NCBI RefSeq assembly: GCF_016695175.1 | Contig: NZ_CP068023.1 | Coordinates: 3,591,501 to 3,655,500 of the forward strand | From: Pseudoalteromonas sp. GCY | GTDB lineage: Bacteria > Pseudomonadota > Gammaproteobacteria > Enterobacterales > Alteromonadaceae | DNA: 64,000 bases | Direction: 5' to 3' | Shown: piece by piece, positions 1-64,000 of the stretch | Layout: every line of letters begins with the position of its first letter | Numbering within the stretch: position 1 is the stretch's first letter | Notes under the pieces: model-generated | What the model was told of the DNA's origin: nothing | Database searches by the model: none | What the model saw: only the letters and a program-made list of their open reading frames with translations | Program-made: the position numbers and the translations under genes

Positions 1-2
1 GT

Positions 3-2330
3 GAAGTCGCGCAGGTGGTACTTGAAGCCGCTGACGACGAAAGTACCTTCCGTGGTAATGGTAAAAATATGATTGGCCTTGGCGTTGTAAAGCAAGCCAA
101 AGCCAATACGCTAGAAGTGGTCGACAACGCCCGTAAAGAGCTTGAAAAAATAAAACGCAACCTACCTCAAGGCACGACCATAGAAGACAGCTACGATTCT
201 TCTATTTTTATCCGCGAGTCCATTGCTGAAGTATATAGCACACTTGCGATTGCTATGGCGTTGGTGGTACTCGTTATCTACATCTTCCTTGGCAATATCC
301 GCGCTACGCTGATCCCTGCTGTTACCGTGCCGGTAGCCTTAGTTGCAACCTTTATGTTCTTGCTGGCCATGGGGTATTCTATCAACTTGCTGACGCTTCT
401 TGCACTCGTGCTTGCCATCGGCCTTGTGGTCGATGACGCCATTGTAATGCTAGAAAATATCTACCGCCGCATCGAGCTTGGCGAACCCAAGTTACTGGCG
501 GCATACCGTGGCGCGCGTGAAGTAGGCTTTGCTATCATTGCAACAACGCTGGTTTTGGTTTCCGTGTTTATTCCCTTGGTCTTTATGGATGGTCGTATTG
601 GTGCTCTATTTACCGAGTTTGCCTTTGCAGTAAGTGCTGCGGTACTGTTCTCCAGTATTACCGCGTTGACGTTGTCTCCTGCCCTTTGCTCCAAAGTATT
701 AAAGCCTAGCAATAAGGAAAACCGCTTTAGTCAATGGATGGACCGTCAATTTACTCGACTAGAACAAGGGTATCGCCGAGTTTTACAAGACAACTTATCG
801 CGTAAATATAGCCTGATTGTGATGTTGGCGCTGGCGGGTTTTACCAGCTACAGCCTGTTTAAACAGATTCCGTCTGAACTGACACCAAAAGAAGACCGCG
901 GTACTTTCTTCGTTATGATGAATGGCCCAGAAGGGGCAAGCTACGAAAACAACTCGCAAAATATGGCAAAAATTGAAGAGCGACTGCTTCCTTATGTAGA
1001 CTCAGAGGAACTTAGCCGCGTGCTTATTCGGGTGCCTGGTTGGGGTGGTCAAGGCGGTGTTGCTATTATCGGCATGCCAGACTGGGATGAGCGAAAACGC
1101 TCTACTTGGGAAGTCATGGATGAGATCAGCGGTAAAATGCAAGATGTTACAGATATTCGCGCCTTTGCTATTATGCGCCGTGGTATTGGCGGCGGCGGTA
1201 ACTCACGCCCCATTGAGTTTGTACTGCAAGGCAACGACTATGACGAGTTGGCCGCATGGCGCGATCGCATTCTAGAACGCGCACGTGAAAATAAAGGACT
1301 GGTTCGTCTTGATCACGATTACAAAGAAACCTTCCCACAGTTTTTGATAAGCATTGATAAAACCAAAGCTGCAGACTTAGGCGTGTCGGTAAGTGCCATC
1401 GGCCAAACGCTAGAAACCATGCTGGGACAACGTCGTGTTACCACCTTTATTGACCGCGGTGAAGAATACGATGTGATCTTAAAAGGCACCAAAGCTGACT
1501 TCTCTGCTCCAGATAATATTTCTGATATTTATGTGAAATCTCGTAGCGATGAGCTCGTGCCGTTAGACAGTTTGATCACCATAAAAGAAGAAGCCACAGC
1601 TTCTCGATTAAACCGCTACAACCGTATGCGCGCAATCACTATCACAGCAAACCTCGCAGGCGACTACACACTAGAACAAGCGCTCGACTTTTTAAATAAA
1701 GTAGCCGCCGAAGAAAATGATATCGACGGTGCCATCGACTACAAAGGCGAGTCACAGCTGTTTTATGAAGGCGCATCGGCGATGACCTATGTGTTTATTC
1801 TGGCGCTCACCGTTACTTTCTTGGTATTAGCCGCACAGTTTGAAAGCTTTGTCCATCCACTGGTTATCATGCTCACCGTACCGCTGGGTTTAGTTGGTGC
1901 GATGTATGGATTGTTTATCACCGACAGCACGCTAAACATTTATAGCCAAATTGGTATTGTCATGTTGATTGGCCTTAGTGCCAAAAACGGTATCTTAATC
2001 GTGGAATTTGCTAACCAATTGCGTGACAAAGGCATTGCCTTCGAACAAGCCATTGTTGATGCTGCAGCGCAGCGATTAAGACCTATTATCATGACCTCGC
2101 TAACAACCGTGATGAGCTCTATCCCGCTTGTGTTTGCAACAGGCCCCGGGTTCGAAAGCCGCATGGTGATCGGTGTCGTGATTTTTGCCGGTGTCAGTGT
2201 TGCCACCATTTTGACCTTGTTTGTTATCCCAACCGCCTATACTTTACTAGCTAAGAAGACGCAATCTCCAGAAGAGACAACAAAACGTCTTGAGGAGCAG
2301 TCGAAACAACATCCTGAGCAGGAGGTATAA
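3..2330 (+). CDS. RND efflux permease (AcrB/HAE1 type), 5'-truncated by the window edge
   Basis: Inner-membrane proton-driven drug or hydrophobe exporter, working as a trimer with a periplasmic adaptor and an outer-membrane channel. About 775 residues are visible of a family length near 1,030; the N-terminus lies before the window. The visible part contains the TM2-TM6 block with the VVDDAIVMLENI proton-relay segment, the second porter domain, and the C-terminal TM block with IGLSAKNGILIVEFA, all typical of HAE1 pumps. The frame is open from base 3. The stop overlaps the msrA start (TAATG), so the two genes are translationally coupled. The adaptor gene is presumably upstream, outside the window. 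Substrate cannot be predicted. The family assignment is firm. Confidence 0.93.
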   Translation, partial: EVAQVVLEAADDESTFRGNGKNMIGLGVVKQAKANTLEVVDNARKELEKIKRNLPQGTTIEDSYDSSIFIRESIAEVYSTLAIAMALVVLVIYIFLGNIRATLIPAVTVPVALVATFMFLLAMGYSINLLTLLALVLAIGLVVDDAIVMLENIYRRIELGEPKLLAAYRGAREVGFAIIATTLVLVSVFIPLVFMDGRIGALFTEFAFAVSAAVLFSSITALTLSPALCSKVLKPSNKENRFSQWMDRQFTRLEQGYRRVLQDNLSRKYSLIVMLALAGFTSYSLFKQIPSELTPKEDRGTFFVMMNGPEGASYENNSQNMAKIEERLLPYVDSEELSRVLIRVPGWGGQGGVAIIGMPDWDERKRSTWEVMDEISGKMQDVTDIRAFAIMRRGIGGGGNSRPIEFVLQGNDYDELAAWRDRILERARENKGLVRLDHDYKETFPQFLISIDKTKAADLGVSVSAIGQTLETMLGQRRVTTFIDRGEEYDVILKGTKADFSAPDNISDIYVKSRSDELVPLDSLITIKEEATASRLNRYNRMRAITITANLAGDYTLEQALDFLNKVAAEENDIDGAIDYKGESQLFYEGASAMTYVFILALTVTFLVLAAQFESFVHPLVIMLTVPLGLVGAMYGLFITDSTLNIYSQIGIVMLIGLSAKNGILIVEFANQLRDKGIAFEQAIVDAAAQRLRPIIMTSLTTVMSSIPLVFATGPGFESRMVIGVVIFAGVSVATILTLFVIPTAYTLLAKKTQSPEETTKRLEEQSKQHPEQEV

Positions 2331-2863
2331 TGGCAAATTTACAAATCGCAACTTTTGGTGGTGGTTGCTTTTGGTGTATTGATGCGGCATTTCGCCGCGT
2401 CAATGGCGTTGAGTCAGTGCAATCAGGTTACGCAGGTGGCCACACAGATAATCCCACCTATCAAATGATATGTCGGGGAGACAGTGGCCATGCAGAGGTA
2501 GTCCAACTGCAATTTGATGCCGATATTGTCAGCTTTGATACTTTGCTTAATATGTTTTTTACCCTGCATGACCCAACACAGTTGAATCGCCAAGGCAACG
2601 ACATTGGTACTCAGTACCGCAGTGTGGTGTTTTATCATGACCAGCAGCAACAGCAGCAAACTCAAGATTGTATTGCACAGCTTCAAAGCCAGTTGAGTGA
2701 AAAAATAGTGACTGAGGTTAGCCCAGCGCCTGAATTTTATCCTGCTGAGCAGTATCACCAAGATTATTACACTGAAAACCCAAATCAAGGCTATTGCAGT
2801 GTGATGATTGCCCCTAAAATTGCAAAGTTTGAAAGCCATTTTGCGACAAATTTAAAGCACTAA
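2330..2863 (+). CDS. msrA: Peptide-methionine (S)-S-oxide reductase MsrA
   Basis: Reduces methionine S-sulfoxide in proteins and free Met to repair oxidative damage, recycled by thioredoxin. The 177-residue protein has the catalytic GCFWC motif (residues 12-16, Cys13 nucleophile), GTQYRS (93-98), YHQDYY (142-147) and a C-terminal GYC whose Cys156 is a likely resolving cysteine. Most relatives read GCFWG or GCFWC-VE; here the motif continues GCFWCIDAAF. The start overlaps the stop of the RND permease by one base, and AGGAGGT lies just upstream. Co-transcription with an efflux pump suggests a joint stress role, which is inference. The gene ends at a strong hairpin. Confidence 0.95.
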   Translation: MANLQIATFGGGCFWCIDAAFRRVNGVESVQSGYAGGHTDNPTYQMICRGDSGHAEVVQLQFDADIVSFDTLLNMFFTLHDPTQLNRQGNDIGTQYRSVVFYHDQQQQQQTQDCIAQLQSQLSEKIVTEVSPAPEFYPAEQYHQDYYTENPNQGYCSVMIAPKIAKFESHFATNLKH

Positions 2864-2866
2864 ACT

Positions 2867-2902
2867 TGTTTGCCGAACGCAATAAATTGCGTTCGGCAAA
2901 CA
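2867..2902. terminator. Bidirectional hairpin terminator between msrA and the convergent secreted-protein gene
   Basis: Perfect 17-bp inverted repeat (TGTTTGCCGAACGCAAT and its complement) with a two-base loop. It fills the gap between the msrA stop and the stop of the convergent minus-strand gene. There is no long T tract on either side, but its strength and position make a shared terminator the simplest reading. Confidence 0.75.
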
Positions 2903-2904
2903 GC

Positions 2905-3882
2905 TTACGGCAACATAGGTATAGCAAATACATAAAAGCTAGTGCGGCCATCTTTAATTCGCAAATGCCCACGCATTACTTCCATTTCTAAATTCGCAGT
3001 ATCACCAGGTCTTAAGGTATCTAAGCCTTTAAGCGGAATTACGCCTGAATTGATTAACTGGGCGTTGTGTTTAATGACCTGCGGAATATCTTCGCTCATA
3101 TCCACCCCTAAGAATTCAAACACATCAATCACAATACGGCTAAATTCAGTATAAAGCTTGTCAAAAATCCCCGGAGTCAAGGTATCTATCAAATCGAGGA
3201 TCCACGGCAGCTCTACTTTTGTCGTCACCACAGGCTTAAAGCTAGAAATTAAAGGATCTAACTCAAGCTGCTGGGTACGTACATTATACTTACCTTTGAT
3301 GGTGACATTTTCGTTGTTAATATAGACATGGATATAAATATTCATCCCAAGCTGCTTCTTACGAAACTTAGCGTAAGACTTCAAATCGAAGCCATCGATC
3401 AACACCGGTACTTTATTTTGCGCATCGACTCTACCTGCGATTTTCATATGCATAGTGCCGTAGAGACTAGTCGTGTGGCTCACTTTATTTGAACTAGATT
3501 GCGCGGCAATATTGTTAACGATATCGGTCGTCAACTCTTTGTAGTTATGTTCCACATTCGAAAATTGCTGATGAATGATATCTGAAACCTGCGTATACAT
3601 TTCCTTTGGACCTTGGCTAGATGTTGTCCTGCCAGTAGACCAACACTCTCCACCAGTATAAATCACAGGCACAGATATAGGCGTTAGGTGATCGTTGCCA
3701 GGGTGGCGATAGTACATCATGCTTCGGATCCGATTACAGGTTTGCGATGGCGCGTTAAACCAAGCGAAATCGCCCGTCATTGATTGTGTTGAAAATTGAG
3801 GTTCAAGCTGGTTTTCGGGTAGTGAGGCTTGCGCTGATGTGACAATCCCAAGCGTGAGTAACCCAAATAATAGTGACTTCAT
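2905..3882 (-). CDS. Secreted or periplasmic protein of unknown function
   Basis: 325-residue protein starting MKSLLFGLLTLGIVTSAQA, a clear Sec signal peptide with likely cleavage after AQA. This start is preferred over an upstream in-frame codon at 3969 because AAGGA sits seven bases before it and the extra N-terminal stretch would hide the signal. The mature part has two Cys (in QTCNR and GECWS) that could pair, mixed beta-rich sequence in the middle, and no motif I recognise. It ends FAIPMLP. It lies between btuB (same strand, 160 bp upstream, separated by a terminator) and msrA (convergent), so it is probably transcribed alone. The function is unknown. Confidence 0.75.
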   Translation of the reverse strand: MKSLLFGLLTLGIVTSAQASLPENQLEPQFSTQSMTGDFAWFNAPSQTCNRIRSMMYYRHPGNDHLTPISVPVIYTGGECWSTGRTTSSQGPKEMYTQVSDIIHQQFSNVEHNYKELTTDIVNNIAAQSSSNKVSHTTSLYGTMHMKIAGRVDAQNKVPVLIDGFDLKSYAKFRKKQLGMNIYIHVYINNENVTIKGKYNVRTQQLELDPLISSFKPVVTTKVELPWILDLIDTLTPGIFDKLYTEFSRIVIDVFEFLGVDMSEDIPQVIKHNAQLINSGVIPLKGLDTLRPGDTANLEMEVMRGHLRIKDGRTSFYVFAIPMLP

Positions 3883-3979
3883 GTTCTTTTCCTTAAGGTA
3901 GTAATAATACAAATCAAATCTATTATCAACCACACGCAAGGCAGAACACCAGTTACAAATGTAATGCAACTAAATGATA

Positions 3980-4015
3980 AATAAGAAAAGTGATCCATTA
4001 CTCATGATGGATCAC
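3980..4015 (-). terminator. Rho-independent terminator of the btuB-like gene
   Basis: Minus-strand hairpin with 9-bp arms (GTGATCCAT / ATGGATCAC) followed by a T-rich run (TTTTCTTATTT), directly downstream of the TonB-dependent receptor gene. Confidence 0.8.
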
Positions 4016-4042
4016 TCTGGATATTGAAAAGCAGTTAACGCA

Positions 4043-5905
4043 TTAGAAGCTGTAGCTCACACCAACGTAGGCTTGTCTACCCAGTGGCTTATAGCCCAGT
4101 AAAGAACCATCTTTTGCTTCGCCCGCTGTGGCATTGAAATAACGCTTATCGGTTAAGTTTTCAATTCGGCCATTTAACTTGAGTCCATCGAAAAACGTAT
4201 AGTTAGCAGCTAAGTTAAACAGCGTATATGACGGTAAAGTCACTGTATATGCACCTTCAGCTCCCCATACTTTATCGTCGCGATTACCTCTATGGACTAA
4301 AGTCAGTGTTGCGTCGACATTTTCCCACTCTTTACTGACTGAATAAGTTAAGGTACGTCTCGCTCTGCGCTGTAATTGCTTGTCGGTATCAGCGTCTTTA
4401 GCACTCACATAGCTCGCATTTACCGTATGCTCGATACCAAAGTTGTCTTCAATTTCAATAGAAAGATCAGCACCTTCAAAGTCAGCGCGCTGAACATTGT
4501 AAGGAATGTATTTCCATTTATCATTTTGCTGATAAACGATTTTATCGGTAATACGGTTATCGTATACCGCAGCTTCCACACGGAAGTTCTCGCCGCTCCA
4601 TGTAACAATAATTTCGTTATTAGTAGCTTCTTCCGGCTTAATATTTGGGTTAGGTAAATAGTAAGGACTATCAATCACAAACGCCTGTGATAAAGAAGGT
4701 GCTCTAAAGGCAGTACCATGATTCAACTTAACACTCAGGCCATCCATGAGTTGCTTGCCTACAGCAACCGTGTACGTGTTTGCACGACCATGAAAATCAT
4801 AATCATCCGTTCTCAGTACAACCTCTGCCAGCCAATTTTCATCGTTGTAAAACCCACCGAGTGCTAAAGATACGTTATCACGCTCAGGCTCTGAAAAAGA
4901 GGCGGTAGAATCACCAACATCTTCATTTAGAAAGGTAAAGTTACCCGTGAAGATCAAAGCTTCAGTTAAACTATATTGCGACTGATATTCAAATTGGCTG
5001 CGTTTGGTGACATAAGCATTATCGTCAGTACTATTACCTATTTGAACATTTTGTTCCTTGCCTAAGCTGTATGACGCACTTTGGCTAAACTTATCAGTAC
5101 GTCTTTTCCACGCCAGTTTATTGGTGTAGTTATGGAAACGGTAAGCATCACTACCAAAAGAGTCATACTCCCCCTCTCCTTCACTGTACTGTGAACGTAA
5201 GCTAAAAATACCACTTTCTTCATCACCATACTGCACATTTAAACCGGCATTACCGTTATAATATCCATCACGGTCATGGTTTTTTGTGATTGCAGCTTCA
5301 GGGTCTTTCTCAATCACATCATAGCCATCGGTATGAGTGTAACCCGCATTAGCTGCAATGCTAAACTTGTCTTTTTTGTAATTTACCGTTGCTTCGGTCT
5401 TGGAGTAATTGTTACTCCCAGTCGTAAGCGCGATGGTATTATTATTCCCTTCGCGACTAATAATATTAATCACGCCAGCAATGGCATCTGAGCCATAAAT
5501 CGCAGCTTTGGCACCACGAATGATCTCAATTCTTTCGATGCTATTAAGTGGTAAATTAGTGAGCGAATTGTCACCGGAGTTTGCATCCGTCACTCGAACC
5601 CCATCGATTAACACTAGCGTATGCTTAGCGTCATTACCGCGTAGAAATAAACTCACGCTTTGACCGAAGCCACCGTTTCTAACCGCTTGAATACCAGCGA
5701 CATTATCGAGTAGCGATACGACATCTTGAACATTGCTTTTTTCAATTTCAGCACGACCTATAACCGTAATGGCAGACAATGCGCTTTCTAGAGATTGTTC
5801 AAATTTATTGGCAGTAACAGTGATATGTTCAACATTTTGATCAGCAAATGCTGAAAAAGAGAGCGCCGTCGCTATCGCCGCGCTTAGAGCAGTTTTATTT
5901 AACAT
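4043..5905 (-). CDS. btuB: TonB-dependent vitamin B12 receptor, BtuB-like
   Basis: Outer-membrane gated beta-barrel importing cobalamin with energy from TonB-ExbBD. The 620-residue product has a signal peptide (MLNKTALSAAIATALSFSAFA), a TonB box-like VEHITVTA, a plug domain (about residues 35-150, with LFLRGNDAKHTLVLIDGVR), then a barrel ending in the aromatic C-terminus GVSYSF. The start at 5905 follows AGGGGA; an in-frame codon 12 residues upstream has no such site. The B12 specificity comes mainly from the cobalamin riboswitch in its leader, together with BtuB-like length and plug sequence. It is followed by its own terminator, so it appears monocistronic. Confidence 0.9.
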   Translation of the reverse strand: MLNKTALSAAIATALSFSAFADQNVEHITVTANKFEQSLESALSAITVIGRAEIEKSNVQDVVSLLDNVAGIQAVRNGGFGQSVSLFLRGNDAKHTLVLIDGVRVTDANSGDNSLTNLPLNSIERIEIIRGAKAAIYGSDAIAGVINIISREGNNNTIALTTGSNNYSKTEATVNYKKDKFSIAANAGYTHTDGYDVIEKDPEAAITKNHDRDGYYNGNAGLNVQYGDEESGIFSLRSQYSEGEGEYDSFGSDAYRFHNYTNKLAWKRRTDKFSQSASYSLGKEQNVQIGNSTDDNAYVTKRSQFEYQSQYSLTEALIFTGNFTFLNEDVGDSTASFSEPERDNVSLALGGFYNDENWLAEVVLRTDDYDFHGRANTYTVAVGKQLMDGLSVKLNHGTAFRAPSLSQAFVIDSPYYLPNPNIKPEEATNNEIIVTWSGENFRVEAAVYDNRITDKIVYQQNDKWKYIPYNVQRADFEGADLSIEIEDNFGIEHTVNASYVSAKDADTDKQLQRRARRTLTYSVSKEWENVDATLTLVHRGNRDDKVWGAEGAYTVTLPSYTLFNLAANYTFFDGLKLNGRIENLTDKRYFNATAGEAKDGSLLGYKPLGRQAYVGVSYSF

Positions 5906-5949
5906 GGTTTCCCCTAACTTGTACCCACCGTACAAGAACACAAAGTGAC

Positions 5950-6190
5950 TGTTTCAAGGCCGGTCTCCGGGCTCAGTAAACCTGCAGATTAGCAGTTCAC
6001 TCTACCGTTGCGGGGGCAGCGCTGGCATAGAACCGATCCAAGCTAATCACGTGTAATAAACTGTCTTACTCAATTTATTATTGATTAACGCAATTAGATG
6101 TTCCCTTGTGTTCGCACCAGTTTCCCGATTATCTATACACTTAGCAACCACACTAGGTTGTGTACAGCACCTTGAAAATGCGAGGCTATT
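5950..6190 (-). promoter_or_regulatory. Cobalamin riboswitch in the btuB leader
   Basis: On the minus strand the leader holds the B12-box core GCGCTGCCCCCGCAACGGTA (6006-6025), an upstream GGTGCG segment, the downstream GAGCCCGGAGACCGG element that precedes the expression platform, and pairing stems between them, in the order of the AdoCbl aptamer family. It lies 45 bp from the receptor start. High cobalamin would be expected to fold the aptamer and block ribosome access. The outer boundaries are approximate. Confidence 0.9.
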
Positions 6191-6230
6191 GTCTTGGGTT
6201 TCGGAATGATTGTCAATGGACGTCTAGAAA

Positions 6231-6259
6231 TCCAAAAGTGCAATCTATGCACTTTTGGA
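6231..6259 (-). terminator. Terminator downstream of yajQ
   Basis: Perfect 12-bp stem (TCCAAAAGTGCA / TGCACTTTTGGA) with a five-base loop. On the minus strand it is followed by TTTCT, 17 bases after the yajQ stop. Confidence 0.75.
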
Positions 6260-6275
6260 ATGAAGTAAAGCGTAA

Positions 6276-6758
6276 TTAGTCGCGGAAGTTTTTGAATTGA
6301 AATGGCTGGCCAAGCTCGCCGGTACGAACCAGTTGCATCGTTTCTTGCAAATCGTCACGCTTTTTACCCGTTACACGCACCGTATCGCCTTGAATTGAAG
6401 CTTGAACTTTAACTTTTGAGTCTTTAATAAGCTTAACCAATTTTTTCGCCATCTCTTTGTCGATGCCTTGCTTTAACGCCACCTTACGCGATACGTATTT
6501 GCCAGAGCGCTCAATGTCTTTTAACTCGAAGCTTGCCACATCAAGGCCACGCTTTGCCGCTTTACCCACTAACATATCGAACAACTGCATAACTTGCTGT
6601 TCTGCTTCCGCTTTGAGGTTGATCATTTCACCGCTTAGCTCGATTGATGCATCTACGCCACGAAAATCAAAGCGCGTATCAAGCTCACGAACCGCGTTGT
6701 CTACGGTATTTTTTGCTTCTGTCATATCAATTTCAGATACAATATCAAATGAAGGCAT
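6276..6758 (-). CDS. yajQ: YajQ family nucleotide-binding protein
   Basis: 160-residue cytosolic protein, full length for the family. It begins [14 protein letters not shown] and contains [12 protein letters not shown] and [27 protein letters not shown], all YajQ hallmarks. The fold is two ferredoxin-like domains. Some members bind cyclic di-GMP and act with transcription factors, whereas others were described as nucleotide- or tRNA-binding, so the exact role here is open. AGGAGAG precedes the start. The gene is monocistronic, with a terminator at its 3' end. A divergent VanZ-like gene starts 150 bp away. Confidence 0.93.
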
Positions 6759-6910
6759 GCTTCTCTCCTAAAGTCATTTTGGCTCGATTATAGCAGTTTA
6801 TGCTTAATTTGAGTTACTTTAAGTTTTTAAACAGCGTATTAGGATGTTCACCCAATGGACAGTTTTCGATGGTATACTGCTCGCTTAGTCATACAGAAGT
6901 AGGATGTATT

Positions 6911-7261
6911 GTGACACGGCGCGTTTATAAAGCTCTTTTGATTATCTCTTTAATTATATGTACGGTGCTATTCGCAAAGGAAATTAGCTTGTCTCCAAAG
7001 CTGTTCCCAAATATCGATAAAGTGGCGCATTTTGGTGTATTTTTTGTGCTTGCGTTTATCTCTCACCATGCTTTTAAAGTGAAAGTATGGACACACATAG
7101 TGCTACTGTCCTTGTATGGTGCAGGAATTGAGTGGATGCAGCATTCATTACCGTACCGCCAAGCATCTACCGCTGATTTTTTAGCTGATTTAGCCGGTGC
7201 GGTCAGTTATTTTGTTCTATTTTATATTTGGGCAAGTTGGCGCAATAGAAAACATGGCTAA
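6911..7261 (+). CDS. VanZ-like membrane protein
   Basis: 116-residue inner-membrane protein with a hydrophobic helix near the N-terminus (YKALLIISLIICTVLFA), the VanZ-like DKVAHFGVFFVLAF segment, a third helix, the characteristic Glu in GIEWMQ, RQASTADFLADLAGA, and a last helix. VanZ relatives are linked to glycopeptide tolerance in Gram-positives, but in Gram-negatives the function is unknown. A GTG start at 6911 is chosen because AGGATG lies just before it; a longer reading from 6800 adds a non-hydrophobic extension without a ribosome site. The 3' end overlaps the panE start by eight bases, suggesting coupling. Confidence 0.8.
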   Translation: MTRRVYKALLIISLIICTVLFAKEISLSPKLFPNIDKVAHFGVFFVLAFISHHAFKVKVWTHIVLLSLYGAGIEWMQHSLPYRQASTADFLADLAGAVSYFVLFYIWASWRNRKHG

Positions 7262-8156
7262 CATACATATTTTAGGTGAAGGGGCGATAGGATTACTGCT
7301 CGCCCAGCACCTTAGTCAATCTCATCAAATTACGCTGATCACTCGAAATAAACGCGCGGCGACTTATCGCTATCAAACAGCAAGTATTCAACAAACCATC
7401 CCGTGCAGCACCAAAACACTTGCAGAACTCCCAGCCAGCAGTATAGATACGCTAATCATTCCCGTTAAAGCATATCAGGTAATCGAAGCACTCCGAGCGC
7501 TTCGCCCTGCACTTTCAAAAAATGGCACGCTAATCCTTAGTCATAATGGCATGGTGGATTGGTCTTGTGAGTTAGCAATGCTTGATAAAACACAATCCGC
7601 CTACTTCTTAAGTACATCCATCGCAGGCTATAAAGTCGCAGACACTGTGCATCATACAGGACAAGGTGCAACTTGGTTTGGGCCGTTAAATTCACTAGCC
7701 AACTGCCACTACCAGCGCGTATTCTCGCAACTGTTTAGCACATTTGAAAATGCCCAAACCACGTTTGACATCATGCCAACACTTTGGAAAAAGCTGGCGG
7801 TTAATATTGCCATTAACCCGTTAAGTGCATTGGAACAAGTCGTAAATGGTCAGCTAAGACAGCCCAAATACGCAGCCCAAATTCTTAATTTAATGAATGA
7901 AGTACAGCTTGTGGCCGCAAGTAAAGGCGTAACCTTAGCGCTTAGCGAGCTAGCCACGCTTGCTTACACCGTAATGGCACAAACCGCAAACAATCGCTCT
8001 TCGATGAATCAGGATATCGCGAATAACAGGCGCACAGAAATTGACGCCATGTGCGGATATATTTGCGAGCTAGCAGCAAAACAAAATATTGATGTGCCGT
8101 TTAATCAACAGTTATTTGATGAAGTGAATAAGCGCTGGCAGCTAGCGCGGCAATAG
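7254..8156 (+). CDS. panE: 2-dehydropantoate 2-reductase
   Basis: NADPH-dependent reduction of ketopantoate to pantoate in pantothenate (coenzyme A) synthesis, in the cytosol. The 300-residue protein starts MANIHILGEGAIG, the Rossmann dinucleotide-binding loop (G-x-G-x-x-G, with Glu at the second position), followed by ILSHNGM-like substrate-domain sequence, LWKKLAVNIAINPLSAL containing the catalytic Lys and conserved Asn, and NRRTEIDAMCGYI near the C-terminus. Length matches PanE/ApbA proteins. It overlaps the VanZ-like gene by eight bases and is likely co-transcribed with it. Upstream in-frame codons from 7197 fall inside that gene and are not favoured. Confidence 0.92.
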   Translation: MANIHILGEGAIGLLLAQHLSQSHQITLITRNKRAATYRYQTASIQQTIPCSTKTLAELPASSIDTLIIPVKAYQVIEALRALRPALSKNGTLILSHNGMVDWSCELAMLDKTQSAYFLSTSIAGYKVADTVHHTGQGATWFGPLNSLANCHYQRVFSQLFSTFENAQTTFDIMPTLWKKLAVNIAINPLSALEQVVNGQLRQPKYAAQILNLMNEVQLVAASKGVTLALSELATLAYTVMAQTANNRSSMNQDIANNRRTEIDAMCGYICELAAKQNIDVPFNQQLFDEVNKRWQLARQ

Positions 8157-8612
8157 GCTTAACTTCTCGACGGGTAAACCGCCTCCCACAAAACTATTTA
8201 CACTGTGAATTAGGAGGCACACTACGCAGATTGTTTTTGCAATACTTGCAAGCAGTTTAACTGCTAAAACCGTAGAAGGTTTCATAAGCAACTAATTCCC
8301 CTTTCATCACACCTGAGAAGCATAAGCCGATATGCAATGCGCCGGCGGGATGTCGGTTGCTTTCCTATCAGTTTTTTTGGTTTTAGGATTCAGTATGATG
8401 TCGGGGCGACGTTTTCTTGATTCGCTCGATTGCGTCGTTTCAAAAGAATGAACGAGGAGCGCATGGATGCGCTTTGATACTAACTGTGGAGGGCAGCTAC
8501 AAAATACCTAGTAAATAAACGGGGATAAACAAGCAACCTATAACCTCCCCACAAAAAACGCACGTTGGGTAAATCCTAAAGTCTCACCCAACGCTTGTTA
8601 ACACACCTTCTT
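8157..8612. other. 456-bp intergenic region without a recognisable gene
   Basis: This gap between panE (plus) and thiI (minus), whose 3' ends face each other, holds the thiI terminator at its right edge and otherwise no convincing ORF. A 39-codon plus-strand frame from 8332 lacks coding character. The stretch 8330-8470 is GC-richer and rich in CG dinucleotides compared with its surroundings, and may be decayed foreign DNA or a structured RNA. I could not assign it. Confidence 0.4.
8551..8593 (-). terminator. Terminator downstream of thiI
   Basis: On the minus strand CGTTGGGT pairs with ACCCAACG across a 15-base loop and is followed by GCGTTTTTTG, beginning about 20 bases after the thiI stop. 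Confidence 0.7.
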
Positions 8613-10070
8613 TTAAGGACGGTACACCTTGACGTTAGCATAGCCATTTTCATGCAGAATAAGTGCTTGTAACTGGCTCATTACGCCTTTCGAACAGTAC
8701 AAGTAGTATTCTTTATCCTGTGGTAAGTCGCCAAACTTAGTGGCTAATCTAAAGAAAGGTAAGTGGATCACTTGTGCACCATCTAGCTCTAGAGGGTTTG
8801 CATCTTCCTCTTCTGGAGAACGAATATCTAGTACCACCGCGTTGTCAGGTAATTCACTTACCGATTCCGCTTCTTTCACTTCTTCTTTTGCTTCAGCTTC
8901 AATGTCACGAATATCTTTTACCGTCGCGTTAGCCACAACTGTATTCAATACATCAAAGTCAAACTTTTCTTCTTCGGCTAATATCTTGTGAAGCTGTGCT
9001 TTTACCGTTGGTTTTTGAGAGATCACACCACAATATTCAGGCATTGCTTCTGCCATTTCATTGGTGCCAATCGCTCTGGCAATACGAATAATCTCTTCTT
9101 TATCGTGTTGAATAAGCGGGCGTAATATCAGCATCTCTGTAACACGGTCAATCACGTTAAGGTTAGCCAAGGTTTGGCTCGATACCTGGCCAATACTTTC
9201 ACCAGTTACCAGCGCTGGGATCCCCAAACGCTCTGCGACCACAGCACCTGCACGCATCATCATGCGTTTTAGTACCACGCCCATTTGCCCGCTTTCGATA
9301 TTCTCAAGAATTTCAGCGACAACTGGCTCAAAGTCAATCGTAATAAATTTAACTTTGTGGGTAGAGCTAAATTGTTTCCACAAGTAGTGGCTCACTTGCT
9401 TAACGCCAATTTCGTGGGCTGCACCACCTAAGTTAAAGAACAAAAAGTGCGTACGCGCGCCTTTTCGCATCATTTGATAAGTCGCAACACCGGAGTCGAA
9501 TCCGCCAGAAACCAAAGACAGCACGTCTTCTTGCGTTGGTAGTGGGAAGCCACCTAGACCAAAGTGCTGGTGACGAACGATGTAGGCTTTATTGTCTTTG
9601 ACTTCGATTTTAACCGTCACATCAGGTTTTTTCAGTCTTACACTGGCACCCTCTACATTTTGGTTTAAACCGCCACCAACATAACGCTCCACGTCGCTTG
9701 AAGTAAACTCATGCTTACCTTGGCGCTTTACACGCACGCAAAACGTTTTGCCTTTGATCAATGGCTCAACCAAAGCAATCGTTTGTTGGTAGATATCATC
9801 AAGCGTATCGAACTGTGTTTCTTGCACCTCAATAAACTGCACAATACCTGGCGTGCGTTTAAGGTGGTCGATTAGACCAAGGCGGGTTTTCTCGTCACTT
9901 AGCTCGCTCGTCACTGAGATATTGTCCCAGTTATTTTTAACTTTTACGTTTTCGTCAACGCGAACCAACAGCATTTTGATGTTCTTCTCTAATACTTTGG
10001 TAAAACGCTTACGGACGGATTTGCTCTTAATAGCAATTTCGGGATGTAATTTGACGATAAATTTAAGCAT
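8613..10070 (-). CDS. thiI: tRNA 4-thiouridine synthase / thiamine thiazole sulfur carrier ThiI
   Basis: Transfers sulfur from IscS persulfide to tRNA U8, and in many bacteria to ThiS for thiazole synthesis. The 485-residue protein has an N-terminal ferredoxin-like and THUMP region (about 1-165), the PP-loop ATP pyrophosphatase motif SGGFDSG (188-194), a conserved Cys in YCGVISQKPTVKA, and a C-terminal rhodanese domain with the persulfide Cys in LYCSKGVMSQ. It is thus the long enterobacterial-type ThiI. The start MLKFIVKLHPEIAIKSK at 10070 matches family N-termini; a GTG three codons earlier is less likely. It has its own terminator. Confidence 0.95.
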   Translation of the reverse strand: MLKFIVKLHPEIAIKSKSVRKRFTKVLEKNIKMLLVRVDENVKVKNNWDNISVTSELSDEKTRLGLIDHLKRTPGIVQFIEVQETQFDTLDDIYQQTIALVEPLIKGKTFCVRVKRQGKHEFTSSDVERYVGGGLNQNVEGASVRLKKPDVTVKIEVKDNKAYIVRHQHFGLGGFPLPTQEDVLSLVSGGFDSGVATYQMMRKGARTHFLFFNLGGAAHEIGVKQVSHYLWKQFSSTHKVKFITIDFEPVVAEILENIESGQMGVVLKRMMMRAGAVVAERLGIPALVTGESIGQVSSQTLANLNVIDRVTEMLILRPLIQHDKEEIIRIARAIGTNEMAEAMPEYCGVISQKPTVKAQLHKILAEEEKFDFDVLNTVVANATVKDIRDIEAEAKEEVKEAESVSELPDNAVVLDIRSPEEEDANPLELDGAQVIHLPFFRLATKFGDLPQDKEYYLYCSKGVMSQLQALILHENGYANVKVYRP

Positions 10071-10238
10071 AAAAGTCACTCTACTACAGATCGATTATCG
10101 GTTGCGATGACGCGCTGATTTGACCTAAGTGGACTTTATCGTGGCGCACACTGACCGAGGACAGTTCGGGCGCGCGAGTATATCAAACTAAGAGCCGATT
10201 AGGAAATAAACAGACCTTTTCCTGTTGTGCTCTACAAA

Positions 10239-10270
10239 GCCTTTTGCCCGTACTCACTAAGGCAAAAGGC
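10239..10270 (-). terminator. Hairpin terminator of the TetR gene
   Basis: Perfect 10-bp arms (GCCTTTTGCC / GGCAAAAGGC) with a 12-base loop, about 19 bases past the stop of the TetR-family gene. The T tract on the minus strand is short (TTTGT). Confidence 0.65.
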
Positions 10271-10288
10271 CCGCTTAATTATTTAAGG

Positions 10289-10945
10289 CTAAGCAATACT
10301 CGGTAAGCTCGCCTCTGCTAGTGCTTGATAATGCTGCTGAAGTTGTGCCACTTTCGGTGCACTCATGGGCGTCGCGTAAGGTTTAAAAATCATCAGTACT
10401 TTAACAATGCCATTGTATATATCTTGTTGCTCAAGGACGCCTGTCATTCTTCTGGCTTTAACATAGGGAGTCCAGAAACTAACAGTCATTTTCAACATAT
10501 GCGCGAGCTCTTTAGCATCGTCATCATCTATGGCGATCACGCCCGTATCTCTTAGGCCTATTACCACAGCTTTTACTTGCTCGAGTAAGCGTGACTGAAA
10601 AGCAATATAGTTTTTTTTCAATTCATCATCACGAGCCAAGATGTCTGTCAGGTTGTCGTAGAAAAAGTGATAACGCCACATCAGGTCGAACAAGGAGTCT
10701 AAATATTGAGTTAGCTGCTCAAGTGGCTCGTTGTGCTGCTCCAGTGGCTTAAAGTGCGTATTTAAATGTTCGCTGTAAAGCGCGAATATTTGCCGAATGA
10801 TGTCTTCTTTATTTTTAAAATGATAGTACAAATTGCCAGGGCTAATCCCCAAACTGGACGCTATATGGTTTGTCGTAATCGCGCGCTCTCCATGCAAATT
10901 AAATAACGCGATGCTGGTACGTATTATTTTTTCCTTGGTATTCAT
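10289..10945 (-). CDS. TetR/AcrR family transcriptional regulator
   Basis: 218-residue DNA-binding repressor type. The N-terminal helix-turn-helix is clear: KEKIIRTSIALFNLHGE, then TTNHIASSLGISPGNLYYHF (about residues 24-43), followed by KNKEDIIRQIF. The helical C-terminal domain (about 60-218) should bind an unknown ligand and mediate dimerisation. It is divergent from coaD with 185 bp between them; no structural gene is co-transcribed, so its targets are unknown. A terminator follows. The family is certain; function is not predictable. Confidence 0.88.
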   Translation of the reverse strand: MNTKEKIIRTSIALFNLHGERAITTNHIASSLGISPGNLYYHFKNKEDIIRQIFALYSEHLNTHFKPLEQHNEPLEQLTQYLDSLFDLMWRYHFFYDNLTDILARDDELKKNYIAFQSRLLEQVKAVVIGLRDTGVIAIDDDDAKELAHMLKMTVSFWTPYVKARRMTGVLEQQDIYNGIVKVLMIFKPYATPMSAPKVAQLQQHYQALAEASLPSIA

Positions 10946-11046
10946 TACGATTCTCTATCTTTGTTGATAACGTGGTCGCGCTATTGCTAGGGTTACTAGG
11001 CTATTTCGCGCTCCATGTGAAAAAATAGCACTAATTTTACCTCTAG

Positions 11047-12968
<1,922 letters not shown>

Positions 12969-12969
12969 C

Positions 12970-12991
12970 GAGCGGCCATCGCCGCTCTTTT
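12970..12991 (+). terminator. Terminator of the coaD-wzi operon
   Basis: Hairpin GAGCGGC / GCCGCTC with a four-base loop, followed directly by TTTT, immediately after the Wzi-like stop. Confidence 0.85.
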
Positions 12992-13068
12992 CATTAAGTA
13001 AGAGTTGCTAAACCTCAAAAGCCATCGCTATGCGTTTCCTCAAGTCAAATTGGTTCACACATCAACTA

Positions 13069-13596
13069 TCAATTGTTATTGGCACGCTCAACTTTAAAAC
13101 CCGCTTTTCGCAACAGCTTTATTAGACTGAGCCAATCTTTATCAATGATCAGGCTTATCACAATCATAGAATCGCAAATAAGTACCGCAGCAGAATATAC
13201 ACTCCAGAACCACCACTCTTCACGAGTTTCAAATATCGCTAAATCTATGTAAAGCCCTAAATAAAGCAGAGAATTTATCGTTAAGAATAAAAACACATAA
13301 TGTAACGCATTACACCAAGGTCCTTTGAGTTTGTAGTTTATGCCTATCAATAGCGCAATCGTCAGTAAGTCATAAAAAAACCACATCAGATACAAGGTGT
13401 AATCCGCTTGGACTAAATCTAGATATACATTACTAATCAAATAGGACAAGGCAACCACACCACTGGTCACGACGAGAGATAAATTGCTTTTTATTTTTAA
13501 TACATAGAAGAGGAGATTGAGAAGGAAGCCGGTCACCAGACCGACCACCACTATCGAGTCAAAAAATATACCAATTTTTGTAAGATCAAAATACAT
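13069..13596 (-). CDS. Small polytopic membrane protein of a peptide cassette
   Basis: 175 residues, mostly hydrophobic, with about five predicted membrane helices (roughly 14-33, 40-58, 66-87, 98-117, 129-150) and a basic C-terminal tail. I do not recognise the family. Landmarks are DLLT (76-79), DLAIFE (118-123) and WWFW (128-131). The same order, DLLT, DLAAF and FWKW, occurs in the membrane protein at 37072-37752, so the two look distantly related. It lies 35 bp downstream of the peptide gene at 13632-13790 on the same strand. Possible roles include immunity to, or sensing or export of, the peptide; all are inference. No strong ribosome site precedes the start. Confidence 0.7.
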   Translation of the reverse strand: MYFDLTKIGIFFDSIVVVGLVTGFLLNLLFYVLKIKSNLSLVVTSGVVALSYLISNVYLDLVQADYTLYLMWFFYDLLTIALLIGINYKLKGPWCNALHYVFLFLTINSLLYLGLYIDLAIFETREEWWFWSVYSAAVLICDSMIVISLIIDKDWLSLIKLLRKAGFKVERANNN

Positions 13597-13631
13597 AGAT
13601 GACTTGATCGGAACTCGCTAGTTTGAATTTA

Positions 13632-13790
13632 CTAGTTGATTTGCGGGTCTTTAATAAGAATGCCACCGCCACCTCGAGCACCTGATACTTTACCTAATAC
13701 AGACTCAGTTAGAATTACCTTATCAGAAAGCGACTTTGTTTGACCAGTTGTTTTAGCTTGATTTTTTCTCGCTAGGATTGTTTTTATCAT
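13632..13790 (-). CDS. Short Gly-rich peptide, putative secreted-peptide precursor
   Basis: 52-codon ORF on the minus strand, preceded by GAGGGA eight bases before the ATG. The basic, polar N-terminal half (MIKTILARKNQAKTTGQTK) leads to a hydrophobic-spaced segment and the boundary VSGARGGGG, then a short tail ILIKDPQIN. This resembles the peptides at 36625 and 36893, which have a double glycine followed by [VI]K(x)DP. That layout is typical of leader/core precursors cut after Gly-Gly. It is followed by a membrane protein gene. No modifying enzyme is adjacent. The coding call rests on the ribosome site and the family resemblance. Confidence 0.6.
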   Translation of the reverse strand: MIKTILARKNQAKTTGQTKSLSDKVILTESVLGKVSGARGGGGILIKDPQIN

Positions 13791-13919
13791 GAAATTTCCC
13801 TCAATATTTACAAATTAGTCTTAACTCTAAAAGTGAGTCATCTAAAAATTATCGGAGTTTACTAAGCACAGGGTATGCCAATATTTATTAAGATAAATTC
13901 AATCGGTTGATTTACATAC

Positions 13920-13947
13920 AAAAAGAGCGCTTGTTAGCACTCTTTTT
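13920..13947 (-). terminator. Terminator of the arginine operon
   Basis: Stem AAAAAGAG(C)GC pairs with GC(A)CTCTTTTT around a six-base loop, about 20 bases past the argHA stop. It has A and T runs on both flanks and could work in both directions. Confidence 0.8.
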
Positions 13948-13967
13948 GATTTTATAAAAGCTGGATG

Positions 13968-15833
13968 TTAAGCCACGAATTTACACGGAATACTTAAGCT
14001 AGATGTTTGTTTTATAATGAAATCCATCGCAATTTCATCACAGTTATCTTTGCGCAAACACAACTCGCAGTCTTTCATTACTTTTTCAGGCAAGCTATCT
14101 TTGGTACAGTTGTTAAAACCTTGTTTCATAAAGAAGCCCGGCACTCTAGTTAGCACAATTATACGATTGAGTGCCAATTTTTTGGCTTTCACTAGCAAAT
14201 GCTCGACTAAAAGTTGCCCTTGTCCCTTTATTTCGCTTTCGGGGTTTACGCCCAAAGAGCGGATTTCAGCAAGCCCAGTGTCGTAAATATACAAAGATGC
14301 ACACCCGGTCACTTTGCCATCGACCTCTGTCACCGCAAACTCATTGATACTATGGATCATGTCACTTTTCGCTCGCGGTAGGTTCTCACCTACTTTAGCC
14401 CAGTATTGAATCAATCCTGCAATCGCTTCAACATCATCTAAATTGGCATCACGTACTAGGATTTTTTGCTTTTTTTTTGCCGTTTTAATGGCACTGGTTA
14501 CTTGTGGCAATGAGGTGCCGCCTAATGCTTTACGAGCGGCAATACAAGCGTCAATTTCGAGTACAGGGTAGACATCCTCTGCAATTACTGCGCTGACTTG
14601 CTGGAATTCTTCTAAGCTCAGATCCTCGAGGTTTTGCCCCTTACTAATTGCCAACTGCACTAATTCACCGACGACGTGGTGACCTTCCCTAAACGGGATC
14701 CCCTTAGCAACGAGATAATCAGCAAGCTCTGTCGCATTGGCGTGACCACCTTTTGCCGCCGCTAACGTTTTATCACCATTAACCTTAATTCCTTTAACAC
14801 ATGCTTCAGCCATATGAATACACGCAAGCCAAGTTGGCATGGCATCAAATAGGCCTTCTTTGTCTTCCTGCATGTCTTTGTTGTAGGCCAAAGGCAAAGC
14901 TTTAAGCGTCATCATCATGCCGCTAAAGGCGCCAAAAACTCGGCCTGTTTTGCCACGGATCAACTCTAAGGCGTCAGGATTCTTTTTCTGTGGCATCAAG
15001 GATGAGCCGGACGTCACGCTATCGGCCAAATCAATAAAGCCAGATTCACCAGAATTGTAAAAGATCAAATCTTCAGCAAAACGAGATAAATGCATCATGG
15101 AAATAGACGCGCAACTGAGTAGCTCAACCACAAAGTCACGATCAGAGACCGCATCTAAACTATTACGAGAAGCTTCTCTAAAGCCAAGGTTAACGGCCAA
15201 CACTTCACGGTCGATAGGATAAGCAGTCCCCGCAAGTGCACCTGAGCCAAGCGGACACACGTTTAACCTTTCAAGCGCATTATTTAAGCGCGACTCATCA
15301 CGTTCAATCATCTCAACGTAGGCCATGCACCAATGACTAAAGAGTACTGGCTGAGCACGCTGTAAATGGGTGTACCCTGGCAAAATAGTACCAAGTTCCT
15401 GCTCTGCGAGTGTTACTAGAGCTTGCTTTAGTGAACTCAGTGCCACAAGCAGTTGCTGCGCCGTTTTACGACTCCACAGTCTAAAGTCAGTGGCTACTTG
15501 GTCGTTACGGCTTCGACCTGTGTGCAGCTTTTTACCTAAATCACCCACTTTGTCGATAAGTTTAGCTTCAACATAAGAATGAATATCCTCATGTCCCGCA
15601 GTTGCTACACTACGCGGATCAGCAATCACTTCATCCAAAAGCAGTTTCAGCGCTGAAATGATCTGCTGATGTTCGCTTTCAGTTAATACATCTACTTGCT
15701 TTAGCGCACCCGCCCACGCGATAGAGCCAACAATATCTTGCTCTGCCAATTGATAATCAAATGGCAGAGAATCATTAAATTGCTTAAATGCCTCATCAGG
15801 ACCTGATGAAAAACGGCCGCCCCATAATGCCAT
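13968..15833 (-). CDS. argH: Argininosuccinate lyase fused to N-acetylglutamate synthase-like GNAT domain (ArgHA)
   Basis: 621 residues, against about 460 for plain ArgH. Residues 1 to about 460 form the lyase, which splits argininosuccinate into arginine and fumarate. They include HTGRSRNDQ (104-112), [10 protein letters not shown] with catalytic His156, and the signature [12 protein letters not shown] (275-286) holding the catalytic Ser. Residues from about 467 to 621 are a GNAT acetyltransferase ([17 protein letters not shown] to [12 protein letters not shown]), resembling the short ArgA-type synthase known from marine gammaproteobacteria, which makes N-acetylglutamate. The fusion thus joins the first and last steps of the pathway. 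It is the last gene of the argCBFG-argHA operon, 14 bp after argG. Confidence 0.95.
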
Positions 15834-15847
15834 CTCGCTCTCCTACC

Positions 15848-17059
15848 TTAAGACTGCTTTTGCTTGTTTAATGCCGCTATCCGGCTAGATAATGAGAATA
15901 GACGAATGAATCCCTCCGCATGAGATTGGTCATATACGTCATCTTCACCAAATGTGGCAAAATCTTCGCTGTATAAGCTATTGATTGATTGCTTTTGCAC
16001 TGCATGTACATGGCCTTTATAAAGCTTAAGTACCACCTCGCCAGTTGCCTGCTGTGCGAAAGACTCTGCGGCAGCTAGAATTGAATCTTTCAGTGGGGTA
16101 AACCAGCGACCGTCATAGACTAAGTGTGCAAACTCTTCGCTAAGCGCGGTTTTCCATTTACGACAAGATTTGTCTAAGATCAGCTCATCTATCGCTTGTA
16201 ACGCAGCCATCATCACAGTGCCCCCCGGTGTTTCATAACAGCCACGAGATTTCATGCCGACGAGGCGGTTTTCAACGATATCCACACGACCAACACCGTG
16301 CGGTGCTGCAATCTCGTTTAACTTAACTAGACACTGATAAGGACTGTAACGCTCACCGTTAACACCGATGATTTCACCCTTTTCGATTAATACCGACACA
16401 TATTCAGGCTGATCCGGTGCGGCTTCTGGAGAATTAGTCATGGTCCAAACCTGATCGCTTGGCTCATTCCATGGATCTTCCAATTCACCACCTTCGTGAG
16501 AAATATGCCAAGCATTGGCATCACGACTGTAAATTTTGGTGGCAGAGGCTGCACAAGGGATATTACGCTCAGCCAGATAGTCAAGCAGCGATTCACGACT
16601 TGATAACGACCACTCACGCCATGGAGCTATCACTTTAAGGTCAGGCGCAAGCGCTGAGAAGCAAGATTCAAAACGCACCTGATCATTCCCCTTGCCTGTA
16701 CAACCATGAGAAAGTGCATCCGCGCCAACTTTACGAGCGATTTCAACTTGTGCTTTGGCGATAATAGGACGCGCCATCGAAGTACCCAGTAAATATGTCC
16801 CTTCATAGATAGCGCCAGTTTTTAGGGTTGGATAAATATAGTCGCTAACCATTTCTTCTTTTAAGTCGACGATATAGCACTCAGAGGCACCCGATGCGAT
16901 TGCCTTTTCTTCAACCCCAACCAGTTCTTCTTCACCCTGACCTACATCGGCAACAAAGGCGACAACTTCACAACCGTAGTTCTCTTTTAACCATGGCACA
17001 ATCGCTGATGTGTCTAATCCACCAGAGTAAGCCAGTACCACTTTTTTAATCTTGCTCAT
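15848..17059 (-). CDS. argG: Argininosuccinate synthase
   Basis: ATP-dependent condensation of citrulline and aspartate to argininosuccinate. The 403-residue protein starts [18 protein letters not shown] with the PP-loop SGGLDTS (12-18). It contains the conserved [22 protein letters not shown] and [14 protein letters not shown] segments of the short (type I) ArgG. The start at 17059 is preferred to one five codons upstream because GAGGTTAAAGAAC positions a ribosome site in front of it. It lies 11 bp after argF, inside the operon. Confidence 0.97.
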
Positions 17060-17070
17060 GTTCTTTAACC

Positions 17071-17991
17071 TCAAACGTAATCTTTGTTTAACAGCGATAC
17101 CAGCAATGCGTTTTGGGCATGCATGCGGTTTTCAGCTTGTTGAATAATTTTTGACTTTGGCCCGTCCATCACTTCGGAAGTAATTTCAAACTCACGATGT
17201 GCTGGCTGGCAATGCAAAATGGTTTGTGCGCCACACGCTTCAACCAATTGTTGGTTGATTTGATATGGCATAAAGGTGTCTTTCACTTGTTCAAGTGGCG
17301 TTTTATTCCCCATCGAAACCCAAGTATCAGCGTAGAGCACATTGGCGCCAGCCGCCGCTTCTACCCGATCACTGACCAAAACCGAGGCACCATTTACCGC
17401 TGCAATTTGTTCAGCTTGCTTTACAATTTGTGCATCTGGAGAATGGCCTTTAGGACAAACCGCCACAAAATCAGTACCTAATGTTGCCGCAAGCAACATT
17501 AATGAATGTGTTACGTTGTTGCCTTCACCGAGATAAGCGATTTTGATCTGACTGACATCATCATAAGTTTCAAATAAGGTGAGAAAATCAGCCAACGCTT
17601 GGCAAGGGTGATATAAATCACATAGGCTATTCACAACAGGCACAGACGAAAACTCAGCGAGCGTCTCAAGCGTACTATGGTGATTTACACGAGCCACAAG
17701 GCCATCGGCCCAAGTCGAAATATTAAGCGCAAAATCTTTTACGGATTCACGCGCACCCATTGCACCATTTTGCTGATCTAAATACACAGCATGGCCGCCT
17801 AATTTATGAATACCGATATCGAACGACAGCCGCGTTCTTAAGCTCGGCTTTTCAAATAGCGTGACTATCGACTTGCCAGCTAAGGCTTGGTTATATTCTT
17901 GCGGTTGATTTTTAATATTTTTTGCAAGCTTTAATAAGTTCAAAACTTTAGTTTGGTCTAATTCCAAACCAGTTAAAAAATGCTTAGTCAT
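17071..17991 (-). CDS. argF: Ornithine carbamoyltransferase
   Basis: Makes citrulline from ornithine and carbamoyl phosphate. The 306-residue protein has the carbamoyl-phosphate motif SLRTR (50-54), HPCQ (128-131), DTWVSMG (222-228), and the ornithine-loop motif, which reads HCQPAHRE (260-267) instead of the common HCLPAHRE. The catalytic Cys261 is kept; Leu to Gln needs only one base change (CTG to CAG). Acetylornithine transcarbamylase is less likely because argE and the acetyl-cycle genes are present. It sits between argB (9 bp) and argG. Confidence 0.94.
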
Positions 17992-18000
17992 GATGTTTTC

Positions 18001-18780
18001 CTACGGCAGAATTTGTGTACCTACGTGCTCACCATTGAGCAACGCAATTAAATTTTCTGGCTTTTGCCAGCTAGAGATGTACACCCCTCGTCGTAAGTGT
18101 TGGGCAGCGTGAAGACTGGTCTTAACTTTGACCTCCATCCCGCCCACAATGACCTTTTGCGCGATTAACGTTGAAATCTGTTCCGCGTTAAGTTGATTTA
18201 ATGGCTGTTTATCGCCATCAAGTACCGCCTCAACGTCAGTCATAAAAATAAGTTCTGCACCAAGTTTACTGGCGATAGCAGCTGCTGCTTCATCCGCGTT
18301 CACGTTGTATAAATGGCCGTCAGCGCCAATACCAACTGAACTAACAACAGGCAACCTATCAAACTCCAACACTGCTTCAAGCATGCCACCTTCACTCGCT
18401 TCACAGCTACCCACACGGCCAAGCGCTTTAAGCTTTTGAGTTGTGGAAAACCCTGCATCATATAAGCACAATCCAACAGGCTTGAGCGCAGCGGTAATGG
18501 CATCCGCCATCAGTTGCTTATTAGCACAGCCTGCAAGTGCACCAACAATATAGGGCATTTGCTCCTGCGGACTGATCCGCAGTCCTTGATGTTTTGCAGT
18601 AGCAAAACCGGCATCGGTCAGCCACTTATCAACCAGCGCACCGCCACCATGAACAATCACAAACTGCTTGTGTGGTGCATCCTGTTGAATTTGCTTGATA
18701 GCTGAAAACAATGCTTGCGCTGCACCCTCTTGATTCAACACCGCACCACCTAGTTTTATCACCCAAGTTTGTTTGCTCAT
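18001..18780 (-). CDS. argB: Acetylglutamate kinase
   Basis: Phosphorylates N-acetylglutamate, the second step of arginine synthesis. 259 residues, like the E. coli enzyme rather than the longer arginine-inhibited hexameric type. Motifs are VIKLGGAVLN near the N-terminus, VHGGGALVD (substrate loop), NVNADEAAAAIASKLGAE, and GGMEVKVKTSLHAA with the conserved ATP-binding Lys. The start overlaps the argC stop by four bases. Lack of the N-terminal extension suggests feedback control acts elsewhere, probably on the synthase domain of ArgHA; that is inference. Confidence 0.96.
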   Translation of the reverse strand: MSKQTWVIKLGGAVLNQEGAAQALFSAIKQIQQDAPHKQFVIVHGGGALVDKWLTDAGFATAKHQGLRISPQEQMPYIVGALAGCANKQLMADAITAALKPVGLCLYDAGFSTTQKLKALGRVGSCEASEGGMLEAVLEFDRLPVVSSVGIGADGHLYNVNADEAAAAIASKLGAELIFMTDVEAVLDGDKQPLNQLNAEQISTLIAQKVIVGGMEVKVKTSLHAAQHLRRGVYISSWQKPENLIALLNGEHVGTQILP

Positions 18781-19790
18781 GCAGATACTCCTAAACCTTG
18801 ATAATGCTCAAGTCCCGCCGCCAAGTTCATACACTGTAAAGCTTGGCCTGCAGCACCTTTAAGCAAGTTATCAATCGCGACCACTACAATCAGTTGATTG
18901 CCCTTTTGCTGCCAACCGATATCAACAAAAGGTTGATTTTCAACAGCTTTGATTGATGGAAGTTGACTCCCCTTTAATCTGATCAACGGCTCATCGGCAA
19001 GCACTTGATAAGCTGCATCGACTTGATTTGAGGTGACATTTTCTTTCAGAGTGACGTAGATCGTTTCCAAGATACCACGCTTAAAATTCCCTAAATGCGG
19101 CGTAAACAACACTGGGTGTTCAAGGTATTTTTCTATTTCTGGACTATGTCTGTGCGTAAACAAACCGTATGGTGCAAGAGATACTTCGCAAAAGTGTGTG
19201 GCGACATTCGCTTTTCTACCCGCGCCGGTAACACCAGAAACAGCATTGATGATAACTGGTTGCTCTGTTATCAGATCAGCTTGTTGTAATGGCTTGAGTG
19301 CATTGAGTGCCGCCGTCGGATAGCAGCCCGCGACCGCTACTAACTTTGCCGTTTTAATAGCATCGCCATACCATTCAGCTAACCCGTATTGCGCTTGCGC
19401 TAACCAGTCTTGATGTGGGTGAGAAAAACCGTAGTAAGTTTCGTAGTCTTCATTGCTAGATAAACGGTAACCTCCAGATAGGTCAAAAACCCGTTTGCCC
19501 ATCTGTAAAAATACCGGTGCAAGTTCTACGCTAACCTTGTGATCCGTGCATAAACACACATAATCCGATGATTGCTCTATCAACGAAAAAGCTTGCTCAT
19601 TTAAGGGTTGCAGCTCAATATCTAGTAAGCCCGAATATTCTGGATATAAATCGCTGATGAATTTGTGTTTGTCTAAGCTTTGCTCAGATACAAAGCAATG
19701 CGCAAGTGTGAAGGCAGGATGCTTGGCAACCAGCTTAGCAAGCTCAGCGCCACTGTAGCCGCTCGCTCCGATTATAGATACTTTCAACAT
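18777..19790 (-). CDS. argC: N-acetyl-gamma-glutamyl-phosphate reductase
   Basis: NADPH-dependent reduction of N-acetylglutamyl phosphate to the semialdehyde. 337 residues with the Rossmann motif GASGYSGAE (8-16) and the active-site Cys156 in VAGCYPTAA. Conserved FTPHLGNFKRGILETIYVTL and IDNLLKGAAGQALQ lie towards the C-terminus. It is the first gene of the minus-strand arg operon, and its promoter region is shared with the divergent argE. Confidence 0.96.
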   Translation of the reverse strand: MLKVSIIGASGYSGAELAKLVAKHPAFTLAHCFVSEQSLDKHKFISDLYPEYSGLLDIELQPLNEQAFSLIEQSSDYVCLCTDHKVSVELAPVFLQMGKRVFDLSGGYRLSSNEDYETYYGFSHPHQDWLAQAQYGLAEWYGDAIKTAKLVAVAGCYPTAALNALKPLQQADLITEQPVIINAVSGVTGAGRKANVATHFCEVSLAPYGLFTHRHSPEIEKYLEHPVLFTPHLGNFKRGILETIYVTLKENVTSNQVDAAYQVLADEPLIRLKGSQLPSIKAVENQPFVDIGWQQKGNQLIVVVAIDNLLKGAAGQALQCMNLAAGLEHYQGLGVSA

Positions 19791-19889
19791 AGTGTTCTCA
19801 AGATTAAAAAAGTTTGATTAGGATTGGTTCTGCTAATTGTTGAAGTCAAATCGTCGCATTGCTGTTCCAAAATATATTTATGCTAAAAA

Positions 19890-19907
19890 AGTGAATTGAT
19901 ATTCACT
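19890..19907. promoter_or_regulatory. ARG box, likely ArgR operator between argC and argE
   Basis: The 18-bp site AGTGAATTGATATTCACT holds TGAATTGATATTCA at 19892-19905, matching the ArgR half-sites TGAAT and ATTCA around a four-base centre. It lies 57-74 bp before argE and about 100 bp before argC, so it could control both divergent units. A weaker neighbour 3 bp to the left (19869-19886) matches only partly. Confidence 0.8.
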
Positions 19908-19963
19908 CTAAACATCTTTATATTTTTATGCAAGAACTTTGAATAAGTATTTTAGGAATTTTT

Positions 19964-21112
19964 ATGAAATTGCCCGCTTTTATGGAAATGTATCAGCAAC
20001 TGATCGCCGCGCCATCTATCAGTGCATTAGAAGAAAGTCTCAACATGAGCAATCAGAATGTGATCCAGCTACTCGCACAGTGGTGCGAAACGTTAGGGTT
20101 TACCGTCGAAGTAACAGAGCTTGAACATGCAAAAGGAAAATATAATCTAATTGCAAGACGAGGTAATGGCGATGGTGGATTAATGTTGGCCGGCCACACG
20201 GATACCGTGCCGTTCGACGATAGCCGCTGGCAATTTGATCCTTTTAAATTAAGCGAGCAAGATAATAAATTATATGGTCTTGGAAGTATTGATATGAAAG
20301 GTTTTTTTGCTTTCGTATTGAATGCAATCTCAGAGCTTGATGAATTACAGCAAAATGCACCTATCATGATTTTAGCCACCGCCGATGAAGAAACCACTAT
20401 GGCTGGTGCTCAGGAAATCGCAAAACATCCAAGCTTGAAGCCGGCGCGCTGTATTATTGGTGAACCCACCGATATGGTGCCAGTATTTACCCACAAGGGC
20501 CATATGACGACCGCTATCCGCATCGTTGGTCGCTCAGGCCATAGCTCAGATCCAGAGCGCGGCTTAAATGCCATTGAAATCATGCATCAGGTGATTGCAA
20601 ATTTATTAAAGTTAAGAGAAGAATTAAAGAATAAATATTCAACTCCACATTTTGCTATTCCTTACCCAACTTTAAACCTTGGACACATTCATGGCGGCGA
20701 CAATGCCAACCGTATTTGTGGCTGTTGTGAACTACATATTGATATGCGCCCTTTGCCTGGTCTGAGCATCAAAGAGCTACAAGCCATGCTCACGGCAGCT
20801 GTAGCACCAATCAATACACATTATCCGAATAGTGTCTCGGTTATAGATATGCACGAACCCATTCCGGCTTTTACTGGCTCGACGGATTCTGCTTTAGTGA
20901 AAATGGCCGAGCGCCTGTCAGGACAACAAGCAATTGCTGTAAACTACTGTACCGAAGCACCATTTCTACAGCAGCTAGGCTGCGAAACTATCGTTATGGG
21001 ACCGGGGTCAATTAATCAAGCACACCAACCCAACGAGTTTTTAGCAATGGAAAAAATCCAGCCAAGTCAGGATATTATTAAGCAGCTAATAAGAGAAAGT
21101 TGCTTTGCTTAG
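19964..21112 (+). CDS. argE: Acetylornithine deacetylase
   Basis: Zinc hydrolase of the M20 family releasing ornithine from N-acetylornithine. 382 residues. Metal and catalytic motifs are visible: [14 protein letters not shown] (His78, Asp80), [11 protein letters not shown] (metal-bridging Asp110), ATADEETTM (catalytic Glu142 and metal Glu143), GEPTDMVP, and a late His in [15 protein letters not shown] precedes the start at 19964. Divergent from argC, with an ARG box between them, as in E. coli argE versus argCBH. Confidence 0.96.
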
Positions 21113-21286
21113 CGGATTGGCGAGTTCATCACTTCACACTCAGGCAATGATATTGCTGTAATGATATGTAATTGCCATATTCACAGTCTGCACTATACCT
21201 AACTGCATTGCAGTGATGGTTGAAGATCCCGTCATCGCTGAGCGGTCATGACAGGGATCATAGTGCGGGCGCCAAATCAAAAGTAT

Positions 21287-21345
21287 CTAGGGCCGGTCGA
21301 TCTTTCAAGTTTGTTTTTGCAGCAGAAAAGGTCAACAGGCCCTAG
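21287..21345. repeat. Imperfect inverted repeat, MITE-like hairpin
   Basis: 19-nt arms (CTAGGGCCGGTCGATCTTT, and AAAGGTCAACAGGCCCTAG on the other side) pair at 16 of 19 positions with a 21-base loop. It sits just before the preferred start of the next gene, inside a possible N-terminal extension. It may be a small mobile-repeat remnant or a leader hairpin. Confidence 0.5.
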
Positions 21346-21388
21346 AATTAGTCGAGGTGCTCGCAAGCAATTTAGCGAGGATATAACC

Positions 21389-22366
21389 GTGACTGAAACA
21401 ACACCACCAGACCTATCGCAACCATTACTTATTGATCCAGTCCAGAGCAACCCAGCAGCTCCAACCACCAGCTTAGGTCCACTGCAACACTTGGTCGGCA
21501 CTTGGACCAACCAACCCTTGGCCAACTCAGGATTGGGTGGCCCCGACAAACCATTTTCTTACTGCTTAATGCCACTACCTCAAGAAGCCAGCTATATTCT
21601 TAAAAATTTCTCCTATTATGAAGAGCTTACTTTCTCAGCCATCCATGGCACCGCACCAAATCGAGGAGGATTTGGTACACAGGTCGCTAATACCTTATTT
21701 TACGAACAAAGAGTTTATTTTGCAGAAGGTCCAGCGAAAGATCAGCTAGTCCATGCGGAAAATGGTTCGTTGTTGTATTTATCGGACGCAAAGCAATTAC
21801 TTGGCCCGTATGGCAATGGTGAAAATCCAGGGCTTGGCAATGAAACCGTACCAAACAGTGTGGCGCCAACTCAAACTTATGACTTTATAAAACAAATGTC
21901 AGTTCCCCACGGGAATTCCATTTTAGCCAGTGGGCATTTTCAATCAGGTACTGGTGTCCCGACGATCCCAATGCTGAGCCAAAATGATATTTTACCTATG
22001 GGATTACCCCATGGGATCAGTACAGCTCAATACACCACCAAAAGTGTTGGTAACTTAAATCCTGACTTTACACTCAACCCAAACCAGCCTTTAAATAATG
22101 CCTTAGAAGTTTCTCCTCCCAAGAAATTTATTCTACTTGAGGTCGATACCGCGCATTCAGGGATCCCAGTCACGAATATTGGCTTTGAACAACAACATGC
22201 AAAAGTTAGTCGCTACGCGATTAGCTATTGGCTTGAGTCACTTGACGGTAGTGATAACTTCACGCAGCTGCAGTATTCGCAAAATATCACAATGGAAATT
22301 CCGATCGCTGGTCAACTCGTAACTTTCCCTCACATTACGACCAATACTATGGTCAAGAAGGCATAA
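21389..22366 (+). CDS. Conserved-looking protein of unknown function with a lipocalin-like LVGTW segment
   Basis: 325 residues from a GTG at 21389 preceded by GCGAGGATA. An ATG at 21248 would add 47 residues, but that stretch runs through an inverted repeat and lacks a good ribosome site. The protein has a Pro-rich start (TPPDLSQPLLIDPVQSNPAAP), then LQHLVGTWTNQPL, APNRGGFGTQVANTLFYEQR, VHAENGSLLYLSD and VPHGNSILASGHF. LVGTW at the start of a beta-rich region recalls nitrobindin or lipocalin-type barrels, but I cannot assign a ligand. No signal peptide is seen. It is a single-gene unit ending at a strong bidirectional terminator. Confidence 0.7.
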   Translation: MTETTPPDLSQPLLIDPVQSNPAAPTTSLGPLQHLVGTWTNQPLANSGLGGPDKPFSYCLMPLPQEASYILKNFSYYEELTFSAIHGTAPNRGGFGTQVANTLFYEQRVYFAEGPAKDQLVHAENGSLLYLSDAKQLLGPYGNGENPGLGNETVPNSVAPTQTYDFIKQMSVPHGNSILASGHFQSGTGVPTIPMLSQNDILPMGLPHGISTAQYTTKSVGNLNPDFTLNPNQPLNNALEVSPPKKFILLEVDTAHSGIPVTNIGFEQQHAKVSRYAISYWLESLDGSDNFTQLQYSQNITMEIPIAGQLVTFPHITTNTMVKKA

Positions 22367-22394
22367 AAATAGGGGCGCTGCTGAGCCCCTATTT
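22367..22394. terminator. Bidirectional terminator
   Basis: Perfect 10-bp stem (AAATAGGGGC / GCCCCTATTT) with an eight-base loop between the convergent stops at 22366 and 22412. A- and T-rich flanks on both sides suit termination in both directions. Confidence 0.85.
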
Positions 22395-22411
22395 CCGAAG
22401 TGCACGTTTGA

Positions 22412-24835
22412 TTAAATTGGTGAGCCTGGCGGCATTTCAAGCGCCTTAAAACTTTCGGGCCACTCTCCTGAATCTAGGTAGTGATTGATTTGCTGTGCGA
22501 GCATATGTTTAAACGCTTGCTCAAAAGCAACATCGCTAAATACCGACGACTGATTAAAGTCTTTCGCAACTTTTGCTAAATAAAACTTTAACTGCGCCTG
22601 CACTTCAGGTGCGACTTTATCGTTGTTACTCAGTTTTACAAGCTTAGTAGCACTTAGGTATTGCACTCGTTGCTGTAGCTTTTGAGCCATACCTTTGCTG
22701 CCTGATTGAGCAAATACTTGCTGATATAAAGCATCTAAAAGCGCCTGTGTACCAAAATATTGAGTATCACGTGCGTGCTGCTGTGCAAGACGGTTTAATC
22801 GCTGTGGATTAAGCAGCAAGTCAAGACTATGTTGTGCGGCGACTTCTGGTAATGCCATCGCATCTAGGGTTAGCCCTGTTCTCCCTTTAATACTTTCGCG
22901 AGTTTTGTACTCACCGTAAGCCTTAGGAGGTATTAACGCCAAAATAGAGTCAGGAATAGTCAACGCCGCAGGCGACAGCGTACTCAAAAGCGCATTGGCC
23001 GCATTTTGCTGCGCCTCTTTAGCCACGACTTTCGCCCCTTTTATCACCTCGTCACCGCGAACTTCGTAGTCGTAATCCACGCCGCCAATCAATTTTACTG
23101 CGGCTTCAACCTGATAACGATGGAAAAGATACAGTGGTACCAGTTTCTCCTCTAGCTGCGACAGAGCAACTCCTTTTTGAATGCTGTGAATACCAAAGGT
23201 ATTCAACGCCTGCTTGCGGACATCCAGCACGCGTAGTAATTCGGCAGCAGGATCTGCACCGTTATCCCAAAGGTGCGCAGTTGGGTGCGCTCCGCCCTGT
23301 GCTCTGGCGTCAGAGTCAGAGATAAATTCAAGCCCTTGCGCCTTATTCTCAGCAAGAATAGCTGCAAGCTCAGTGGCTTCATCAGCACCACCGAAATCAC
23401 TATAACCATATTTAATCACTTGCGTATCCCACGCGCCCATGCCTTTTGCATAGCCCTTAGTGATATCCAGTTGGCCATTTTCAAATCCTACCAGCGGATG
23501 AGGATAGTCCATGACTGACGCGCGAGCCTTCACCGACGCTGAGAAGTTGTGCGCAATGCCCAACGTGTGGCCAATTTCATGTGCACTCAACTGACGAATA
23601 CGGTCTAGCGCCATAGCATGAAGTCGCTCAGTCACCTCATTACCCTCAACAAATGGTGCAGAAAGTGCTTCGGCGATAAGAATATCTTGACGGACACGCA
23701 ACGAACCTAGCGTCACGTGACCTTTTAAAATTTCACCGGTACGTGGGTCTATCACCGACGCGCCGTATGACCACCCTCGAGTAGCGCGATGCACCCATTG
23801 GATCACGTTATAGCGAATATCCATGGGATCGGCATTTTCAGGAAGTACTTTGACTTGAAACGCATTTTTGTAGCCGGCAGCTTCAAATGCTTGATCCCAC
23901 CATTTAGCGCCATCAAGTAATGCAGTTTTGACAGGCTCAGGTACACCAGGATCAAGATAGTAAACAATTGGCTCTACGGCCTCTGAGATTTGTGCTGTTG
24001 GGTCTTTTTTCTGTAAACGGTGGCGTGGGATATAACGCACAAACATTGACTGTCCAAGCGGTGCAGAGTAATCCTTGTGCTCGATACTCCAATAACCCGA
24101 TTGCGGATGAAACGCACGTGGCTGGTAGTTATCGTCAGGCAGCTCAATTAAAGAATGGTGCTGATGTACTGTAAGCGCATAAGGATCTGCACTCACCTGG
24201 CGTACATATTCACCAGGCTTTGTACCTTTGAATGTCAACACGGCTTCAAGTTCTGTGTTTTTAACAAATGCCTTTGAGCGCGACATAAACACAGCGCTGC
24301 GGCTTGAGTCTAAGCTAAAACTACCTTGATTACGATCTGCCAACGTGCGAGAAACACCATGCACATCGCTGAGTAGATAAGGCGTGTAGTCAATCAAAAC
24401 ACTGTCTTTATCTTCTGCAACCACGTTGAACCCGTGTAGAATGCTTGAGGCAAAAGCCTCTTTAACGCTTTGCTTTTCGGCCATATTATTCGCACTTGCG
24501 CGATAATAAGTGTTGATAGCACGCAGCATGACCTTATCACCAAAACGTTCAAACTGAACTAAGTGCGTACCGCCTAGCTGACCGCGGTCTAAACCGATAT
24601 CATTCGAACCTACACCATAAGGTAAACTATGCTGTAACAAGAAAGGGGCGTCTAGTTTGTCGATGTCTAAGTACAGTTTGCCGCTCGAATCATCGCTATA
24701 GAAAGCGTAAAAACCGGGATGATGATTAAAACTGGCAGTAAATTCATCAATAGACTTAATTGCTGCGTGTGCTTGGGTTATCATACACAGTAGCAAAGCG
24801 GATACAGTTTGAGTGAAGCACGTTATTTTTCTCAT
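22412..24835 (-). CDS. Secreted zinc-dependent metalloprotease (DUF5117/DUF4953-like)
   Basis: 807 residues with a signal peptide (ending ITQAHA, about residue 24). The zinc site HEIGHTLGIAHNF (419-431: His419, Glu420, His423, His429) is the extended HExxHxxGxxH metzincin motif, followed by SVMDYPHP (about 440-447) as a Met-turn. The N-terminal half carries the barrel-like region seen in large bacterial zinc proteases of this type (LDAPFLLQHSLPYGVGSNDIGLDRGQ), with GWSYGASVIDPRTGEILKGHV shortly before the zinc motif. Probably periplasmic or exported; the substrate is unknown. Monocistronic, divergent from fbp. Confidence 0.87.
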   Translation of the reverse strand: MRKITCFTQTVSALLLCMITQAHAAIKSIDEFTASFNHHPGFYAFYSDDSSGKLYLDIDKLDAPFLLQHSLPYGVGSNDIGLDRGQLGGTHLVQFERFGDKVMLRAINTYYRASANNMAEKQSVKEAFASSILHGFNVVAEDKDSVLIDYTPYLLSDVHGVSRTLADRNQGSFSLDSSRSAVFMSRSKAFVKNTELEAVLTFKGTKPGEYVRQVSADPYALTVHQHHSLIELPDDNYQPRAFHPQSGYWSIEHKDYSAPLGQSMFVRYIPRHRLQKKDPTAQISEAVEPIVYYLDPGVPEPVKTALLDGAKWWDQAFEAAGYKNAFQVKVLPENADPMDIRYNVIQWVHRATRGWSYGASVIDPRTGEILKGHVTLGSLRVRQDILIAEALSAPFVEGNEVTERLHAMALDRIRQLSAHEIGHTLGIAHNFSASVKARASVMDYPHPLVGFENGQLDITKGYAKGMGAWDTQVIKYGYSDFGGADEATELAAILAENKAQGLEFISDSDARAQGGAHPTAHLWDNGADPAAELLRVLDVRKQALNTFGIHSIQKGVALSQLEEKLVPLYLFHRYQVEAAVKLIGGVDYDYEVRGDEVIKGAKVVAKEAQQNAANALLSTLSPAALTIPDSILALIPPKAYGEYKTRESIKGRTGLTLDAMALPEVAAQHSLDLLLNPQRLNRLAQQHARDTQYFGTQALLDALYQQVFAQSGSKGMAQKLQQRVQYLSATKLVKLSNNDKVAPEVQAQLKFYLAKVAKDFNQSSVFSDVAFEQAFKHMLAQQINHYLDSGEWPESFKALEMPPGSPI

Positions 24836-24876
24836 GGCTGCTCTTTGTTATTTATGGTTTTGAGGCTTAACCCCAG

Positions 24877-24898
24877 TTGTATATGAAATCGTATACAA
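24877..24898. promoter_or_regulatory. Inverted repeat upstream of fbp, possible operator
   Basis: TTGTATA and TATACAA form perfect 7-bp arms separated by eight bases, in the 154-bp region between the metalloprotease gene and fbp. The symmetry fits a dimeric repressor site, but I cannot name the regulator. Confidence 0.35.
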
Positions 24899-24989
24899 TT
24901 TACAGCCTTTCAAGACGAATTACAGCGCTGTTTATGGCACCTCTCACACTATTTATTGCCATAAACACAAGGTGATCAGGATTTAAAAA

Positions 24990-25958
24990 ATGCGTAGACT
25001 CCCTCCGGTGTTAATTGAAGATGGTTGTTCTCGTGAGTTGGTTTCTCTAATCCGAACCATTCTCGCGGCATGTAAAGAAATATCGTTCCGTGTTGGCCAA
25101 GGTGCACTTTCAGGTGTATTAGGTTCAACCTTAGATGAGAACATTCAAGGTGAAACGCAAAAGAAGCTCGATGTACTTTCAAATCAACTATTGAAAGATA
25201 TTTTGCTTGAATCTGGCTATGTCAAAGCCATCGCTTCTGAAGAAGAAGATTACACCGTCGCCGGCAATCCAAAAGCGAACTATATTGTCGCTTTCGATCC
25301 GTTGGATGGTTCATCAAATACCGACATTAATTCATTAGTCGGTACTATTTTCTCTATTATGGAAGCACCTGAAGGTTCAGACCCTAGCGATCCTGCGATC
25401 TTTATGCAGCCAGGTCATAAACAAGTTGCAGCGGGCTATGTGTTATATGGCCCATCAACCATGTTAGCGCTATCAACAGGCAAGGGGACTCGCTTGTTTA
25501 CGCTGGACAAAACACACGGTAGCTTCCTACTCACGCAAGACTTTGCTGCCATTCCTGAAGATACCAAAGAGTTTGCCATCAACGCGTCAAACCAGCGCCA
25601 CTGGACCCCAGCAATGCAAAACTACATTGCCGATCTACTTGAAGGTGAAACCGGACCACGTGGTAAAAACTTCAATATGCGCTGGATAGCGGCAATGGTT
25701 GGCGATGTTCACCGCGTATTATGCCGTGGCGGACTATTCACTTACCCTGAAGATCGTAAAGATCCAAACAAGCCGTTTAAACTTCGCCTACTTTACGAAG
25801 CCAATCCAATGGCGATGCTTATCGAGCAAGCTGGCGGTATTGCCCACACTGGTCGTGAACGCATTTTGGATATTCAACCTGAAGAAATACATCAACGCGT
25901 TGGTGTTATCTTAGGTTCAAAGCACGAAGTTGAAGCTTGCCTTGCTTATCATAAGTGA
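24990..25958 (+). CDS. fbp: Fructose-1,6-bisphosphatase class I
   Basis: Gluconeogenic hydrolysis of fructose-1,6-bisphosphate to fructose-6-phosphate. 322 residues, close to other class I enzymes. The metal-binding core [13 protein letters not shown] (102-114) with Asp103 and Asp106 is present, as are IASEEEDY for metal coordination, [21 protein letters not shown], and [17 protein letters not shown] with the substrate-binding region. It stands alone and ends at a terminator. Confidence 0.96.
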
Positions 25959-25996
25959 TCTATTTTGAAGCGAGGAAACAGCTCGTTTCGCAAATG

Positions 25997-26021
25997 AAAA
26001 AGGTGCCATTGGCACCTTTTT
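25997..26021 (+). terminator. Terminator of fbp
   Basis: AAAAAGGTGCC and GGCACCTTTTT form a perfect hairpin with a three-base loop, 38 bp after the fbp stop. It may also serve the convergent sulfurtransferase gene. Confidence 0.9.
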
Positions 26022-26037
26022 CACATTAAATAGTGGA

Positions 26038-26865
26038 TTAACTCTTCTCAACGGGCATATCGGGATCAGCGCCCCATTCACTCCACGAGCCGTCATATAC
26101 CGTTAAATGTTTATAACCTAGCTCGTCAGCCACCAGCGCTAAAATACAAGCTGTAACACCTGAGCCACAAGAGAATATCAGAGGCTTAGTTTTATCCTTT
26201 GATAAGTCGCTATATAACACTTCAAGCTCAGTGAGTGGTTTAAAGCAGCCATCGGCATTTAACAAACTCGTGTATGGCAGGTTTTTACTTTTAGGCACAT
26301 GACCGCTGCGCATATCTGCACGAGGCTCTAGCTCTTCACCAGTAAAGCGCTTTGCACCTCTAGCATCGAATAGGTAGCTCAGTTCAGCGTCAATATTACT
26401 AAGCACGGCAGTTTTATCAACAAATGCAGTTTCATCATATACAGCGACAAAGTTTCCTGCTTGTTGGACTTGCGTGTATGCTTGACTCAAAGGGTATTGT
26501 TTTTCACACCAAGCAGGTAATCCGCCATCCAGTACATACACTTGTTTATGACCCATCATTTTGAGCATATACCAAGCTCTGGCAGCGCTAAACATACCCT
26601 TATCATCGTAAGCGACTAACACATCATTTTGGTTGATACCTAGCTGTCGCATTTCTGCTTGAAATTGAGCTGGACTGCAGCACATATTGGGTGATTTAGC
26701 ATGAGGATTAGCCAGAGCGCCACTAATATCAAAACGCAGCGCGCCTTGAATGATTGCAGGGGCGCTATAAGGGCCTGACTGACCCGGTTTAACAATGCCA
26801 GCATCCAATACTTTCACTTTGCAGAGGTTTGCAAAGAGCCATTCCCTATCTACCACATGCTTCAT
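26038..26865 (-). CDS. sseA: 3-mercaptopyruvate/thiosulfate sulfurtransferase, two rhodanese domains
   Basis: 275-residue cytosolic sulfurtransferase with an inactive N-terminal rhodanese domain and a catalytic C-terminal one. The active-site loop is SCGSGVTA (232-239, Cys233), the CG[ST]GVT type of mercaptopyruvate sulfurtransferases. DARGAKRFTGEELEPR and RSGHVPKSKNLPY are also typical. It lies four bases after the cytidylyltransferase-like gene and is probably co-transcribed with it. True substrate specificity between mercaptopyruvate and thiosulfate cannot be settled from sequence alone. Confidence 0.88.
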   Translation of the reverse strand: MKHVVDREWLFANLCKVKVLDAGIVKPGQSGPYSAPAIIQGALRFDISGALANPHAKSPNMCCSPAQFQAEMRQLGINQNDVLVAYDDKGMFSAARAWYMLKMMGHKQVYVLDGGLPAWCEKQYPLSQAYTQVQQAGNFVAVYDETAFVDKTAVLSNIDAELSYLFDARGAKRFTGEELEPRADMRSGHVPKSKNLPYTSLLNADGCFKPLTELEVLYSDLSKDKTKPLIFSCGSGVTACILALVADELGYKHLTVYDGSWSEWGADPDMPVEKS

Positions 26866-26869
26866 GCCA

Positions 26870-27271
26870 TTATTTTCCTTCGGGTCTGCGTACGACCTCT
26901 ATTATTTCCGTTGTTGAAATTGATGGGGTGCGCTCTAAATAAACCACATCACAGATATCGTTATATATATCGAACTTGTCTTTCCAATCATCACCCATCA
27001 CCAGAACATCCGCATCAAAGTCTTTGATATATTGCGCTTTTAGCTCCAGAGATTCCTCCACAAACACCTCATCTACAAATCGCAATGAGCTAATGATTTT
27101 TAGGCGATCTGCTATTGAGTATATTGGATTTCTACCTTTTTTCGAAAAGTTAAGTTCATCCGACGAGATCCCCACAATGAGATAATCACCCAGTGCTTTC
27201 GCACGTTCTAAGATATTGACATGACCAACGTGGAATACATCAAAGGTTCCAAATGTGATAACTTTTTTCAA
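26870..27271 (-). CDS. Adenylyl/cytidylyltransferase family protein, TagD-like
   Basis: About 133 residues with the nucleotidyltransferase motif TFGTFDVFHVGHVN at the N-terminus, GISSDELN, RLKIISSLRFVDEVF, VMGDDWKDKF, and RTPSISTTEII, matching glycerol-3-phosphate cytidylyltransferase-like proteins that make activated polyol precursors for surface polymers. A TTG at 27271 with AGAGAG six bases upstream gives the family length. GTG 27295 and TTG 27292 are alternatives that add seven or eight residues. No polymer genes are near, so the acceptor is unknown. The sulfurtransferase gene follows after four bases. Confidence 0.82.
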   Translation of the reverse strand: MKKVITFGTFDVFHVGHVNILERAKALGDYLIVGISSDELNFSKKGRNPIYSIADRLKIISSLRFVDEVFVEESLELKAQYIKDFDADVLVMGDDWKDKFDIYNDICDVVYLERTPSISTTEIIEVVRRPEGK

Positions 27272-27520
27272 CTTGGCTCTCTTTCTAATCAACACGGTTT
27301 GAGTTGTAACCCACTACGACATTTGTTTGTTGCTAAAACCGTGACGAAGTTTACGACAATTTGGCTATTAGATTACAGAATTAAGCATCAAAATTCAGCT
27401 TATACTTTACTCTTTTGGATTAAGAATCCGTAATTCCAAAAAACAATACAATTTATCGTCAAGGACAGGTTTACTAACAAAATACAAACAAACCTCTTTA
27501 CAAGCTTTTTGCTATCGATC

Positions 27521-27940
27521 CTACAGCTTGATAACTTCACTTCGCATCGGTGCTAGGCGGGCCAGAACTTGATTTTGCAGAGAGTGAGCAATCCCAACCT
27601 CATTCATTGCGTTGATCAAGAGATCAACTACCCGATTAAAGTCAGACTCACTAATAGCCATGCCAGTGTGGATCTGCACCATGCTATCACCTTCATAATC
27701 ACAAGGGCCATCTAAGGTATCGCACAAGTGAGTGATAAACCCTTCACGAAAGTGCCTAACATTGGACTCTCTAAAATACGGTAAAATAACGTCATCATTG
27801 CCAATCTGTTTAATAAACGCGTCTACTAGCTTTTCTGCGCCGGCGTTGCCCCCAATTTGTTCATACAGGGAGGTCTGCGAAGTTGAAGCACTACAAGCCG
27901 CGAGGAGAAGCAAAATTGCGGTTAGTGATAGCCATTTCAT
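27521..27940 (-). CDS. Truncated-haemoglobin-like lipoprotein
   Basis: 139 residues. The start is a lipoprotein signal (LLLLAAC, Cys16 as lipidation site), followed by a group I truncated haemoglobin fold: SLYEQIGGNAGAEKLVDAFI, then YFRESNVRHFREGFITHL and VQIHTGMAISESDFNRVV. The His in QIHTGM is in the place of the haem proximal ligand region. A membrane-anchored, probably periplasmic globin is unusual. It is the last of four tightly packed genes, abutting the DUF3034 gene with no gap. It might sense or handle O2 or NO for the GGDEF/EAL protein; that is inference. Confidence 0.82.
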   Translation of the reverse strand: MKWLSLTAILLLLAACSASTSQTSLYEQIGGNAGAEKLVDAFIKQIGNDDVILPYFRESNVRHFREGFITHLCDTLDGPCDYEGDSMVQIHTGMAISESDFNRVVDLLINAMNEVGIAHSLQNQVLARLAPMRSEVIKL

Positions 27941-28768
27941 TTAAAAGTACCCCGTAACAGATAGATACCAACCCGTTTGAGAAGGTTGCCCTGCGATTTT
28001 TCCAAGGTCTAGCCATGCCGCCGTAACACTCACTGACTTATTCGGGATCCAAGCGACAAATACATCTTTCCAATCTGATTCACCAAGCCCAAGGTTGTTG
28101 GATTTTTGGCGGTATTCTGCACCGACTGCCCAATGCCTAGATAAAAACACTGCGCTGCTGACTTCTAGTTGCCAAGGCGCACTGTCGTTAGCTCCACCAT
28201 AACCTAGTATGCCAAGTTGATTAGCCCGAGAATGTCTCATCGTAATATTCCAGAACCAGTTATAACCGCCTACAGCACCCAAATGCAGTTTGCTTGCAGC
28301 TAAGTAATAATCCGTTCCTGAGTCGTCTTCAGCGCCGAGCAAATTGGCAACCGTAGCATCATCCAAAGACTTATGTTGAATACCAAAGCTCAATTGTGGA
28401 TATTTACTGTAGACGATATCGCCATATAGCCGCACCTTGGCACCGACAATATCTTGCTCAATATCAAGACTAAGCGCATCCACATCGAAGTTTTGTCGAG
28501 CGAAACTTAACTCTACGCGATTGAATAAGTTGGCTTGAACGCCACACACATCGAGCTGGTAGTCTTTCAGGCTAGCTCGGCTACAAAACCCGCTGGCCGA
28601 CCATTCATCTTCCGAAGCATATCCGGCAAGCTGCGCCCACGGCACAATGCCACCACCTGCACTCCCCTCAACCTGTGACACCCCGGGAGTCGCTAGTAAC
28701 TTTCCTGTTGCGGCGTAAGTTGGTCCGCATACTAATAAGCACACGGCAAAAACATTAGCCCACTTCAT
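27941..28768 (-). CDS. DUF3034-like outer-membrane or periplasmic protein
   Basis: 275 residues with a signal peptide (MKWANVFAVCLLVCGPTYA). The mature protein starts ATGKLLATPGVSQVEGSAGGG, continues with alternating beta-strand sequence, and ends WYLSVTGYF with a terminal aromatic residue, suggesting a small outer-membrane barrel. This matches my memory of the DUF3034 family; function unknown. The start lies inside the 3' end of the GGDEF/EAL gene (14-bp overlap), so translation is coupled. Confidence 0.75.
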   Translation of the reverse strand: MKWANVFAVCLLVCGPTYAATGKLLATPGVSQVEGSAGGGIVPWAQLAGYASEDEWSASGFCSRASLKDYQLDVCGVQANLFNRVELSFARQNFDVDALSLDIEQDIVGAKVRLYGDIVYSKYPQLSFGIQHKSLDDATVANLLGAEDDSGTDYYLAASKLHLGAVGGYNWFWNITMRHSRANQLGILGYGGANDSAPWQLEVSSAVFLSRHWAVGAEYRQKSNNLGLGESDWKDVFVAWIPNKSVSVTAAWLDLGKIAGQPSQTGWYLSVTGYF

Positions 28769-31091
28769 TATACCTCCCGAGCCACAGGTTAAAGTCTGCG
28801 GCTTTGAGCGGCTTACTTAGATAGTAACCTTGTGCATAATCACACTGCATTGACTCAAGTAGCTCAAGCGATGCTTTGTCTTCAACGCCTTCGGCAACCA
28901 CGCTAAAACCAAGTTGGTGACCAAGCGTGATCGTGGAGCGCACAATAAACTGGTCTTTTTCCGATTGTGCGAGCTTTAAAATAAATACCTTATCGAGTTT
29001 CAGCTCATCAATAGGTAACATTTTCAATCGACCAAGGGAGGTTTGACCCACACCATAATCATCAAGCGAGACCTGCACGCCAAGCTGTTTGAGCGCTTGG
29101 AGAACTGCAATACCTTTTTCCTCATTCTCAATCATATCTCGCTCAGTAAGCTCTATGGTGATCAACTCAGGTTTGACGTTATATGTGTCTAGTAGCGTCT
29201 TAAGATGAGACAAGAAGTTTTTATCTGCGATGTCTTGTGCCGACACGTTAATAGCTGCCTTAATGCGCTGACCTTGACGTACCCAGTTAGCAACTTGAGA
29301 CACCACGGTCTTTACTACCCACTGAGTTAATTCAACAATCAGACCTGATTGCTCGGCAAGATCGATAAATAGCTCGGGCGACACCCATTCGCCATTTTTA
29401 CGTTGCCAACGAATGAGAGACTCAGCTTTATCAATACGATTAGTTTTCATATTTAGCTTAGGCTGATAGGTCATAAAGAGCTGACCATCGTCATTGGCGA
29501 TAGCGTGTTTTAGTTCATCAATAATTTGCAGACGCTCTAGATGGGCTTCATCTTCACCTGATTGATAGTAGTAAACATCATGACCATCGTGCGCCGCAGT
29601 ATCAACTGCGATCAAAGCCCGGCGAACAACATCCTCGGGAGTATGCGCTTGTTTGGGGTAATGCACTACGCCGATACTAAAGTGAAGCGAAATATCTAAC
29701 CCCTGCACGGTATAAGGTTTACTCAAACCTTGATTTAGCATCTCTGCGCATTCAACAATACCGAGCACAGCACTTTGCGGATCGGCACACGTACTCGCTT
29801 GATGTGCAACTAAAAACTCATCGCCGCCAAGCCTAACATTCAATCCGCCTTCTGCTGTATTAATCTCCGCTATCCGTTTCGCCACGGCTTTAATGCAATC
29901 ATCTCCTACTCGAGGGCCGAGCTTGTCATTGATATGGCGTAATCCCTTTATGTCTATAGCAATGAAGTAATACTCAGCACCACTGCTGAGCATACTATGT
30001 AGTTTATCCAAAGCCGCATTACGATTAAAAAATCCAGTTAAATGGTCATGACTGGCTTGAAAGCGGATCTGCTCTTCACGCTCTTGAATGTCTTCGCCCA
30101 TATCATTAAAAGCATCAACGAGTTGGCAAATTTCTTGAGTCGGTCGAGCCTCTTCAAGCTTGGCTGAGTAATCCCCTTTAGCAAAGCGTTTTGCCAACTC
30201 AGTAAGCTTACTAAGCGGTGCCGTAAGGTTTTTGGCAACAATACCACTGGTGATAAAACCAATAAGGATAGTACCGAGAGACAGTAAAATAATGGTCAAC
30301 ACCATTTTATCGAATTCTTGATACTGAGTAGTTAAATCCGCACTGAGTACGAAGCTCACAGGGTTACTATCAAGAGAAGGTAAGCTCACCTCTGCACTTT
30401 CATATACCGGATATTGGCTAAGCCAACGTGTCGTTTTTTGTGCCGCTAAGAAAGTAAATAAATCACTACCAAGCGCAAGAGCTGGCAGCGAGCTTGCTTT
30501 TAGGTTGTCCGCAGCACCAACAAAGCTCGTCTCCATTCCTGTAAGCTCTTTGAGCTCTAACGCCACAGCGGACCCAACCTCAAAGCCAATAATTGAGTAT
30601 GCAATCGTTCTAGGCGCTCGCACAGGTAAAATAATCACTTGATACAACTGCTCACTAAGCACCACAAAAGCTGAGTGGTCGGTGTGGCTTTGCAACGCTT
30701 GCATCCAGGTTCTGGTATCGCTAGGAAAGTCAAGTCCTTCCCTATTTGCGGAGATCAGGTCGCCTTTCACATCCAAAAGCAGCATTAAGTCGGCATCAAT
30801 ACGGCGGGAGTGATTAAGCAGTACACTACTGATGGTTTGTGCATCTCTCGTCGCGACCGCCTGTTTAAAGCCAAAATCAGCGGTCAGTACAGTCGCTGCG
30901 GTAACCAATAGCTGCTCTCGCGCTTTTAAATATTGTTGATAAACATTTTGCGCCACTTGAATTTTTCTTTGTACTTGCGCTTCATTGAATTTACTTGTGG
31001 ACCACCAAAAACTTGCCAAGCTCATCCCTGCTGTTACTAAGATGAGTAAAATACAGAGACTAATTATTTTATTTTTAAAGCTGTTATTCAT
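28755..31091 (-). CDS. Membrane GGDEF-EAL cyclic di-GMP protein with HAMP domain
   Basis: 778 residues. N-terminal TM helix (about 10-30), a periplasmic sensor of about 230 residues resembling a double Cache domain, a second TM helix (about 265-285), HAMP (GIVAKNLTAPLSKLTELAKRF), GGDEF with DHLTGFFNR and an intact LGGDEF, and EAL. The EAL signature reads ESL (KAESLIRW), but the metal-binding residues in NVSAQ, ELTE, SLDDYGVG, KLDKVF and VVAEGVED are kept. No RxxD inhibitory site precedes GGDEF. It could therefore make and degrade cyclic di-GMP; net activity is unknown. It overlaps its upstream neighbour by four bases. Confidence 0.92.
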   Translation of the reverse strand: MNNSFKNKIISLCILLILVTAGMSLASFWWSTSKFNEAQVQRKIQVAQNVYQQYLKAREQLLVTAATVLTADFGFKQAVATRDAQTISSVLLNHSRRIDADLMLLLDVKGDLISANREGLDFPSDTRTWMQALQSHTDHSAFVVLSEQLYQVIILPVRAPRTIAYSIIGFEVGSAVALELKELTGMETSFVGAADNLKASSLPALALGSDLFTFLAAQKTTRWLSQYPVYESAEVSLPSLDSNPVSFVLSADLTTQYQEFDKMVLTIILLSLGTILIGFITSGIVAKNLTAPLSKLTELAKRFAKGDYSAKLEEARPTQEICQLVDAFNDMGEDIQEREEQIRFQASHDHLTGFFNRNAALDKLHSMLSSGAEYYFIAIDIKGLRHINDKLGPRVGDDCIKAVAKRIAEINTAEGGLNVRLGGDEFLVAHQASTCADPQSAVLGIVECAEMLNQGLSKPYTVQGLDISLHFSIGVVHYPKQAHTPEDVVRRALIAVDTAAHDGHDVYYYQSGEDEAHLERLQIIDELKHAIANDDGQLFMTYQPKLNMKTNRIDKAESLIRWQRKNGEWVSPELFIDLAEQSGLIVELTQWVVKTVVSQVANWVRQGQRIKAAINVSAQDIADKNFLSHLKTLLDTYNVKPELITIELTERDMIENEEKGIAVLQALKQLGVQVSLDDYGVGQTSLGRLKMLPIDELKLDKVFILKLAQSEKDQFIVRSTITLGHQLGFSVVAEGVEDKASLELLESMQCDYAQGYYLSKPLKAADFNLWLGRYNEVG

Positions 31092-31720
31092 TCATGTTGT
31101 CCAAAGCGCTCGCCAAAGGTATTACGCGGCGCTGGATAAGTTGTTTTTATTGTTACGGACATTGGCGCCGTAGTGCTCACTATTTGCACTGTTTGCCGAC
31201 TATCTATGTCATTATCTTGATAAGGGTGCCATACCGTTACTTGTTTCGCAGAGTCTGGCAAAGTTACTAATCCATTCGCATCAGATACCAATACTTGCTT
31301 GTCATCTGCAATGTAAATATAGCCCACCATAGAGTCGTGAATGTTACAACCTAACACCACTACACCAGCGTTTTCAAACTTAAGCGGTTTATTTGGCGTG
31401 CCAGCATATAGCTTTAGCTCAAAAGGTTTTACCGCAGAAAACGAATAAACGTGATGACGGATATCATCGCTATTGGGAAAATTAACCAATTGTCCTTTTT
31501 GGATGGTAAGGATGAAAGGAACAAACTGTTTATTGATTTGATCCATAACCGCCACTGCTTTTGCTGCTGACTCAACAGGCTCGTCCGTCAATTCAACAAC
31601 GGCGTGCTGCAAGGGCTTGCCGCTGCCATCTAGCACTGTTAATTGCCCAGCATTTGCGCAGCTTGAATCTAAAAGGAATAAAAAACAAAAACTTAGTAGG
31701 AGTAGAACAGACGTTCGCAT
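31088..31720 (-). CDS. Cupredoxin-like secreted protein (methylamine utilization protein type)
   Basis: 210 residues with a signal peptide (MRTSVLLLLSFCFLFLLDSSCANA). The mature part has the plastocyanin-like pattern NFPNSDDIRHHVYSFS, followed about 40 residues later by LGCNIHDSMVGYI; these His and Cys residues are the usual type 1 copper ligands. A carboxypeptidase-like beta-domain probably follows (VTLPDSAKQVTVWHPY). The ATG at 31720 is used; an upstream TTG adds a polar stretch before the signal. It is the first gene of the four-gene cluster. The name 'methylamine utilization' is inherited from the family, and no methylamine pathway is seen. Confidence 0.8.
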   Translation of the reverse strand: MRTSVLLLLSFCFLFLLDSSCANAGQLTVLDGSGKPLQHAVVELTDEPVESAAKAVAVMDQINKQFVPFILTIQKGQLVNFPNSDDIRHHVYSFSAVKPFELKLYAGTPNKPLKFENAGVVVLGCNIHDSMVGYIYIADDKQVLVSDANGLVTLPDSAKQVTVWHPYQDNDIDSRQTVQIVSTTAPMSVTIKTTYPAPRNTFGERFGQHE

Positions 31721-31794
31721 ATCTGACTCTATTTTTTGCAACAATTAGGTTAAGTAAAAGAGACCTTGCAATGAAAAGCAAGTGAATTGAGGAA

Positions 31795-31826
31795 ATTGCC
31801 CTAATAAACTTGTCTATCAGGGCAAT
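31795..31826 (-). terminator. Terminator downstream of purC
   Basis: ATTGCCCT pairs with AGGGCAAT over a 16-base loop, ending about 10 bases past the purC stop, with TTTCC following on the minus strand. The long loop lowers confidence. Confidence 0.55.
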
Positions 31827-31836
31827 TGAAAAAGAA

Positions 31837-32937
31837 TTAATCTATTAAACCGTACTGCTTATCAAGAATATCAATAACTTCTTGGCGAGGATCAGCAGGG
31901 ATCGTTAGCTCACGGCCAACGATTTTACTTGCGATCCCAACGTAAGTTTCGCTTACCGACATCATCACCGCTTCTGGCAAAAGATAATCGCGAGCAAGCG
32001 CTTCTCGCTCAGGCATGCGATCTTTATTCAGCAGCACATCGCTATCTGGTACGTTGTTTATCAATAGCTGACGAAAGCCTTCTTTTGAGTTTTCAACGAT
32101 CTTACCATCGCGATAAGCAGGGCCATCCCAAATACGTGACGAGTCAGGCGTACCCACTTCATCAATGTAAATTAGGCGCTCTTGGCCGTCTTTATCTTCA
32201 ACGTAACCAAACTCAAATTTAGTATCAACAAAGATCTGATCAAGCTTCTCAAGCTCTTTACTGATCAGGGCAAAGCCCTCGGTTAGCAACTGCTCGTACT
32301 TATCCACATCTGCCGCAGATTTAAAGTTGAACGCTGCAAGGTTATCTTCGATGTTTTTACGAGAGATGTTTACGTCATCCACTTCTGGTACGTCAGCTAA
32401 ACCTTTGATGATCCCTTTGGTTGATGGCGTGATTAAGACATCATCTAGCTTTTGATTGGCTTCTAAACCTGCTGGTAATTGCAAGCCACAAAACTCCCTT
32501 ACGCCCTTTGCGTAATCGCGCCACATGCTACCAGTAATATATTGACGCGCAATCGCTTCAACTCTTACCGTACTTGCTTTACGCACAATCCAAACATAAG
32601 GATGTGGAATATCAACAATGTGATTACCTGCAAGGCCAGCTTTATCAAAAAGCGAAAACCAATGTGCAGCAACGCTGTTAAGCGCAATGCCCTTACCCGG
32701 TACACCGTTAAGACCATTTTCACCTTGCCAGATGCAATCAAACGCTGAAATACGATCTGAAATGACCATAATTGCCAGCTCTGTACCAACCGGGACTTGA
32801 TAGCCTTTTTCTTCAATTAAACGCGCACTGTCGGCGTCGGTTAACCAATAAACTGAACGTACTTTACCACTGTGAACCGCACCTTTAGTGCGAATTGGAA
32901 GATCGTCATTAACGTCTAAAACTTTGTAGCTACTCAT
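31837..32937 (-). CDS. purC: Phosphoribosylaminoimidazole-succinocarboxamide synthase
   Basis: ATP-dependent joining of CAIR and aspartate to SAICAR in purine synthesis. 366 residues, the long form seen in vibrios and alteromonads, rather than the 237-residue E. coli type. It begins [14 protein letters not shown] and has [15 protein letters not shown] (nucleotide loop), [37 protein letters not shown], and [13 protein letters not shown], the SAICAR synthetase signatures. GGAGTAAC precedes the start at 32937. It faces away from the ABC transporter operon. Confidence 0.94.
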
Positions 32938-33125
32938 TGTTACTCCAATGACAGGATGCGCCTTGCTAAAGGGCACAAAATAATGAGGGGGTTAGGGTCG
33001 CTATAATAGTCGAGCTGAACAAAAATCACAATTTAACTTACACGCTTGTTGTTGAGCTTAACTTGGTTTTGCTTTAGTCATTCTTGTTATACCATCACAA
33101 CATTATTTGTCAGCGTTGAGGCGTT

Positions 33126-33818
33126 ATGCTTACGATATCTCAATTACAGTTTACATGGCCTAAGTCGAGCACCCCGGTGCTAACCATACCTAAGCTACAT
33201 ATCGCCCGAGGTGAACACGTGTTTTTACATGGTCCAAGCGGCAGCGGTAAATCGACTTTGCTTGGACTTATTGCAGGCACCTTGGATTGCCAGCAGGGAG
33301 AAATTGAAATTGCAGGTACAAACGCGAGCGAACTGAGCCGTGGCCAACGAGATAAGTTTAGAGCCGACCATATAGGTACTATTTTTCAGAACTTTAATTT
33401 GTTGCCCTATTTATCGCCTATTGAAAACGTTACCCTTGGCTGCGAATTTTCCAAAAAACGCAGGCAAAACATTTCCTCACAGAATAGATCGCTTGAGCAG
33501 GAAGCCAAACTTCTGCTCTCTGATCTTGGTATAGACGAGCACACTCAGCACCGCAGTGTCGCGGAGTTAAGTATTGGCCAACAGCAGCGCGTAGCCGCCG
33601 CTCGCGCATTTATCGGCAGGCCCGAAATCATTATTGCCGACGAGCCAACCTCAGCTCTCGATGCCGACAGCCGTGATGGATTTATTAAATTACTCTTTAG
33701 CCAAGCCGCGGTTTACAGTGCATCTATTCTCTTTGTCAGTCACGATAAAAGCTTAGCGCCGTTATTTGATAGGCAAGTAAGCTTGCCTGATTTACAACAA
33801 GGAGCACCGCTATGCTAA
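33126..33818 (+). CDS. ABC transporter ATP-binding protein (MacB/LolD-like; ZrgB-like by context)
   Basis: 230-residue ATPase with Walker A GPSGSGKST (36-44), Q-loop GTIFQNFNLLPYLSPIENV, signature LSIGQQQRVAAARAF, and Walker B IIIADEPTSALD. It belongs to the MacB/LolD/FtsE subfamily. With the downstream FtsX-type permease and DUF3299 protein it resembles the zinc-regulated zrgBCD genes of Vibrio. Its stop overlaps the permease start by seven bases. The DUF2796 protein usually found with such systems is not in the window. Confidence 0.88.
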   Translation: MLTISQLQFTWPKSSTPVLTIPKLHIARGEHVFLHGPSGSGKSTLLGLIAGTLDCQQGEIEIAGTNASELSRGQRDKFRADHIGTIFQNFNLLPYLSPIENVTLGCEFSKKRRQNISSQNRSLEQEAKLLLSDLGIDEHTQHRSVAELSIGQQQRVAAARAFIGRPEIIIADEPTSALDADSRDGFIKLLFSQAAVYSASILFVSHDKSLAPLFDRQVSLPDLQQGAPLC

Positions 33819-35167
33819 TCAAACTTGCGTGGAAAAGTACGCTAAACCGAAAAGCCAGTGTCGCCCTAACTCTAGTGACCATTGCAATTAGTGTCATGTT
33901 ACTGCTGTCGGTTGAGCGTGTACGCCAAGACGCAAAATCCAGCTTTGCGAACACTATTTCTGGCACAGACCTGATTGTCGGCGCACGTACTGGTGATATT
34001 CAGCTATTGCTTTCAAGCGTATTTAGAATTGGTCATGCCAATAATGCCGTACAATGGCAAAGTTACGAGTACATCAAGGCACAACGCGGCGTTGCTTGGA
34101 GCATTCCCATTAGTTTAGGCGATAGCCACCAAGGCTTTGCTGTGCTGGGCACAGATGCAAGTTACTTCAGCCATTATCAATACGCTAAAAAGCAGCACCT
34201 CACCTTTGCCGCTGGTCGACCATTTCACAATGGCCAAGAAGTGGTGCTTGGGGCTATGGTCGCAAAAAAGCTAGGTTATCAGCTAGGACAAAAAATCGTC
34301 ATTTCTCATGGCATGGGCAATACCAGTTTCCATCATCATGATGATAATCCGCTGGTTATTTCTGGCATTTTGGCAGCCACGGGAACGCCTGTAGATAAAA
34401 CACTACATGTGCCGTTAAGTGCCATAGAGAGTATGCATAGCAAAGGCCACAGCAAGCCATCTCGAATGGTTGCACGAAAACAAGATGCAACGCAGCATGA
34501 GCATGAGCATGAGCATGAGCATGAGCATGAGCATGAGCATGAGCATGACAGTAAAAACAATAGCGCTCTACTTCACAACCTCGACTCTAAGCCCGGTGAT
34601 TTAATCGGTTCAACAAAGCAAATCACTGCATTTTTACTTGGTTTTGAGTCACCACTTTATACCCTACAAGTGCGCAGAAATATTAATCAGTATAAAGGTG
34701 AACCTTTACTGGCAATTATGCCGGGGGTGACATTGAGGGAATTGTGGGAAATGCTAGATATTGTCGAAAAAATCTTACTTCTCATTACCCTTGCTGTGGT
34801 GTTGATAAGCTTACTTGGCATGTTAACTTCGTTGCTCGCCACGTTGAATCAGAGGCGTCGAGAACTTGCTATTCTACGCTCCGTTGGTGCGCGGCCTTGG
34901 CATATTTTTACACTTCTCATTAGCGAAGCAATTTTTATCACCGTGTTAGGATGTGCTTTCGGTGTAGCGCTTTTTTATGCCTTGCTCATTGCTGCCCAAT
35001 CCAGCCTACAAAGTCAATTTGGCGTAGTCCTAAGTATCTCAACGCTCTCAACCTATGAACTCACGCTACTAAGCGTTATTATAGGTGCAGGTACTTTGAT
35101 CGGTGCCATTCCTGCCGCCCGTGCTTATTTTTACTCGCTTGCCGATGGCATGCAAATTAAAACCTAA
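33812..35167 (+). CDS. FtsX-type ABC permease with a His-Glu repeat (ZrgC-like)
   Basis: 451 residues with four membrane helices: one near residues 15-35, then three in the C-terminal third (LLITLAVVLISLLGMLTSLL, then IFTLLISEAIFITVLGCAFG, and the last around 415-440). The large periplasmic domain contains HEHEHEHEHEHEHEHEHD (nine His) at about residue 229, plus HHHDDN near 173. These are likely metal-binding, consistent with a zinc or other divalent metal role. The HE stretch is encoded by a hexanucleotide repeat. Second gene of the ATPase-permease-DUF3299 operon. Confidence 0.87.
   Translation: MLIKLAWKSTLNRKASVALTLVTIAISVMLLLSVERVRQDAKSSFANTISGTDLIVGARTGDIQLLLSSVFRIGHANNAVQWQSYEYIKAQRGVAWSIPISLGDSHQGFAVLGTDASYFSHYQYAKKQHLTFAAGRPFHNGQEVVLGAMVAKKLGYQLGQKIVISHGMGNTSFHHHDDNPLVISGILAATGTPVDKTLHVPLSAIESMHSKGHSKPSRMVARKQDATQHEHEHEHEHEHEHEHEHDSKNNSALLHNLDSKPGDLIGSTKQITAFLLGFESPLYTLQVRRNINQYKGEPLLAIMPGVTLRELWEMLDIVEKILLLITLAVVLISLLGMLTSLLATLNQRRRELAILRSVGARPWHIFTLLISEAIFITVLGCAFGVALFYALLIAAQSSLQSQFGVVLSISTLSTYELTLLSVIIGAGTLIGAIPAARAYFYSLADGMQIKT
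34496..34543 (+). repeat. Hexanucleotide microsatellite (CATGAG)8
   Basis: Eight perfect copies of CATGAG inside the permease gene, coding for (His-Glu)8. Each unit is six bases, so slippage would add or remove His-Glu pairs without breaking the frame. Confidence 0.95.
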
Positions 35168-35177
35168 GAGGATCAAG

Positions 35178-35684
35178 ATGCAGTTAACCGCACGAACTCA
35201 TGTTTTTTACTTCATTGCATTCATCACTGCGATGGTATTCAGTGGTATCGCAAACGCGGCACCACCTAAAGAGATATTCTGGGAAGATTTAATTCCAAAA
35301 GGGCATGTCCAGATTAGCAATCAAGACGCAGCAAGCCATGATGGCGCAGAGCAAAATTGGGTGCAACCTGATTTAGATGCCCCAGTCGTCAAAGAGTTAG
35401 ATGGTCAACTAGTCAGCTTACCCGGCTTTGTTGTACCACTTGAAGGTGACAGTGAAGTGATCACCGAATTTTTGTTGGTTCCCTACTTTGGCGCTTGTAT
35501 TCACGTGCCGCCGCCGCCACCAAATCAAATCGTTCATGTCAAAATCAAAGGCGGTGTTCCGATTGAGAGCCTGTATGATGCAATCACAGTCAGTGGCACG
35601 ATTAAGGTTTCTACTTGGAAAGGCGACATCGCGCAAACAGGTTATATGATGGAAGCCAAGGGCGTCGCGCCATTTGAGCTCTAA
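35178..35684 (+). CDS. DUF3299-containing exported protein (ZrgD-like)
   Basis: 168 residues with a signal peptide (MQLTARTHVFYFIAFITAMV then SGIANA). The mature protein has LPGFVVPLEGDSEVITEFLL and then FGACIHVPPPPPNQIV, the DUF3299 hallmark with a single Cys and His that could bind metal. GAGGATCAAG lies before the ATG at 35178, supporting this start over the one at 35103, which lies inside the permease gene. Located 10 bp after the permease, it is probably the periplasmic partner of the transporter. The metal role is inferred from context. Confidence 0.85.
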   Translation: MQLTARTHVFYFIAFITAMVFSGIANAAPPKEIFWEDLIPKGHVQISNQDAASHDGAEQNWVQPDLDAPVVKELDGQLVSLPGFVVPLEGDSEVITEFLLVPYFGACIHVPPPPPNQIVHVKIKGGVPIESLYDAITVSGTIKVSTWKGDIAQTGYMMEAKGVAPFEL

Positions 35685-35705
35685 AAGTCATATAAATCAC
35701 TAAAA

Positions 35706-35744
35706 AAGAGTGCCAATACTTAATTGAGCTTGATTGGCACTCTT
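35706..35744 (-). terminator. Terminator, best oriented for the small minus-strand gene
   Basis: 12-bp arms (AAGAGTGCCAAT / ATTGGCACTCTT) with a 15-base loop. On the minus strand the stem is followed by TTTTTTA, giving a good intrinsic terminator for the gene ending at 35784. On the plus strand there is no T tract, though it may still slow read-through from the transporter operon. Confidence 0.75.
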
Positions 35745-35783
35745 ACCACTGCAAAACATACAATTTTATTTCTCCTATTTACC

Positions 35784-36017
35784 CTACTCAGTAGTAGGAA
35801 CACTGGCATACACCAGTTCGATGAGATTATTCATGGTCCGCGACTTTTGCATATACGCCTTTTCCATATACGCCAGCTCCTGGAGCTCAAATAAGGTACT
35901 CTCTACAAGAGAAAACCACTTAGTGGTCGTCTCAGCTATCTCAACCTCTCCGCGACTCGATTTTTTAAGTGCTTCATAGAGAATATTTAAGTCGTTATAT
36001 TGACGTAGATAATCCAT
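35784..36017 (-). CDS. Small helical protein of unknown function
   Basis: 77 residues starting MDYLRQYNDLNILYEALKKS, predicted almost wholly alpha-helical and acidic. The ATG is preceded by GAGGGTGAT, and an intrinsic terminator lies downstream on the same strand, so the transcription unit looks real. The plus-strand frame over the same bases has no ribosome site. I recognise no family. It could be a small regulatory or phage-derived helical protein. Confidence 0.6.
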   Translation of the reverse strand: MDYLRQYNDLNILYEALKKSSRGEVEIAETTTKWFSLVESTLFELQELAYMEKAYMQKSRTMNNLIELVYASVPTTE

Positions 36018-36292
36018 ATCACCCTCAGTCAGTTGTTACCCTTGTTTAATTTCACACTACAGTAACAAAAGCCTCGCTAAAAAATCTTGTCGAACCCATT
36101 TTTCTATTAAAATGATGAAAATAAAGTGAAAAGTACACGTAGGTTCTGAAGCGATATATCCATAATTGACTAATTAAATTTCCTCTTGCAGAAACATTTT
36201 TATTGATTACAATTACAAATTAACAAAGATTACACATAAAAATAACTTGGGTGACACTGAGCAGACTCCCCATGCAAGAAAGGACTAAATTG

Positions 36293-36589
36293 GTGGGCAA
36301 TCCCTATTTTAAATATAACGGTGACGACCTTAGAAGAATGCGCCTTGCTGCCCAAAAAACCACGCAGCAAATGGCTGATCTTGTGGGTATTAGCCGCCAA
36401 ACCTACGAAAACTATGAAAATGGTGTAAGCCGTATACCTTGGGATCACTTTCAGGTCTGGTGTAACTACTGTGATATTGACCTTTCTCCCATTATAAAAC
36501 AGTTTCAAGCGCTACGGAGCTTAATTAGTGATACCCAATTAAGGCGTAAAAGCCCAACCTCTCCTGATGCAAAGAAAGTGGAAGAGTAA
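36293..36589 (+). CDS. Small helix-turn-helix (XRE-like) regulator of the peptide cassette
   Basis: About 98 residues from a GTG at 36293 with AAGGA eight bases upstream; a TTG at 36290 or an ATG at 36272 are alternatives. The N-terminal half is a lambda-repressor-type helix-turn-helix: DDLRRMRLAAQKTTQQMADL then VGISRQTYENYENGVSRIP. It then has a short helical part (WCNYCDIDLSPIIKQFQALR) and a polar tail. It lies 35 bp before the first peptide gene, same strand, so it likely regulates the cassette; that is inference from position. Confidence 0.75.
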   Translation: MGNPYFKYNGDDLRRMRLAAQKTTQQMADLVGISRQTYENYENGVSRIPWDHFQVWCNYCDIDLSPIIKQFQALRSLISDTQLRRKSPTSPDAKKVEE

Positions 36590-36624
36590 TATCAGTTGAT
36601 TTAAGCTGCAAAAGGAATAAAAGA

Positions 36625-36798
36625 ATGAAATTTGTAATGCAAAAAAAATTTCGTAAGGTAATGAAAATCAAAAAGTTACCAATGTACAGTGTAGAGTCCA
36701 TTAAAGGTGGCAGCCTAGGAGTGGTTAAACATGACCCTCGAACTTCCTCTATAGCTTCTCATGGTGGAACAGTAGTAGATCCAAAACTAGGCACATAA
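36625..36798 (+). CDS. Double-glycine peptide A, putative secreted-peptide precursor
   Basis: 57-codon ORF with AAGGAATAAA before the ATG. The N-terminal half is strongly basic (MKFVMQKKFRKVMKIKKLP), followed by YSVESIKGG (Gly28-Gly29) and a 28-residue tail, SLGVVKHDPRTSS then IASHGGTVVDPKLGT. The tail contains two (V)V-x-DP motifs, the second after another GG, as if the unit were duplicated. No Cys. Layout fits a leader cut after Gly-Gly, as in class II bacteriocin or RiPP precursors. It is related to peptide B and to the peptide at 13632-13790. Coding support comes from the ribosome site and this conservation. Confidence 0.65.
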   Translation: MKFVMQKKFRKVMKIKKLPMYSVESIKGGSLGVVKHDPRTSSIASHGGTVVDPKLGT

Positions 36799-36892
36799 GC
36801 TACTTTAGCTTTACAAAATATTCTCAATAGGTGAGTTTCAGAGTACAGTATTAATGACTTTAACCACTGCAAAAACCTATAAGGAATAGAAG

Positions 36893-37039
36893 ATGAGATA
36901 TTCAAATAAAGTCAAAAGTACTAAAAGAGTCCGTTTTGTTGTGCTAAATAGCCATTTCCTAGAGCATATAACGGGTGGGAGTGATGGCTCAATCAAGGAC
37001 GACCCTAAGTTAGAGCCTAAATCTGAAAAGCCAGGCTAA
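36893..37039 (+). CDS. Double-glycine peptide B, putative secreted-peptide precursor
   Basis: 48-codon ORF preceded by AAGGAATAG. Basic N-terminal part (MRYSNKVKSTKRVRFVVLN), then FLEHITGG (Gly28-Gly29) and the tail SDGSIKDDPKLEPKSEKPG. Against peptide A the boundary aligns residue for residue: VESIKGGSLGVVKHDPR versus LEHITGGSDGSIKDDPK, a shared E-x-I-x-GGS-x-G-x-[VI]K-x-DP pattern. This makes chance ORFs unlikely. The product would be a 19-residue hydrophilic peptide if cut after Gly-Gly. Confidence 0.65.
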   Translation: MRYSNKVKSTKRVRFVVLNSHFLEHITGGSDGSIKDDPKLEPKSEKPG

Positions 37040-37071
37040 GCCTCAACTAGTACCTTTATTAAGGTTAAGAA

Positions 37072-37752
37072 ATGAACAAATCACTAGTTTTTTTATTTAT
37101 CATGTTTCTCGTTGCAACGGGATTTATACATACACTTATTATTCTGGAGCAAACTACGTACCTTCCTATGTTAGCTTTAGTTTTTATTTTAGCGATATTT
37201 TCCAAAGAGCAGCTTAATATTACGCACCTATCTACTGTATTGATAGCAATTATAATTTTAGAGTTTTCGCTTGTATCTTTCGTAGAAAATCTTTTCGCTA
37301 ATGCTCCTCCATATAAACAAAACATGTTTATTGTAGGCATTCATTTCATCTGCGACTTACTAACCTATCTAACTATCAAGAATAGAGTAAGGTTCTCTTT
37401 GAGATTTGTGAATAAATTCCAAAAAGCTAGGAAAGAATATATCTACATGACACATGCCGATATCATACTTGTTGGGATCTTCTTTTTGTTTATGCTTGTA
37501 GACTTAGCAGCTTTCGCTGAGAACATTATTCGTAATCTAGAACACTTTGGAGTAGATGAAGATTTTGCAAAACAATTTTGGAAGTGGGGTATCGTTCATT
37601 ATAGCTACCCATATTTAAAATCCGTTTTATTGGCGGCTGTTATTACCACACTTCTAGCTACTATCTATGTTGAACGTTTTCGTCCTGCGCCAATTAAAGA
37701 AAGTGAAGAAGACTCAACGCTTAAAAAATCCGAGCCACAGCATTGGTCATAG
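37072..37752 (+). CDS. Polytopic membrane protein of the peptide cassette
   Basis: 226 residues with about five membrane helices (roughly 5-24, 31-43, 53-72, 86-102, 130-148 and possibly 182-199) and a hydrophilic, acidic C-terminal tail. I know no named family. DLLT (95-98), DLAAFAEN (144-151) and FWKWG (169-173) occur in the same order as DLLT, DLAIFE and WWFW in the membrane protein at 13069-13596, which also follows a short Gly-rich peptide. It starts 32 bp after peptide B. Possible functions are self-immunity, export help or peptide sensing; none is shown by sequence. Confidence 0.72.
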   Translation: MNKSLVFLFIMFLVATGFIHTLIILEQTTYLPMLALVFILAIFSKEQLNITHLSTVLIAIIILEFSLVSFVENLFANAPPYKQNMFIVGIHFICDLLTYLTIKNRVRFSLRFVNKFQKARKEYIYMTHADIILVGIFFLFMLVDLAAFAENIIRNLEHFGVDEDFAKQFWKWGIVHYSYPYLKSVLLAAVITTLLATIYVERFRPAPIKESEEDSTLKKSEPQHWS

Positions 37753-37796
37753 TGATCTGTGCTGCTTTTACCCTAAATCAATTGAAGGAATAAACG

Positions 37797-38021
37797 ATGG
37801 ATTTAAAACTGAACAAAAAGCAATTGAAGTCATTAGCAGGTAGTAAGCTAATTTTGGATAACAACAAGACCCGTGAGATTGGTGGTGGTTGTTCCTACTA
37901 TTGTAGTCGCGACTTAAACTGTGACCCCGATGGCCCAACGATGGTCTGCCCATCAAAAGCATTAGCGTGTATTCCTGAGCCAAATACATTACATTGTGAT
38001 TGCCCAACCAATATGTGCTAG
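37797..38021 (+). CDS. Cys-rich peptide with a GGG boundary
   Basis: 74 residues with GAAGGAATAAAC before the ATG. The leader-like first half, MDLKLNKKQLKSLAGSKLIL and then DNNKTREIGGG (Gly29-31), precedes a 43-residue segment with eight Cys (32, 36, 42, 51, 58, 67, 69, 74), rich in Pro and Asp. Eight Cys could form four disulfides after export, or be thioether or metal sites. The leader differs from peptides A and B but resembles the K-L-N-K-K-x-L-K-x-L type leaders I associate with alteromonad small peptides. Last gene of the cassette, 44 bp after the membrane protein. Confidence 0.72.
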   Translation: MDLKLNKKQLKSLAGSKLILDNNKTREIGGGCSYYCSRDLNCDPDGPTMVCPSKALACIPEPNTLHCDCPTNMC

Positions 38022-38030
38022 TCACTAACC

Positions 38031-38053
38031 TGTCGCGATGCTATGTCGCGACA
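38031..38053. repeat. Palindrome at the end of the peptide cassette
   Basis: TGTCGCGA and TCGCGACA form perfect 8-bp arms with a seven-base spacer, ten bases after the Cys-rich peptide stop. It may be a terminator stem, although no T tract follows. A TATACCAATTGTATTAA repeat (38080-38096) lies next to it. Confidence 0.5.
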
Positions 38054-38092
38054 ACAACCCTGTTATTCTCCGTTCAACTTATACCAATTGTA

Positions 38093-38683
38093 TTAAGCAT
38101 AGACCTCTGCTTGATACTGCTGAAAACGCATAAAGGCCTGACGAGCGCCGGTGATCAATGCATCTTCTTGCGTACTAGTTAACTCAACCGTATCGATAAA
38201 TTGAATTAAATAACGCCACGCACTGCCGCGCCCAGCACCGGGGCCTGCTAAGTAACGCGCACCATACTCACCTGTGACAGGCAAACGCGCCTGCACTTGA
38301 CGCCCAAGCATTGCGGCCCCGACCTTAGAGCCTTCAACGACATAAAGCGCCCCCAAAGCAGTCGCAAACTCAGTTGAAGTTGTGATAAACGGCGACAAAG
38401 ACGGCACAGGTAATGTGTGCTGTAAGTCAGCAAAGTCCTGCTCCAACAACCCAAGTCGTCGACGCGATTTGAGATCGTCAATATGCATAGAGAGTTCACG
38501 GTGCTCATATAATGCAGCGACATCTTTAAGAAACAGGTACTGAAGAGTTAAAAACTGGAGATAACGCTCAATGCTGGCAAACGGGTCTTTTGCCATAATG
38601 CTGTTATCTATCCGGTCATGAAGATCAGCAGTACTTGTTTTTAATTTCAATGCACGGCTAGTAAGTGCGCTGGCTGCGGTCAT
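38093..38683 (-). CDS. Biliverdin-producing haem oxygenase
   Basis: 196-residue helical protein of the bacterial haem oxygenase (BphO/HmuO-like) group. It opens haem to biliverdin, iron and CO. The proximal His is in TADLHDRIDNSIM near residue 22, and the distal-helix region is GALYVVEGSKVGAAMLGRQV. AGGAAGT precedes the ATG. No bacteriophytochrome gene is beside it in this window; such pairs are common. Alternative roles are iron acquisition from haem. Converges with the peptide cassette. Confidence 0.85.
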   Translation of the reverse strand: MTAASALTSRALKLKTSTADLHDRIDNSIMAKDPFASIERYLQFLTLQYLFLKDVAALYEHRELSMHIDDLKSRRRLGLLEQDFADLQHTLPVPSLSPFITTSTEFATALGALYVVEGSKVGAAMLGRQVQARLPVTGEYGARYLAGPGAGRGSAWRYLIQFIDTVELTSTQEDALITGARQAFMRFQQYQAEVYA

Positions 38684-38788
38684 GGGACTTCCTGTAATGT
38701 AAAGCGAGGGGAAAATGAATGGACTGTGTTGGCTTTATGAAAAGCCGCTCCAGCGATTGACACTGGAGCGAAGTGATATATCTAACAA

Positions 38789-39181
38789 TTAGTTAGTTGA
38801 AGGCAACTCCATAATGCCGTCAATCTCAACTTGTGCGCCTTTTGGTAGTTCTTTTACACCAATTGCAGCACGAGCTGGGTATGGCTTTCTAAAATACTGA
38901 GCCATGATCTCGTTTACCGTTGCAAAGTTACTCAGATCAGTTAGGAAGATATTAACCTTAACCATATCTTGTAACTCGCCACCAGCTTCTTCACATACTG
39001 CGATAAGGTTTTTGAACACTTGGTGCGTTTGCTCTGCAAAATCTTCAGAAATAAATTCCATTGTCTCTGGTACCAATGGAATTTGGCCAGATAAATAGAC
39101 CGCAGTACCAACTTTTACCGCTTGGTTGTAAGTGCCAATTGCTGCTGGCGCTTTATCTGTTGAAATAATAGCTTTGTTCAT
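38789..39181 (-). CDS. ridA: RidA family enamine/imine deaminase
   Basis: 130-residue trimeric protein that hydrolyses reactive 2-aminoacrylate and related imines formed by PLP enzymes. Conserved features are [16 protein letters not shown] at the N-terminus, [25 protein letters not shown], and [20 protein letters not shown], where the Arg binds the carboxylate. Start 39181 is favoured by AAGGAACATTA; the longer reading from 39220 runs into spoT. It follows spoT on the same strand, an arrangement common in gammaproteobacteria. Confidence 0.93.
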
Positions 39182-39191
39182 TAATGTTCCT

Positions 39192-41294
39192 TTATTTTTT
39201 ACGATACACGCGTTGTACATCTGGCATCACTCGAATTCGGCGCATAATATCAGCGACATGAATTCGGTTTTTCACGGTAATACCTAAATCAATCACGTAT
39301 AAATTACTTTCTTTTTCGTCCGTTGCGATTTCGACAATATTAGCTTGGGTCGTCGCAACCACATTGGTTAATTTAGCCAATGCACCTTGGTGGTTAATAA
39401 TTTCCACACGCAGCGCTGCTATATATTCTTTCTCTGGGTTGTCTTCCCACTTCACGACGAAGTACTTCGAACGCTCGTTGCGCCAACCCTTAATATTTTT
39501 ACATTCTTGGCGATGAACCATTAGGCCTTTACCTTGGCTCATATATGCTGTGATAGCGTCACCCGGCACAGGACGACAACATTTAGCATAGGTTACCAAC
39601 ATGCCTTCTGTCCCGATTATCGCGGCTTTAGCACGTTTAGCAATATCTTCTACCGCATTATCATCTTGCAGTAAGCGCTTCGCTATCAATAGGCTCATGA
39701 TATTGCCACAGCCAATCTCAACCAGCAGCTCCAACAAGGTATTGAGGTTATGCTCCTCAAGTACATTGTCGATTTGCTCTTGAGCAATATCGTCTAACTT
39801 ATACTCACCCAGTGCCGAGTCGAGCAGACGACGGCCTAGTTGAATTGCCTCTTCTTCTTGTTGGCTCTTGAGGTAATTGCGGATCCCAAGACGCGCTTTA
39901 CCCGTTACCACAAAGTTCAGCCAAGTAGCGTTAGGGTGTGCACCAGAGCTGGTAATAACCTCGACCGTTTGGCCAGTATCCAGTGCTTTACTCAATGGAT
40001 AAGGCTTACGGTTTACACGAGCACCTACACAGGTATTACCCACATCGGTATGCACGGCATAGGCAAAGTCTACCGCCGTTGCCCCCATCGGCAACTCGAC
40101 AATACGGCCATCTGGCGTAAAGACGTAAATTTCTTCTGGGAATAATTCGGTTTTAACGTTTTCCACAAATTCAAAAGACGAGCCTGCACTTTGCTGCAGT
40201 TCAAGCAAGCTTTGCATCCACTGACGCGCACGCTGCTGCGCGGTATGGCCGGCATTATCACCTGACTTTTTATACATCCAGTGCGCTGCTACCCCTTTGT
40301 CCGCCATATGATCCATATCATGAGTACGAATTTGGATTTCTACCGGAATGCCGTGCGGACCTACCAGCGACGTATGAAGCGACTGGTAACCGTTGGTTTT
40401 CGGTACAGCAATATAGTCTTTAAAGCGAGTTTCAATTGGCTTATATAAATTATGCGCAACGCCTAGCACACGGTAGCAAGTATCCAGGTTGTCGACATTG
40501 ATCCTAAAGGCGTAAATGTCCATCACCTCGTTAAACATCAGCTCTTTATTCAGCATCTTGCGGTAAATACTATATAAGTGCTTTTCACGGCCTTTTACTG
40601 AGCCTTGAATACCCGCTTCTTCCAGTCTAGATTCAATTTCAGACTGAATATTGCTGATCACTTCTTTACGGTTACCACGTGCTTTTGCGACCTCTGAACG
40701 TAACGCACGATAGCGCATCGGGTATAACGCCTGAAACCCGAGATCTTCTAACTCATTTTTAATATCATGAATACCAAGGCGGTTTGCAATTGGCGCATAG
40801 ATCTCTAATGTTTCGCGGGCAATTCGACGACGCTTGTCAGGACGCAAAGCGCCTAGCGTTCGCATATTGTGCGTTCTGTCTGCAAGCTTAATAAGGATGA
40901 CACGAATATCCTGCGTCATCGCCATAATCATCTTACGATAGTTTTCGGCTTGGAACTCTTTTTTATCTTTGAAGCTCAGTTTATCGAGTTTTGACACCCC
41001 TTCCACCAACTCAGCGACCGTATCGCCAAAGATCTCTGCTAGGTCGTCTTGGCTAAAGTCAGTGTCTTCAATAACATCGTGCATAAGCGCAGCCATGAGG
41101 GTTTCATGGTCAAGCTTCATGCTCGCAAGGATCTGGGTTACTTCTACTGGGTGAGTGATATAGGGCTCACCGCTAGAGCGCGTCTGTCCCTCGTGTGCCT
41201 CACGGGCCACGACATAGGCTTTTTGCACCAAATCGACGTCTTCTGGTGACAAATATTCTGAGATTTTCTTTTTGAGGCCTTCAAACAGATACAT
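39192..41294 (-). CDS. spoT: Bifunctional (p)ppGpp synthetase/hydrolase SpoT
   Basis: 700 residues. Order: HD hydrolase domain with HPVEV and [10 protein letters not shown] (about 71-80), the RelA/SpoT synthetase domain ([19 protein letters not shown] through YQSLHTSL), TGS domain ([20 protein letters not shown]), a conserved-Cys region ([11 protein letters not shown]), and C-terminal ACT domain ending RVYRKK. The intact HD motif marks SpoT rather than RelA. It controls the stringent response to carbon, fatty-acid and iron limitation. The neighbours rpoZ and gmk upstream and ridA downstream are the usual set. Confidence 0.96.
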
Positions 41295-41455
41295 TCACAC
41301 TCCAATGTTTCAGAGAAGCTATACTCGGCGAGTATAAAATGGGTTACAAGCTAGTTACTTAAGAATATACGATGAAACACCAGCGATGCCAATGAACAAT
41401 TTATGCTACTTGTTAGGAAGTTAAAGGCGTTACACGTTGTATAATTTGCTGGCGA

Positions 41456-41502
41456 TTAATACCAATTTGCTTAATACCAATTTGCTTAATTTCAATTGGT
41501 AT
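41456..41502. repeat. Tandem TTAATACCAATTTGC repeat with inverted end
   Basis: Two perfect 15-bp copies at 41456-41470 and 41471-41485, then TTAATTTCAATTGGTAT, which is an inverted copy of ATACCAATT. A related TATACCAATTGTATTAA occurs at 38080-38096. Such TACCAATT repeats are frequent between genes of this bacterial group. Confidence 0.8.
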
Positions 41503-41506
41503 AAAA

Positions 41507-41538
41507 CAATAATGCCAGCAAAAAAGCTGGCATTATTG
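41507..41538 (-). terminator. Terminator of the gmk-rpoZ unit
   Basis: Perfect 13-bp stem (CAATAATGCCAGC / GCTGGCATTATTG) with a six-base loop. On the minus strand it is followed by TTTTAT, 19 bases after the rpoZ stop. Confidence 0.85.
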
Positions 41539-41557
41539 AATCTAGACAGTGGTTGAA

Positions 41558-41833
41558 TTAGCGATTGCCACCAACGATTGCAGCTACTGCAGCAAGCTCT
41601 GCAGCTTCTTGATGTTGCTGCTCTTCACGGTCGATAATATCAAGCGAGTCAGTGGTTACAAAACCTTGCTCAATTTCACGTAGCGCGATTACGGTTGGCT
41701 TGTCGTTTTCAGCATCAACCATAGGATCTTTACCGCCTACAGAAATTTGGCGAGCGCGACGCGCTGCTACTAAAATCAAGTCAAAGCGGTTACCAATTTT
41801 ATCTACTGCATCTTCTACAGTTACGCGAGCCAT
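41558..41833 (-). CDS. rpoZ: RNA polymerase omega subunit
   Basis: 91-residue protein identical in length to E. coli omega. [20 protein letters not shown] followed by AARRARQI and [13 protein letters not shown] are diagnostic. Omega assists assembly of beta' and forms part of the ppGpp site on RNA polymerase, consistent with the spoT neighbour. It lies 87 bp downstream of gmk and ends at a strong terminator, so it is probably not co-transcribed with spoT. Confidence 0.97.
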
Positions 41834-41920
41834 CGAAGCACTCCAAATTCAGTTCATTATGCAAAAGGCTAGTTTACTGTATGTCTAGCCTTTCGCCAAG
41901 TATTGATGGTTAAAAAGTAA

Positions 41921-42544
41921 TTATTTTAGTAAGTCGGCAATAAGCGCTTGATGACGGATAGACTGTGCTTTTTGCTCAAGTCTTGCGGCAATAACAATAT
42001 GTTCAAGTTCACCGCGTGTTTGCTCAAAGTCATCATTGACAAGAATATAGTCAAACTCGTTATAGTGTGAGCTTTCTGATTTCGCTTCAGCCATGCGACC
42101 TGCGATTACTTCTTGAGAGTCTTGACCACGACCATTTAAGCGCTTTTCTAGCTCCGCAGTTGAAGGAGGTAGAATAAAGATAGTCTTTACTTCAGGCATC
42201 AACTCACGCACCTGACGCGCACCCTGCCAGTCGATATCTAAAAACACATCAATACCAGCGGCGAGCTGATCTTCTATCGCTTGTTTTGAAGTGCCGTAGT
42301 AATTTTCGAATACTTGCGCCCACTCAAAGAAATCGCCTTTATCGATCAGCTGCTTAAATTCATCAACCGAGACAAAATGGTAATGTACGCCGTTTTCTTC
42401 GCCTGGACGAGGAGCACGCGTAGTGTGAGACACCGACACTTTAATATCGTCGTGCTTTTCCAATAACGCTTTGATTAAACTTGATTTACCCGCACCAGAA
42501 GGCGCAGAAAGGATAAACAGATTACCGCGTGTAGGTGATGTCAT
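41921..42544 (-). CDS. gmk: Guanylate kinase
   Basis: Phosphorylates GMP to GDP. 207 residues from ATG 42544, matching the E. coli enzyme. It has the P-loop [13 protein letters not shown]-binding [11 protein letters not shown] and YGTSKQAIE, and [19 protein letters not shown] six bases before ATG 42544 favours this start over ATG 42550 (too close to the site) or the long reading from 42646. First gene of the gmk-rpoZ pair. Confidence 0.95.
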
Positions 42545-42796
42545 AGTCATTCTCAACAATAAGTACCGGCCGAGTGGTATTGGTTTACTCAAGTCTGCCG
42601 CAGAGCTAAAAGCGGGCATTATACCGAGTAGCTTATAAGAATACACTAGGGATTAGAATAAGGAAAAATCGAGGAATAAATTCAGCGTTGTGAGTAACCC
42701 AGAAACCTATCACTGTTAAATTTATTCCTCTAAAACGGAATGTTATTTTGCCGTGTAAAGCAGCGCCTACCAAGACACTCCCCTGTGGGAACAAAT

Positions 42797-42929
42797 TTAC
42801 CCCGTGGGAGCGAGTTTACCTCGCGATCTTTCAACTGCTCGCCGCGTGAAGCATCTCCTACCACGGTGTTCACCCAGTAGGAGCGAGTTCACCTCGCGAT
42901 CTTTTAACTGCTCGCAGCGTAAAGCGGCT
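42797..42929. repeat. REP-like palindromic repeats, left of the IS element
   Basis: Two units with a period of about 73 bp (42808 and 42881 mark equal positions). Each contains GAGCGAGTTtACCTCGCGATC, a hairpin-forming GCGAG/CTCGC pair, then TGCTCGCcGCGTaAAGC. The same units, in the opposite orientation, form the cluster at 48789-49130. The right-hand unit is cut by the IS element. The rest of 42647-42796 holds no gene. Confidence 0.85.
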
Positions 42930-42944
42930 TATATGGACTCCTCC

Positions 42945-43216
42945 AATTGTACAAGCCACTTTTAGCATTATTGGTGTGATTGCGTGCTTATATCCGGGCT
43001 CTTGATGAGGTGCTACCTCGGCCTCTTTGATGTATTCGCGCCCTTGTGCCTTATCTCCTACGCGGTATTTGTATACACCTGCGCTTTAACAGGCTCTCAA
43101 GGGTGGGTCTCACCGCTTAATGCTCTATCTTGGCTTGTTCAATACTGGGGGTAATCTCAGTATGCTTTTTGCTTTCTTTTTCTGTTTATCTTGATTTGTT
43201 CTTCTGTTACTCAGTG
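42945..43216 (-). ncRNA. Candidate guide (bridge/seek) RNA region of the IS element
   Basis: 272 bp without a gene between the transposase stop and the left end, i.e. downstream of the transposase. In IS1111-group elements the long non-coding end region downstream of the transposase encodes an RNA guiding target choice. I see short inverted segments but did not derive a fold, so this is a family-based proposal. Confidence 0.4.
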
Positions 43217-44083
43217 CTATGCCGCTAAGATTTTTGGCTCGTATGTTGAACCGTTTTTAAGTAAGGCATAGGCAGTTCTAACCGTTTTGTTGGTCAATGC
43301 AATGGCAACACATTTCACGCTTTTCTTGGCGAGTAGGTTTTTTATCCAGCGTTCTTTCTCTGTGGTCGCTTCTTTATGTTTTAGCCTGCTGACTACCGTT
43401 CTTGCACCGAGAAACAGGTTTTTCCTTAATGTATTGCCTCGTCTTTTGGGGATATGACCTATCTTGGCTTTTCCGCCTGATGAGTGCTGGGTCGGTGTAA
43501 CACCAGCACATGCCGCAGCCCCTCTGGCATCACTAAATTGTGAAGTATTGCCTAAAAAGGATAGCAGCTCTATCGCGGTAATTGGGCCAACGCCTTCTAA
43601 TGCCATTAAACGCTGGCAACTGTCATTTTGCTTGGTTATCGCTTCAACTCGTTTATGTAGCTTTGCTTTAGCGTCGCATTGTGTTTTATTTTGTTTATCT
43701 ATTAAGGCTCTCGCTTGACTCAATGATTGTAACGTTTGCTCTTCAACCGTCATGATTTTACAGGGCTTCACGTTGTATGCTTGGCTTGCACTGGCAATAG
43801 CGAGGACATCGTTTGCATCGGTTTTTTGGCCTTGCCTAAACGCTTTTACGAACTTAGGGGGAAGCAACATGACGTCGTGCCCCAGTGACAGTGCTTTGCG
43901 AGCAATATGCTGGGCGCTACCACAAGCTTCCATCACGACCTTTGAACCCTCGGCTTTTGCTAGCAACTCAAGCATAGGTTCGCGTTTCATTGGCTTATTA
44001 AACTTGAGTTTATTGCCTTTCAGCTGTGCCACCTGGAAAATGTTTTTTGCCAAGTCGATAGCACTTAAATTAGACTGTGTCAT
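43217..44083 (-). CDS. IS110-family DEDD transposase
   Basis: 288 residues from ATG 44083, whose ribosome site AAGGAG is part of a copy of the terminal repeat. A longer in-frame reading to 44164 would run through the terminal repeat. N-terminal RuvC-like DEDD domain: SAIDLAKN (first Asp), VVMEACGSAQHIARKALSLG (Glu), KTDANDVLAIA (two Asp). C-terminal Transposase_20 region: LEGVGPITAIELLSFLGN, ACAGVTPTQHSSGG with the conserved Ser, then KRRGNTLRKNLF. The reading frame is intact, so the element may be active. Somewhat shorter than typical 320-340-residue members. Confidence 0.9.
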   Translation of the reverse strand: MTQSNLSAIDLAKNIFQVAQLKGNKLKFNKPMKREPMLELLAKAEGSKVVMEACGSAQHIARKALSLGHDVMLLPPKFVKAFRQGQKTDANDVLAIASASQAYNVKPCKIMTVEEQTLQSLSQARALIDKQNKTQCDAKAKLHKRVEAITKQNDSCQRLMALEGVGPITAIELLSFLGNTSQFSDARGAAACAGVTPTQHSSGGKAKIGHIPKRRGNTLRKNLFLGARTVVSRLKHKEATTEKERWIKNLLAKKSVKCVAIALTNKTVRTAYALLKNGSTYEPKILAA

Positions 44084-44164
44084 GTATGGACTCCTTATTT
44101 GGTAAAAGTGTTTTGCAATATCTTTATACCGTACTCTCCCGATAAGGGGGAGGAGTCCATACAT

Positions 44165-44284
44165 CTCCTACCACGGTGTTCACCCAGTAGGAGCGAGTTC
44201 ACCTCGCGATCTTTTCTGCTCGCCCCATAAAGCGGCTCCTACCAAGGCATTCACCCAGTAGGCGCGAGTTCACCTCGCGATCTT
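44165..44284. repeat. REP-like palindromic repeats, right of the IS element
   Basis: Continuation of the repeat at 42797-42929 past the IS, with two units (equal positions at 44191 and 44262, 71 bp apart). Each has GCGAGTTCACCTCGC palindromes; the first is followed by TGCTCGCCCCATAAAGCGGC. It reaches the asnA stop and may act as its transcription terminator or mRNA-stabilising structure. Confidence 0.8.
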
Positions 44285-45280
44285 TTAAAGCAAATCAGCT
44301 ACGCTGCTACGTACTTCTTCAGGCCATACACCCACTTGTACCTGACCAATGTGCTGCTTTTGCAACAGCAACATCACTAAACGCGATTGGCCAATACCAC
44401 CCCCTATGGTTTGTGGTAATTCACCCGCAACTAACTGTTGGTGCCAATCTAAACTCAAACGCGCTTCGTCATCGGTTAATTTAAGCTGTCTTGCAAGCGA
44501 ATCAGGGCAAACACGAATGCCCATTGACGAGATTTCAAATGCATCTTCTAGCACTGGGTTCCACACCAAAATATCACCGTTAAGCCCTTGGTATTTGTCG
44601 CACGTTGGCGTTGACCAATCGTCATAATCCGGCGCACGAACGTCGTGAATTTTACCGTCACCAAGCTCGCCACCAATGCCAATCAAAAACACCGCGCCAT
44701 ATTCTTGGGCAATCGCTTTTTCACGTTGCTTGGCTGTGAAATCTGGATACATAGTGCGTAATTCTTCACTGTGCACAAACGTAATTTTCTCAGGTAGGAA
44801 TGCCGCAATGCCAAACTCATCCTCAACCACTTTTTCCGTTGCTTTAATTGAGCGATAAAGGGTTTCTACCGTTTCTTTTAATTTTGCCAGCGAACGCTCA
44901 CTGTTTTCGCAAATCACCTTTTCCCAGTCCCACTGATCCACATAGACAGAATGGATTGGCGATAACTTATCTTCGTCTGGACGTAGCGCTTTCATGTGCG
45001 TATAGAGGCCTTCGCCTTTAGCAAAACCATAATCGCCTAGTGTTTTACGCTTCCACTTAGCAAGTGAATGCACTACCTCAAACTGCGCGTCCGGTAGCGT
45101 TTTCACTTTAACCTGTACCGCCTGCTCATGGCCACTTAGGTTGTCTTGAATACCATCGCCCAAGCGCGCCAAAATAGGCGCTTGTACTTCAACTAAACCT
45201 AATTGCTCGGTTAGCTGTGCTGAAAATACTTGTTTTACTCGTGCTATCTGCTTTTGTGTCTCTTGATACTTGCTCAACAT
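44285..45280 (-). CDS. asnA: Aspartate-ammonia ligase (asparagine synthetase A)
   Basis: ATP-dependent, ammonia-using synthesis of asparagine. 331 residues, equal in length to E. coli AsnA, and related to class II aminoacyl-tRNA synthetases. Signature segments are [61 protein letters not shown], and [17 protein letters not shown] near the end. It is divergent from asnC, whose product activates or controls asnA in E. coli. Confidence 0.96.
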
Positions 45281-45441
45281 GGTTAGGTCCTCATTCCCGA
45301 ATTTGTCGTTTTGTTGAGTCTATATTTAAAGAAACCGACACAAATATCAATAACCCGCAACAAAAACACCTTTACATAATTATTTTCATCAAAAATATGA
45401 TATAAATTTTATATAAACGATAATTGTTAATGGATATTTAC

Positions 45442-45900
45442 ATGGAAAATTATGAGATCGACAATCTGGATAGATCCATCCTTCACGCTTTAAAAGAAAA
45501 TGCACGGACACCCTACGCAGAATTAGCAAAAAGATTTGCTGTTAGCGCCGGTACCATCCATGTTCGGGTCGAAAAAATGAAGCAAGCGGGGATCATTGAG
45601 GGGACTCAAGTGAGCATTAATGCCAAACGACTTGGTTATGATGTCTGCTGTTTTATCGGAATAAACCTAAAACACGCTGGCGACTACCCGGGGGCCATTG
45701 CGCGTTTAAAAGAATTTGAAGAAGTTGTTGAGGCCTACTACACCACAGGCAATTACAGCATTTTTATCAAAGTGATGGCGCGCTCCATCGACCACCTTCA
45801 GGATGTGCTTATCAATAAAGTGCAAACCATTGAGTCGATCCAGTCAACCGAAACGCTGATCTCACTGCAAAACCCAATTCAGCGCACCGTTATGCCCTAG
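45442..45900 (+). CDS. asnC: Lrp/AsnC family regulator AsnC
   Basis: 152 residues, the length of E. coli AsnC. N-terminal winged helix-turn-helix (YEIDNLDRSILHALKENART then PYAELAKRFAVSAGTIHVRV) and C-terminal RAM ligand-binding domain with FIGINLKHAGDYPGAI and YYTTGNYSIFIKVMA. GGAT precedes ATG 45442; an ATG at 45424 gives six more residues. Divergent from asnA, as in E. coli, where it responds to asparagine. The 161-bp spacer must hold both promoters. Confidence 0.93.
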   Translation: MENYEIDNLDRSILHALKENARTPYAELAKRFAVSAGTIHVRVEKMKQAGIIEGTQVSINAKRLGYDVCCFIGINLKHAGDYPGAIARLKEFEEVVEAYYTTGNYSIFIKVMARSIDHLQDVLINKVQTIESIQSTETLISLQNPIQRTVMP

Positions 45901-45950
45901 CCTCTTTTTTGTTATAATCGCGGGAATTTTTTGATTAGAGTAGTAAGTAG

Positions 45951-46649
45951 ATGGCTGAGAATAGATTCCATCGTGTAAAAAGCGTATTAGATAGACGCCA
46001 AACCGACCTCACAGTGTGCCTAGATGAAGTACATAAGCACCATAATCTGTCAGCGATTGTGCGTACCGCAGACGCGGTTGGCTGCCACCACGTACACGCG
46101 GTATGGCCACAAGATCAAAGACGGTTAACAAACAATACCTCTGGCGGCAGCAAAAATTGGGTTGAAACCCATATGCATGAGCATATCGACCAAGCCGTTG
46201 CGACAATTCGTGAACAAAACCTAGGTGTACAGTTATTAGCTACCAATCTTAGCGATAGCGCCGTTGATTTTCGTGAAATTGATTACACCAAACCTACCGC
46301 AATTATTGTCGGTCAAGAACGTTTAGGGATCTCAGAGCGCGCACTTGAGCATGCGGATCAGCACATCGTGATCCCAATGCAAGGTATGGTGCAATCACTC
46401 AATGTGTCTGTTGCTGCAGCGCTTATTTTATACGAAGCGCAGCGCCAAAGAGATGCAGCAGGACTGTACAAACGTACAGATATGATGGATCCTGTGGTAA
46501 AACATAAGTTACTATTTGAAGGATGTCATCCAATCATTGCAACCCGCTGTCGCGAAAAAGGACTACCTTACCCGGCACTTGATGAGCACGGTGAAATCGT
46601 TGCAGACGACGCTTTTTGGGACATTCTTAAGTTTACGCAGAAGAAATAA
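45951..46649 (+). CDS. trmH: tRNA (guanosine(18)-2'-O)-methyltransferase
   Basis: 232-residue SPOUT enzyme methylating the ribose of G18 in the tRNA D-loop. Motif 1: HNLSAIVRTADAVGCHHVHAV with the conserved Asn and catalytic Arg. The knot: IIVGQERLGIS and VIPMQGMVQSLNVSVAAALI. A TATAAT (45912-45919 region) with a preceding T-rich segment may be its promoter. It is separated by 28 bp from recG and shares an operon with it; spoT, gmk and rpoZ, which accompany trmH-recG in E. coli, are 3 kb away here. Confidence 0.95.
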   Translation: MAENRFHRVKSVLDRRQTDLTVCLDEVHKHHNLSAIVRTADAVGCHHVHAVWPQDQRRLTNNTSGGSKNWVETHMHEHIDQAVATIREQNLGVQLLATNLSDSAVDFREIDYTKPTAIIVGQERLGISERALEHADQHIVIPMQGMVQSLNVSVAAALILYEAQRQRDAAGLYKRTDMMDPVVKHKLLFEGCHPIIATRCREKGLPYPALDEHGEIVADDAFWDILKFTQKK

Positions 46650-46677
46650 ATAACGCGGATCGCGCTAGAGGATTAGC

Positions 46678-48765
46678 ATGTCGACACCAAATTTGGCCAC
46701 TTATCCAATCACCGAATTAAAAGGCGTAGGCCCAAAAGCGGCCGAGCGTTTGGCCAAACTTGGCATTCAAACGGTGCAAGACATGTTATTTCACCTTCCG
46801 CTACGCTACGAAGATCGTGCGCGTACCTATCCTATCTGCGAGCTGCAGGCGCATAGCCATGTCAGTATTGAAGCCGAGATTGAACGCAGCGAAATCACGC
46901 AAGGCAAACGCCGCATGTTGGTGTGTTATGTTAATGATGGGACGGGGCGGATCGCGCTGCGCTTTTTCAACTTTAATGCGGCACAAAAAAATGCCATGCA
47001 AGCGGGCAAAGTGATCCGCTGTTTTGGTGAGGTTCGCCGTGGTCATTATGGCTTTGAAATGGCGCATCCAGAATACAGCATCAAAGAAACCCGCTCTGCA
47101 CCGAGCGATCCGAGTCTTGCGACGCTTACGCCAGTTTACCCTACTACCGAAGGATTAAAGCAACTGAGTATTCGGGCAATTGCCGATCAAGCCGTTGAGT
47201 TACTGCGCAAATATGATGTACCAGACTATTTACCAGCTCAGTATCGGCCATCGCAGCAAAGCTTAAAAGAAGCGCTGTTATTACTGCACCGTCCACCACA
47301 GGAAGTCGATTTAGCGCAATTAGAGCTCGGGCAACACCCCGCGCAAGCACGTTTGGCGTTTGAAGAGTTATTGGCGCAAAACCTCAGCTTGCTTAAGCTT
47401 AGACAAAAAGGCCAAGCGGTGAAAGCAGTTGCATTACCGCCCACCAATCCACTTGAAGCTCAGTTTTTGTCGGCTTTGTCATTTGCCCCCACCAATGCCC
47501 AAAGTCGAGTAGTGGCAGAGATCAAAGGCGACTTACAACATCCCTATCCCATGATGCGATTGGTGCAAGGGGATGTCGGCTCAGGTAAAACGCTTGTGGC
47601 AGCGCTTAGTGCGTTAACGGCTATCGCGCAGGGTTACCAAGTAGCACTGATGGCACCCACTGAGATCCTATCCGAGCAACACGGCATCAACTTCCTTAAT
47701 TGGTTTGAACCTATGGGCATAGAAACTGTATGGCTGGGTGGTAAAACCAAAGGTAAGGAACGCTCTCATGCTCTTGAGCGTATTGCTTCAGGGCAAGCAC
47801 AGATGGTGGTAGGCACCCATGCGTTATTCCAAGAGCAAGTACAATTTTCTAACCTTGCGCTCATCATCATCGACGAGCAACATCGTTTTGGTGTGCACCA
47901 GCGTCTAGCGCTGAGAGAAAAGGGAAAGTTTGGCGACTGCTATCCGCATCAGTTAGTGATGACCGCAACCCCAATCCCAAGAACCTTGGCAATGACGGCC
48001 TATGCGGATCTTGAAACCTCAATTATTGATGAGTTACCACCGGGCAGAACACCAATCACGACCGTCGCCGTACCAGACACCAGACGCAATGAAGTGATCA
48101 AAAAAGTGCAAAAGGCCTGTGTTGAGGATAAACGTCAAGTTTACTGGGTATGTACGCTTATAGATGAGTCGGAGGCGCTACAATGCCAAGCCGCAGAAGA
48201 CACCGCAAAAGCACTTGCTGAAGCCTTGCCAGAACTAAATATCGCGCTGGTGCATGGCCGCATGAAAGCCCAAGAAAAGCAGGCTATCATGAACGAGTTT
48301 AAACAAGGTCATACCCATGTGCTGGTAGCCACTACCGTGATTGAAGTGGGCGTGGATGTACCCAACGCTAGCCTTATCATCATAGAAAACCCTGAGCGTT
48401 TGGGGCTGGCGCAGCTTCACCAGTTGCGCGGACGTGTTGGTCGAGGGCAAATCGCTTCACATTGTTTACTGCTCTACCATGCGCCACTATCGGTCACTGC
48501 GCAAAAGCGTTTAGGGGTTCTTAGAGAAAGTAACGACGGATTTGTAATAGCTGAGCGCGACCTTGAGATCCGTGGCCCGGGTGAAGTGCTTGGTACAAAA
48601 CAAACTGGTTTGGCAGAGCTAAAAATTGCCGATCTTAGCCGTGATAAACATTTATTACCGCAAGTGAGAAGCCTCGCTTTTACCGTGCTAAAAAACCACA
48701 GCGATATTGTTGACCCTATCATCTGGCGCTGGATGGGTGATAAGAGTGAACTAGCCATGGCGTAA
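46678..48765 (+). CDS. recG: ATP-dependent DNA helicase RecG
   Basis: Rescues stalled replication forks and branch-migrates Holliday junctions. 695 residues. N-terminal wedge (OB) domain with LKGVGPKAAERLAKLGI and VSIEAEIERSEITQGKRR. Helicase motifs: LVQGDVGSGKTLVA (Walker A), IIIDEQHRFGVHQR (DEQH), MTATPIPRTLAMT, and VATTVIEVGVDVPNA plus QLRGRVGRG. Complete to the normal C-terminus. The gene ends directly before a cluster of 93-bp repeats. Confidence 0.97.
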   Translation: MSTPNLATYPITELKGVGPKAAERLAKLGIQTVQDMLFHLPLRYEDRARTYPICELQAHSHVSIEAEIERSEITQGKRRMLVCYVNDGTGRIALRFFNFNAAQKNAMQAGKVIRCFGEVRRGHYGFEMAHPEYSIKETRSAPSDPSLATLTPVYPTTEGLKQLSIRAIADQAVELLRKYDVPDYLPAQYRPSQQSLKEALLLLHRPPQEVDLAQLELGQHPAQARLAFEELLAQNLSLLKLRQKGQAVKAVALPPTNPLEAQFLSALSFAPTNAQSRVVAEIKGDLQHPYPMMRLVQGDVGSGKTLVAALSALTAIAQGYQVALMAPTEILSEQHGINFLNWFEPMGIETVWLGGKTKGKERSHALERIASGQAQMVVGTHALFQEQVQFSNLALIIIDEQHRFGVHQRLALREKGKFGDCYPHQLVMTATPIPRTLAMTAYADLETSIIDELPPGRTPITTVAVPDTRRNEVIKKVQKACVEDKRQVYWVCTLIDESEALQCQAAEDTAKALAEALPELNIALVHGRMKAQEKQAIMNEFKQGHTHVLVATTVIEVGVDVPNASLIIIENPERLGLAQLHQLRGRVGRGQIASHCLLLYHAPLSVTAQKRLGVLRESNDGFVIAERDLEIRGPGEVLGTKQTGLAELKIADLSRDKHLLPQVRSLAFTVLKNHSDIVDPIIWRWMGDKSELAMA

Positions 48766-48788
48766 GCCTTAAGCGGCAAATGATATAA

Positions 48789-49130
48789 AGATCGCGAGGT
48801 AAACTCGCTCCCACAAAATGAGCTAGCTCCCACACAGTAACCCATTCTGGTAGGAACCGCTTTATGCGGCGAGCAGTTGAAAGATCGCGAGGTGAACTCG
48901 CTCCCACAAAATGAGCCTGCTCCCACAAAGTAACCCATTCTGGTAGGAGCCGCTTTACGCGGCGAGCAGTGAAAAGATCGCGAGGTGAACTCGCTCCCAC
49001 AAAATGAGCCAGCTCCCACACAGTAACCCATTCTGGTAGGAGCCGCTTTATGCGGCGAGCAGTTAAGAGATCGCGAGGTGAACTCGCTCCCACACAATGA
49101 GCCGGATCCCACAAAATAAACTCGTTCTCA
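48789..49130. repeat. Tandem 93-bp REP-like repeat cluster
   Basis: Three complete units start at 48789, 48882 and 48975 with exact 93-bp spacing, and a fourth, partial unit starts at 49068. Each begins AGATCGCGAGGTGAACTCGC (hairpin GCGAG/CTCGC), continues with two copies of a CTCCCACA segment, and ends with GGTAGGAGCCGCTTTACGCG then GCGAGCAG (hairpin GCCGC/GCGGC). The 93-bp period divides by three, which keeps two spurious reverse frames open. Related 71-73-bp units occur beside asnA and the IS element. The remaining bases to 49225 hold no gene. Confidence 0.92.
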
Positions 49131-49225
49131 CAACTCTCTCATACAAAATAACCCATCGCGCTGCGCTTGCTTCTTTCCTCAAGGCTTGGCTACCATCTCG
49201 CTAAATCAACTAAAAAGACTCAAAA

Positions 49226-49888
49226 ATGAATCCTTTACTACGTGCTGCATGTACCTCCCTTGCTGCTTTCGTGACGTCAATCACCTCTGCAAAAGCGGTT
49301 TACCCAGATGTACCTAAGCAGATTAACCCATCCGCCAAATACGTTTTTTACTCTCATGGCTATATCGTTGAAGGTGATAATGAAACGCCTATTCATAAGC
49401 GCTGGGGGAAATATGACTTTCCAGCCATCAAACAAGCTTTAAGTGATGATGCCTATACGCTAATTGCTGAGCACCGGCCTAAAGGCGTCGCACCAGAAAC
49501 ATATACAAAAACCCTCGTTAACAAGGTTCACAAATTACTGGACGCGGGCGTCAGCGCCAGCAACATTACTCTGGTGGGGTTTTCTCGTGGTGGTGCATTA
49601 ACGATAATGGCAAGCGATGCATTAAAAAATGATGCTATTCACTACGTGGTACTAGCAGGCTGCGCTGGACTTATCAAAAGTAAAACCGAGACTCAGCTCT
49701 ATGGCAACGTATTGTCCGTTTACGAAACCTCAGATCAAGTGGGCTCTTGCGATTTTCTGAAAGCCCGCTCTGCAAACCTCAAAAGCTTTACAGAGTTTTC
49801 TATTTCAACTGGTAAAGAACACGGTGCTTTTTATCTCCCGAGAGACGAGTGGTTAAAGCCCGTTAAAAGTTGGATTTTAAATCACTAA
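49226..49888 (+). CDS. Secreted alpha/beta-hydrolase-like protein
   Basis: 220 residues with a signal peptide (MNPLLRAACTSLAAFVTSIT, then SAKA). The nucleophile elbow is GFSRGG with the presumed catalytic Ser, following LVNKVHKLLDAGVSASNITLV. YVFYSHGYIVEG provides the oxyanion-region HG, and a late His in GKEHGAFYL may complete the triad with an Asp from the SDQVGSCD segment. The protein probably acts in the periplasm; the substrate is unknown. It stands alone between the repeat cluster and the pump operon. Confidence 0.8.
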   Translation: MNPLLRAACTSLAAFVTSITSAKAVYPDVPKQINPSAKYVFYSHGYIVEGDNETPIHKRWGKYDFPAIKQALSDDAYTLIAEHRPKGVAPETYTKTLVNKVHKLLDAGVSASNITLVGFSRGGALTIMASDALKNDAIHYVVLAGCAGLIKSKTETQLYGNVLSVYETSDQVGSCDFLKARSANLKSFTEFSISTGKEHGAFYLPRDEWLKPVKSWILNH

Positions 49889-50023
49889 ATAATTAGCATG
49901 GCGTTCTATCAGAGGAACGCCGCACAGAGTCTTCATTTCACCTCCCCTCGATATCTTTAAATCCTATTTTCAAGCAAACAATACCCTGTTTACTTATTGC
50001 ACTTTTAAAAATGCTCTCTATAA

Positions 50024-50060
50024 TTGAACCTTATTCGAATATCATTCGAATAAGGTTCAA
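50024..50060. promoter_or_regulatory. Perfect palindromic operator upstream of the TetR gene
   Basis: 17-bp arms, TTGAACCTTATTCGAAT and its exact complement, flank a three-base centre (ATC). It ends 16 bp before the tetR start, overlapping the expected promoter or leader. Position and symmetry fit an autoregulatory TetR site controlling the whole pump operon. Confidence 0.85.
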
Positions 50061-50076
50061 ACTCTAAGGAGAAACG

Positions 50077-50802
50077 ATGGCACCGGCACCTAAATATGAT
50101 AAAGAAACCCAGCAACGCATGATTTTAAACGCTGCGGAACAATGCATTAATGAGTCTTCAGTCACTGACTTTACAATGGCAAAGGTCTCTTTGCTTGCAG
50201 GATTGTCTATGGGCTCAATCTATAAATTTGTGCAGACCAAAGAAGACCTAGTCATGGCGCTGGCCTATGAGTCTTTTACCCATACATCCAGTGTTTTTAA
50301 GCAGGTGTTATCCTTACCACTTAGCACGCCAGAACGCATGCTCGCGGTGTGTCTTATCTCGCCACAAAAGCTAAAACGCTTCTCTTTTGATTATGAATTA
50401 CAGTCCTACTCAACCAATGAGGCGGTGATCAAAAGGGCTTCTGAGTTTTGGACCAATAAAATTATCGAATCCTGTGGTGGTTGTGAAAACGTGTTTAAAC
50501 AAGCGCTAATTGATGGCATTGAAGCGGGTGAGTTGCAAGCTACACCTGACCTACACGACATGATAGAAGAAATTATCATCACCGGGTGGGCGCTTACCGT
50601 AGGATATGAGCAAGTAATGCGTTTACAACAAACTAAACAAATTGTAGAGGGCACGGCTTCATTGCTCGCACCACTTGAGCTTAATGACCCTGTTATTCGC
50701 AGCACGGTGAGGCTACTTAACAGTTATCCATGGCAACAGCCCATTACCCAAGATTCTCTGGTACGCATAGATAAAGAATTGCAAGCGCTCAAGCTTCGTT
50801 AA
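50077..50802 (+). CDS. TetR family regulator of the RND pump operon
   Basis: 241 residues. The helix-turn-helix spans QQRMILNAAEQCINESSVTD, then FTMAKVSLLAGLSMGSIYKF (about 33-52), followed by VQTKEDLVMALAYES; the rest is a helical ligand-binding domain. AAGGAG precedes the ATG. It is the first gene of an operon with the adaptor gene (15 bp gap) and pump gene, and sits next to a 37-bp palindrome. It is therefore probably a self-regulated repressor relieved by pump substrates. Confidence 0.92.
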   Translation: MAPAPKYDKETQQRMILNAAEQCINESSVTDFTMAKVSLLAGLSMGSIYKFVQTKEDLVMALAYESFTHTSSVFKQVLSLPLSTPERMLAVCLISPQKLKRFSFDYELQSYSTNEAVIKRASEFWTNKIIESCGGCENVFKQALIDGIEAGELQATPDLHDMIEEIIITGWALTVGYEQVMRLQQTKQIVEGTASLLAPLELNDPVIRSTVRLLNSYPWQQPITQDSLVRIDKELQALKLR

Positions 50803-50817
50803 CTTAAGGAAATCACA

Positions 50818-51918
50818 ATGAACATCAAACGTTGGCTTATGGCCGTTGTCATCATTCTCATCGTTATTACCAGCCTTGGTTTTGTGAAATTTACACAAAT
50901 CCAAGCGGCAATCGCCTTTGGGGAATCTTTCCCAGAGCCTTCGGCTTCTGTAAAAAGCACGTATGTATCAACCACTGAACATATTAAATCGGTTAAGGTT
51001 ATAGGTCAGCTCCATGCCAAGCGCACCGTCACCATTAGTAACGAGTATCCAGGTCTTATCACTTACGTCGGCTTTAAGCCCGGCGAGCAAGTAGAAGCGA
51101 ACCAAGTATTACTGCGCTTAGATAGTAGCATTGATGAGGCGGATCTATTAGCGGCTAAAGCTCGAGTAAAGCTTGCTAAATCAACCTATCAACGGGTTGC
51201 CAAATTACTAGAACAAAAACGGATCAGCCCAGATGAGGTAGACAAAGCCGAAGCCGAGGTGGCAATTAATCAGGCAGACGTAAAACGGCTAACAACATTA
51301 ATAGAGAAAAAAACCATTCGTGCCCCTTACCCGGGTCAAACGGGGTTAGAGCAATATCAGGTTGGCCAATTACTTGATGCCAATAGCGAAATCACGTTTT
51401 TGGTTGGGTTAGACGACAGCATTTGGGTGGATTTCAAAATTCCACAAACCCTGCCACAACCTAACCTAGGCGAAGAGGTTGGCGTGGCAATTTCTAATGC
51501 CAACGGCCAAGTGCCTGCTCGCGTATCAGCCAAAATGCCAATGGTCGATGTCGCATCGCGTCAACAAAGTTATCGCGCTGAGCTACAAAACGGCAATGGC
51601 ACACTAAGTCACAATCAAATGGTGTTAGTCAATGTACCAACGGAGGTAGTGAACGCCGCGGTAGTGCCAACCAATGCGATTACGCGCAATCACTTTGGCG
51701 AATTTGTTTATGTACTTGAAAAGGACGACAGCCAAAATTGGCGAGCAAAACCGGTAAAAGTTACATTAGGCGATAAGGTCAACGACCAGCAACTTGTACT
51801 ATCTGGCCTGCGCGGTGGTGAGTTTATTGCTGCTGAAGGGGCATTCAAGCTACAAGAAAACTTACTGGTTTACACCGATCAGGTTGCCGCCGTTGATGGC
51901 AATAACGGAGGCCAGTAA
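50818..51918 (+). CDS. RND efflux periplasmic adaptor (membrane fusion protein)
   Basis: 366 residues with an N-terminal membrane anchor (RWLMAVVIILIVITSLGFV). Barrel-sandwich halves are around VTISNEYPGLITYVGFKPGE and KKTIRAPYPGQTGLEQYQVG, separated by a short coiled-coil hairpin (ARVKLAKSTYQRVAKLLEQK), then beta-barrel (SIWVDFKIPQTLPQ) and membrane-proximal parts (VVPTNAITRNHFGEFVYVLE). It links the inner pump to an outer-membrane channel. Its stop overlaps the pump start (TAATG). No outer-membrane factor gene is adjacent; a TolC-like protein from elsewhere is implied. Confidence 0.93.
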   Translation: MNIKRWLMAVVIILIVITSLGFVKFTQIQAAIAFGESFPEPSASVKSTYVSTTEHIKSVKVIGQLHAKRTVTISNEYPGLITYVGFKPGEQVEANQVLLRLDSSIDEADLLAAKARVKLAKSTYQRVAKLLEQKRISPDEVDKAEAEVAINQADVKRLTTLIEKKTIRAPYPGQTGLEQYQVGQLLDANSEITFLVGLDDSIWVDFKIPQTLPQPNLGEEVGVAISNANGQVPARVSAKMPMVDVASRQQSYRAELQNGNGTLSHNQMVLVNVPTEVVNAAVVPTNAITRNHFGEFVYVLEKDDSQNWRAKPVKVTLGDKVNDQQLVLSGLRGGEFIAAEGAFKLQENLLVYTDQVAAVDGNNGGQ

Positions 51919-54900
51919 TGAGCGCATTACACGAAAATAAGCCGTCTATCATGGATATTTTTGTTAACCGGCCGGTACTGGCGATAGTGGTGTCATTGCT
52001 TATTGTGCTAGCGGGTTTTAATGCCGCCCGAGATATATCGGTGCAGCAATATCCAAAAATAGAAAGCGCCTCACTGGTGATCAACACTGTCTATACGGGC
52101 GCTGCCGCAGACGTCGTAAAAGGCTATGTTACCGAGCCCATCGAGCGAGTAGCCTCTACCGTTCCGGGTGTCGACTATGTAGACTCGATAACTACCTCGG
52201 GACTTAGCAAAGTCACCGCTTGGCTTGAACTTAATCACAGTACCACCGACGCTTTGGCTGAACTGACCACCCGATTAAACCAGATTAAGTTTGAGTTACC
52301 GAGCGGAGCGGAAGATCCAGCCATTCAAATCGTGCGTGCCGACAGCCCTTATGCGGTATTCTATCTTGATGTGGAATCTCAAGGTCTGCCACGTAATAAC
52401 GTGAGCGATTATTTGATCCGTAATGTTGTCCCTTCTATGTCTGATATTCCCGGTGTCCAAAAAGTGACACTGGAAGGTGGCCGCGATCCCGCTATGCGAA
52501 TTTGGCTTGATACCGAAAAACTCGCTATCTATGGCGTAAGTGCTAGAGATGTATTTACCGCGCTACAAACAAACAACACCATTGCCACCTTAGGTTACAG
52601 CGAAAATAACAGACAACGCATCGACCTGATGGCCAATACCTCGTTAAAAACGGTAGCTGATTTTAACAACCTAGTGGTAAAAGAAATCGATGGCACGCAA
52701 CTCAAGCTTGGTAACATCGCCACGGTAGAAGTCGGTGAAGCCGAAGGCATGGTAACCGCACGCCTTGATGACCACGATACGGTATTCTTAGCGGTGTGGG
52801 CATTACCAGGTGCCAATGAAATCGATATTGGTGACGCGCTGTATAAAAAGATTGATGAGATAAATACCATCTTACCCGACGGCATGCATTTAAGAATTGG
52901 CTACGATGGCACGCTTTATATGCGTGATTCCATAAAAGAAATCTTCACTACGCTTGGGGAAACCGTCCTACTCGTGGGAATTGTTGTACTCGCGATGATG
53001 GGCTCGTTTAGAACCGCCATGGTGCCGCTGGTTACCATTCCTATCTCGATTTTAGGCGCAATCGCGGTGATCTCAGCAATGGGCTTTTCACTCAACCTAC
53101 TGACTATTTTGGCTATCGTGCTTTCTGTTGGTTTAGTAGTGGATGATGCCATCGTGGTGGTTGAAAACGTTGCGCGTCATATGCGTGAAGGCAAACCCAG
53201 ATTACAAGCGGCGCTTATCAGTTCACGTCAATTACTCGTCCCAATAATTGCCATGACGCTGACCCTTGCAGCAGTCTACGCGCCGATCGGCTTTTTAACA
53301 GGTTTAACGGGGTTCTTATTCAGAGAGTTCGCGTTCACCCTAGCCATTGCGGTATTAATTTCTGGACTGGTTGCTATTACCTTATCGCCCATCATGAGTG
53401 CTTACGTTAATCCCGAAGGCGGTAAAGAAGGTAAATTAACGCAAAAGGTCAATGGCTATTTTGATCGATTACAAGCGTTCTACTTTCGAGCGCTCGATAC
53501 CTTGTTTAAGTGGCGTCCACAGGTCTTTTTTGTCGCTATCGTGTTCTCTTTATTGTCGGTGCCGTTTTACCTGTTATCACAAAAAGAGCTTGCCCCTATC
53601 GAAGATCAAAGCAGTATCCAAGTCGTAGTGGAAGCACCACCCGAATCTTCTCAAGCTTATACTTCAGCGAAAATGAATGACACTGCCGAAGTCATGAACG
53701 CCACTGAAGGCGCTGAGTTTACTTGGCAGATTATTACGGCGGCAGCAGGTTTTGGTGGTGTAGAGCTTGCACCATTTGATGAGCGAGAAAACTCAGTACA
53801 CGACTTGCTATACAATCTATACGGCCGGTTAGGCAGCGTAACTGGACTAAGTTTATTCCCTATTCTACCGGCATCGCTTCCTACCGCAGGGCAGTTTGAC
53901 GTTGAAGTAGTATTCCGTGCCAGTGACGACCCAACCGCGATGAAGCAGTACGCCGATGAGATTATTCAACGCGCCACCGCCAGTGGCAGCTTTATGTTCG
54001 TCAATACCGACCTAAAAATCGACCTGCCGCAAGCCGAGCTTGAAATCGACCGAGAGCTGGTTGCAGACTTAGGTCTCAGCTTATCGTCGGTAAACGAGCA
54101 ACTTAGTATTTATATGTCGAATAATTTTGCCAACTACTTCAACAAAGAAGGTAAAGCCTACCGCGTCATTCCCATTGTCGGCGATGGCGAAAGGTACAAT
54201 CCTGAGAACATTCTTAATATGCAAGTAAGAACGGATGCTGGCGATCTTATTCCGATTTCAGCGTTTGCTACCTTGCGCACCTTTACAAGCCCTAGGGTGC
54301 TTGGCTCATTCAACCAGCAAAACTCGTTTAGAATATTGGCAGGCACACTACCACACATTACCAAAGAGCAAGCGCTCACACAGGTAGAGGAAATTGCAGC
54401 AGACGTCTTACCTAGTCACTACTCCATTGACTACGCAGGTGAATCAAGACAGCTAAGAAAAGAAGGCAACACCATGGTTGGCGTACTTTTGTTTGCCATG
54501 ATAGTGGTATTTTTCTTACTGACGATCCAGTTCAACAGCTTTAGAGATCCGCTCGTGGTACTACTCGGCTGCGCACCGCTGGCACTCGCAGGCGCATTGA
54601 TGCTACCGTTTTTATCACTCACGACCGTCAACATTTACAGTCAAATCGGCCTAATTACGCTCATCGGTTTAATAGCCAAAAATGGCATATTGATTGTTGA
54701 ATTTGCGAACCATTTACAGCTTGAAGGTAAATCGAAATTTGAGGCGGTAAAAGGGGCTGCGGCCACACGACTGAGACCCATCCTAATGACTACAGGTGCA
54801 ACCGTGCTTGGTCACTTCCCGTTGGTCTTGGTAACCGGCGCAGGCGCAGAAGCGCGCAACAGCATAGGTATTATCTTAGTCGCAGGCATGCTCATCGGTA

Positions 54901-55025
54901 CTTTCTTCACTTTGATTGTCTTACCGCTACTTTATGAAAAGCTAGCCAGCGATCACCGTGGCGAAGCCGAAACCATTGAAACCTATCCTGAAGAACAGTT
55001 AGTAGGCAAGGTCAGTATGACGTGA
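51918..55025 (+). CDS. RND efflux permease (HAE1 family)
   Basis: 1,035 residues, full length for a multidrug RND pump. Twelve-helix layout with two periplasmic porter loops; TM4 holds GLVVDDAIVVVENVARHM with the proton-relay Asp pair, and the C-terminal half holds LITLIGLIAKNGILIVEFAN with the partner Lys. The N-terminus (IMDIFVNRPVLAIVVSLLIV) and RDISVQQYPKIES are typical of AcrB/MexB relatives. Related to, but clearly different from, the truncated pump at the left edge. Ends at a strong terminator. Substrates unknown. Confidence 0.95.
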   Translation: MSALHENKPSIMDIFVNRPVLAIVVSLLIVLAGFNAARDISVQQYPKIESASLVINTVYTGAAADVVKGYVTEPIERVASTVPGVDYVDSITTSGLSKVTAWLELNHSTTDALAELTTRLNQIKFELPSGAEDPAIQIVRADSPYAVFYLDVESQGLPRNNVSDYLIRNVVPSMSDIPGVQKVTLEGGRDPAMRIWLDTEKLAIYGVSARDVFTALQTNNTIATLGYSENNRQRIDLMANTSLKTVADFNNLVVKEIDGTQLKLGNIATVEVGEAEGMVTARLDDHDTVFLAVWALPGANEIDIGDALYKKIDEINTILPDGMHLRIGYDGTLYMRDSIKEIFTTLGETVLLVGIVVLAMMGSFRTAMVPLVTIPISILGAIAVISAMGFSLNLLTILAIVLSVGLVVDDAIVVVENVARHMREGKPRLQAALISSRQLLVPIIAMTLTLAAVYAPIGFLTGLTGFLFREFAFTLAIAVLISGLVAITLSPIMSAYVNPEGGKEGKLTQKVNGYFDRLQAFYFRALDTLFKWRPQVFFVAIVFSLLSVPFYLLSQKELAPIEDQSSIQVVVEAPPESSQAYTSAKMNDTAEVMNATEGAEFTWQIITAAAGFGGVELAPFDERENSVHDLLYNLYGRLGSVTGLSLFPILPASLPTAGQFDVEVVFRASDDPTAMKQYADEIIQRATASGSFMFVNTDLKIDLPQAELEIDRELVADLGLSLSSVNEQLSIYMSNNFANYFNKEGKAYRVIPIVGDGERYNPENILNMQVRTDAGDLIPISAFATLRTFTSPRVLGSFNQQNSFRILAGTLPHITKEQALTQVEEIAADVLPSHYSIDYAGESRQLRKEGNTMVGVLLFAMIVVFFLLTIQFNSFRDPLVVLLGCAPLALAGALMLPFLSLTTVNIYSQIGLITLIGLIAKNGILIVEFANHLQLEGKSKFEAVKGAAATRLRPILMTTGATVLGHFPLVLVTGAGAEARNSIGIILVAGMLIGTFFTLIVLPLLYEKLASDHRGEAETIETYPEEQLVGKVSMT

Positions 55026-55041
55026 CAACTGGCTAACAATC

Positions 55042-55076
55042 AAAAGGACACTAAGTGCCATACTTAGTGTCCTTTT
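55042..55076 (+). terminator. Terminator of the RND operon
   Basis: Perfect 15-bp stem (AAAAGGACACTAAGT / ACTTAGTGTCCTTTT) with a five-base loop and continuing Ts, 17 bases after the pump stop. Confidence 0.93.
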
Positions 55077-55263
55077 TAATTGGTAAAACCTTTCTTTTGA
55101 TAAGCCGGAATTTATAGCACTATAGTTTCTGGAGCAGATAAACCGCATAACGAAAAGCATCAATAGCAAGCCTCGCACGCGATTACTATTTATATACAGC
55201 TGAAACTGAGAGCAAATAAGTCGAAGCGACATTATTTTTCGGCTTCTTCCCTTGATAAATTAT

Positions 55264-55281
55264 CTAATTTATATAAATTAG
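55264..55281. promoter_or_regulatory. 18-bp perfect palindrome before the restriction operon
   Basis: CTAATTTATATAAATTAG reads the same on both strands. It lies 30 bp before the small regulator-like gene that opens the hsd operon, in an AT-rich promoter-like region, and is a candidate operator for that protein. The rest of 55077-55263 shows no gene. Confidence 0.6.
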
Positions 55282-55311
55282 CTAAATCATATCCAAAAGA
55301 AGAATCGCCTT

Positions 55312-55551
55312 ATGAATGAGCAAGCAATCTTCGATCATATCAAACAAGCATTAATTGAAGCGCCACGCAACCAGTACACCACTGAACTACACCTGCAAAT
55401 GATCAAATACGCAGACGATTTAAAAAGCATGACAGCCAAAGAATTTTGCGAAGGCGTTGGCTTAAAACCTAGCTTTGGTACTGAATTTTCGAAAATGCGT
55501 AATCTCACTCACCGTTTAAAAGCCGCTGGCTTAAACACCGACTTGCTCTAA
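55312..55551 (+). CDS. Small HTH-like protein at the head of the type I restriction operon
   Basis: 79 residues. The C-terminal half, MTAKEFCEGVGLKPSFGTEF then SKMRNLTHRLKAAGLN, has the helix-turn-helix look of a small DNA-binding protein; the N-terminal half is helical. AAAGAAG precedes the ATG. It lies 34 bp before hsdM and just after an 18-bp palindrome, so a controller role, timing expression of the restriction system, is plausible but inferred. I recall similar small genes ahead of type I systems but cannot name a family. Confidence 0.72.
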   Translation: MNEQAIFDHIKQALIEAPRNQYTTELHLQMIKYADDLKSMTAKEFCEGVGLKPSFGTEFSKMRNLTHRLKAAGLNTDLL

Positions 55552-55585
55552 CAGCGCTCTATCACAAGGTTTTTTAGGAACACAC

Positions 55586-58435
55586 ATGGCAATTAAAAAG
55601 ACAGAACTTTATTCATCATTATGGGCAAGCTGTGACGAACTGCGTGGCGGTATGGATGCCAGCCAGTATAAAGACTATGTGCTAACGATGCTTTTTATGA
55701 AGTACGTCAGCGACAAATACAAAGGCGACCCATACGGGATGATTGTTGTGCCAGAAGGTGCAAGCTATGACGATATGATAGCCGCCAAAAACGACAAAGA
55801 AATTGGCGATAAAATTAATAAAATTATTTCAGCCCTTGCCGAAGAAAATGACTTAAAAGGCGTGATAGACGTTGCCGACTTCAACGATGAAGACAAGCTC
55901 GGAAAAGGCAAAGAAATGGTTGATCGCCTAACTAAGTTAGTCGGTATTTTCCAAGGTTTAGATTTATCTTCAAACCGTGCTGGCGGTGATGACTTATTAG
56001 GTGACGCTTACGAATATTTAATGCGTCATTTCGCAACAGAATCAGGTAAATCAAAAGGTCAATTCTATACGCCATCCGAAGTATCACAAATTCTGGCAAA
56101 AGTTGTTGGCATAACAGAAGACACGCCACAAGATGCCACCGTATATGACCCAACTTGTGGTTCAGGCTCACTATTATTAAAAGCCAGTGATGAGGCCCCG
56201 CGAGGTTTATCTATATTCGGGCAAGAGATGGATGTAACTACATCAGCTCTATCTAAAATGAACATGATTTTACATGGGCATGTATCCGATATACGTACAA
56301 TTGCACAAGGTAATACGCTTTCGTCACCAGCATTTAAAAATGGAGCCGCGCTAAAAACCTTTGACTTTGCAGTTGCTAACCCGCCTTTTTCAAATAAAAA
56401 CTGGACCAGCGGTTTAAACCCTGAAGCAGATATTTATGATCGTTTTACTTGGGGCATTCCGCCTGAGAAAAACGGTGACTACACCTTCTTACTACACATT
56501 ATCAAAAGCTTAAAAAGCACAGGTAAAGGTGCAGTGATCTTACCGCACGGTGTGTTATTCCGTGGTAATGCAGAAGCTACTATCCGTGAAAACCTTATCA
56601 AACAAGGTTACATCAAAGGCATTATTGGTTTACCTGCTAACTTGTTCTACGGTACAGGTATTCCTGCGTGTATTATTGTGATTGATAAAGAACATGCACA
56701 AAAAGCCATTATCGAGTCAAGTGGTAGCTTTACCGAAGATGATGCAGAGTTACCAACTATATCAGGCCGCCCAATCTTTATGATTGATGCCAGCAAAGGC
56801 TTTATTAAAGATGGCAATAAAAACCGCCTGCGCAGCCAAGATATCCATAAAATTGTTGATGTCTTTAACAAAGGCTTAGAGCTTGAGCGTTACAGCCGTT
56901 TAGTGGAAATTGATGAAATTGCCGCTAACAATTACAACCTTAATATCCCACGTTATATCGACTCCTCTGAACCAGAAGACCTACACGACTTAAGTGCGCA
57001 TCTGCAAGGTGGTATTCCAAACCGCGATATTGATGCCCTTGAACATTACTGGCGGGTATTTCCTAGCATTCGTGCAACGCTTTTCAAGCCAGAACCCAAC
57101 CCAAAAAGAAGCGGCTATAGCCATGCACTCGTTGAAGCAAGCCAAGTAAAAAGCACCATTTTGGCGCATCAAGAATTTAAAGACTTTGCCGCTCGTAGCC
57201 TATTGCCATTTAAACAGTGGATATCAGTAGCAAAACTTAAAGAAATCAAGGTTGGCGATAACCCGAAGAACTTTATCTTTACCATTTCAGAAAACTTACT
57301 GAACAGCTATGCCAATAGCGACCTATTAAGCAAATACGACATTTACCAAATCCTTATGGATTACTGGGCAGATACCATGCAGGATGATGTATATGTATTG
57401 GTACAGGATGATTGGCAAGCGGGTAATAGGTTAAGACTGCTTTTACCCGTAAAAGATGACAAGGGGAAAAACGTATACAAAGAGCCTCATGATTTCATTC
57501 TGAATAAATCTCGTTATAAGGGAGAGCTAATACCTACACCATTGGTAATTGCTAAATACTTTTCAGCAGAACAAGATCATATTGATAGCCTAAAAGTATC
57601 TTTGGAAGGTGTACAAAGTGAAATGCAACAGCTACTTGAAGAACATGGTGGCGAGGATATGGCGCTTGAGCTATTTACTGATGGAGATAAAAAACCAAAT
57701 AAAGCTGTAATAACAAATTGTGTTTTTGAGTGGGAAGAAACGGTTGTAAATCTACTTAACCGTCCCCTAGCCAACTCAATCTCAGCGAAAAGAACGGAAC
57801 TAGCAAACTCAGAGCAATCGCTGTCGGAATTTGAAAACGATCCAGAACATAAAGCAGTCTTTGAGTCATTATTAAACAACAAAGGTAAATTAACCAAAAC
57901 CAATGTTAATAAACGTATAAAAGCTATTGGTGAATTGGATACGGCTAATGAGCTTGTAACACTAAACAGCTATATCAATTTAAGCAATGACGTTGCAACA
58001 GTTAAGAAAGAACTTAAGTCTTTAGAGGCTCAAAAAGCCGAATTTATTGTAAGAGCATTAGAGCTTTATGGTGATGATGAAAATGTTGAATGCTTGAAGA
58101 TTGCATACCAATATCAATCCCTCGCAGAAAAAGAAACACTGCTTAATTCTGAAATCAAAGATGCAGAAAATACGCTTTATCAATTGTTAATCGATAAGTA
58201 CCCAACTATTCCATTAACAGAAGTGAAAGAATTAATTGTCGATGACAAATGGCTAGCAACACTGCAAGCCAATATCATTGCCGAAATTGAACGTGTTACC
58301 CAGCAAATGGCAAATCGTGTAAGACAACTGGAGGAGCGCTATAGTACGCCATTACCAACTCTTTCCAAATCAGTCGATGACCTTAGCGATAAAGTCGCAA
58401 GTCACTTAAAAGCAATGGGGTTGGAGATTGGCTAG
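55586..58435 (+). CDS. hsdM: Type I restriction-modification DNA methyltransferase subunit with long C-terminal extension
   Basis: 949 residues, nearly twice a classical HsdM (about 500-530). Residues 10-135 are the HsdM N-terminal helical domain, 140-480 the N6-adenine methylase: GKSKGQFYTPSEVSQIL, SAM motif DPTCGSG (188-194), catalytic NPPF (265-268). The extension (about 480-949) includes YDIYQILMDYWADTMQDDVY, and from about 640 long coiled-coil-like helices rich in Glu and Lys. It methylates the target together with HsdS. TTTTTTAGGAACACAC precedes the ATG. Stop overlaps hsdS start by one base. Confidence 0.94.
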   Translation: MAIKKTELYSSLWASCDELRGGMDASQYKDYVLTMLFMKYVSDKYKGDPYGMIVVPEGASYDDMIAAKNDKEIGDKINKIISALAEENDLKGVIDVADFNDEDKLGKGKEMVDRLTKLVGIFQGLDLSSNRAGGDDLLGDAYEYLMRHFATESGKSKGQFYTPSEVSQILAKVVGITEDTPQDATVYDPTCGSGSLLLKASDEAPRGLSIFGQEMDVTTSALSKMNMILHGHVSDIRTIAQGNTLSSPAFKNGAALKTFDFAVANPPFSNKNWTSGLNPEADIYDRFTWGIPPEKNGDYTFLLHIIKSLKSTGKGAVILPHGVLFRGNAEATIRENLIKQGYIKGIIGLPANLFYGTGIPACIIVIDKEHAQKAIIESSGSFTEDDAELPTISGRPIFMIDASKGFIKDGNKNRLRSQDIHKIVDVFNKGLELERYSRLVEIDEIAANNYNLNIPRYIDSSEPEDLHDLSAHLQGGIPNRDIDALEHYWRVFPSIRATLFKPEPNPKRSGYSHALVEASQVKSTILAHQEFKDFAARSLLPFKQWISVAKLKEIKVGDNPKNFIFTISENLLNSYANSDLLSKYDIYQILMDYWADTMQDDVYVLVQDDWQAGNRLRLLLPVKDDKGKNVYKEPHDFILNKSRYKGELIPTPLVIAKYFSAEQDHIDSLKVSLEGVQSEMQQLLEEHGGEDMALELFTDGDKKPNKAVITNCVFEWEETVVNLLNRPLANSISAKRTELANSEQSLSEFENDPEHKAVFESLLNNKGKLTKTNVNKRIKAIGELDTANELVTLNSYINLSNDVATVKKELKSLEAQKAEFIVRALELYGDDENVECLKIAYQYQSLAEKETLLNSEIKDAENTLYQLLIDKYPTIPLTEVKELIVDDKWLATLQANIIAEIERVTQQMANRVRQLEERYSTPLPTLSKSVDDLSDKVASHLKAMGLEIG

Positions 58436-59802
58436 TGAAAGAAAATAATACTGATTTCAAAAATACAAGATTTGGTTTCTTGCCTATTGATTGGGACTGT
58501 CTACCTTTAGGCGAACTAGTTCATGACGTGGCATATGGCTCGTCTGCTAAATCCTCTAGCGATGGTTCTACCCCTGTTTTGAGAATGGGGAATATGCAAG
58601 ATGGCTTTATTGATTGGACAGACCTTGTCTATACCAGTGATGAGCTTGAGATCAAGAAGTATAAATTAGAGAAAAATACAGTGCTTTTCAATAGGACTAA
58701 TACTGTAGACCTAGTTGGCAAAGCAGCAATTTATAAGGGTGAACGACCTGCCATTTATGCTGGGTACTTGATTAAAATAAACAATAAACCTGAATTACTT
58801 AATGCTGAATATTTAAACTACATTTTAAATACTTACCAAATTAAATCTTATAACAAGCTTGTTCTTAGTGTTGCGGTGAGTCAGGCCAATATTAATGGAC
58901 AAAAACTAAAAACTTATCCAATTCCTGTTCCCCCCAACATAGAGGAACAGAAGGCCATTGCCAATGCCTTGTCCGATGTGGATGCGCTATTAACAGAATT
59001 GGAAAAGCTGATCGCGAAAAAACAAACGATTAAAACCGCCACCATGCAACAACTGCTGACAGGCAAAACCCGTTTACCTCAATTCGCCACTTACACTGAA
59101 GGCGAAAAGAAAGGTCAACAAAAAGGCACAAAGCCCAGCGAACTAGGCGAAATCCCTGAGGATTGGGATGTCATAACGATTGATGAAGCACTATCTAAAA
59201 AAATGATCATTGATCAAATGGATGGAAACCACGGGGAACTATACCCCAAAAGCCATGAGTTTAGTCAGGATGGTGTTCCATATGTTGGAGCAACAGATTT
59301 TTATAATGGCATCATTGATTATAAAAACTGTAAAAAGCTTCCTCTTGGTAGAGCAAAAAAGTTCAAAAAAGGTATAGCATTAAATGGCGATATCCTTTTT
59401 GCTCACAATGCTACAGTTGGTCCAACTACTCTGGTTGAGACTGAAGAAGATTTCATAATTATAAGTACAACTGCAACTTACTACAGATGTGACAATGAAA
59501 AACTCAAGAACACTTACTTGTTGAGCTTTTTCAAGTCGGATTTATTCGTAAAACAGTTCTCAGCCGTCATGTCTCAATCTACAAGGAATCAAGTACCAAT
59601 TTTAGCTCAGCGCAAGTTCTACATTGCTATACCAAGTATTGAAGAACAAACCGCTATCGCAGCCATCCTCTCGGATATGGATAACGAAATCCAAACCCTT
59701 GAACAGCGCTTAGCGAAAACCCGCCAAATCAAACAAGGTATGATGCAAGCACTACTCACAGGCCGCATACGTTTACCTTTTAACCAAGCTAAGGGAATAT
59801 AA
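58435..59802 (+). CDS. hsdS: Type I restriction-modification specificity subunit
   Basis: 455 residues, GTG start overlapping the hsdM stop (TAGTG). Two target-recognition domains (about 10-170 and 240-400) are each followed by a conserved helical spacer: EEQKAIANALSDVDALLTEL with MQQLLTGKTRLP, and EEQTAIAAILSDMDNEIQTL with MQALLTGRIRLP. The two halves therefore each read half of a bipartite DNA site; the sequence recognised cannot be predicted. Lower GC in the recognition domains than the spacers suggests domain exchange between strains. Confidence 0.95.
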   Translation: MKENNTDFKNTRFGFLPIDWDCLPLGELVHDVAYGSSAKSSSDGSTPVLRMGNMQDGFIDWTDLVYTSDELEIKKYKLEKNTVLFNRTNTVDLVGKAAIYKGERPAIYAGYLIKINNKPELLNAEYLNYILNTYQIKSYNKLVLSVAVSQANINGQKLKTYPIPVPPNIEEQKAIANALSDVDALLTELEKLIAKKQTIKTATMQQLLTGKTRLPQFATYTEGEKKGQQKGTKPSELGEIPEDWDVITIDEALSKKMIIDQMDGNHGELYPKSHEFSQDGVPYVGATDFYNGIIDYKNCKKLPLGRAKKFKKGIALNGDILFAHNATVGPTTLVETEEDFIIISTTATYYRCDNEKLKNTYLLSFFKSDLFVKQFSAVMSQSTRNQVPILAQRKFYIAIPSIEEQTAIAAILSDMDNEIQTLEQRLAKTRQIKQGMMQALLTGRIRLPFNQAKGI

Positions 59803-59804
59803 AA

Positions 59805-60455
59805 GTGGTTTACAACTATAGTCAAACCCTTAACCCACAAAAAGCGTTGATTTGGCGCATAGTGCATCGTAACAATATACCGTGGATCTTAGATAACGGT
59901 TTGTATTGTGGTAATAGTCAGGTGCAGTCACCTAATTGGGAGGCTATAGGTAGTTCGGAGTTAATACAAAAACGAGCAACTCATCCTGTCCCGATTGCTC
60001 CTTTTGGTTCATTAAATGACTATGTGCCTTTTTACTTTACTCCTTTCTCACCTATGTTGCTCAACATAAAGTCAGGGCGAGGCGTTATTCAGCGGGCTAA
60101 CGAAGACATTGTTATTTTGGTATCATCATTACATAAAGTTGAACAATTAAACTTGGAATTTGTCTATACGGACATGCATGCCTATTACCTATGGGCTAAA
60201 TTTTATTCTGATTTAAAGCACTTAGGAGCTGTAGATTGGCCTATTTTACAGGCAAGAGATTTTGCTAGAGATCAGAATGATCCCGCCAAGTTTGAGCGAT
60301 ATCAGGCAGAGGCATTAATCAAACAGCATTGCCCTATCAATGCTTTATTAGGCGTAGTTTGTTACAACGCGCAAGTTGAACAACAATTAAAACAGCATAT
60401 TCAACAGCGCAATATGAATTTGGATGTCATTGTGCGTCCTGGATGGTACTTTTAA
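59805..60455 (+). CDS. darT: DarT-like DNA ADP-ribosyltransferase toxin (DUF4433)
   Basis: 216 residues, GTG start with AAGGGA eight bases upstream, two bases after hsdS. DarT enzymes attach ADP-ribose to thymidine in single-stranded DNA. Family landmarks: [13 protein letters not shown] (His21), [16 protein letters not shown] (73-88), MHAYYLW, and RYQAEALI with the presumed catalytic Glu169. The next gene, overlapping by one base, is the macrodomain antitoxin. Known DarTG systems block phage replication, so placement in the restriction operon suggests a joint defence island. The catalytic features look complete. Confidence 0.9.
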
Positions 60456-61519
60456 TGATCACATATACACAAGGTAATTTACTCGAAGCTAACGCAGATG
60501 CTCTAGTCAATACAGTTAATACTGTAGGGGTTATGGGTAAAGGCATTGCGTTAATGTTCAAAGAGCGCTTTCCTAAAAACATGGCTGAATATGCAGCTGC
60601 CTGCAAGGCTAAGCGAGTAAACACCGGTCAAATGTTTGTTACTGAAACAGGCGAATTAATGGGACCTAGGTGGATCGTAAACTTCCCTACCAAGCAGCAC
60701 TGGCGTGCAAAATCTAAAATGGAATGGATTCAAGATGGTTTAATCGATCTTCGCCACTTTATAGAAAACAATAATGTTGGTTCTATAGCAATTCCTCCAC
60801 TTGGCGCAGGGCAAGGCGGCTTGTCTTGGCCTGACGTAAAACTAGAAATTGAAAAAGCATTATCCGATATTGAAAATACAAATATCATTGTATTTGAACC
60901 TACCAGTAAATATCAAAATGTAGCCAAAAAAGCAGGTGTAAAGAAACTAACACCAGCGAGAGCTTTAGTTGCCGAGTTAGTAAGACGTTATTGGATATTA
61001 GGCATGGAGTGTAGCCTGCTAGAAATTCAAAAGCTAGCTTGGTTTTTGCAAAGAACCATTGAAAGATCAGGCTTGAAAAATGAGTTAAAGCTTAATTTCG
61101 AAGCAAATTATTATGGGCCCTATGCCAATAACTTAGAGCACTTGTTAAATGCTTTAGATGGTAGTTATTTGAAATCAGATAAACGTATTCCTGATTGTGA
61201 TCCTTTAGATGTCATCTGGTTCAATGAAAACGAGAGACAAAAAGTTTCGACCTACTTAAGCACCGAGGCGAAAGAGTATTTACCTGCATTAGAAGAAGCA
61301 ACTCAAGTAATTAATGGCTTCGAATCTCCTTTTGGCTTAGAGCTTTTGTCTACAGTGGATTGGCTTATTACTAAGCAAGGATGTGATAAAACGGTTGAGT
61401 CAATAAAAGAAGGCATAGCCAACTGGCCTACTGGAGATAAATGGGCACTGCGCAAGTTAACCTTATTTGGCGATAGAGAAATTCAATTTGCTTTGACTAA
61501 TTTGGAAAACCTACATTAG
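60455..61519 (+). CDS. darG: DarG-like macrodomain antitoxin
   Basis: 354 residues from ATG 60455 (TAATG overlap with darT). Residues 1-155 are a macrodomain: [39 protein letters not shown], and [13 protein letters not shown], which remove ADP-ribose from DNA thymidine in DarG proteins. The C-terminal half (about 165-354, [20 protein letters not shown] onwards) matches the DarG C-terminal region that can bind and inhibit DarT directly. Both functions are known for the family; both domains are intact here. Confidence 0.92.
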
Positions 61520-61556
61520 CTGAATCGATCCAATAAAAACGAAATAAAGGAATAAT

Positions 61557-64000
61557 ATGAGTAATGTCGGTCAATTAGAGCGTAAAACTCAAAACCGCGT
61601 AGTTAAGTTTTTTAAAGAACAACTTGATTACGACTATCTAGGTAATTGGGAATACCGTGAAGGTAATAGCAATATTGAAAGAGAGCTGCTTACTACGTGG
61701 TTAGAAAATAAAGGTTATTCTGATGTCCTCATCACCCGAGCTTTACGAGTGCTTGACCTTAAAGCCGCATGCGGCGGGGCAAGAAAACTCTATGATGCCA
61801 ATAGAACGGTTTACCGACTTTTACGTTATGGCATCAAGGTAAAAGAAGGTGCGGGTCAAAAAAATCAAACGGTTTGGCTGATTGACTGGGAAAATCCTGA
61901 AAATAATGACTTTGCCATTGCCGAAGAAGTCACCGTAAAAGGCGAATTAAAGAAACGCCCAGATATTGTTATTTACGTAAACGGCATCGCGCTTGGCGTG
62001 ATTGAATTAAAACGTTCTTCAGTTTCTGTCAGTGAAGGCATTCGCCAAAATTTAGACAATCAAAAAAAAGCCTTTATCCGTAATTTCTTCACTACTATGC
62101 AGCTTGTGATGGCAGGGAACGATACCCAAGGTATTCGCTACGGCACAATAGAGACATCCGAAAAGTATTATCTTGAATGGAAAGAAAGCAGCGGCAAAGA
62201 AAACCCAAACCCACTGCCTTCAAGTAAAATTAAAGCAGAAAATTTACTCGATACCCATATCGCGCAATTGTGTGATAAAACACGTTTTCTGCAACTCATT
62301 CATGACTTTATAGTGTTTGATGCTGGTGTGAAGAAGACCTGCCGACACAATCAATTTTTTGGTATTCAAGCCGCTCAAAAATACGTTAAAAAGCACGATG
62401 ATGGCATTATCTGGCACACACAAGGCTCAGGCAAAAGCTTAACCATGGTTTGGCTTGCTAAGTGGATACGCGAAAACGTGACAGACTCGCGGGTACTTAT
62501 CGTAACTGACAGAACCGAGTTAGACGAACAAATAGAAAAAGTGTTCTCAGGTGTTGATGAAGATATTTATCGAACAGTAAGTGGCGGTGATTTAGTTGCG
62601 ACGCTCAATGAGCCCAACCCCTGGCTATTTTGCTCTCTCGTTCATAAATTTGGCCGAAATGGTGAGGCACTTAGTGAAAAAGAAAGTGAAGAAGCCAAGA
62701 CGCAAGCGACAACAGACTACATTGAAGCCCTAACTAAAAACTTACCAAGTGATTTTGTCGCAAAAGGCAACTTGTTTGTGTTTGTCGATGAGTGCCACCG
62801 AACACAGTCAGGTAAGTTGCACGAGGCCATGAAAACTATTTTGCCCAAAGCCATGTTTATCGGTTTTACGGGTACGCCACTGATGAAAAAAGACAAGAAA
62901 AAGTCTTTAGAAGTGTTTGGCCCTTATATTCACACCTATAAATTTGATGAAGCCGTGAGTGACGGCGTAGTGCTCGACCTTCGTTATGAAGCAAGAGATA
63001 TTGATCAGCACTTAACTTCAAAGAAAAAGGTAGATCAATGGTTTGAAGCTAAAACCAAGGGCCTTTCGAATCTTGCTAAGATGCAGCTCAAACAAAAATG
63101 GGGCACAATGCAGAAGGTGCTCTCGAGTAAATCTCGCTTAGAACAAATTGTTAGCGACATGCTGATGGATATGGAGGTAAAGCCAGCATTGATGTCAGGC
63201 AGAGGTAACGCCATGTTGGTATGTGCCAGCGTTCATCAAGCTTGTGTGGTTTATGACTTGTTTAGTAAAACCGACCTTGCCGGAAAATGCGCGGTAGTAA
63301 CCAGTTATCAGCCTGCTGCAAGCTCTATAAAAGGTGAAGAATCTGGTGAAGGCTTAACAGAAAAGCTATTTAAATATGACACCTATCGCAAGATGTTAGC
63401 GGATTACTTTGAGCAAAGTGAAGACGAAGCCGCGAAGCGTGTTGAAGAGTTTGAAAAAGCCGTTAAGAAACGTTTTGTTGAAGAGCCGGGACAAATGCGC
63501 CTACTCATTGTGGTCGATAAACTATTAACTGGCTTTGATGCCCCTTCCGCTACTTACCTCTATATTGACAAAAAGATGGCCGATCATAACCTTTTCCAAG
63601 CTATATGCCGGGTAAACCGTCTAGATGGTGAAGACAAAGACTACGGTTATATCATAGATTACAAAGACTTATTCCGCTCTCTTGATAAAGCCATTAAAGA
63701 TTATACAGCAGAAGCGTTTGATGGATATGACGCTGATGATGTGAAAGGGCTTTTGAAAGACCGCTTACAAGAGTCTCGTGCTGATTTAGATAATTCGCTG
63801 GAAGCGGTAAGAGCACTATGTGAACCAGTGAAAGCGCCTAGAAATACCATAGATTTCATTCACTATTTTTGTGGTGAGTCTGGAGTTGCACCAAAAGATG
63901 AGAATGAGCGCACCGAAAAAGAAGCGCTGCGTTTAACCTTATATCAATCTGTTGCCAAGCTGCTCCGCGCATACACCAACCTTGCAAATGAAATGGAGCA
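61557..64000 (+). CDS. hsdR: Type I restriction endonuclease subunit R, 3'-truncated by the window edge
   Basis: At least 814 residues, continuing beyond the window; family length is about 1,000. AAAGGAATAAT precedes the ATG. Nuclease domain with the PD-(D/E)xK pattern: RPDIVIYVNGIALGVIELKR. Helicase motor: WHTQGSGKSLTMVWLA (Walker A), VFVDECHRTQSG (DECH), FIGFTGTPLMKKD, then LLIVVDKLLTGFDAP and AICRVNRL of RecA-like domain 2. It translocates DNA and cuts unmethylated DNA with HsdM and HsdS. Separated from hsdM and hsdS by darT-darG. Confidence 0.95.
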   Translation, partial: MSNVGQLERKTQNRVVKFFKEQLDYDYLGNWEYREGNSNIERELLTTWLENKGYSDVLITRALRVLDLKAACGGARKLYDANRTVYRLLRYGIKVKEGAGQKNQTVWLIDWENPENNDFAIAEEVTVKGELKKRPDIVIYVNGIALGVIELKRSSVSVSEGIRQNLDNQKKAFIRNFFTTMQLVMAGNDTQGIRYGTIETSEKYYLEWKESSGKENPNPLPSSKIKAENLLDTHIAQLCDKTRFLQLIHDFIVFDAGVKKTCRHNQFFGIQAAQKYVKKHDDGIIWHTQGSGKSLTMVWLAKWIRENVTDSRVLIVTDRTELDEQIEKVFSGVDEDIYRTVSGGDLVATLNEPNPWLFCSLVHKFGRNGEALSEKESEEAKTQATTDYIEALTKNLPSDFVAKGNLFVFVDECHRTQSGKLHEAMKTILPKAMFIGFTGTPLMKKDKKKSLEVFGPYIHTYKFDEAVSDGVVLDLRYEARDIDQHLTSKKKVDQWFEAKTKGLSNLAKMQLKQKWGTMQKVLSSKSRLEQIVSDMLMDMEVKPALMSGRGNAMLVCASVHQACVVYDLFSKTDLAGKCAVVTSYQPAASSIKGEESGEGLTEKLFKYDTYRKMLADYFEQSEDEAAKRVEEFEKAVKKRFVEEPGQMRLLIVVDKLLTGFDAPSATYLYIDKKMADHNLFQAICRVNRLDGEDKDYGYIIDYKDLFRSLDKAIKDYTAEAFDGYDADDVKGLLKDRLQESRADLDNSLEAVRALCEPVKAPRNTIDFIHYFCGESGVAPKDENERTEKEALRLTLYQSVAKLLRAYTNLANEME

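Follow-up and report, generated by a model that had tools for sequence, protein, structure and literature searches.

A five-gene cassette in the genome of Pseudoalteromonas sp. GCY reads, on a balance that tips modestly in its favor, as a pherotype-like peptide signalling system of a Gram-negative host, with a candidate ligand, receptor and one-component regulator predicted from sequence. The cassette lies in the window, the whole 64,000-nucleotide stretch of DNA that was analysed (C2:3591501-3655500), within a genome of 5.47 Mb and two contigs, and the host was judged from its named relatives to be a Pseudoalteromonas of the flavipulchra/piscicida group. The initial annotation had guessed at a secreted signal, a bacteriocin or an adhesin, and among these sensing fits better than the other two, because some paralogues of the membrane protein carry fused helix-turn-helix (HTH) domains and because the peptides co-vary with the N-terminal part of that protein. 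Searches for a published account of this cassette found none.

All five genes lie on the plus strand. The first encodes an Xre/Cro-C1 HTH regulator of ~99 aa (36290..36589, with either TTG at 36290 or GTG at 36293 as its start), and is followed by the precursors of peptide A (57 aa, 36625..36798) and peptide B (48 aa, 36893..37039), by a 226-aa membrane protein that is a putative peptide receptor (37072..37752), and by a 74-aa Cys-rich peptide (37797..38021). The intergenic gaps are 35, 94, 32 and 44 bp. The operon stands in coordinates and spacing as it had been placed, and its genes are more than chance reading frames. The element AAGGAATA, also noted earlier and read here from the sequence, is found 5' of genes A, B and the Cys-rich gene, and is lacking before the membrane-protein gene. 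Pfam and NCBIfam gave a family above cut-off for only the regulator among the five genes (PF13560 at 35.1 bits and PF01381 at 32.4 bits, these HTH domains being all that was recognised in it); none reached its cut-off for A, B or the membrane protein, in line with the earlier reading of an undescribed system.

Divergent from the cassette is a gene for a 77-aa protein (35784..36017, minus strand), a companion gene in the same clade, which has no match in Pfam. It is present in 10 of the 108 genus genomes, and in this genome it occurs in four copies, at four of the five membrane-protein loci: the window locus, loci 2 and 3, and a site ~2 kb or less from the tandem array, being absent at the small cassette copy (L036). 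Farther upstream, at 33812-35167 on the plus strand, the window also encodes a 451-aa predicted membrane protein with approximately ten His-Glu repeats in a run.

The regulator gene has a dN/dS of 0.07, with its product 92–100% identical among eight genomes, and peptide B has values of 0.20–0.47 inside one allele group (three pairs). Peptide A alone is nearly neutral, with a mean of 0.82 (15 pairs from six genomes) that indicates weak purifying selection only; by part, its core gives 0.59 and its leader 2.5, the latter value resting on few changes. A check for homologues of peptide A found 11 relatives besides itself, at 70–89% identity.

Both precursors have leaders that end in G28-G29 and are of the C39 type, with L-12, V-7 and I-4 before the Gly-Gly in A and L-12, L-7 and I-4 in B, which supports their earlier description as precursors cut during export. 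Peptides A (ESIKGGSLGVVKHDP) and B (EHITGGSDGSIKDDP) align across the Gly-Gly boundary as had been claimed. The predicted mature part of A (36712-36795) has 28 aa, and that of B (36980-37036), which is allele-specific, is the 19-aa core SDGSIKDDPKLEPKSEKPG, with the pattern S-x-G-x-x-K-x-D-P-[KR]; SHGGTVDDPKLKSDGSNGG is the core of another peptide allele. The cores of A and B center on SxGxxKxDP, and neither peptide contains Cys. Across 23 aligned windows of such peptides, the leader consensus is hydrophobic at -4, -7 and -12, with GG at -2/-1. The groove of the C39 protease admits leader residues -12, -7 and -4, and the recognition motif of the studied enzyme falls within the last 13 residues of the leader, as described in PMC6363468. 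With the motif so placed, each repeat of a polyprotein precursor could be cut.

Such polyproteins occur at two further loci of this genome. Locus 2 (L033) comprises an HTH gene, a 262-aa polyprotein with seven GG units and a membrane protein, while locus 3 (L034) has the same order of genes around a 177-aa polyprotein with three scored units. A motif of 22 leader and core positions, built from 21 units and approximating L-x7-V-x-GG-[ST]-x-G-x4-D-P-[KR], scored 12 or more in a single ORF among 58,501 from Markov-shuffled loci. Genome-wide, it gave 12 strong matches (E ≤ 6e-6), all confined to the window locus, locus 2 and locus 3; the next-best match had an E-value of 0.14, and the peptides of the array have diverged too far to be picked up in this way. 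Within 2.5 kb of 110 distinct membrane proteins from the loci examined (fragments included), motif ORFs lay upstream on the same strand 75 times, downstream on the same strand 13 times and on the opposite strand never, these 88 counts including ORFs common to neighboring array copies, which were counted once per copy. A motif ORF lies no more than 1.3 kb upstream of only 49 of the 110 membrane proteins, or 31 of 92 when the training loci are set aside, and some of those without one have GG peptides recognised by eye.

The membrane protein itself has eight matches in this genome and is present in 32 of the 108 Pseudoalteromonas genomes. Profile searches found it in at least 26 of 395 genomes and at least 9 of 52 genera at the family level, with up to seven candidates scored in each genome. 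Among 394 genomes sampled from the order it was found in four, three of them Pseudoalteromonas and one a weak match (E 8e-4) with stops. Tandem arrays of membrane-protein genes carry few or no peptides; in the six array members of L117, for example, no peptide was detected. One such array (L035) lies on the other contig of this genome and includes HTH-membrane fusions. At the end of this array (L035:4921-5653) there is a Fic-domain gene with a 51-aa ORF upstream, which we take to be a possible toxin-antitoxin pair. In Pseudoalteromonas sp. HM-SA03 (L122), the membrane-protein gene is split into two ORFs and looks broken.

A confident AlphaFold2 model of the 226-aa membrane protein is all-helical (pLDDT 87.7, pTM 0.79). 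Searches for fold and sequence relatives found none, and no Pfam or NCBIfam family, histidine kinase included, scored above cut-off in it. The distribution of charge suits an arrangement in which both ends would be inside, a strongly basic loop at residues 105-128 would also be inside, and the conserved E150-N151-x-x-R154-N, in the more conserved C-terminal part, would cap a late helix on its outer side.

The tie between this protein and transcription is drawn from the position of the HTH regulator. Among the 110 membrane proteins, an HTH gene lies directly upstream on the same strand of 72 and is fused to 24; of the other 14, nine have an HTH only downstream on the same strand and five have none, and in no case was an HTH found only on the opposite strand. 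With the two proteins adjoining or fused in 96 of 110 cases, the membrane protein is linked to transcription, and the treatment of the pair as one unit is upheld. The predicted structure of one fusion (pLDDT 78, pTM 0.58) has an HTH part at approximately residues 1-80, a linker at 82-100 with pLDDT below 50, and then the membrane helices. No operator motif shared across the upstream regions compared was found.

The cassette contains a hypervariable block (36893..37440) that takes in peptide B and the first ~124 residues of the membrane protein. When the window locus was compared with eight other genomes in 90-bp windows, the stretch 36922-37371, which begins shortly after the start of peptide B and runs on into the gene for the membrane protein, was 38–59% identical to seven of the eight, with large gaps in G040 and G072, and the low identity extended to ~37640 in six of the seven divergent genomes. 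In G075, G083, G045, G034 and G046, identity is mostly 90–100%, with single windows down to 80%, in the flanks and across the HTH gene, gene A and the Cys-rich gene, and peptide A lies outside the block in the five closest genomes. G040 and G047 show lower identity, with their flanks and peptide A region partly unalignable, and the G072 sequence has no upstream part. The eighth genome, G075, is 100% identical to the present one (G000) over eight 90-bp windows (36832-37551) while their flanks differ, and an allele common to two genomes with differing flanks suggests exchange of the block.

A similar pattern recurs at the other two loci. At locus 2, the block again lies between conserved flanks; one allele is common to G045 and G072, and to G083 as far as its contig extends, G034, G046 and G018 carry other alleles, G047 is intermediate, and the alignment of G075 ended at the start of the polyprotein. 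The polyprotein of this locus has from one to seven scored GG units among nine genomes. Locus 3 has the same hypervariable pattern in protein identities. Across the three loci, median identity is 95–97% for the HTH protein (range 86–100), 31–43% for the N-terminal part of the membrane protein and 72–86% for its C-terminal part. Genomes that are similar in the last peptide unit are also similar in the N-terminal part, with a Mantel r of 0.95 (p 2e-4, eight genomes) and, at the two other loci, of 0.92 (p 5e-5, nine genomes) and 0.99 (p 0.017, five genomes), yet because neighboring genes move together this co-variation is also expected from block transfer and from a toxin-immunity pair, and does not separate the latter from a ligand and its receptor. 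The C-terminal part tracks less (0.53, 0.76 and 0.09) and HTH identity does not track (-0.01, 0.14 and -0.42); a Spearman test at locus 1 alone was not significant.

Export of the peptides would depend on a remote transporter, as the initial annotation had implied. A genome-wide check gave a sole C39 ABC transporter, at C2:4118971-4119354 (E 1.9e-34), ~490 kb from the window cassette, whose product also has ABC_membrane and ABC_tran domains and whose gene neighbors are an ORF that is HlyD-like by eye, LanC, LanB and a precursor with an LNKK leader. Beyond the genus, genomes with the receptor show no enrichment for C39, since 9 of 12 have a strong match versus 14 of 19 that lack the receptor. 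Of 10 membrane-protein genes examined in three other genera (g44, g33 and g47), seven have a small ORF downstream that satisfies a simple signal-peptide rule. Six of the seven carry SGGTKGDP (twice in two of them), TGTKTPDP, SGPKKPDP, SGSKQPDP or SGINKPPP, and the seventh carries GGSKSGGDP. The core pattern alone was found in 10 of 39,493 shuffled ORFs, and in none together with the signal-peptide rule, the pattern having been written after viewing the peptides and the rule being a loose one. Among genomes with these Sec-type ORFs, G150 has no C39 match and G187, G210 and G153 have one. That a similar core is retained across a switch between C39-type and Sec-type export points to the core as the functional unit. 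In G121 (g15, L166) and G205 (g25, L170), the upstream peptides are of neither the GG-leader nor the Sec type, ending in GSSDGNGGKPK and YTGAGGHTGPKPV, respectively; no strong C39 match was found in these two genomes.

Taken as a signalling system, the cassette could work as follows. Peptide B, and A likewise, would be made with a double-glycine leader and would be cut and exported by the remote C39 transporter, after which the core would act from the periplasmic side on the adjacent multi-pass membrane protein. The variable N-terminal helices of that protein may read the variable part of the peptide, and the conserved E-N-x-x-R-N end of the late helix perhaps reads its near-invariant D-P-K/R. 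The receptor would then pass its state to the upstream or fused Xre-type protein and alter transcription, and exchange of the block would conceivably divide populations into groups responsive to different peptides.

The main rival, which we consider unlikely though it deserves to be taken seriously, is a bacteriocin and its immunity protein. By this account peptide B and the units of the polyproteins would be C39-exported and would kill, the membrane protein would confer immunity, the HTH protein would control production, and the arrays would be collections of orphan immunity genes. A double-glycine leader beside a small membrane protein is in keeping with such a pair, as are the allele-specific co-variation and the arrays with few or no peptides. 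Moreover, the bacteriocin leader model TIGR01847, which A and B do not match, scores 35 bits (cut-off 15.7) on a related polyprotein from another genus (L081), and 6 of 17 distinct last-unit cores from the three loci have a net positive charge. However, an HTH fused to 24 of the 110 membrane proteins, in arrays and elsewhere, would be odd for immunity, and each of the 17 cores is hydrophilic, with GRAVY values from -0.40 to -1.92 (the core of window peptide A is at -0.18), lengths of 11–33 aa and nine of them at 21 aa or less. A Sec-type signal peptide would, in addition, presumably place a toxin in the producer's own periplasm.

A peptide exported by Sec would stay in the periplasm, a location as compatible with autocrine or envelope sensing as with signalling between cells. 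It is conceivable, if rather improbable, that the peptide is a ligand in the periplasm or at the surface through which the receptor and HTH protein monitor how the cell's own export or outer membrane is faring, with allele diversity arising from co-evolution or from escape from agents that use the receptor. The Sec-type versions in three genera would then need no dedicated outer-membrane route, and the charge distribution of the membrane protein is compatible with periplasmic loops. Nevertheless, C39 type 1 systems normally release their peptide outside the cell, and shared alleles in differing flanks are more typical of recognition at the level of populations.

The Cys-rich peptide, in contrast to its initial placement in the A/B system, has another type of leader and is linked to LanB and LanC. 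Its LNKK-type leader ends in GGG, is followed by eight Cys, and is identical at 13 of 31 positions to that of the LanBC-adjacent precursor. Peptides with LNKK leaders and LanB are each present in 51 of the 108 genus genomes, and a comparison of the two lists shows these to be the same genomes. Because of this leader match and shared distribution, the peptide is probably a class I lanthipeptide precursor that is modified in trans, in a separate pathway. The curated leader model NF038153 matches neither it nor the LanBC-adjacent precursor; since even the latter is missed, the model may not cover such leaders. LNKK leaders reach up to 46 matches per genome among the matches listed, across contigs and some with stops, and genomes with LanB usually have one; possibly, then, one class I enzyme set serves many remote precursors. 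In G045 (C1:2714306-2714507), the Cys-rich gene appears as two matches and looks broken. The pci cluster of Pseudoalteromonas citrea, a class I lanthipeptide system (PMC9993889), resembles the LanB, LanC, C39 exporter and LNKK-leader precursor at ~C2:4.11 Mb, but the window Cys-rich precursor is ~490 kb from these enzymes, and such a pathway does not account for A, B or the membrane protein. That all five genes form one lanthipeptide operon, with A and B modified too, is very improbable: the Cys-rich gene lies directly downstream and LanB/LanC are in the genome, but A and B lack Cys, the leader types differ, and G028 has the membrane protein, C39 and a GG peptide by eye (below the motif threshold) with neither LanB nor an LNKK leader.

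With peptide signalling as the preferred reading, the cassette has close to an even chance of representing a new class of cell-cell communication, comprising S-G-x-K-x-D-P-like peptides exported by C39 or Sec (some as polyproteins), a new family of multi-pass receptors acting on or fused to Xre-type proteins, pherotype-like alleles at several loci, and arrays of orphan receptors. If true, this would provide a new receptor class, a new means of linking an extracellular peptide to a DNA-binding protein, and existing allele pairs with which self-recognition could be tested in Gram-negative bacteria.

Each of the known systems shares part of this picture. Double-glycine pheromones and class II bacteriocins, the substrates of PCATs, have the same L-12, hydrophobic -7/-4 and GG, and a C39 exporter is present in the genome; the cassette differs in its remote exporter, its tandem multi-unit precursors with repeated leader-like segments, its hydrophilic S-x-G-x-x-K-x-D-P-type cores and its membrane partner of no known family. 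RRNPP systems likewise have an HTH regulator governed by a peptide. They are named as cytosolic peptide receptors in PMC13220807, whereas the cassette has a multi-pass membrane partner and a short HTH protein without a TPR-HTH fusion. Matched polymorphic peptide-receptor pheromones are best known in Gram-positive bacteria, and a similar evolutionary signature is found here in marine Gammaproteobacteria. The agr system has the same pherotype likeness to the cassette as does ComQXPA. In ComQXPA of Bacillus (PMC4008528), as in the cassette, a variable peptide is paired with a variable N-terminal part of the receptor and with conserved partners, and strain groups are expected; the comQXPA census in that paper reports none outside the Firmicutes. 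Unlike either system, the cassette has no recognised histidine kinase domain, response regulator, or processing or prenylation enzyme in its locus, and its partner is instead an Xre-type HTH protein in a Gram-negative host.
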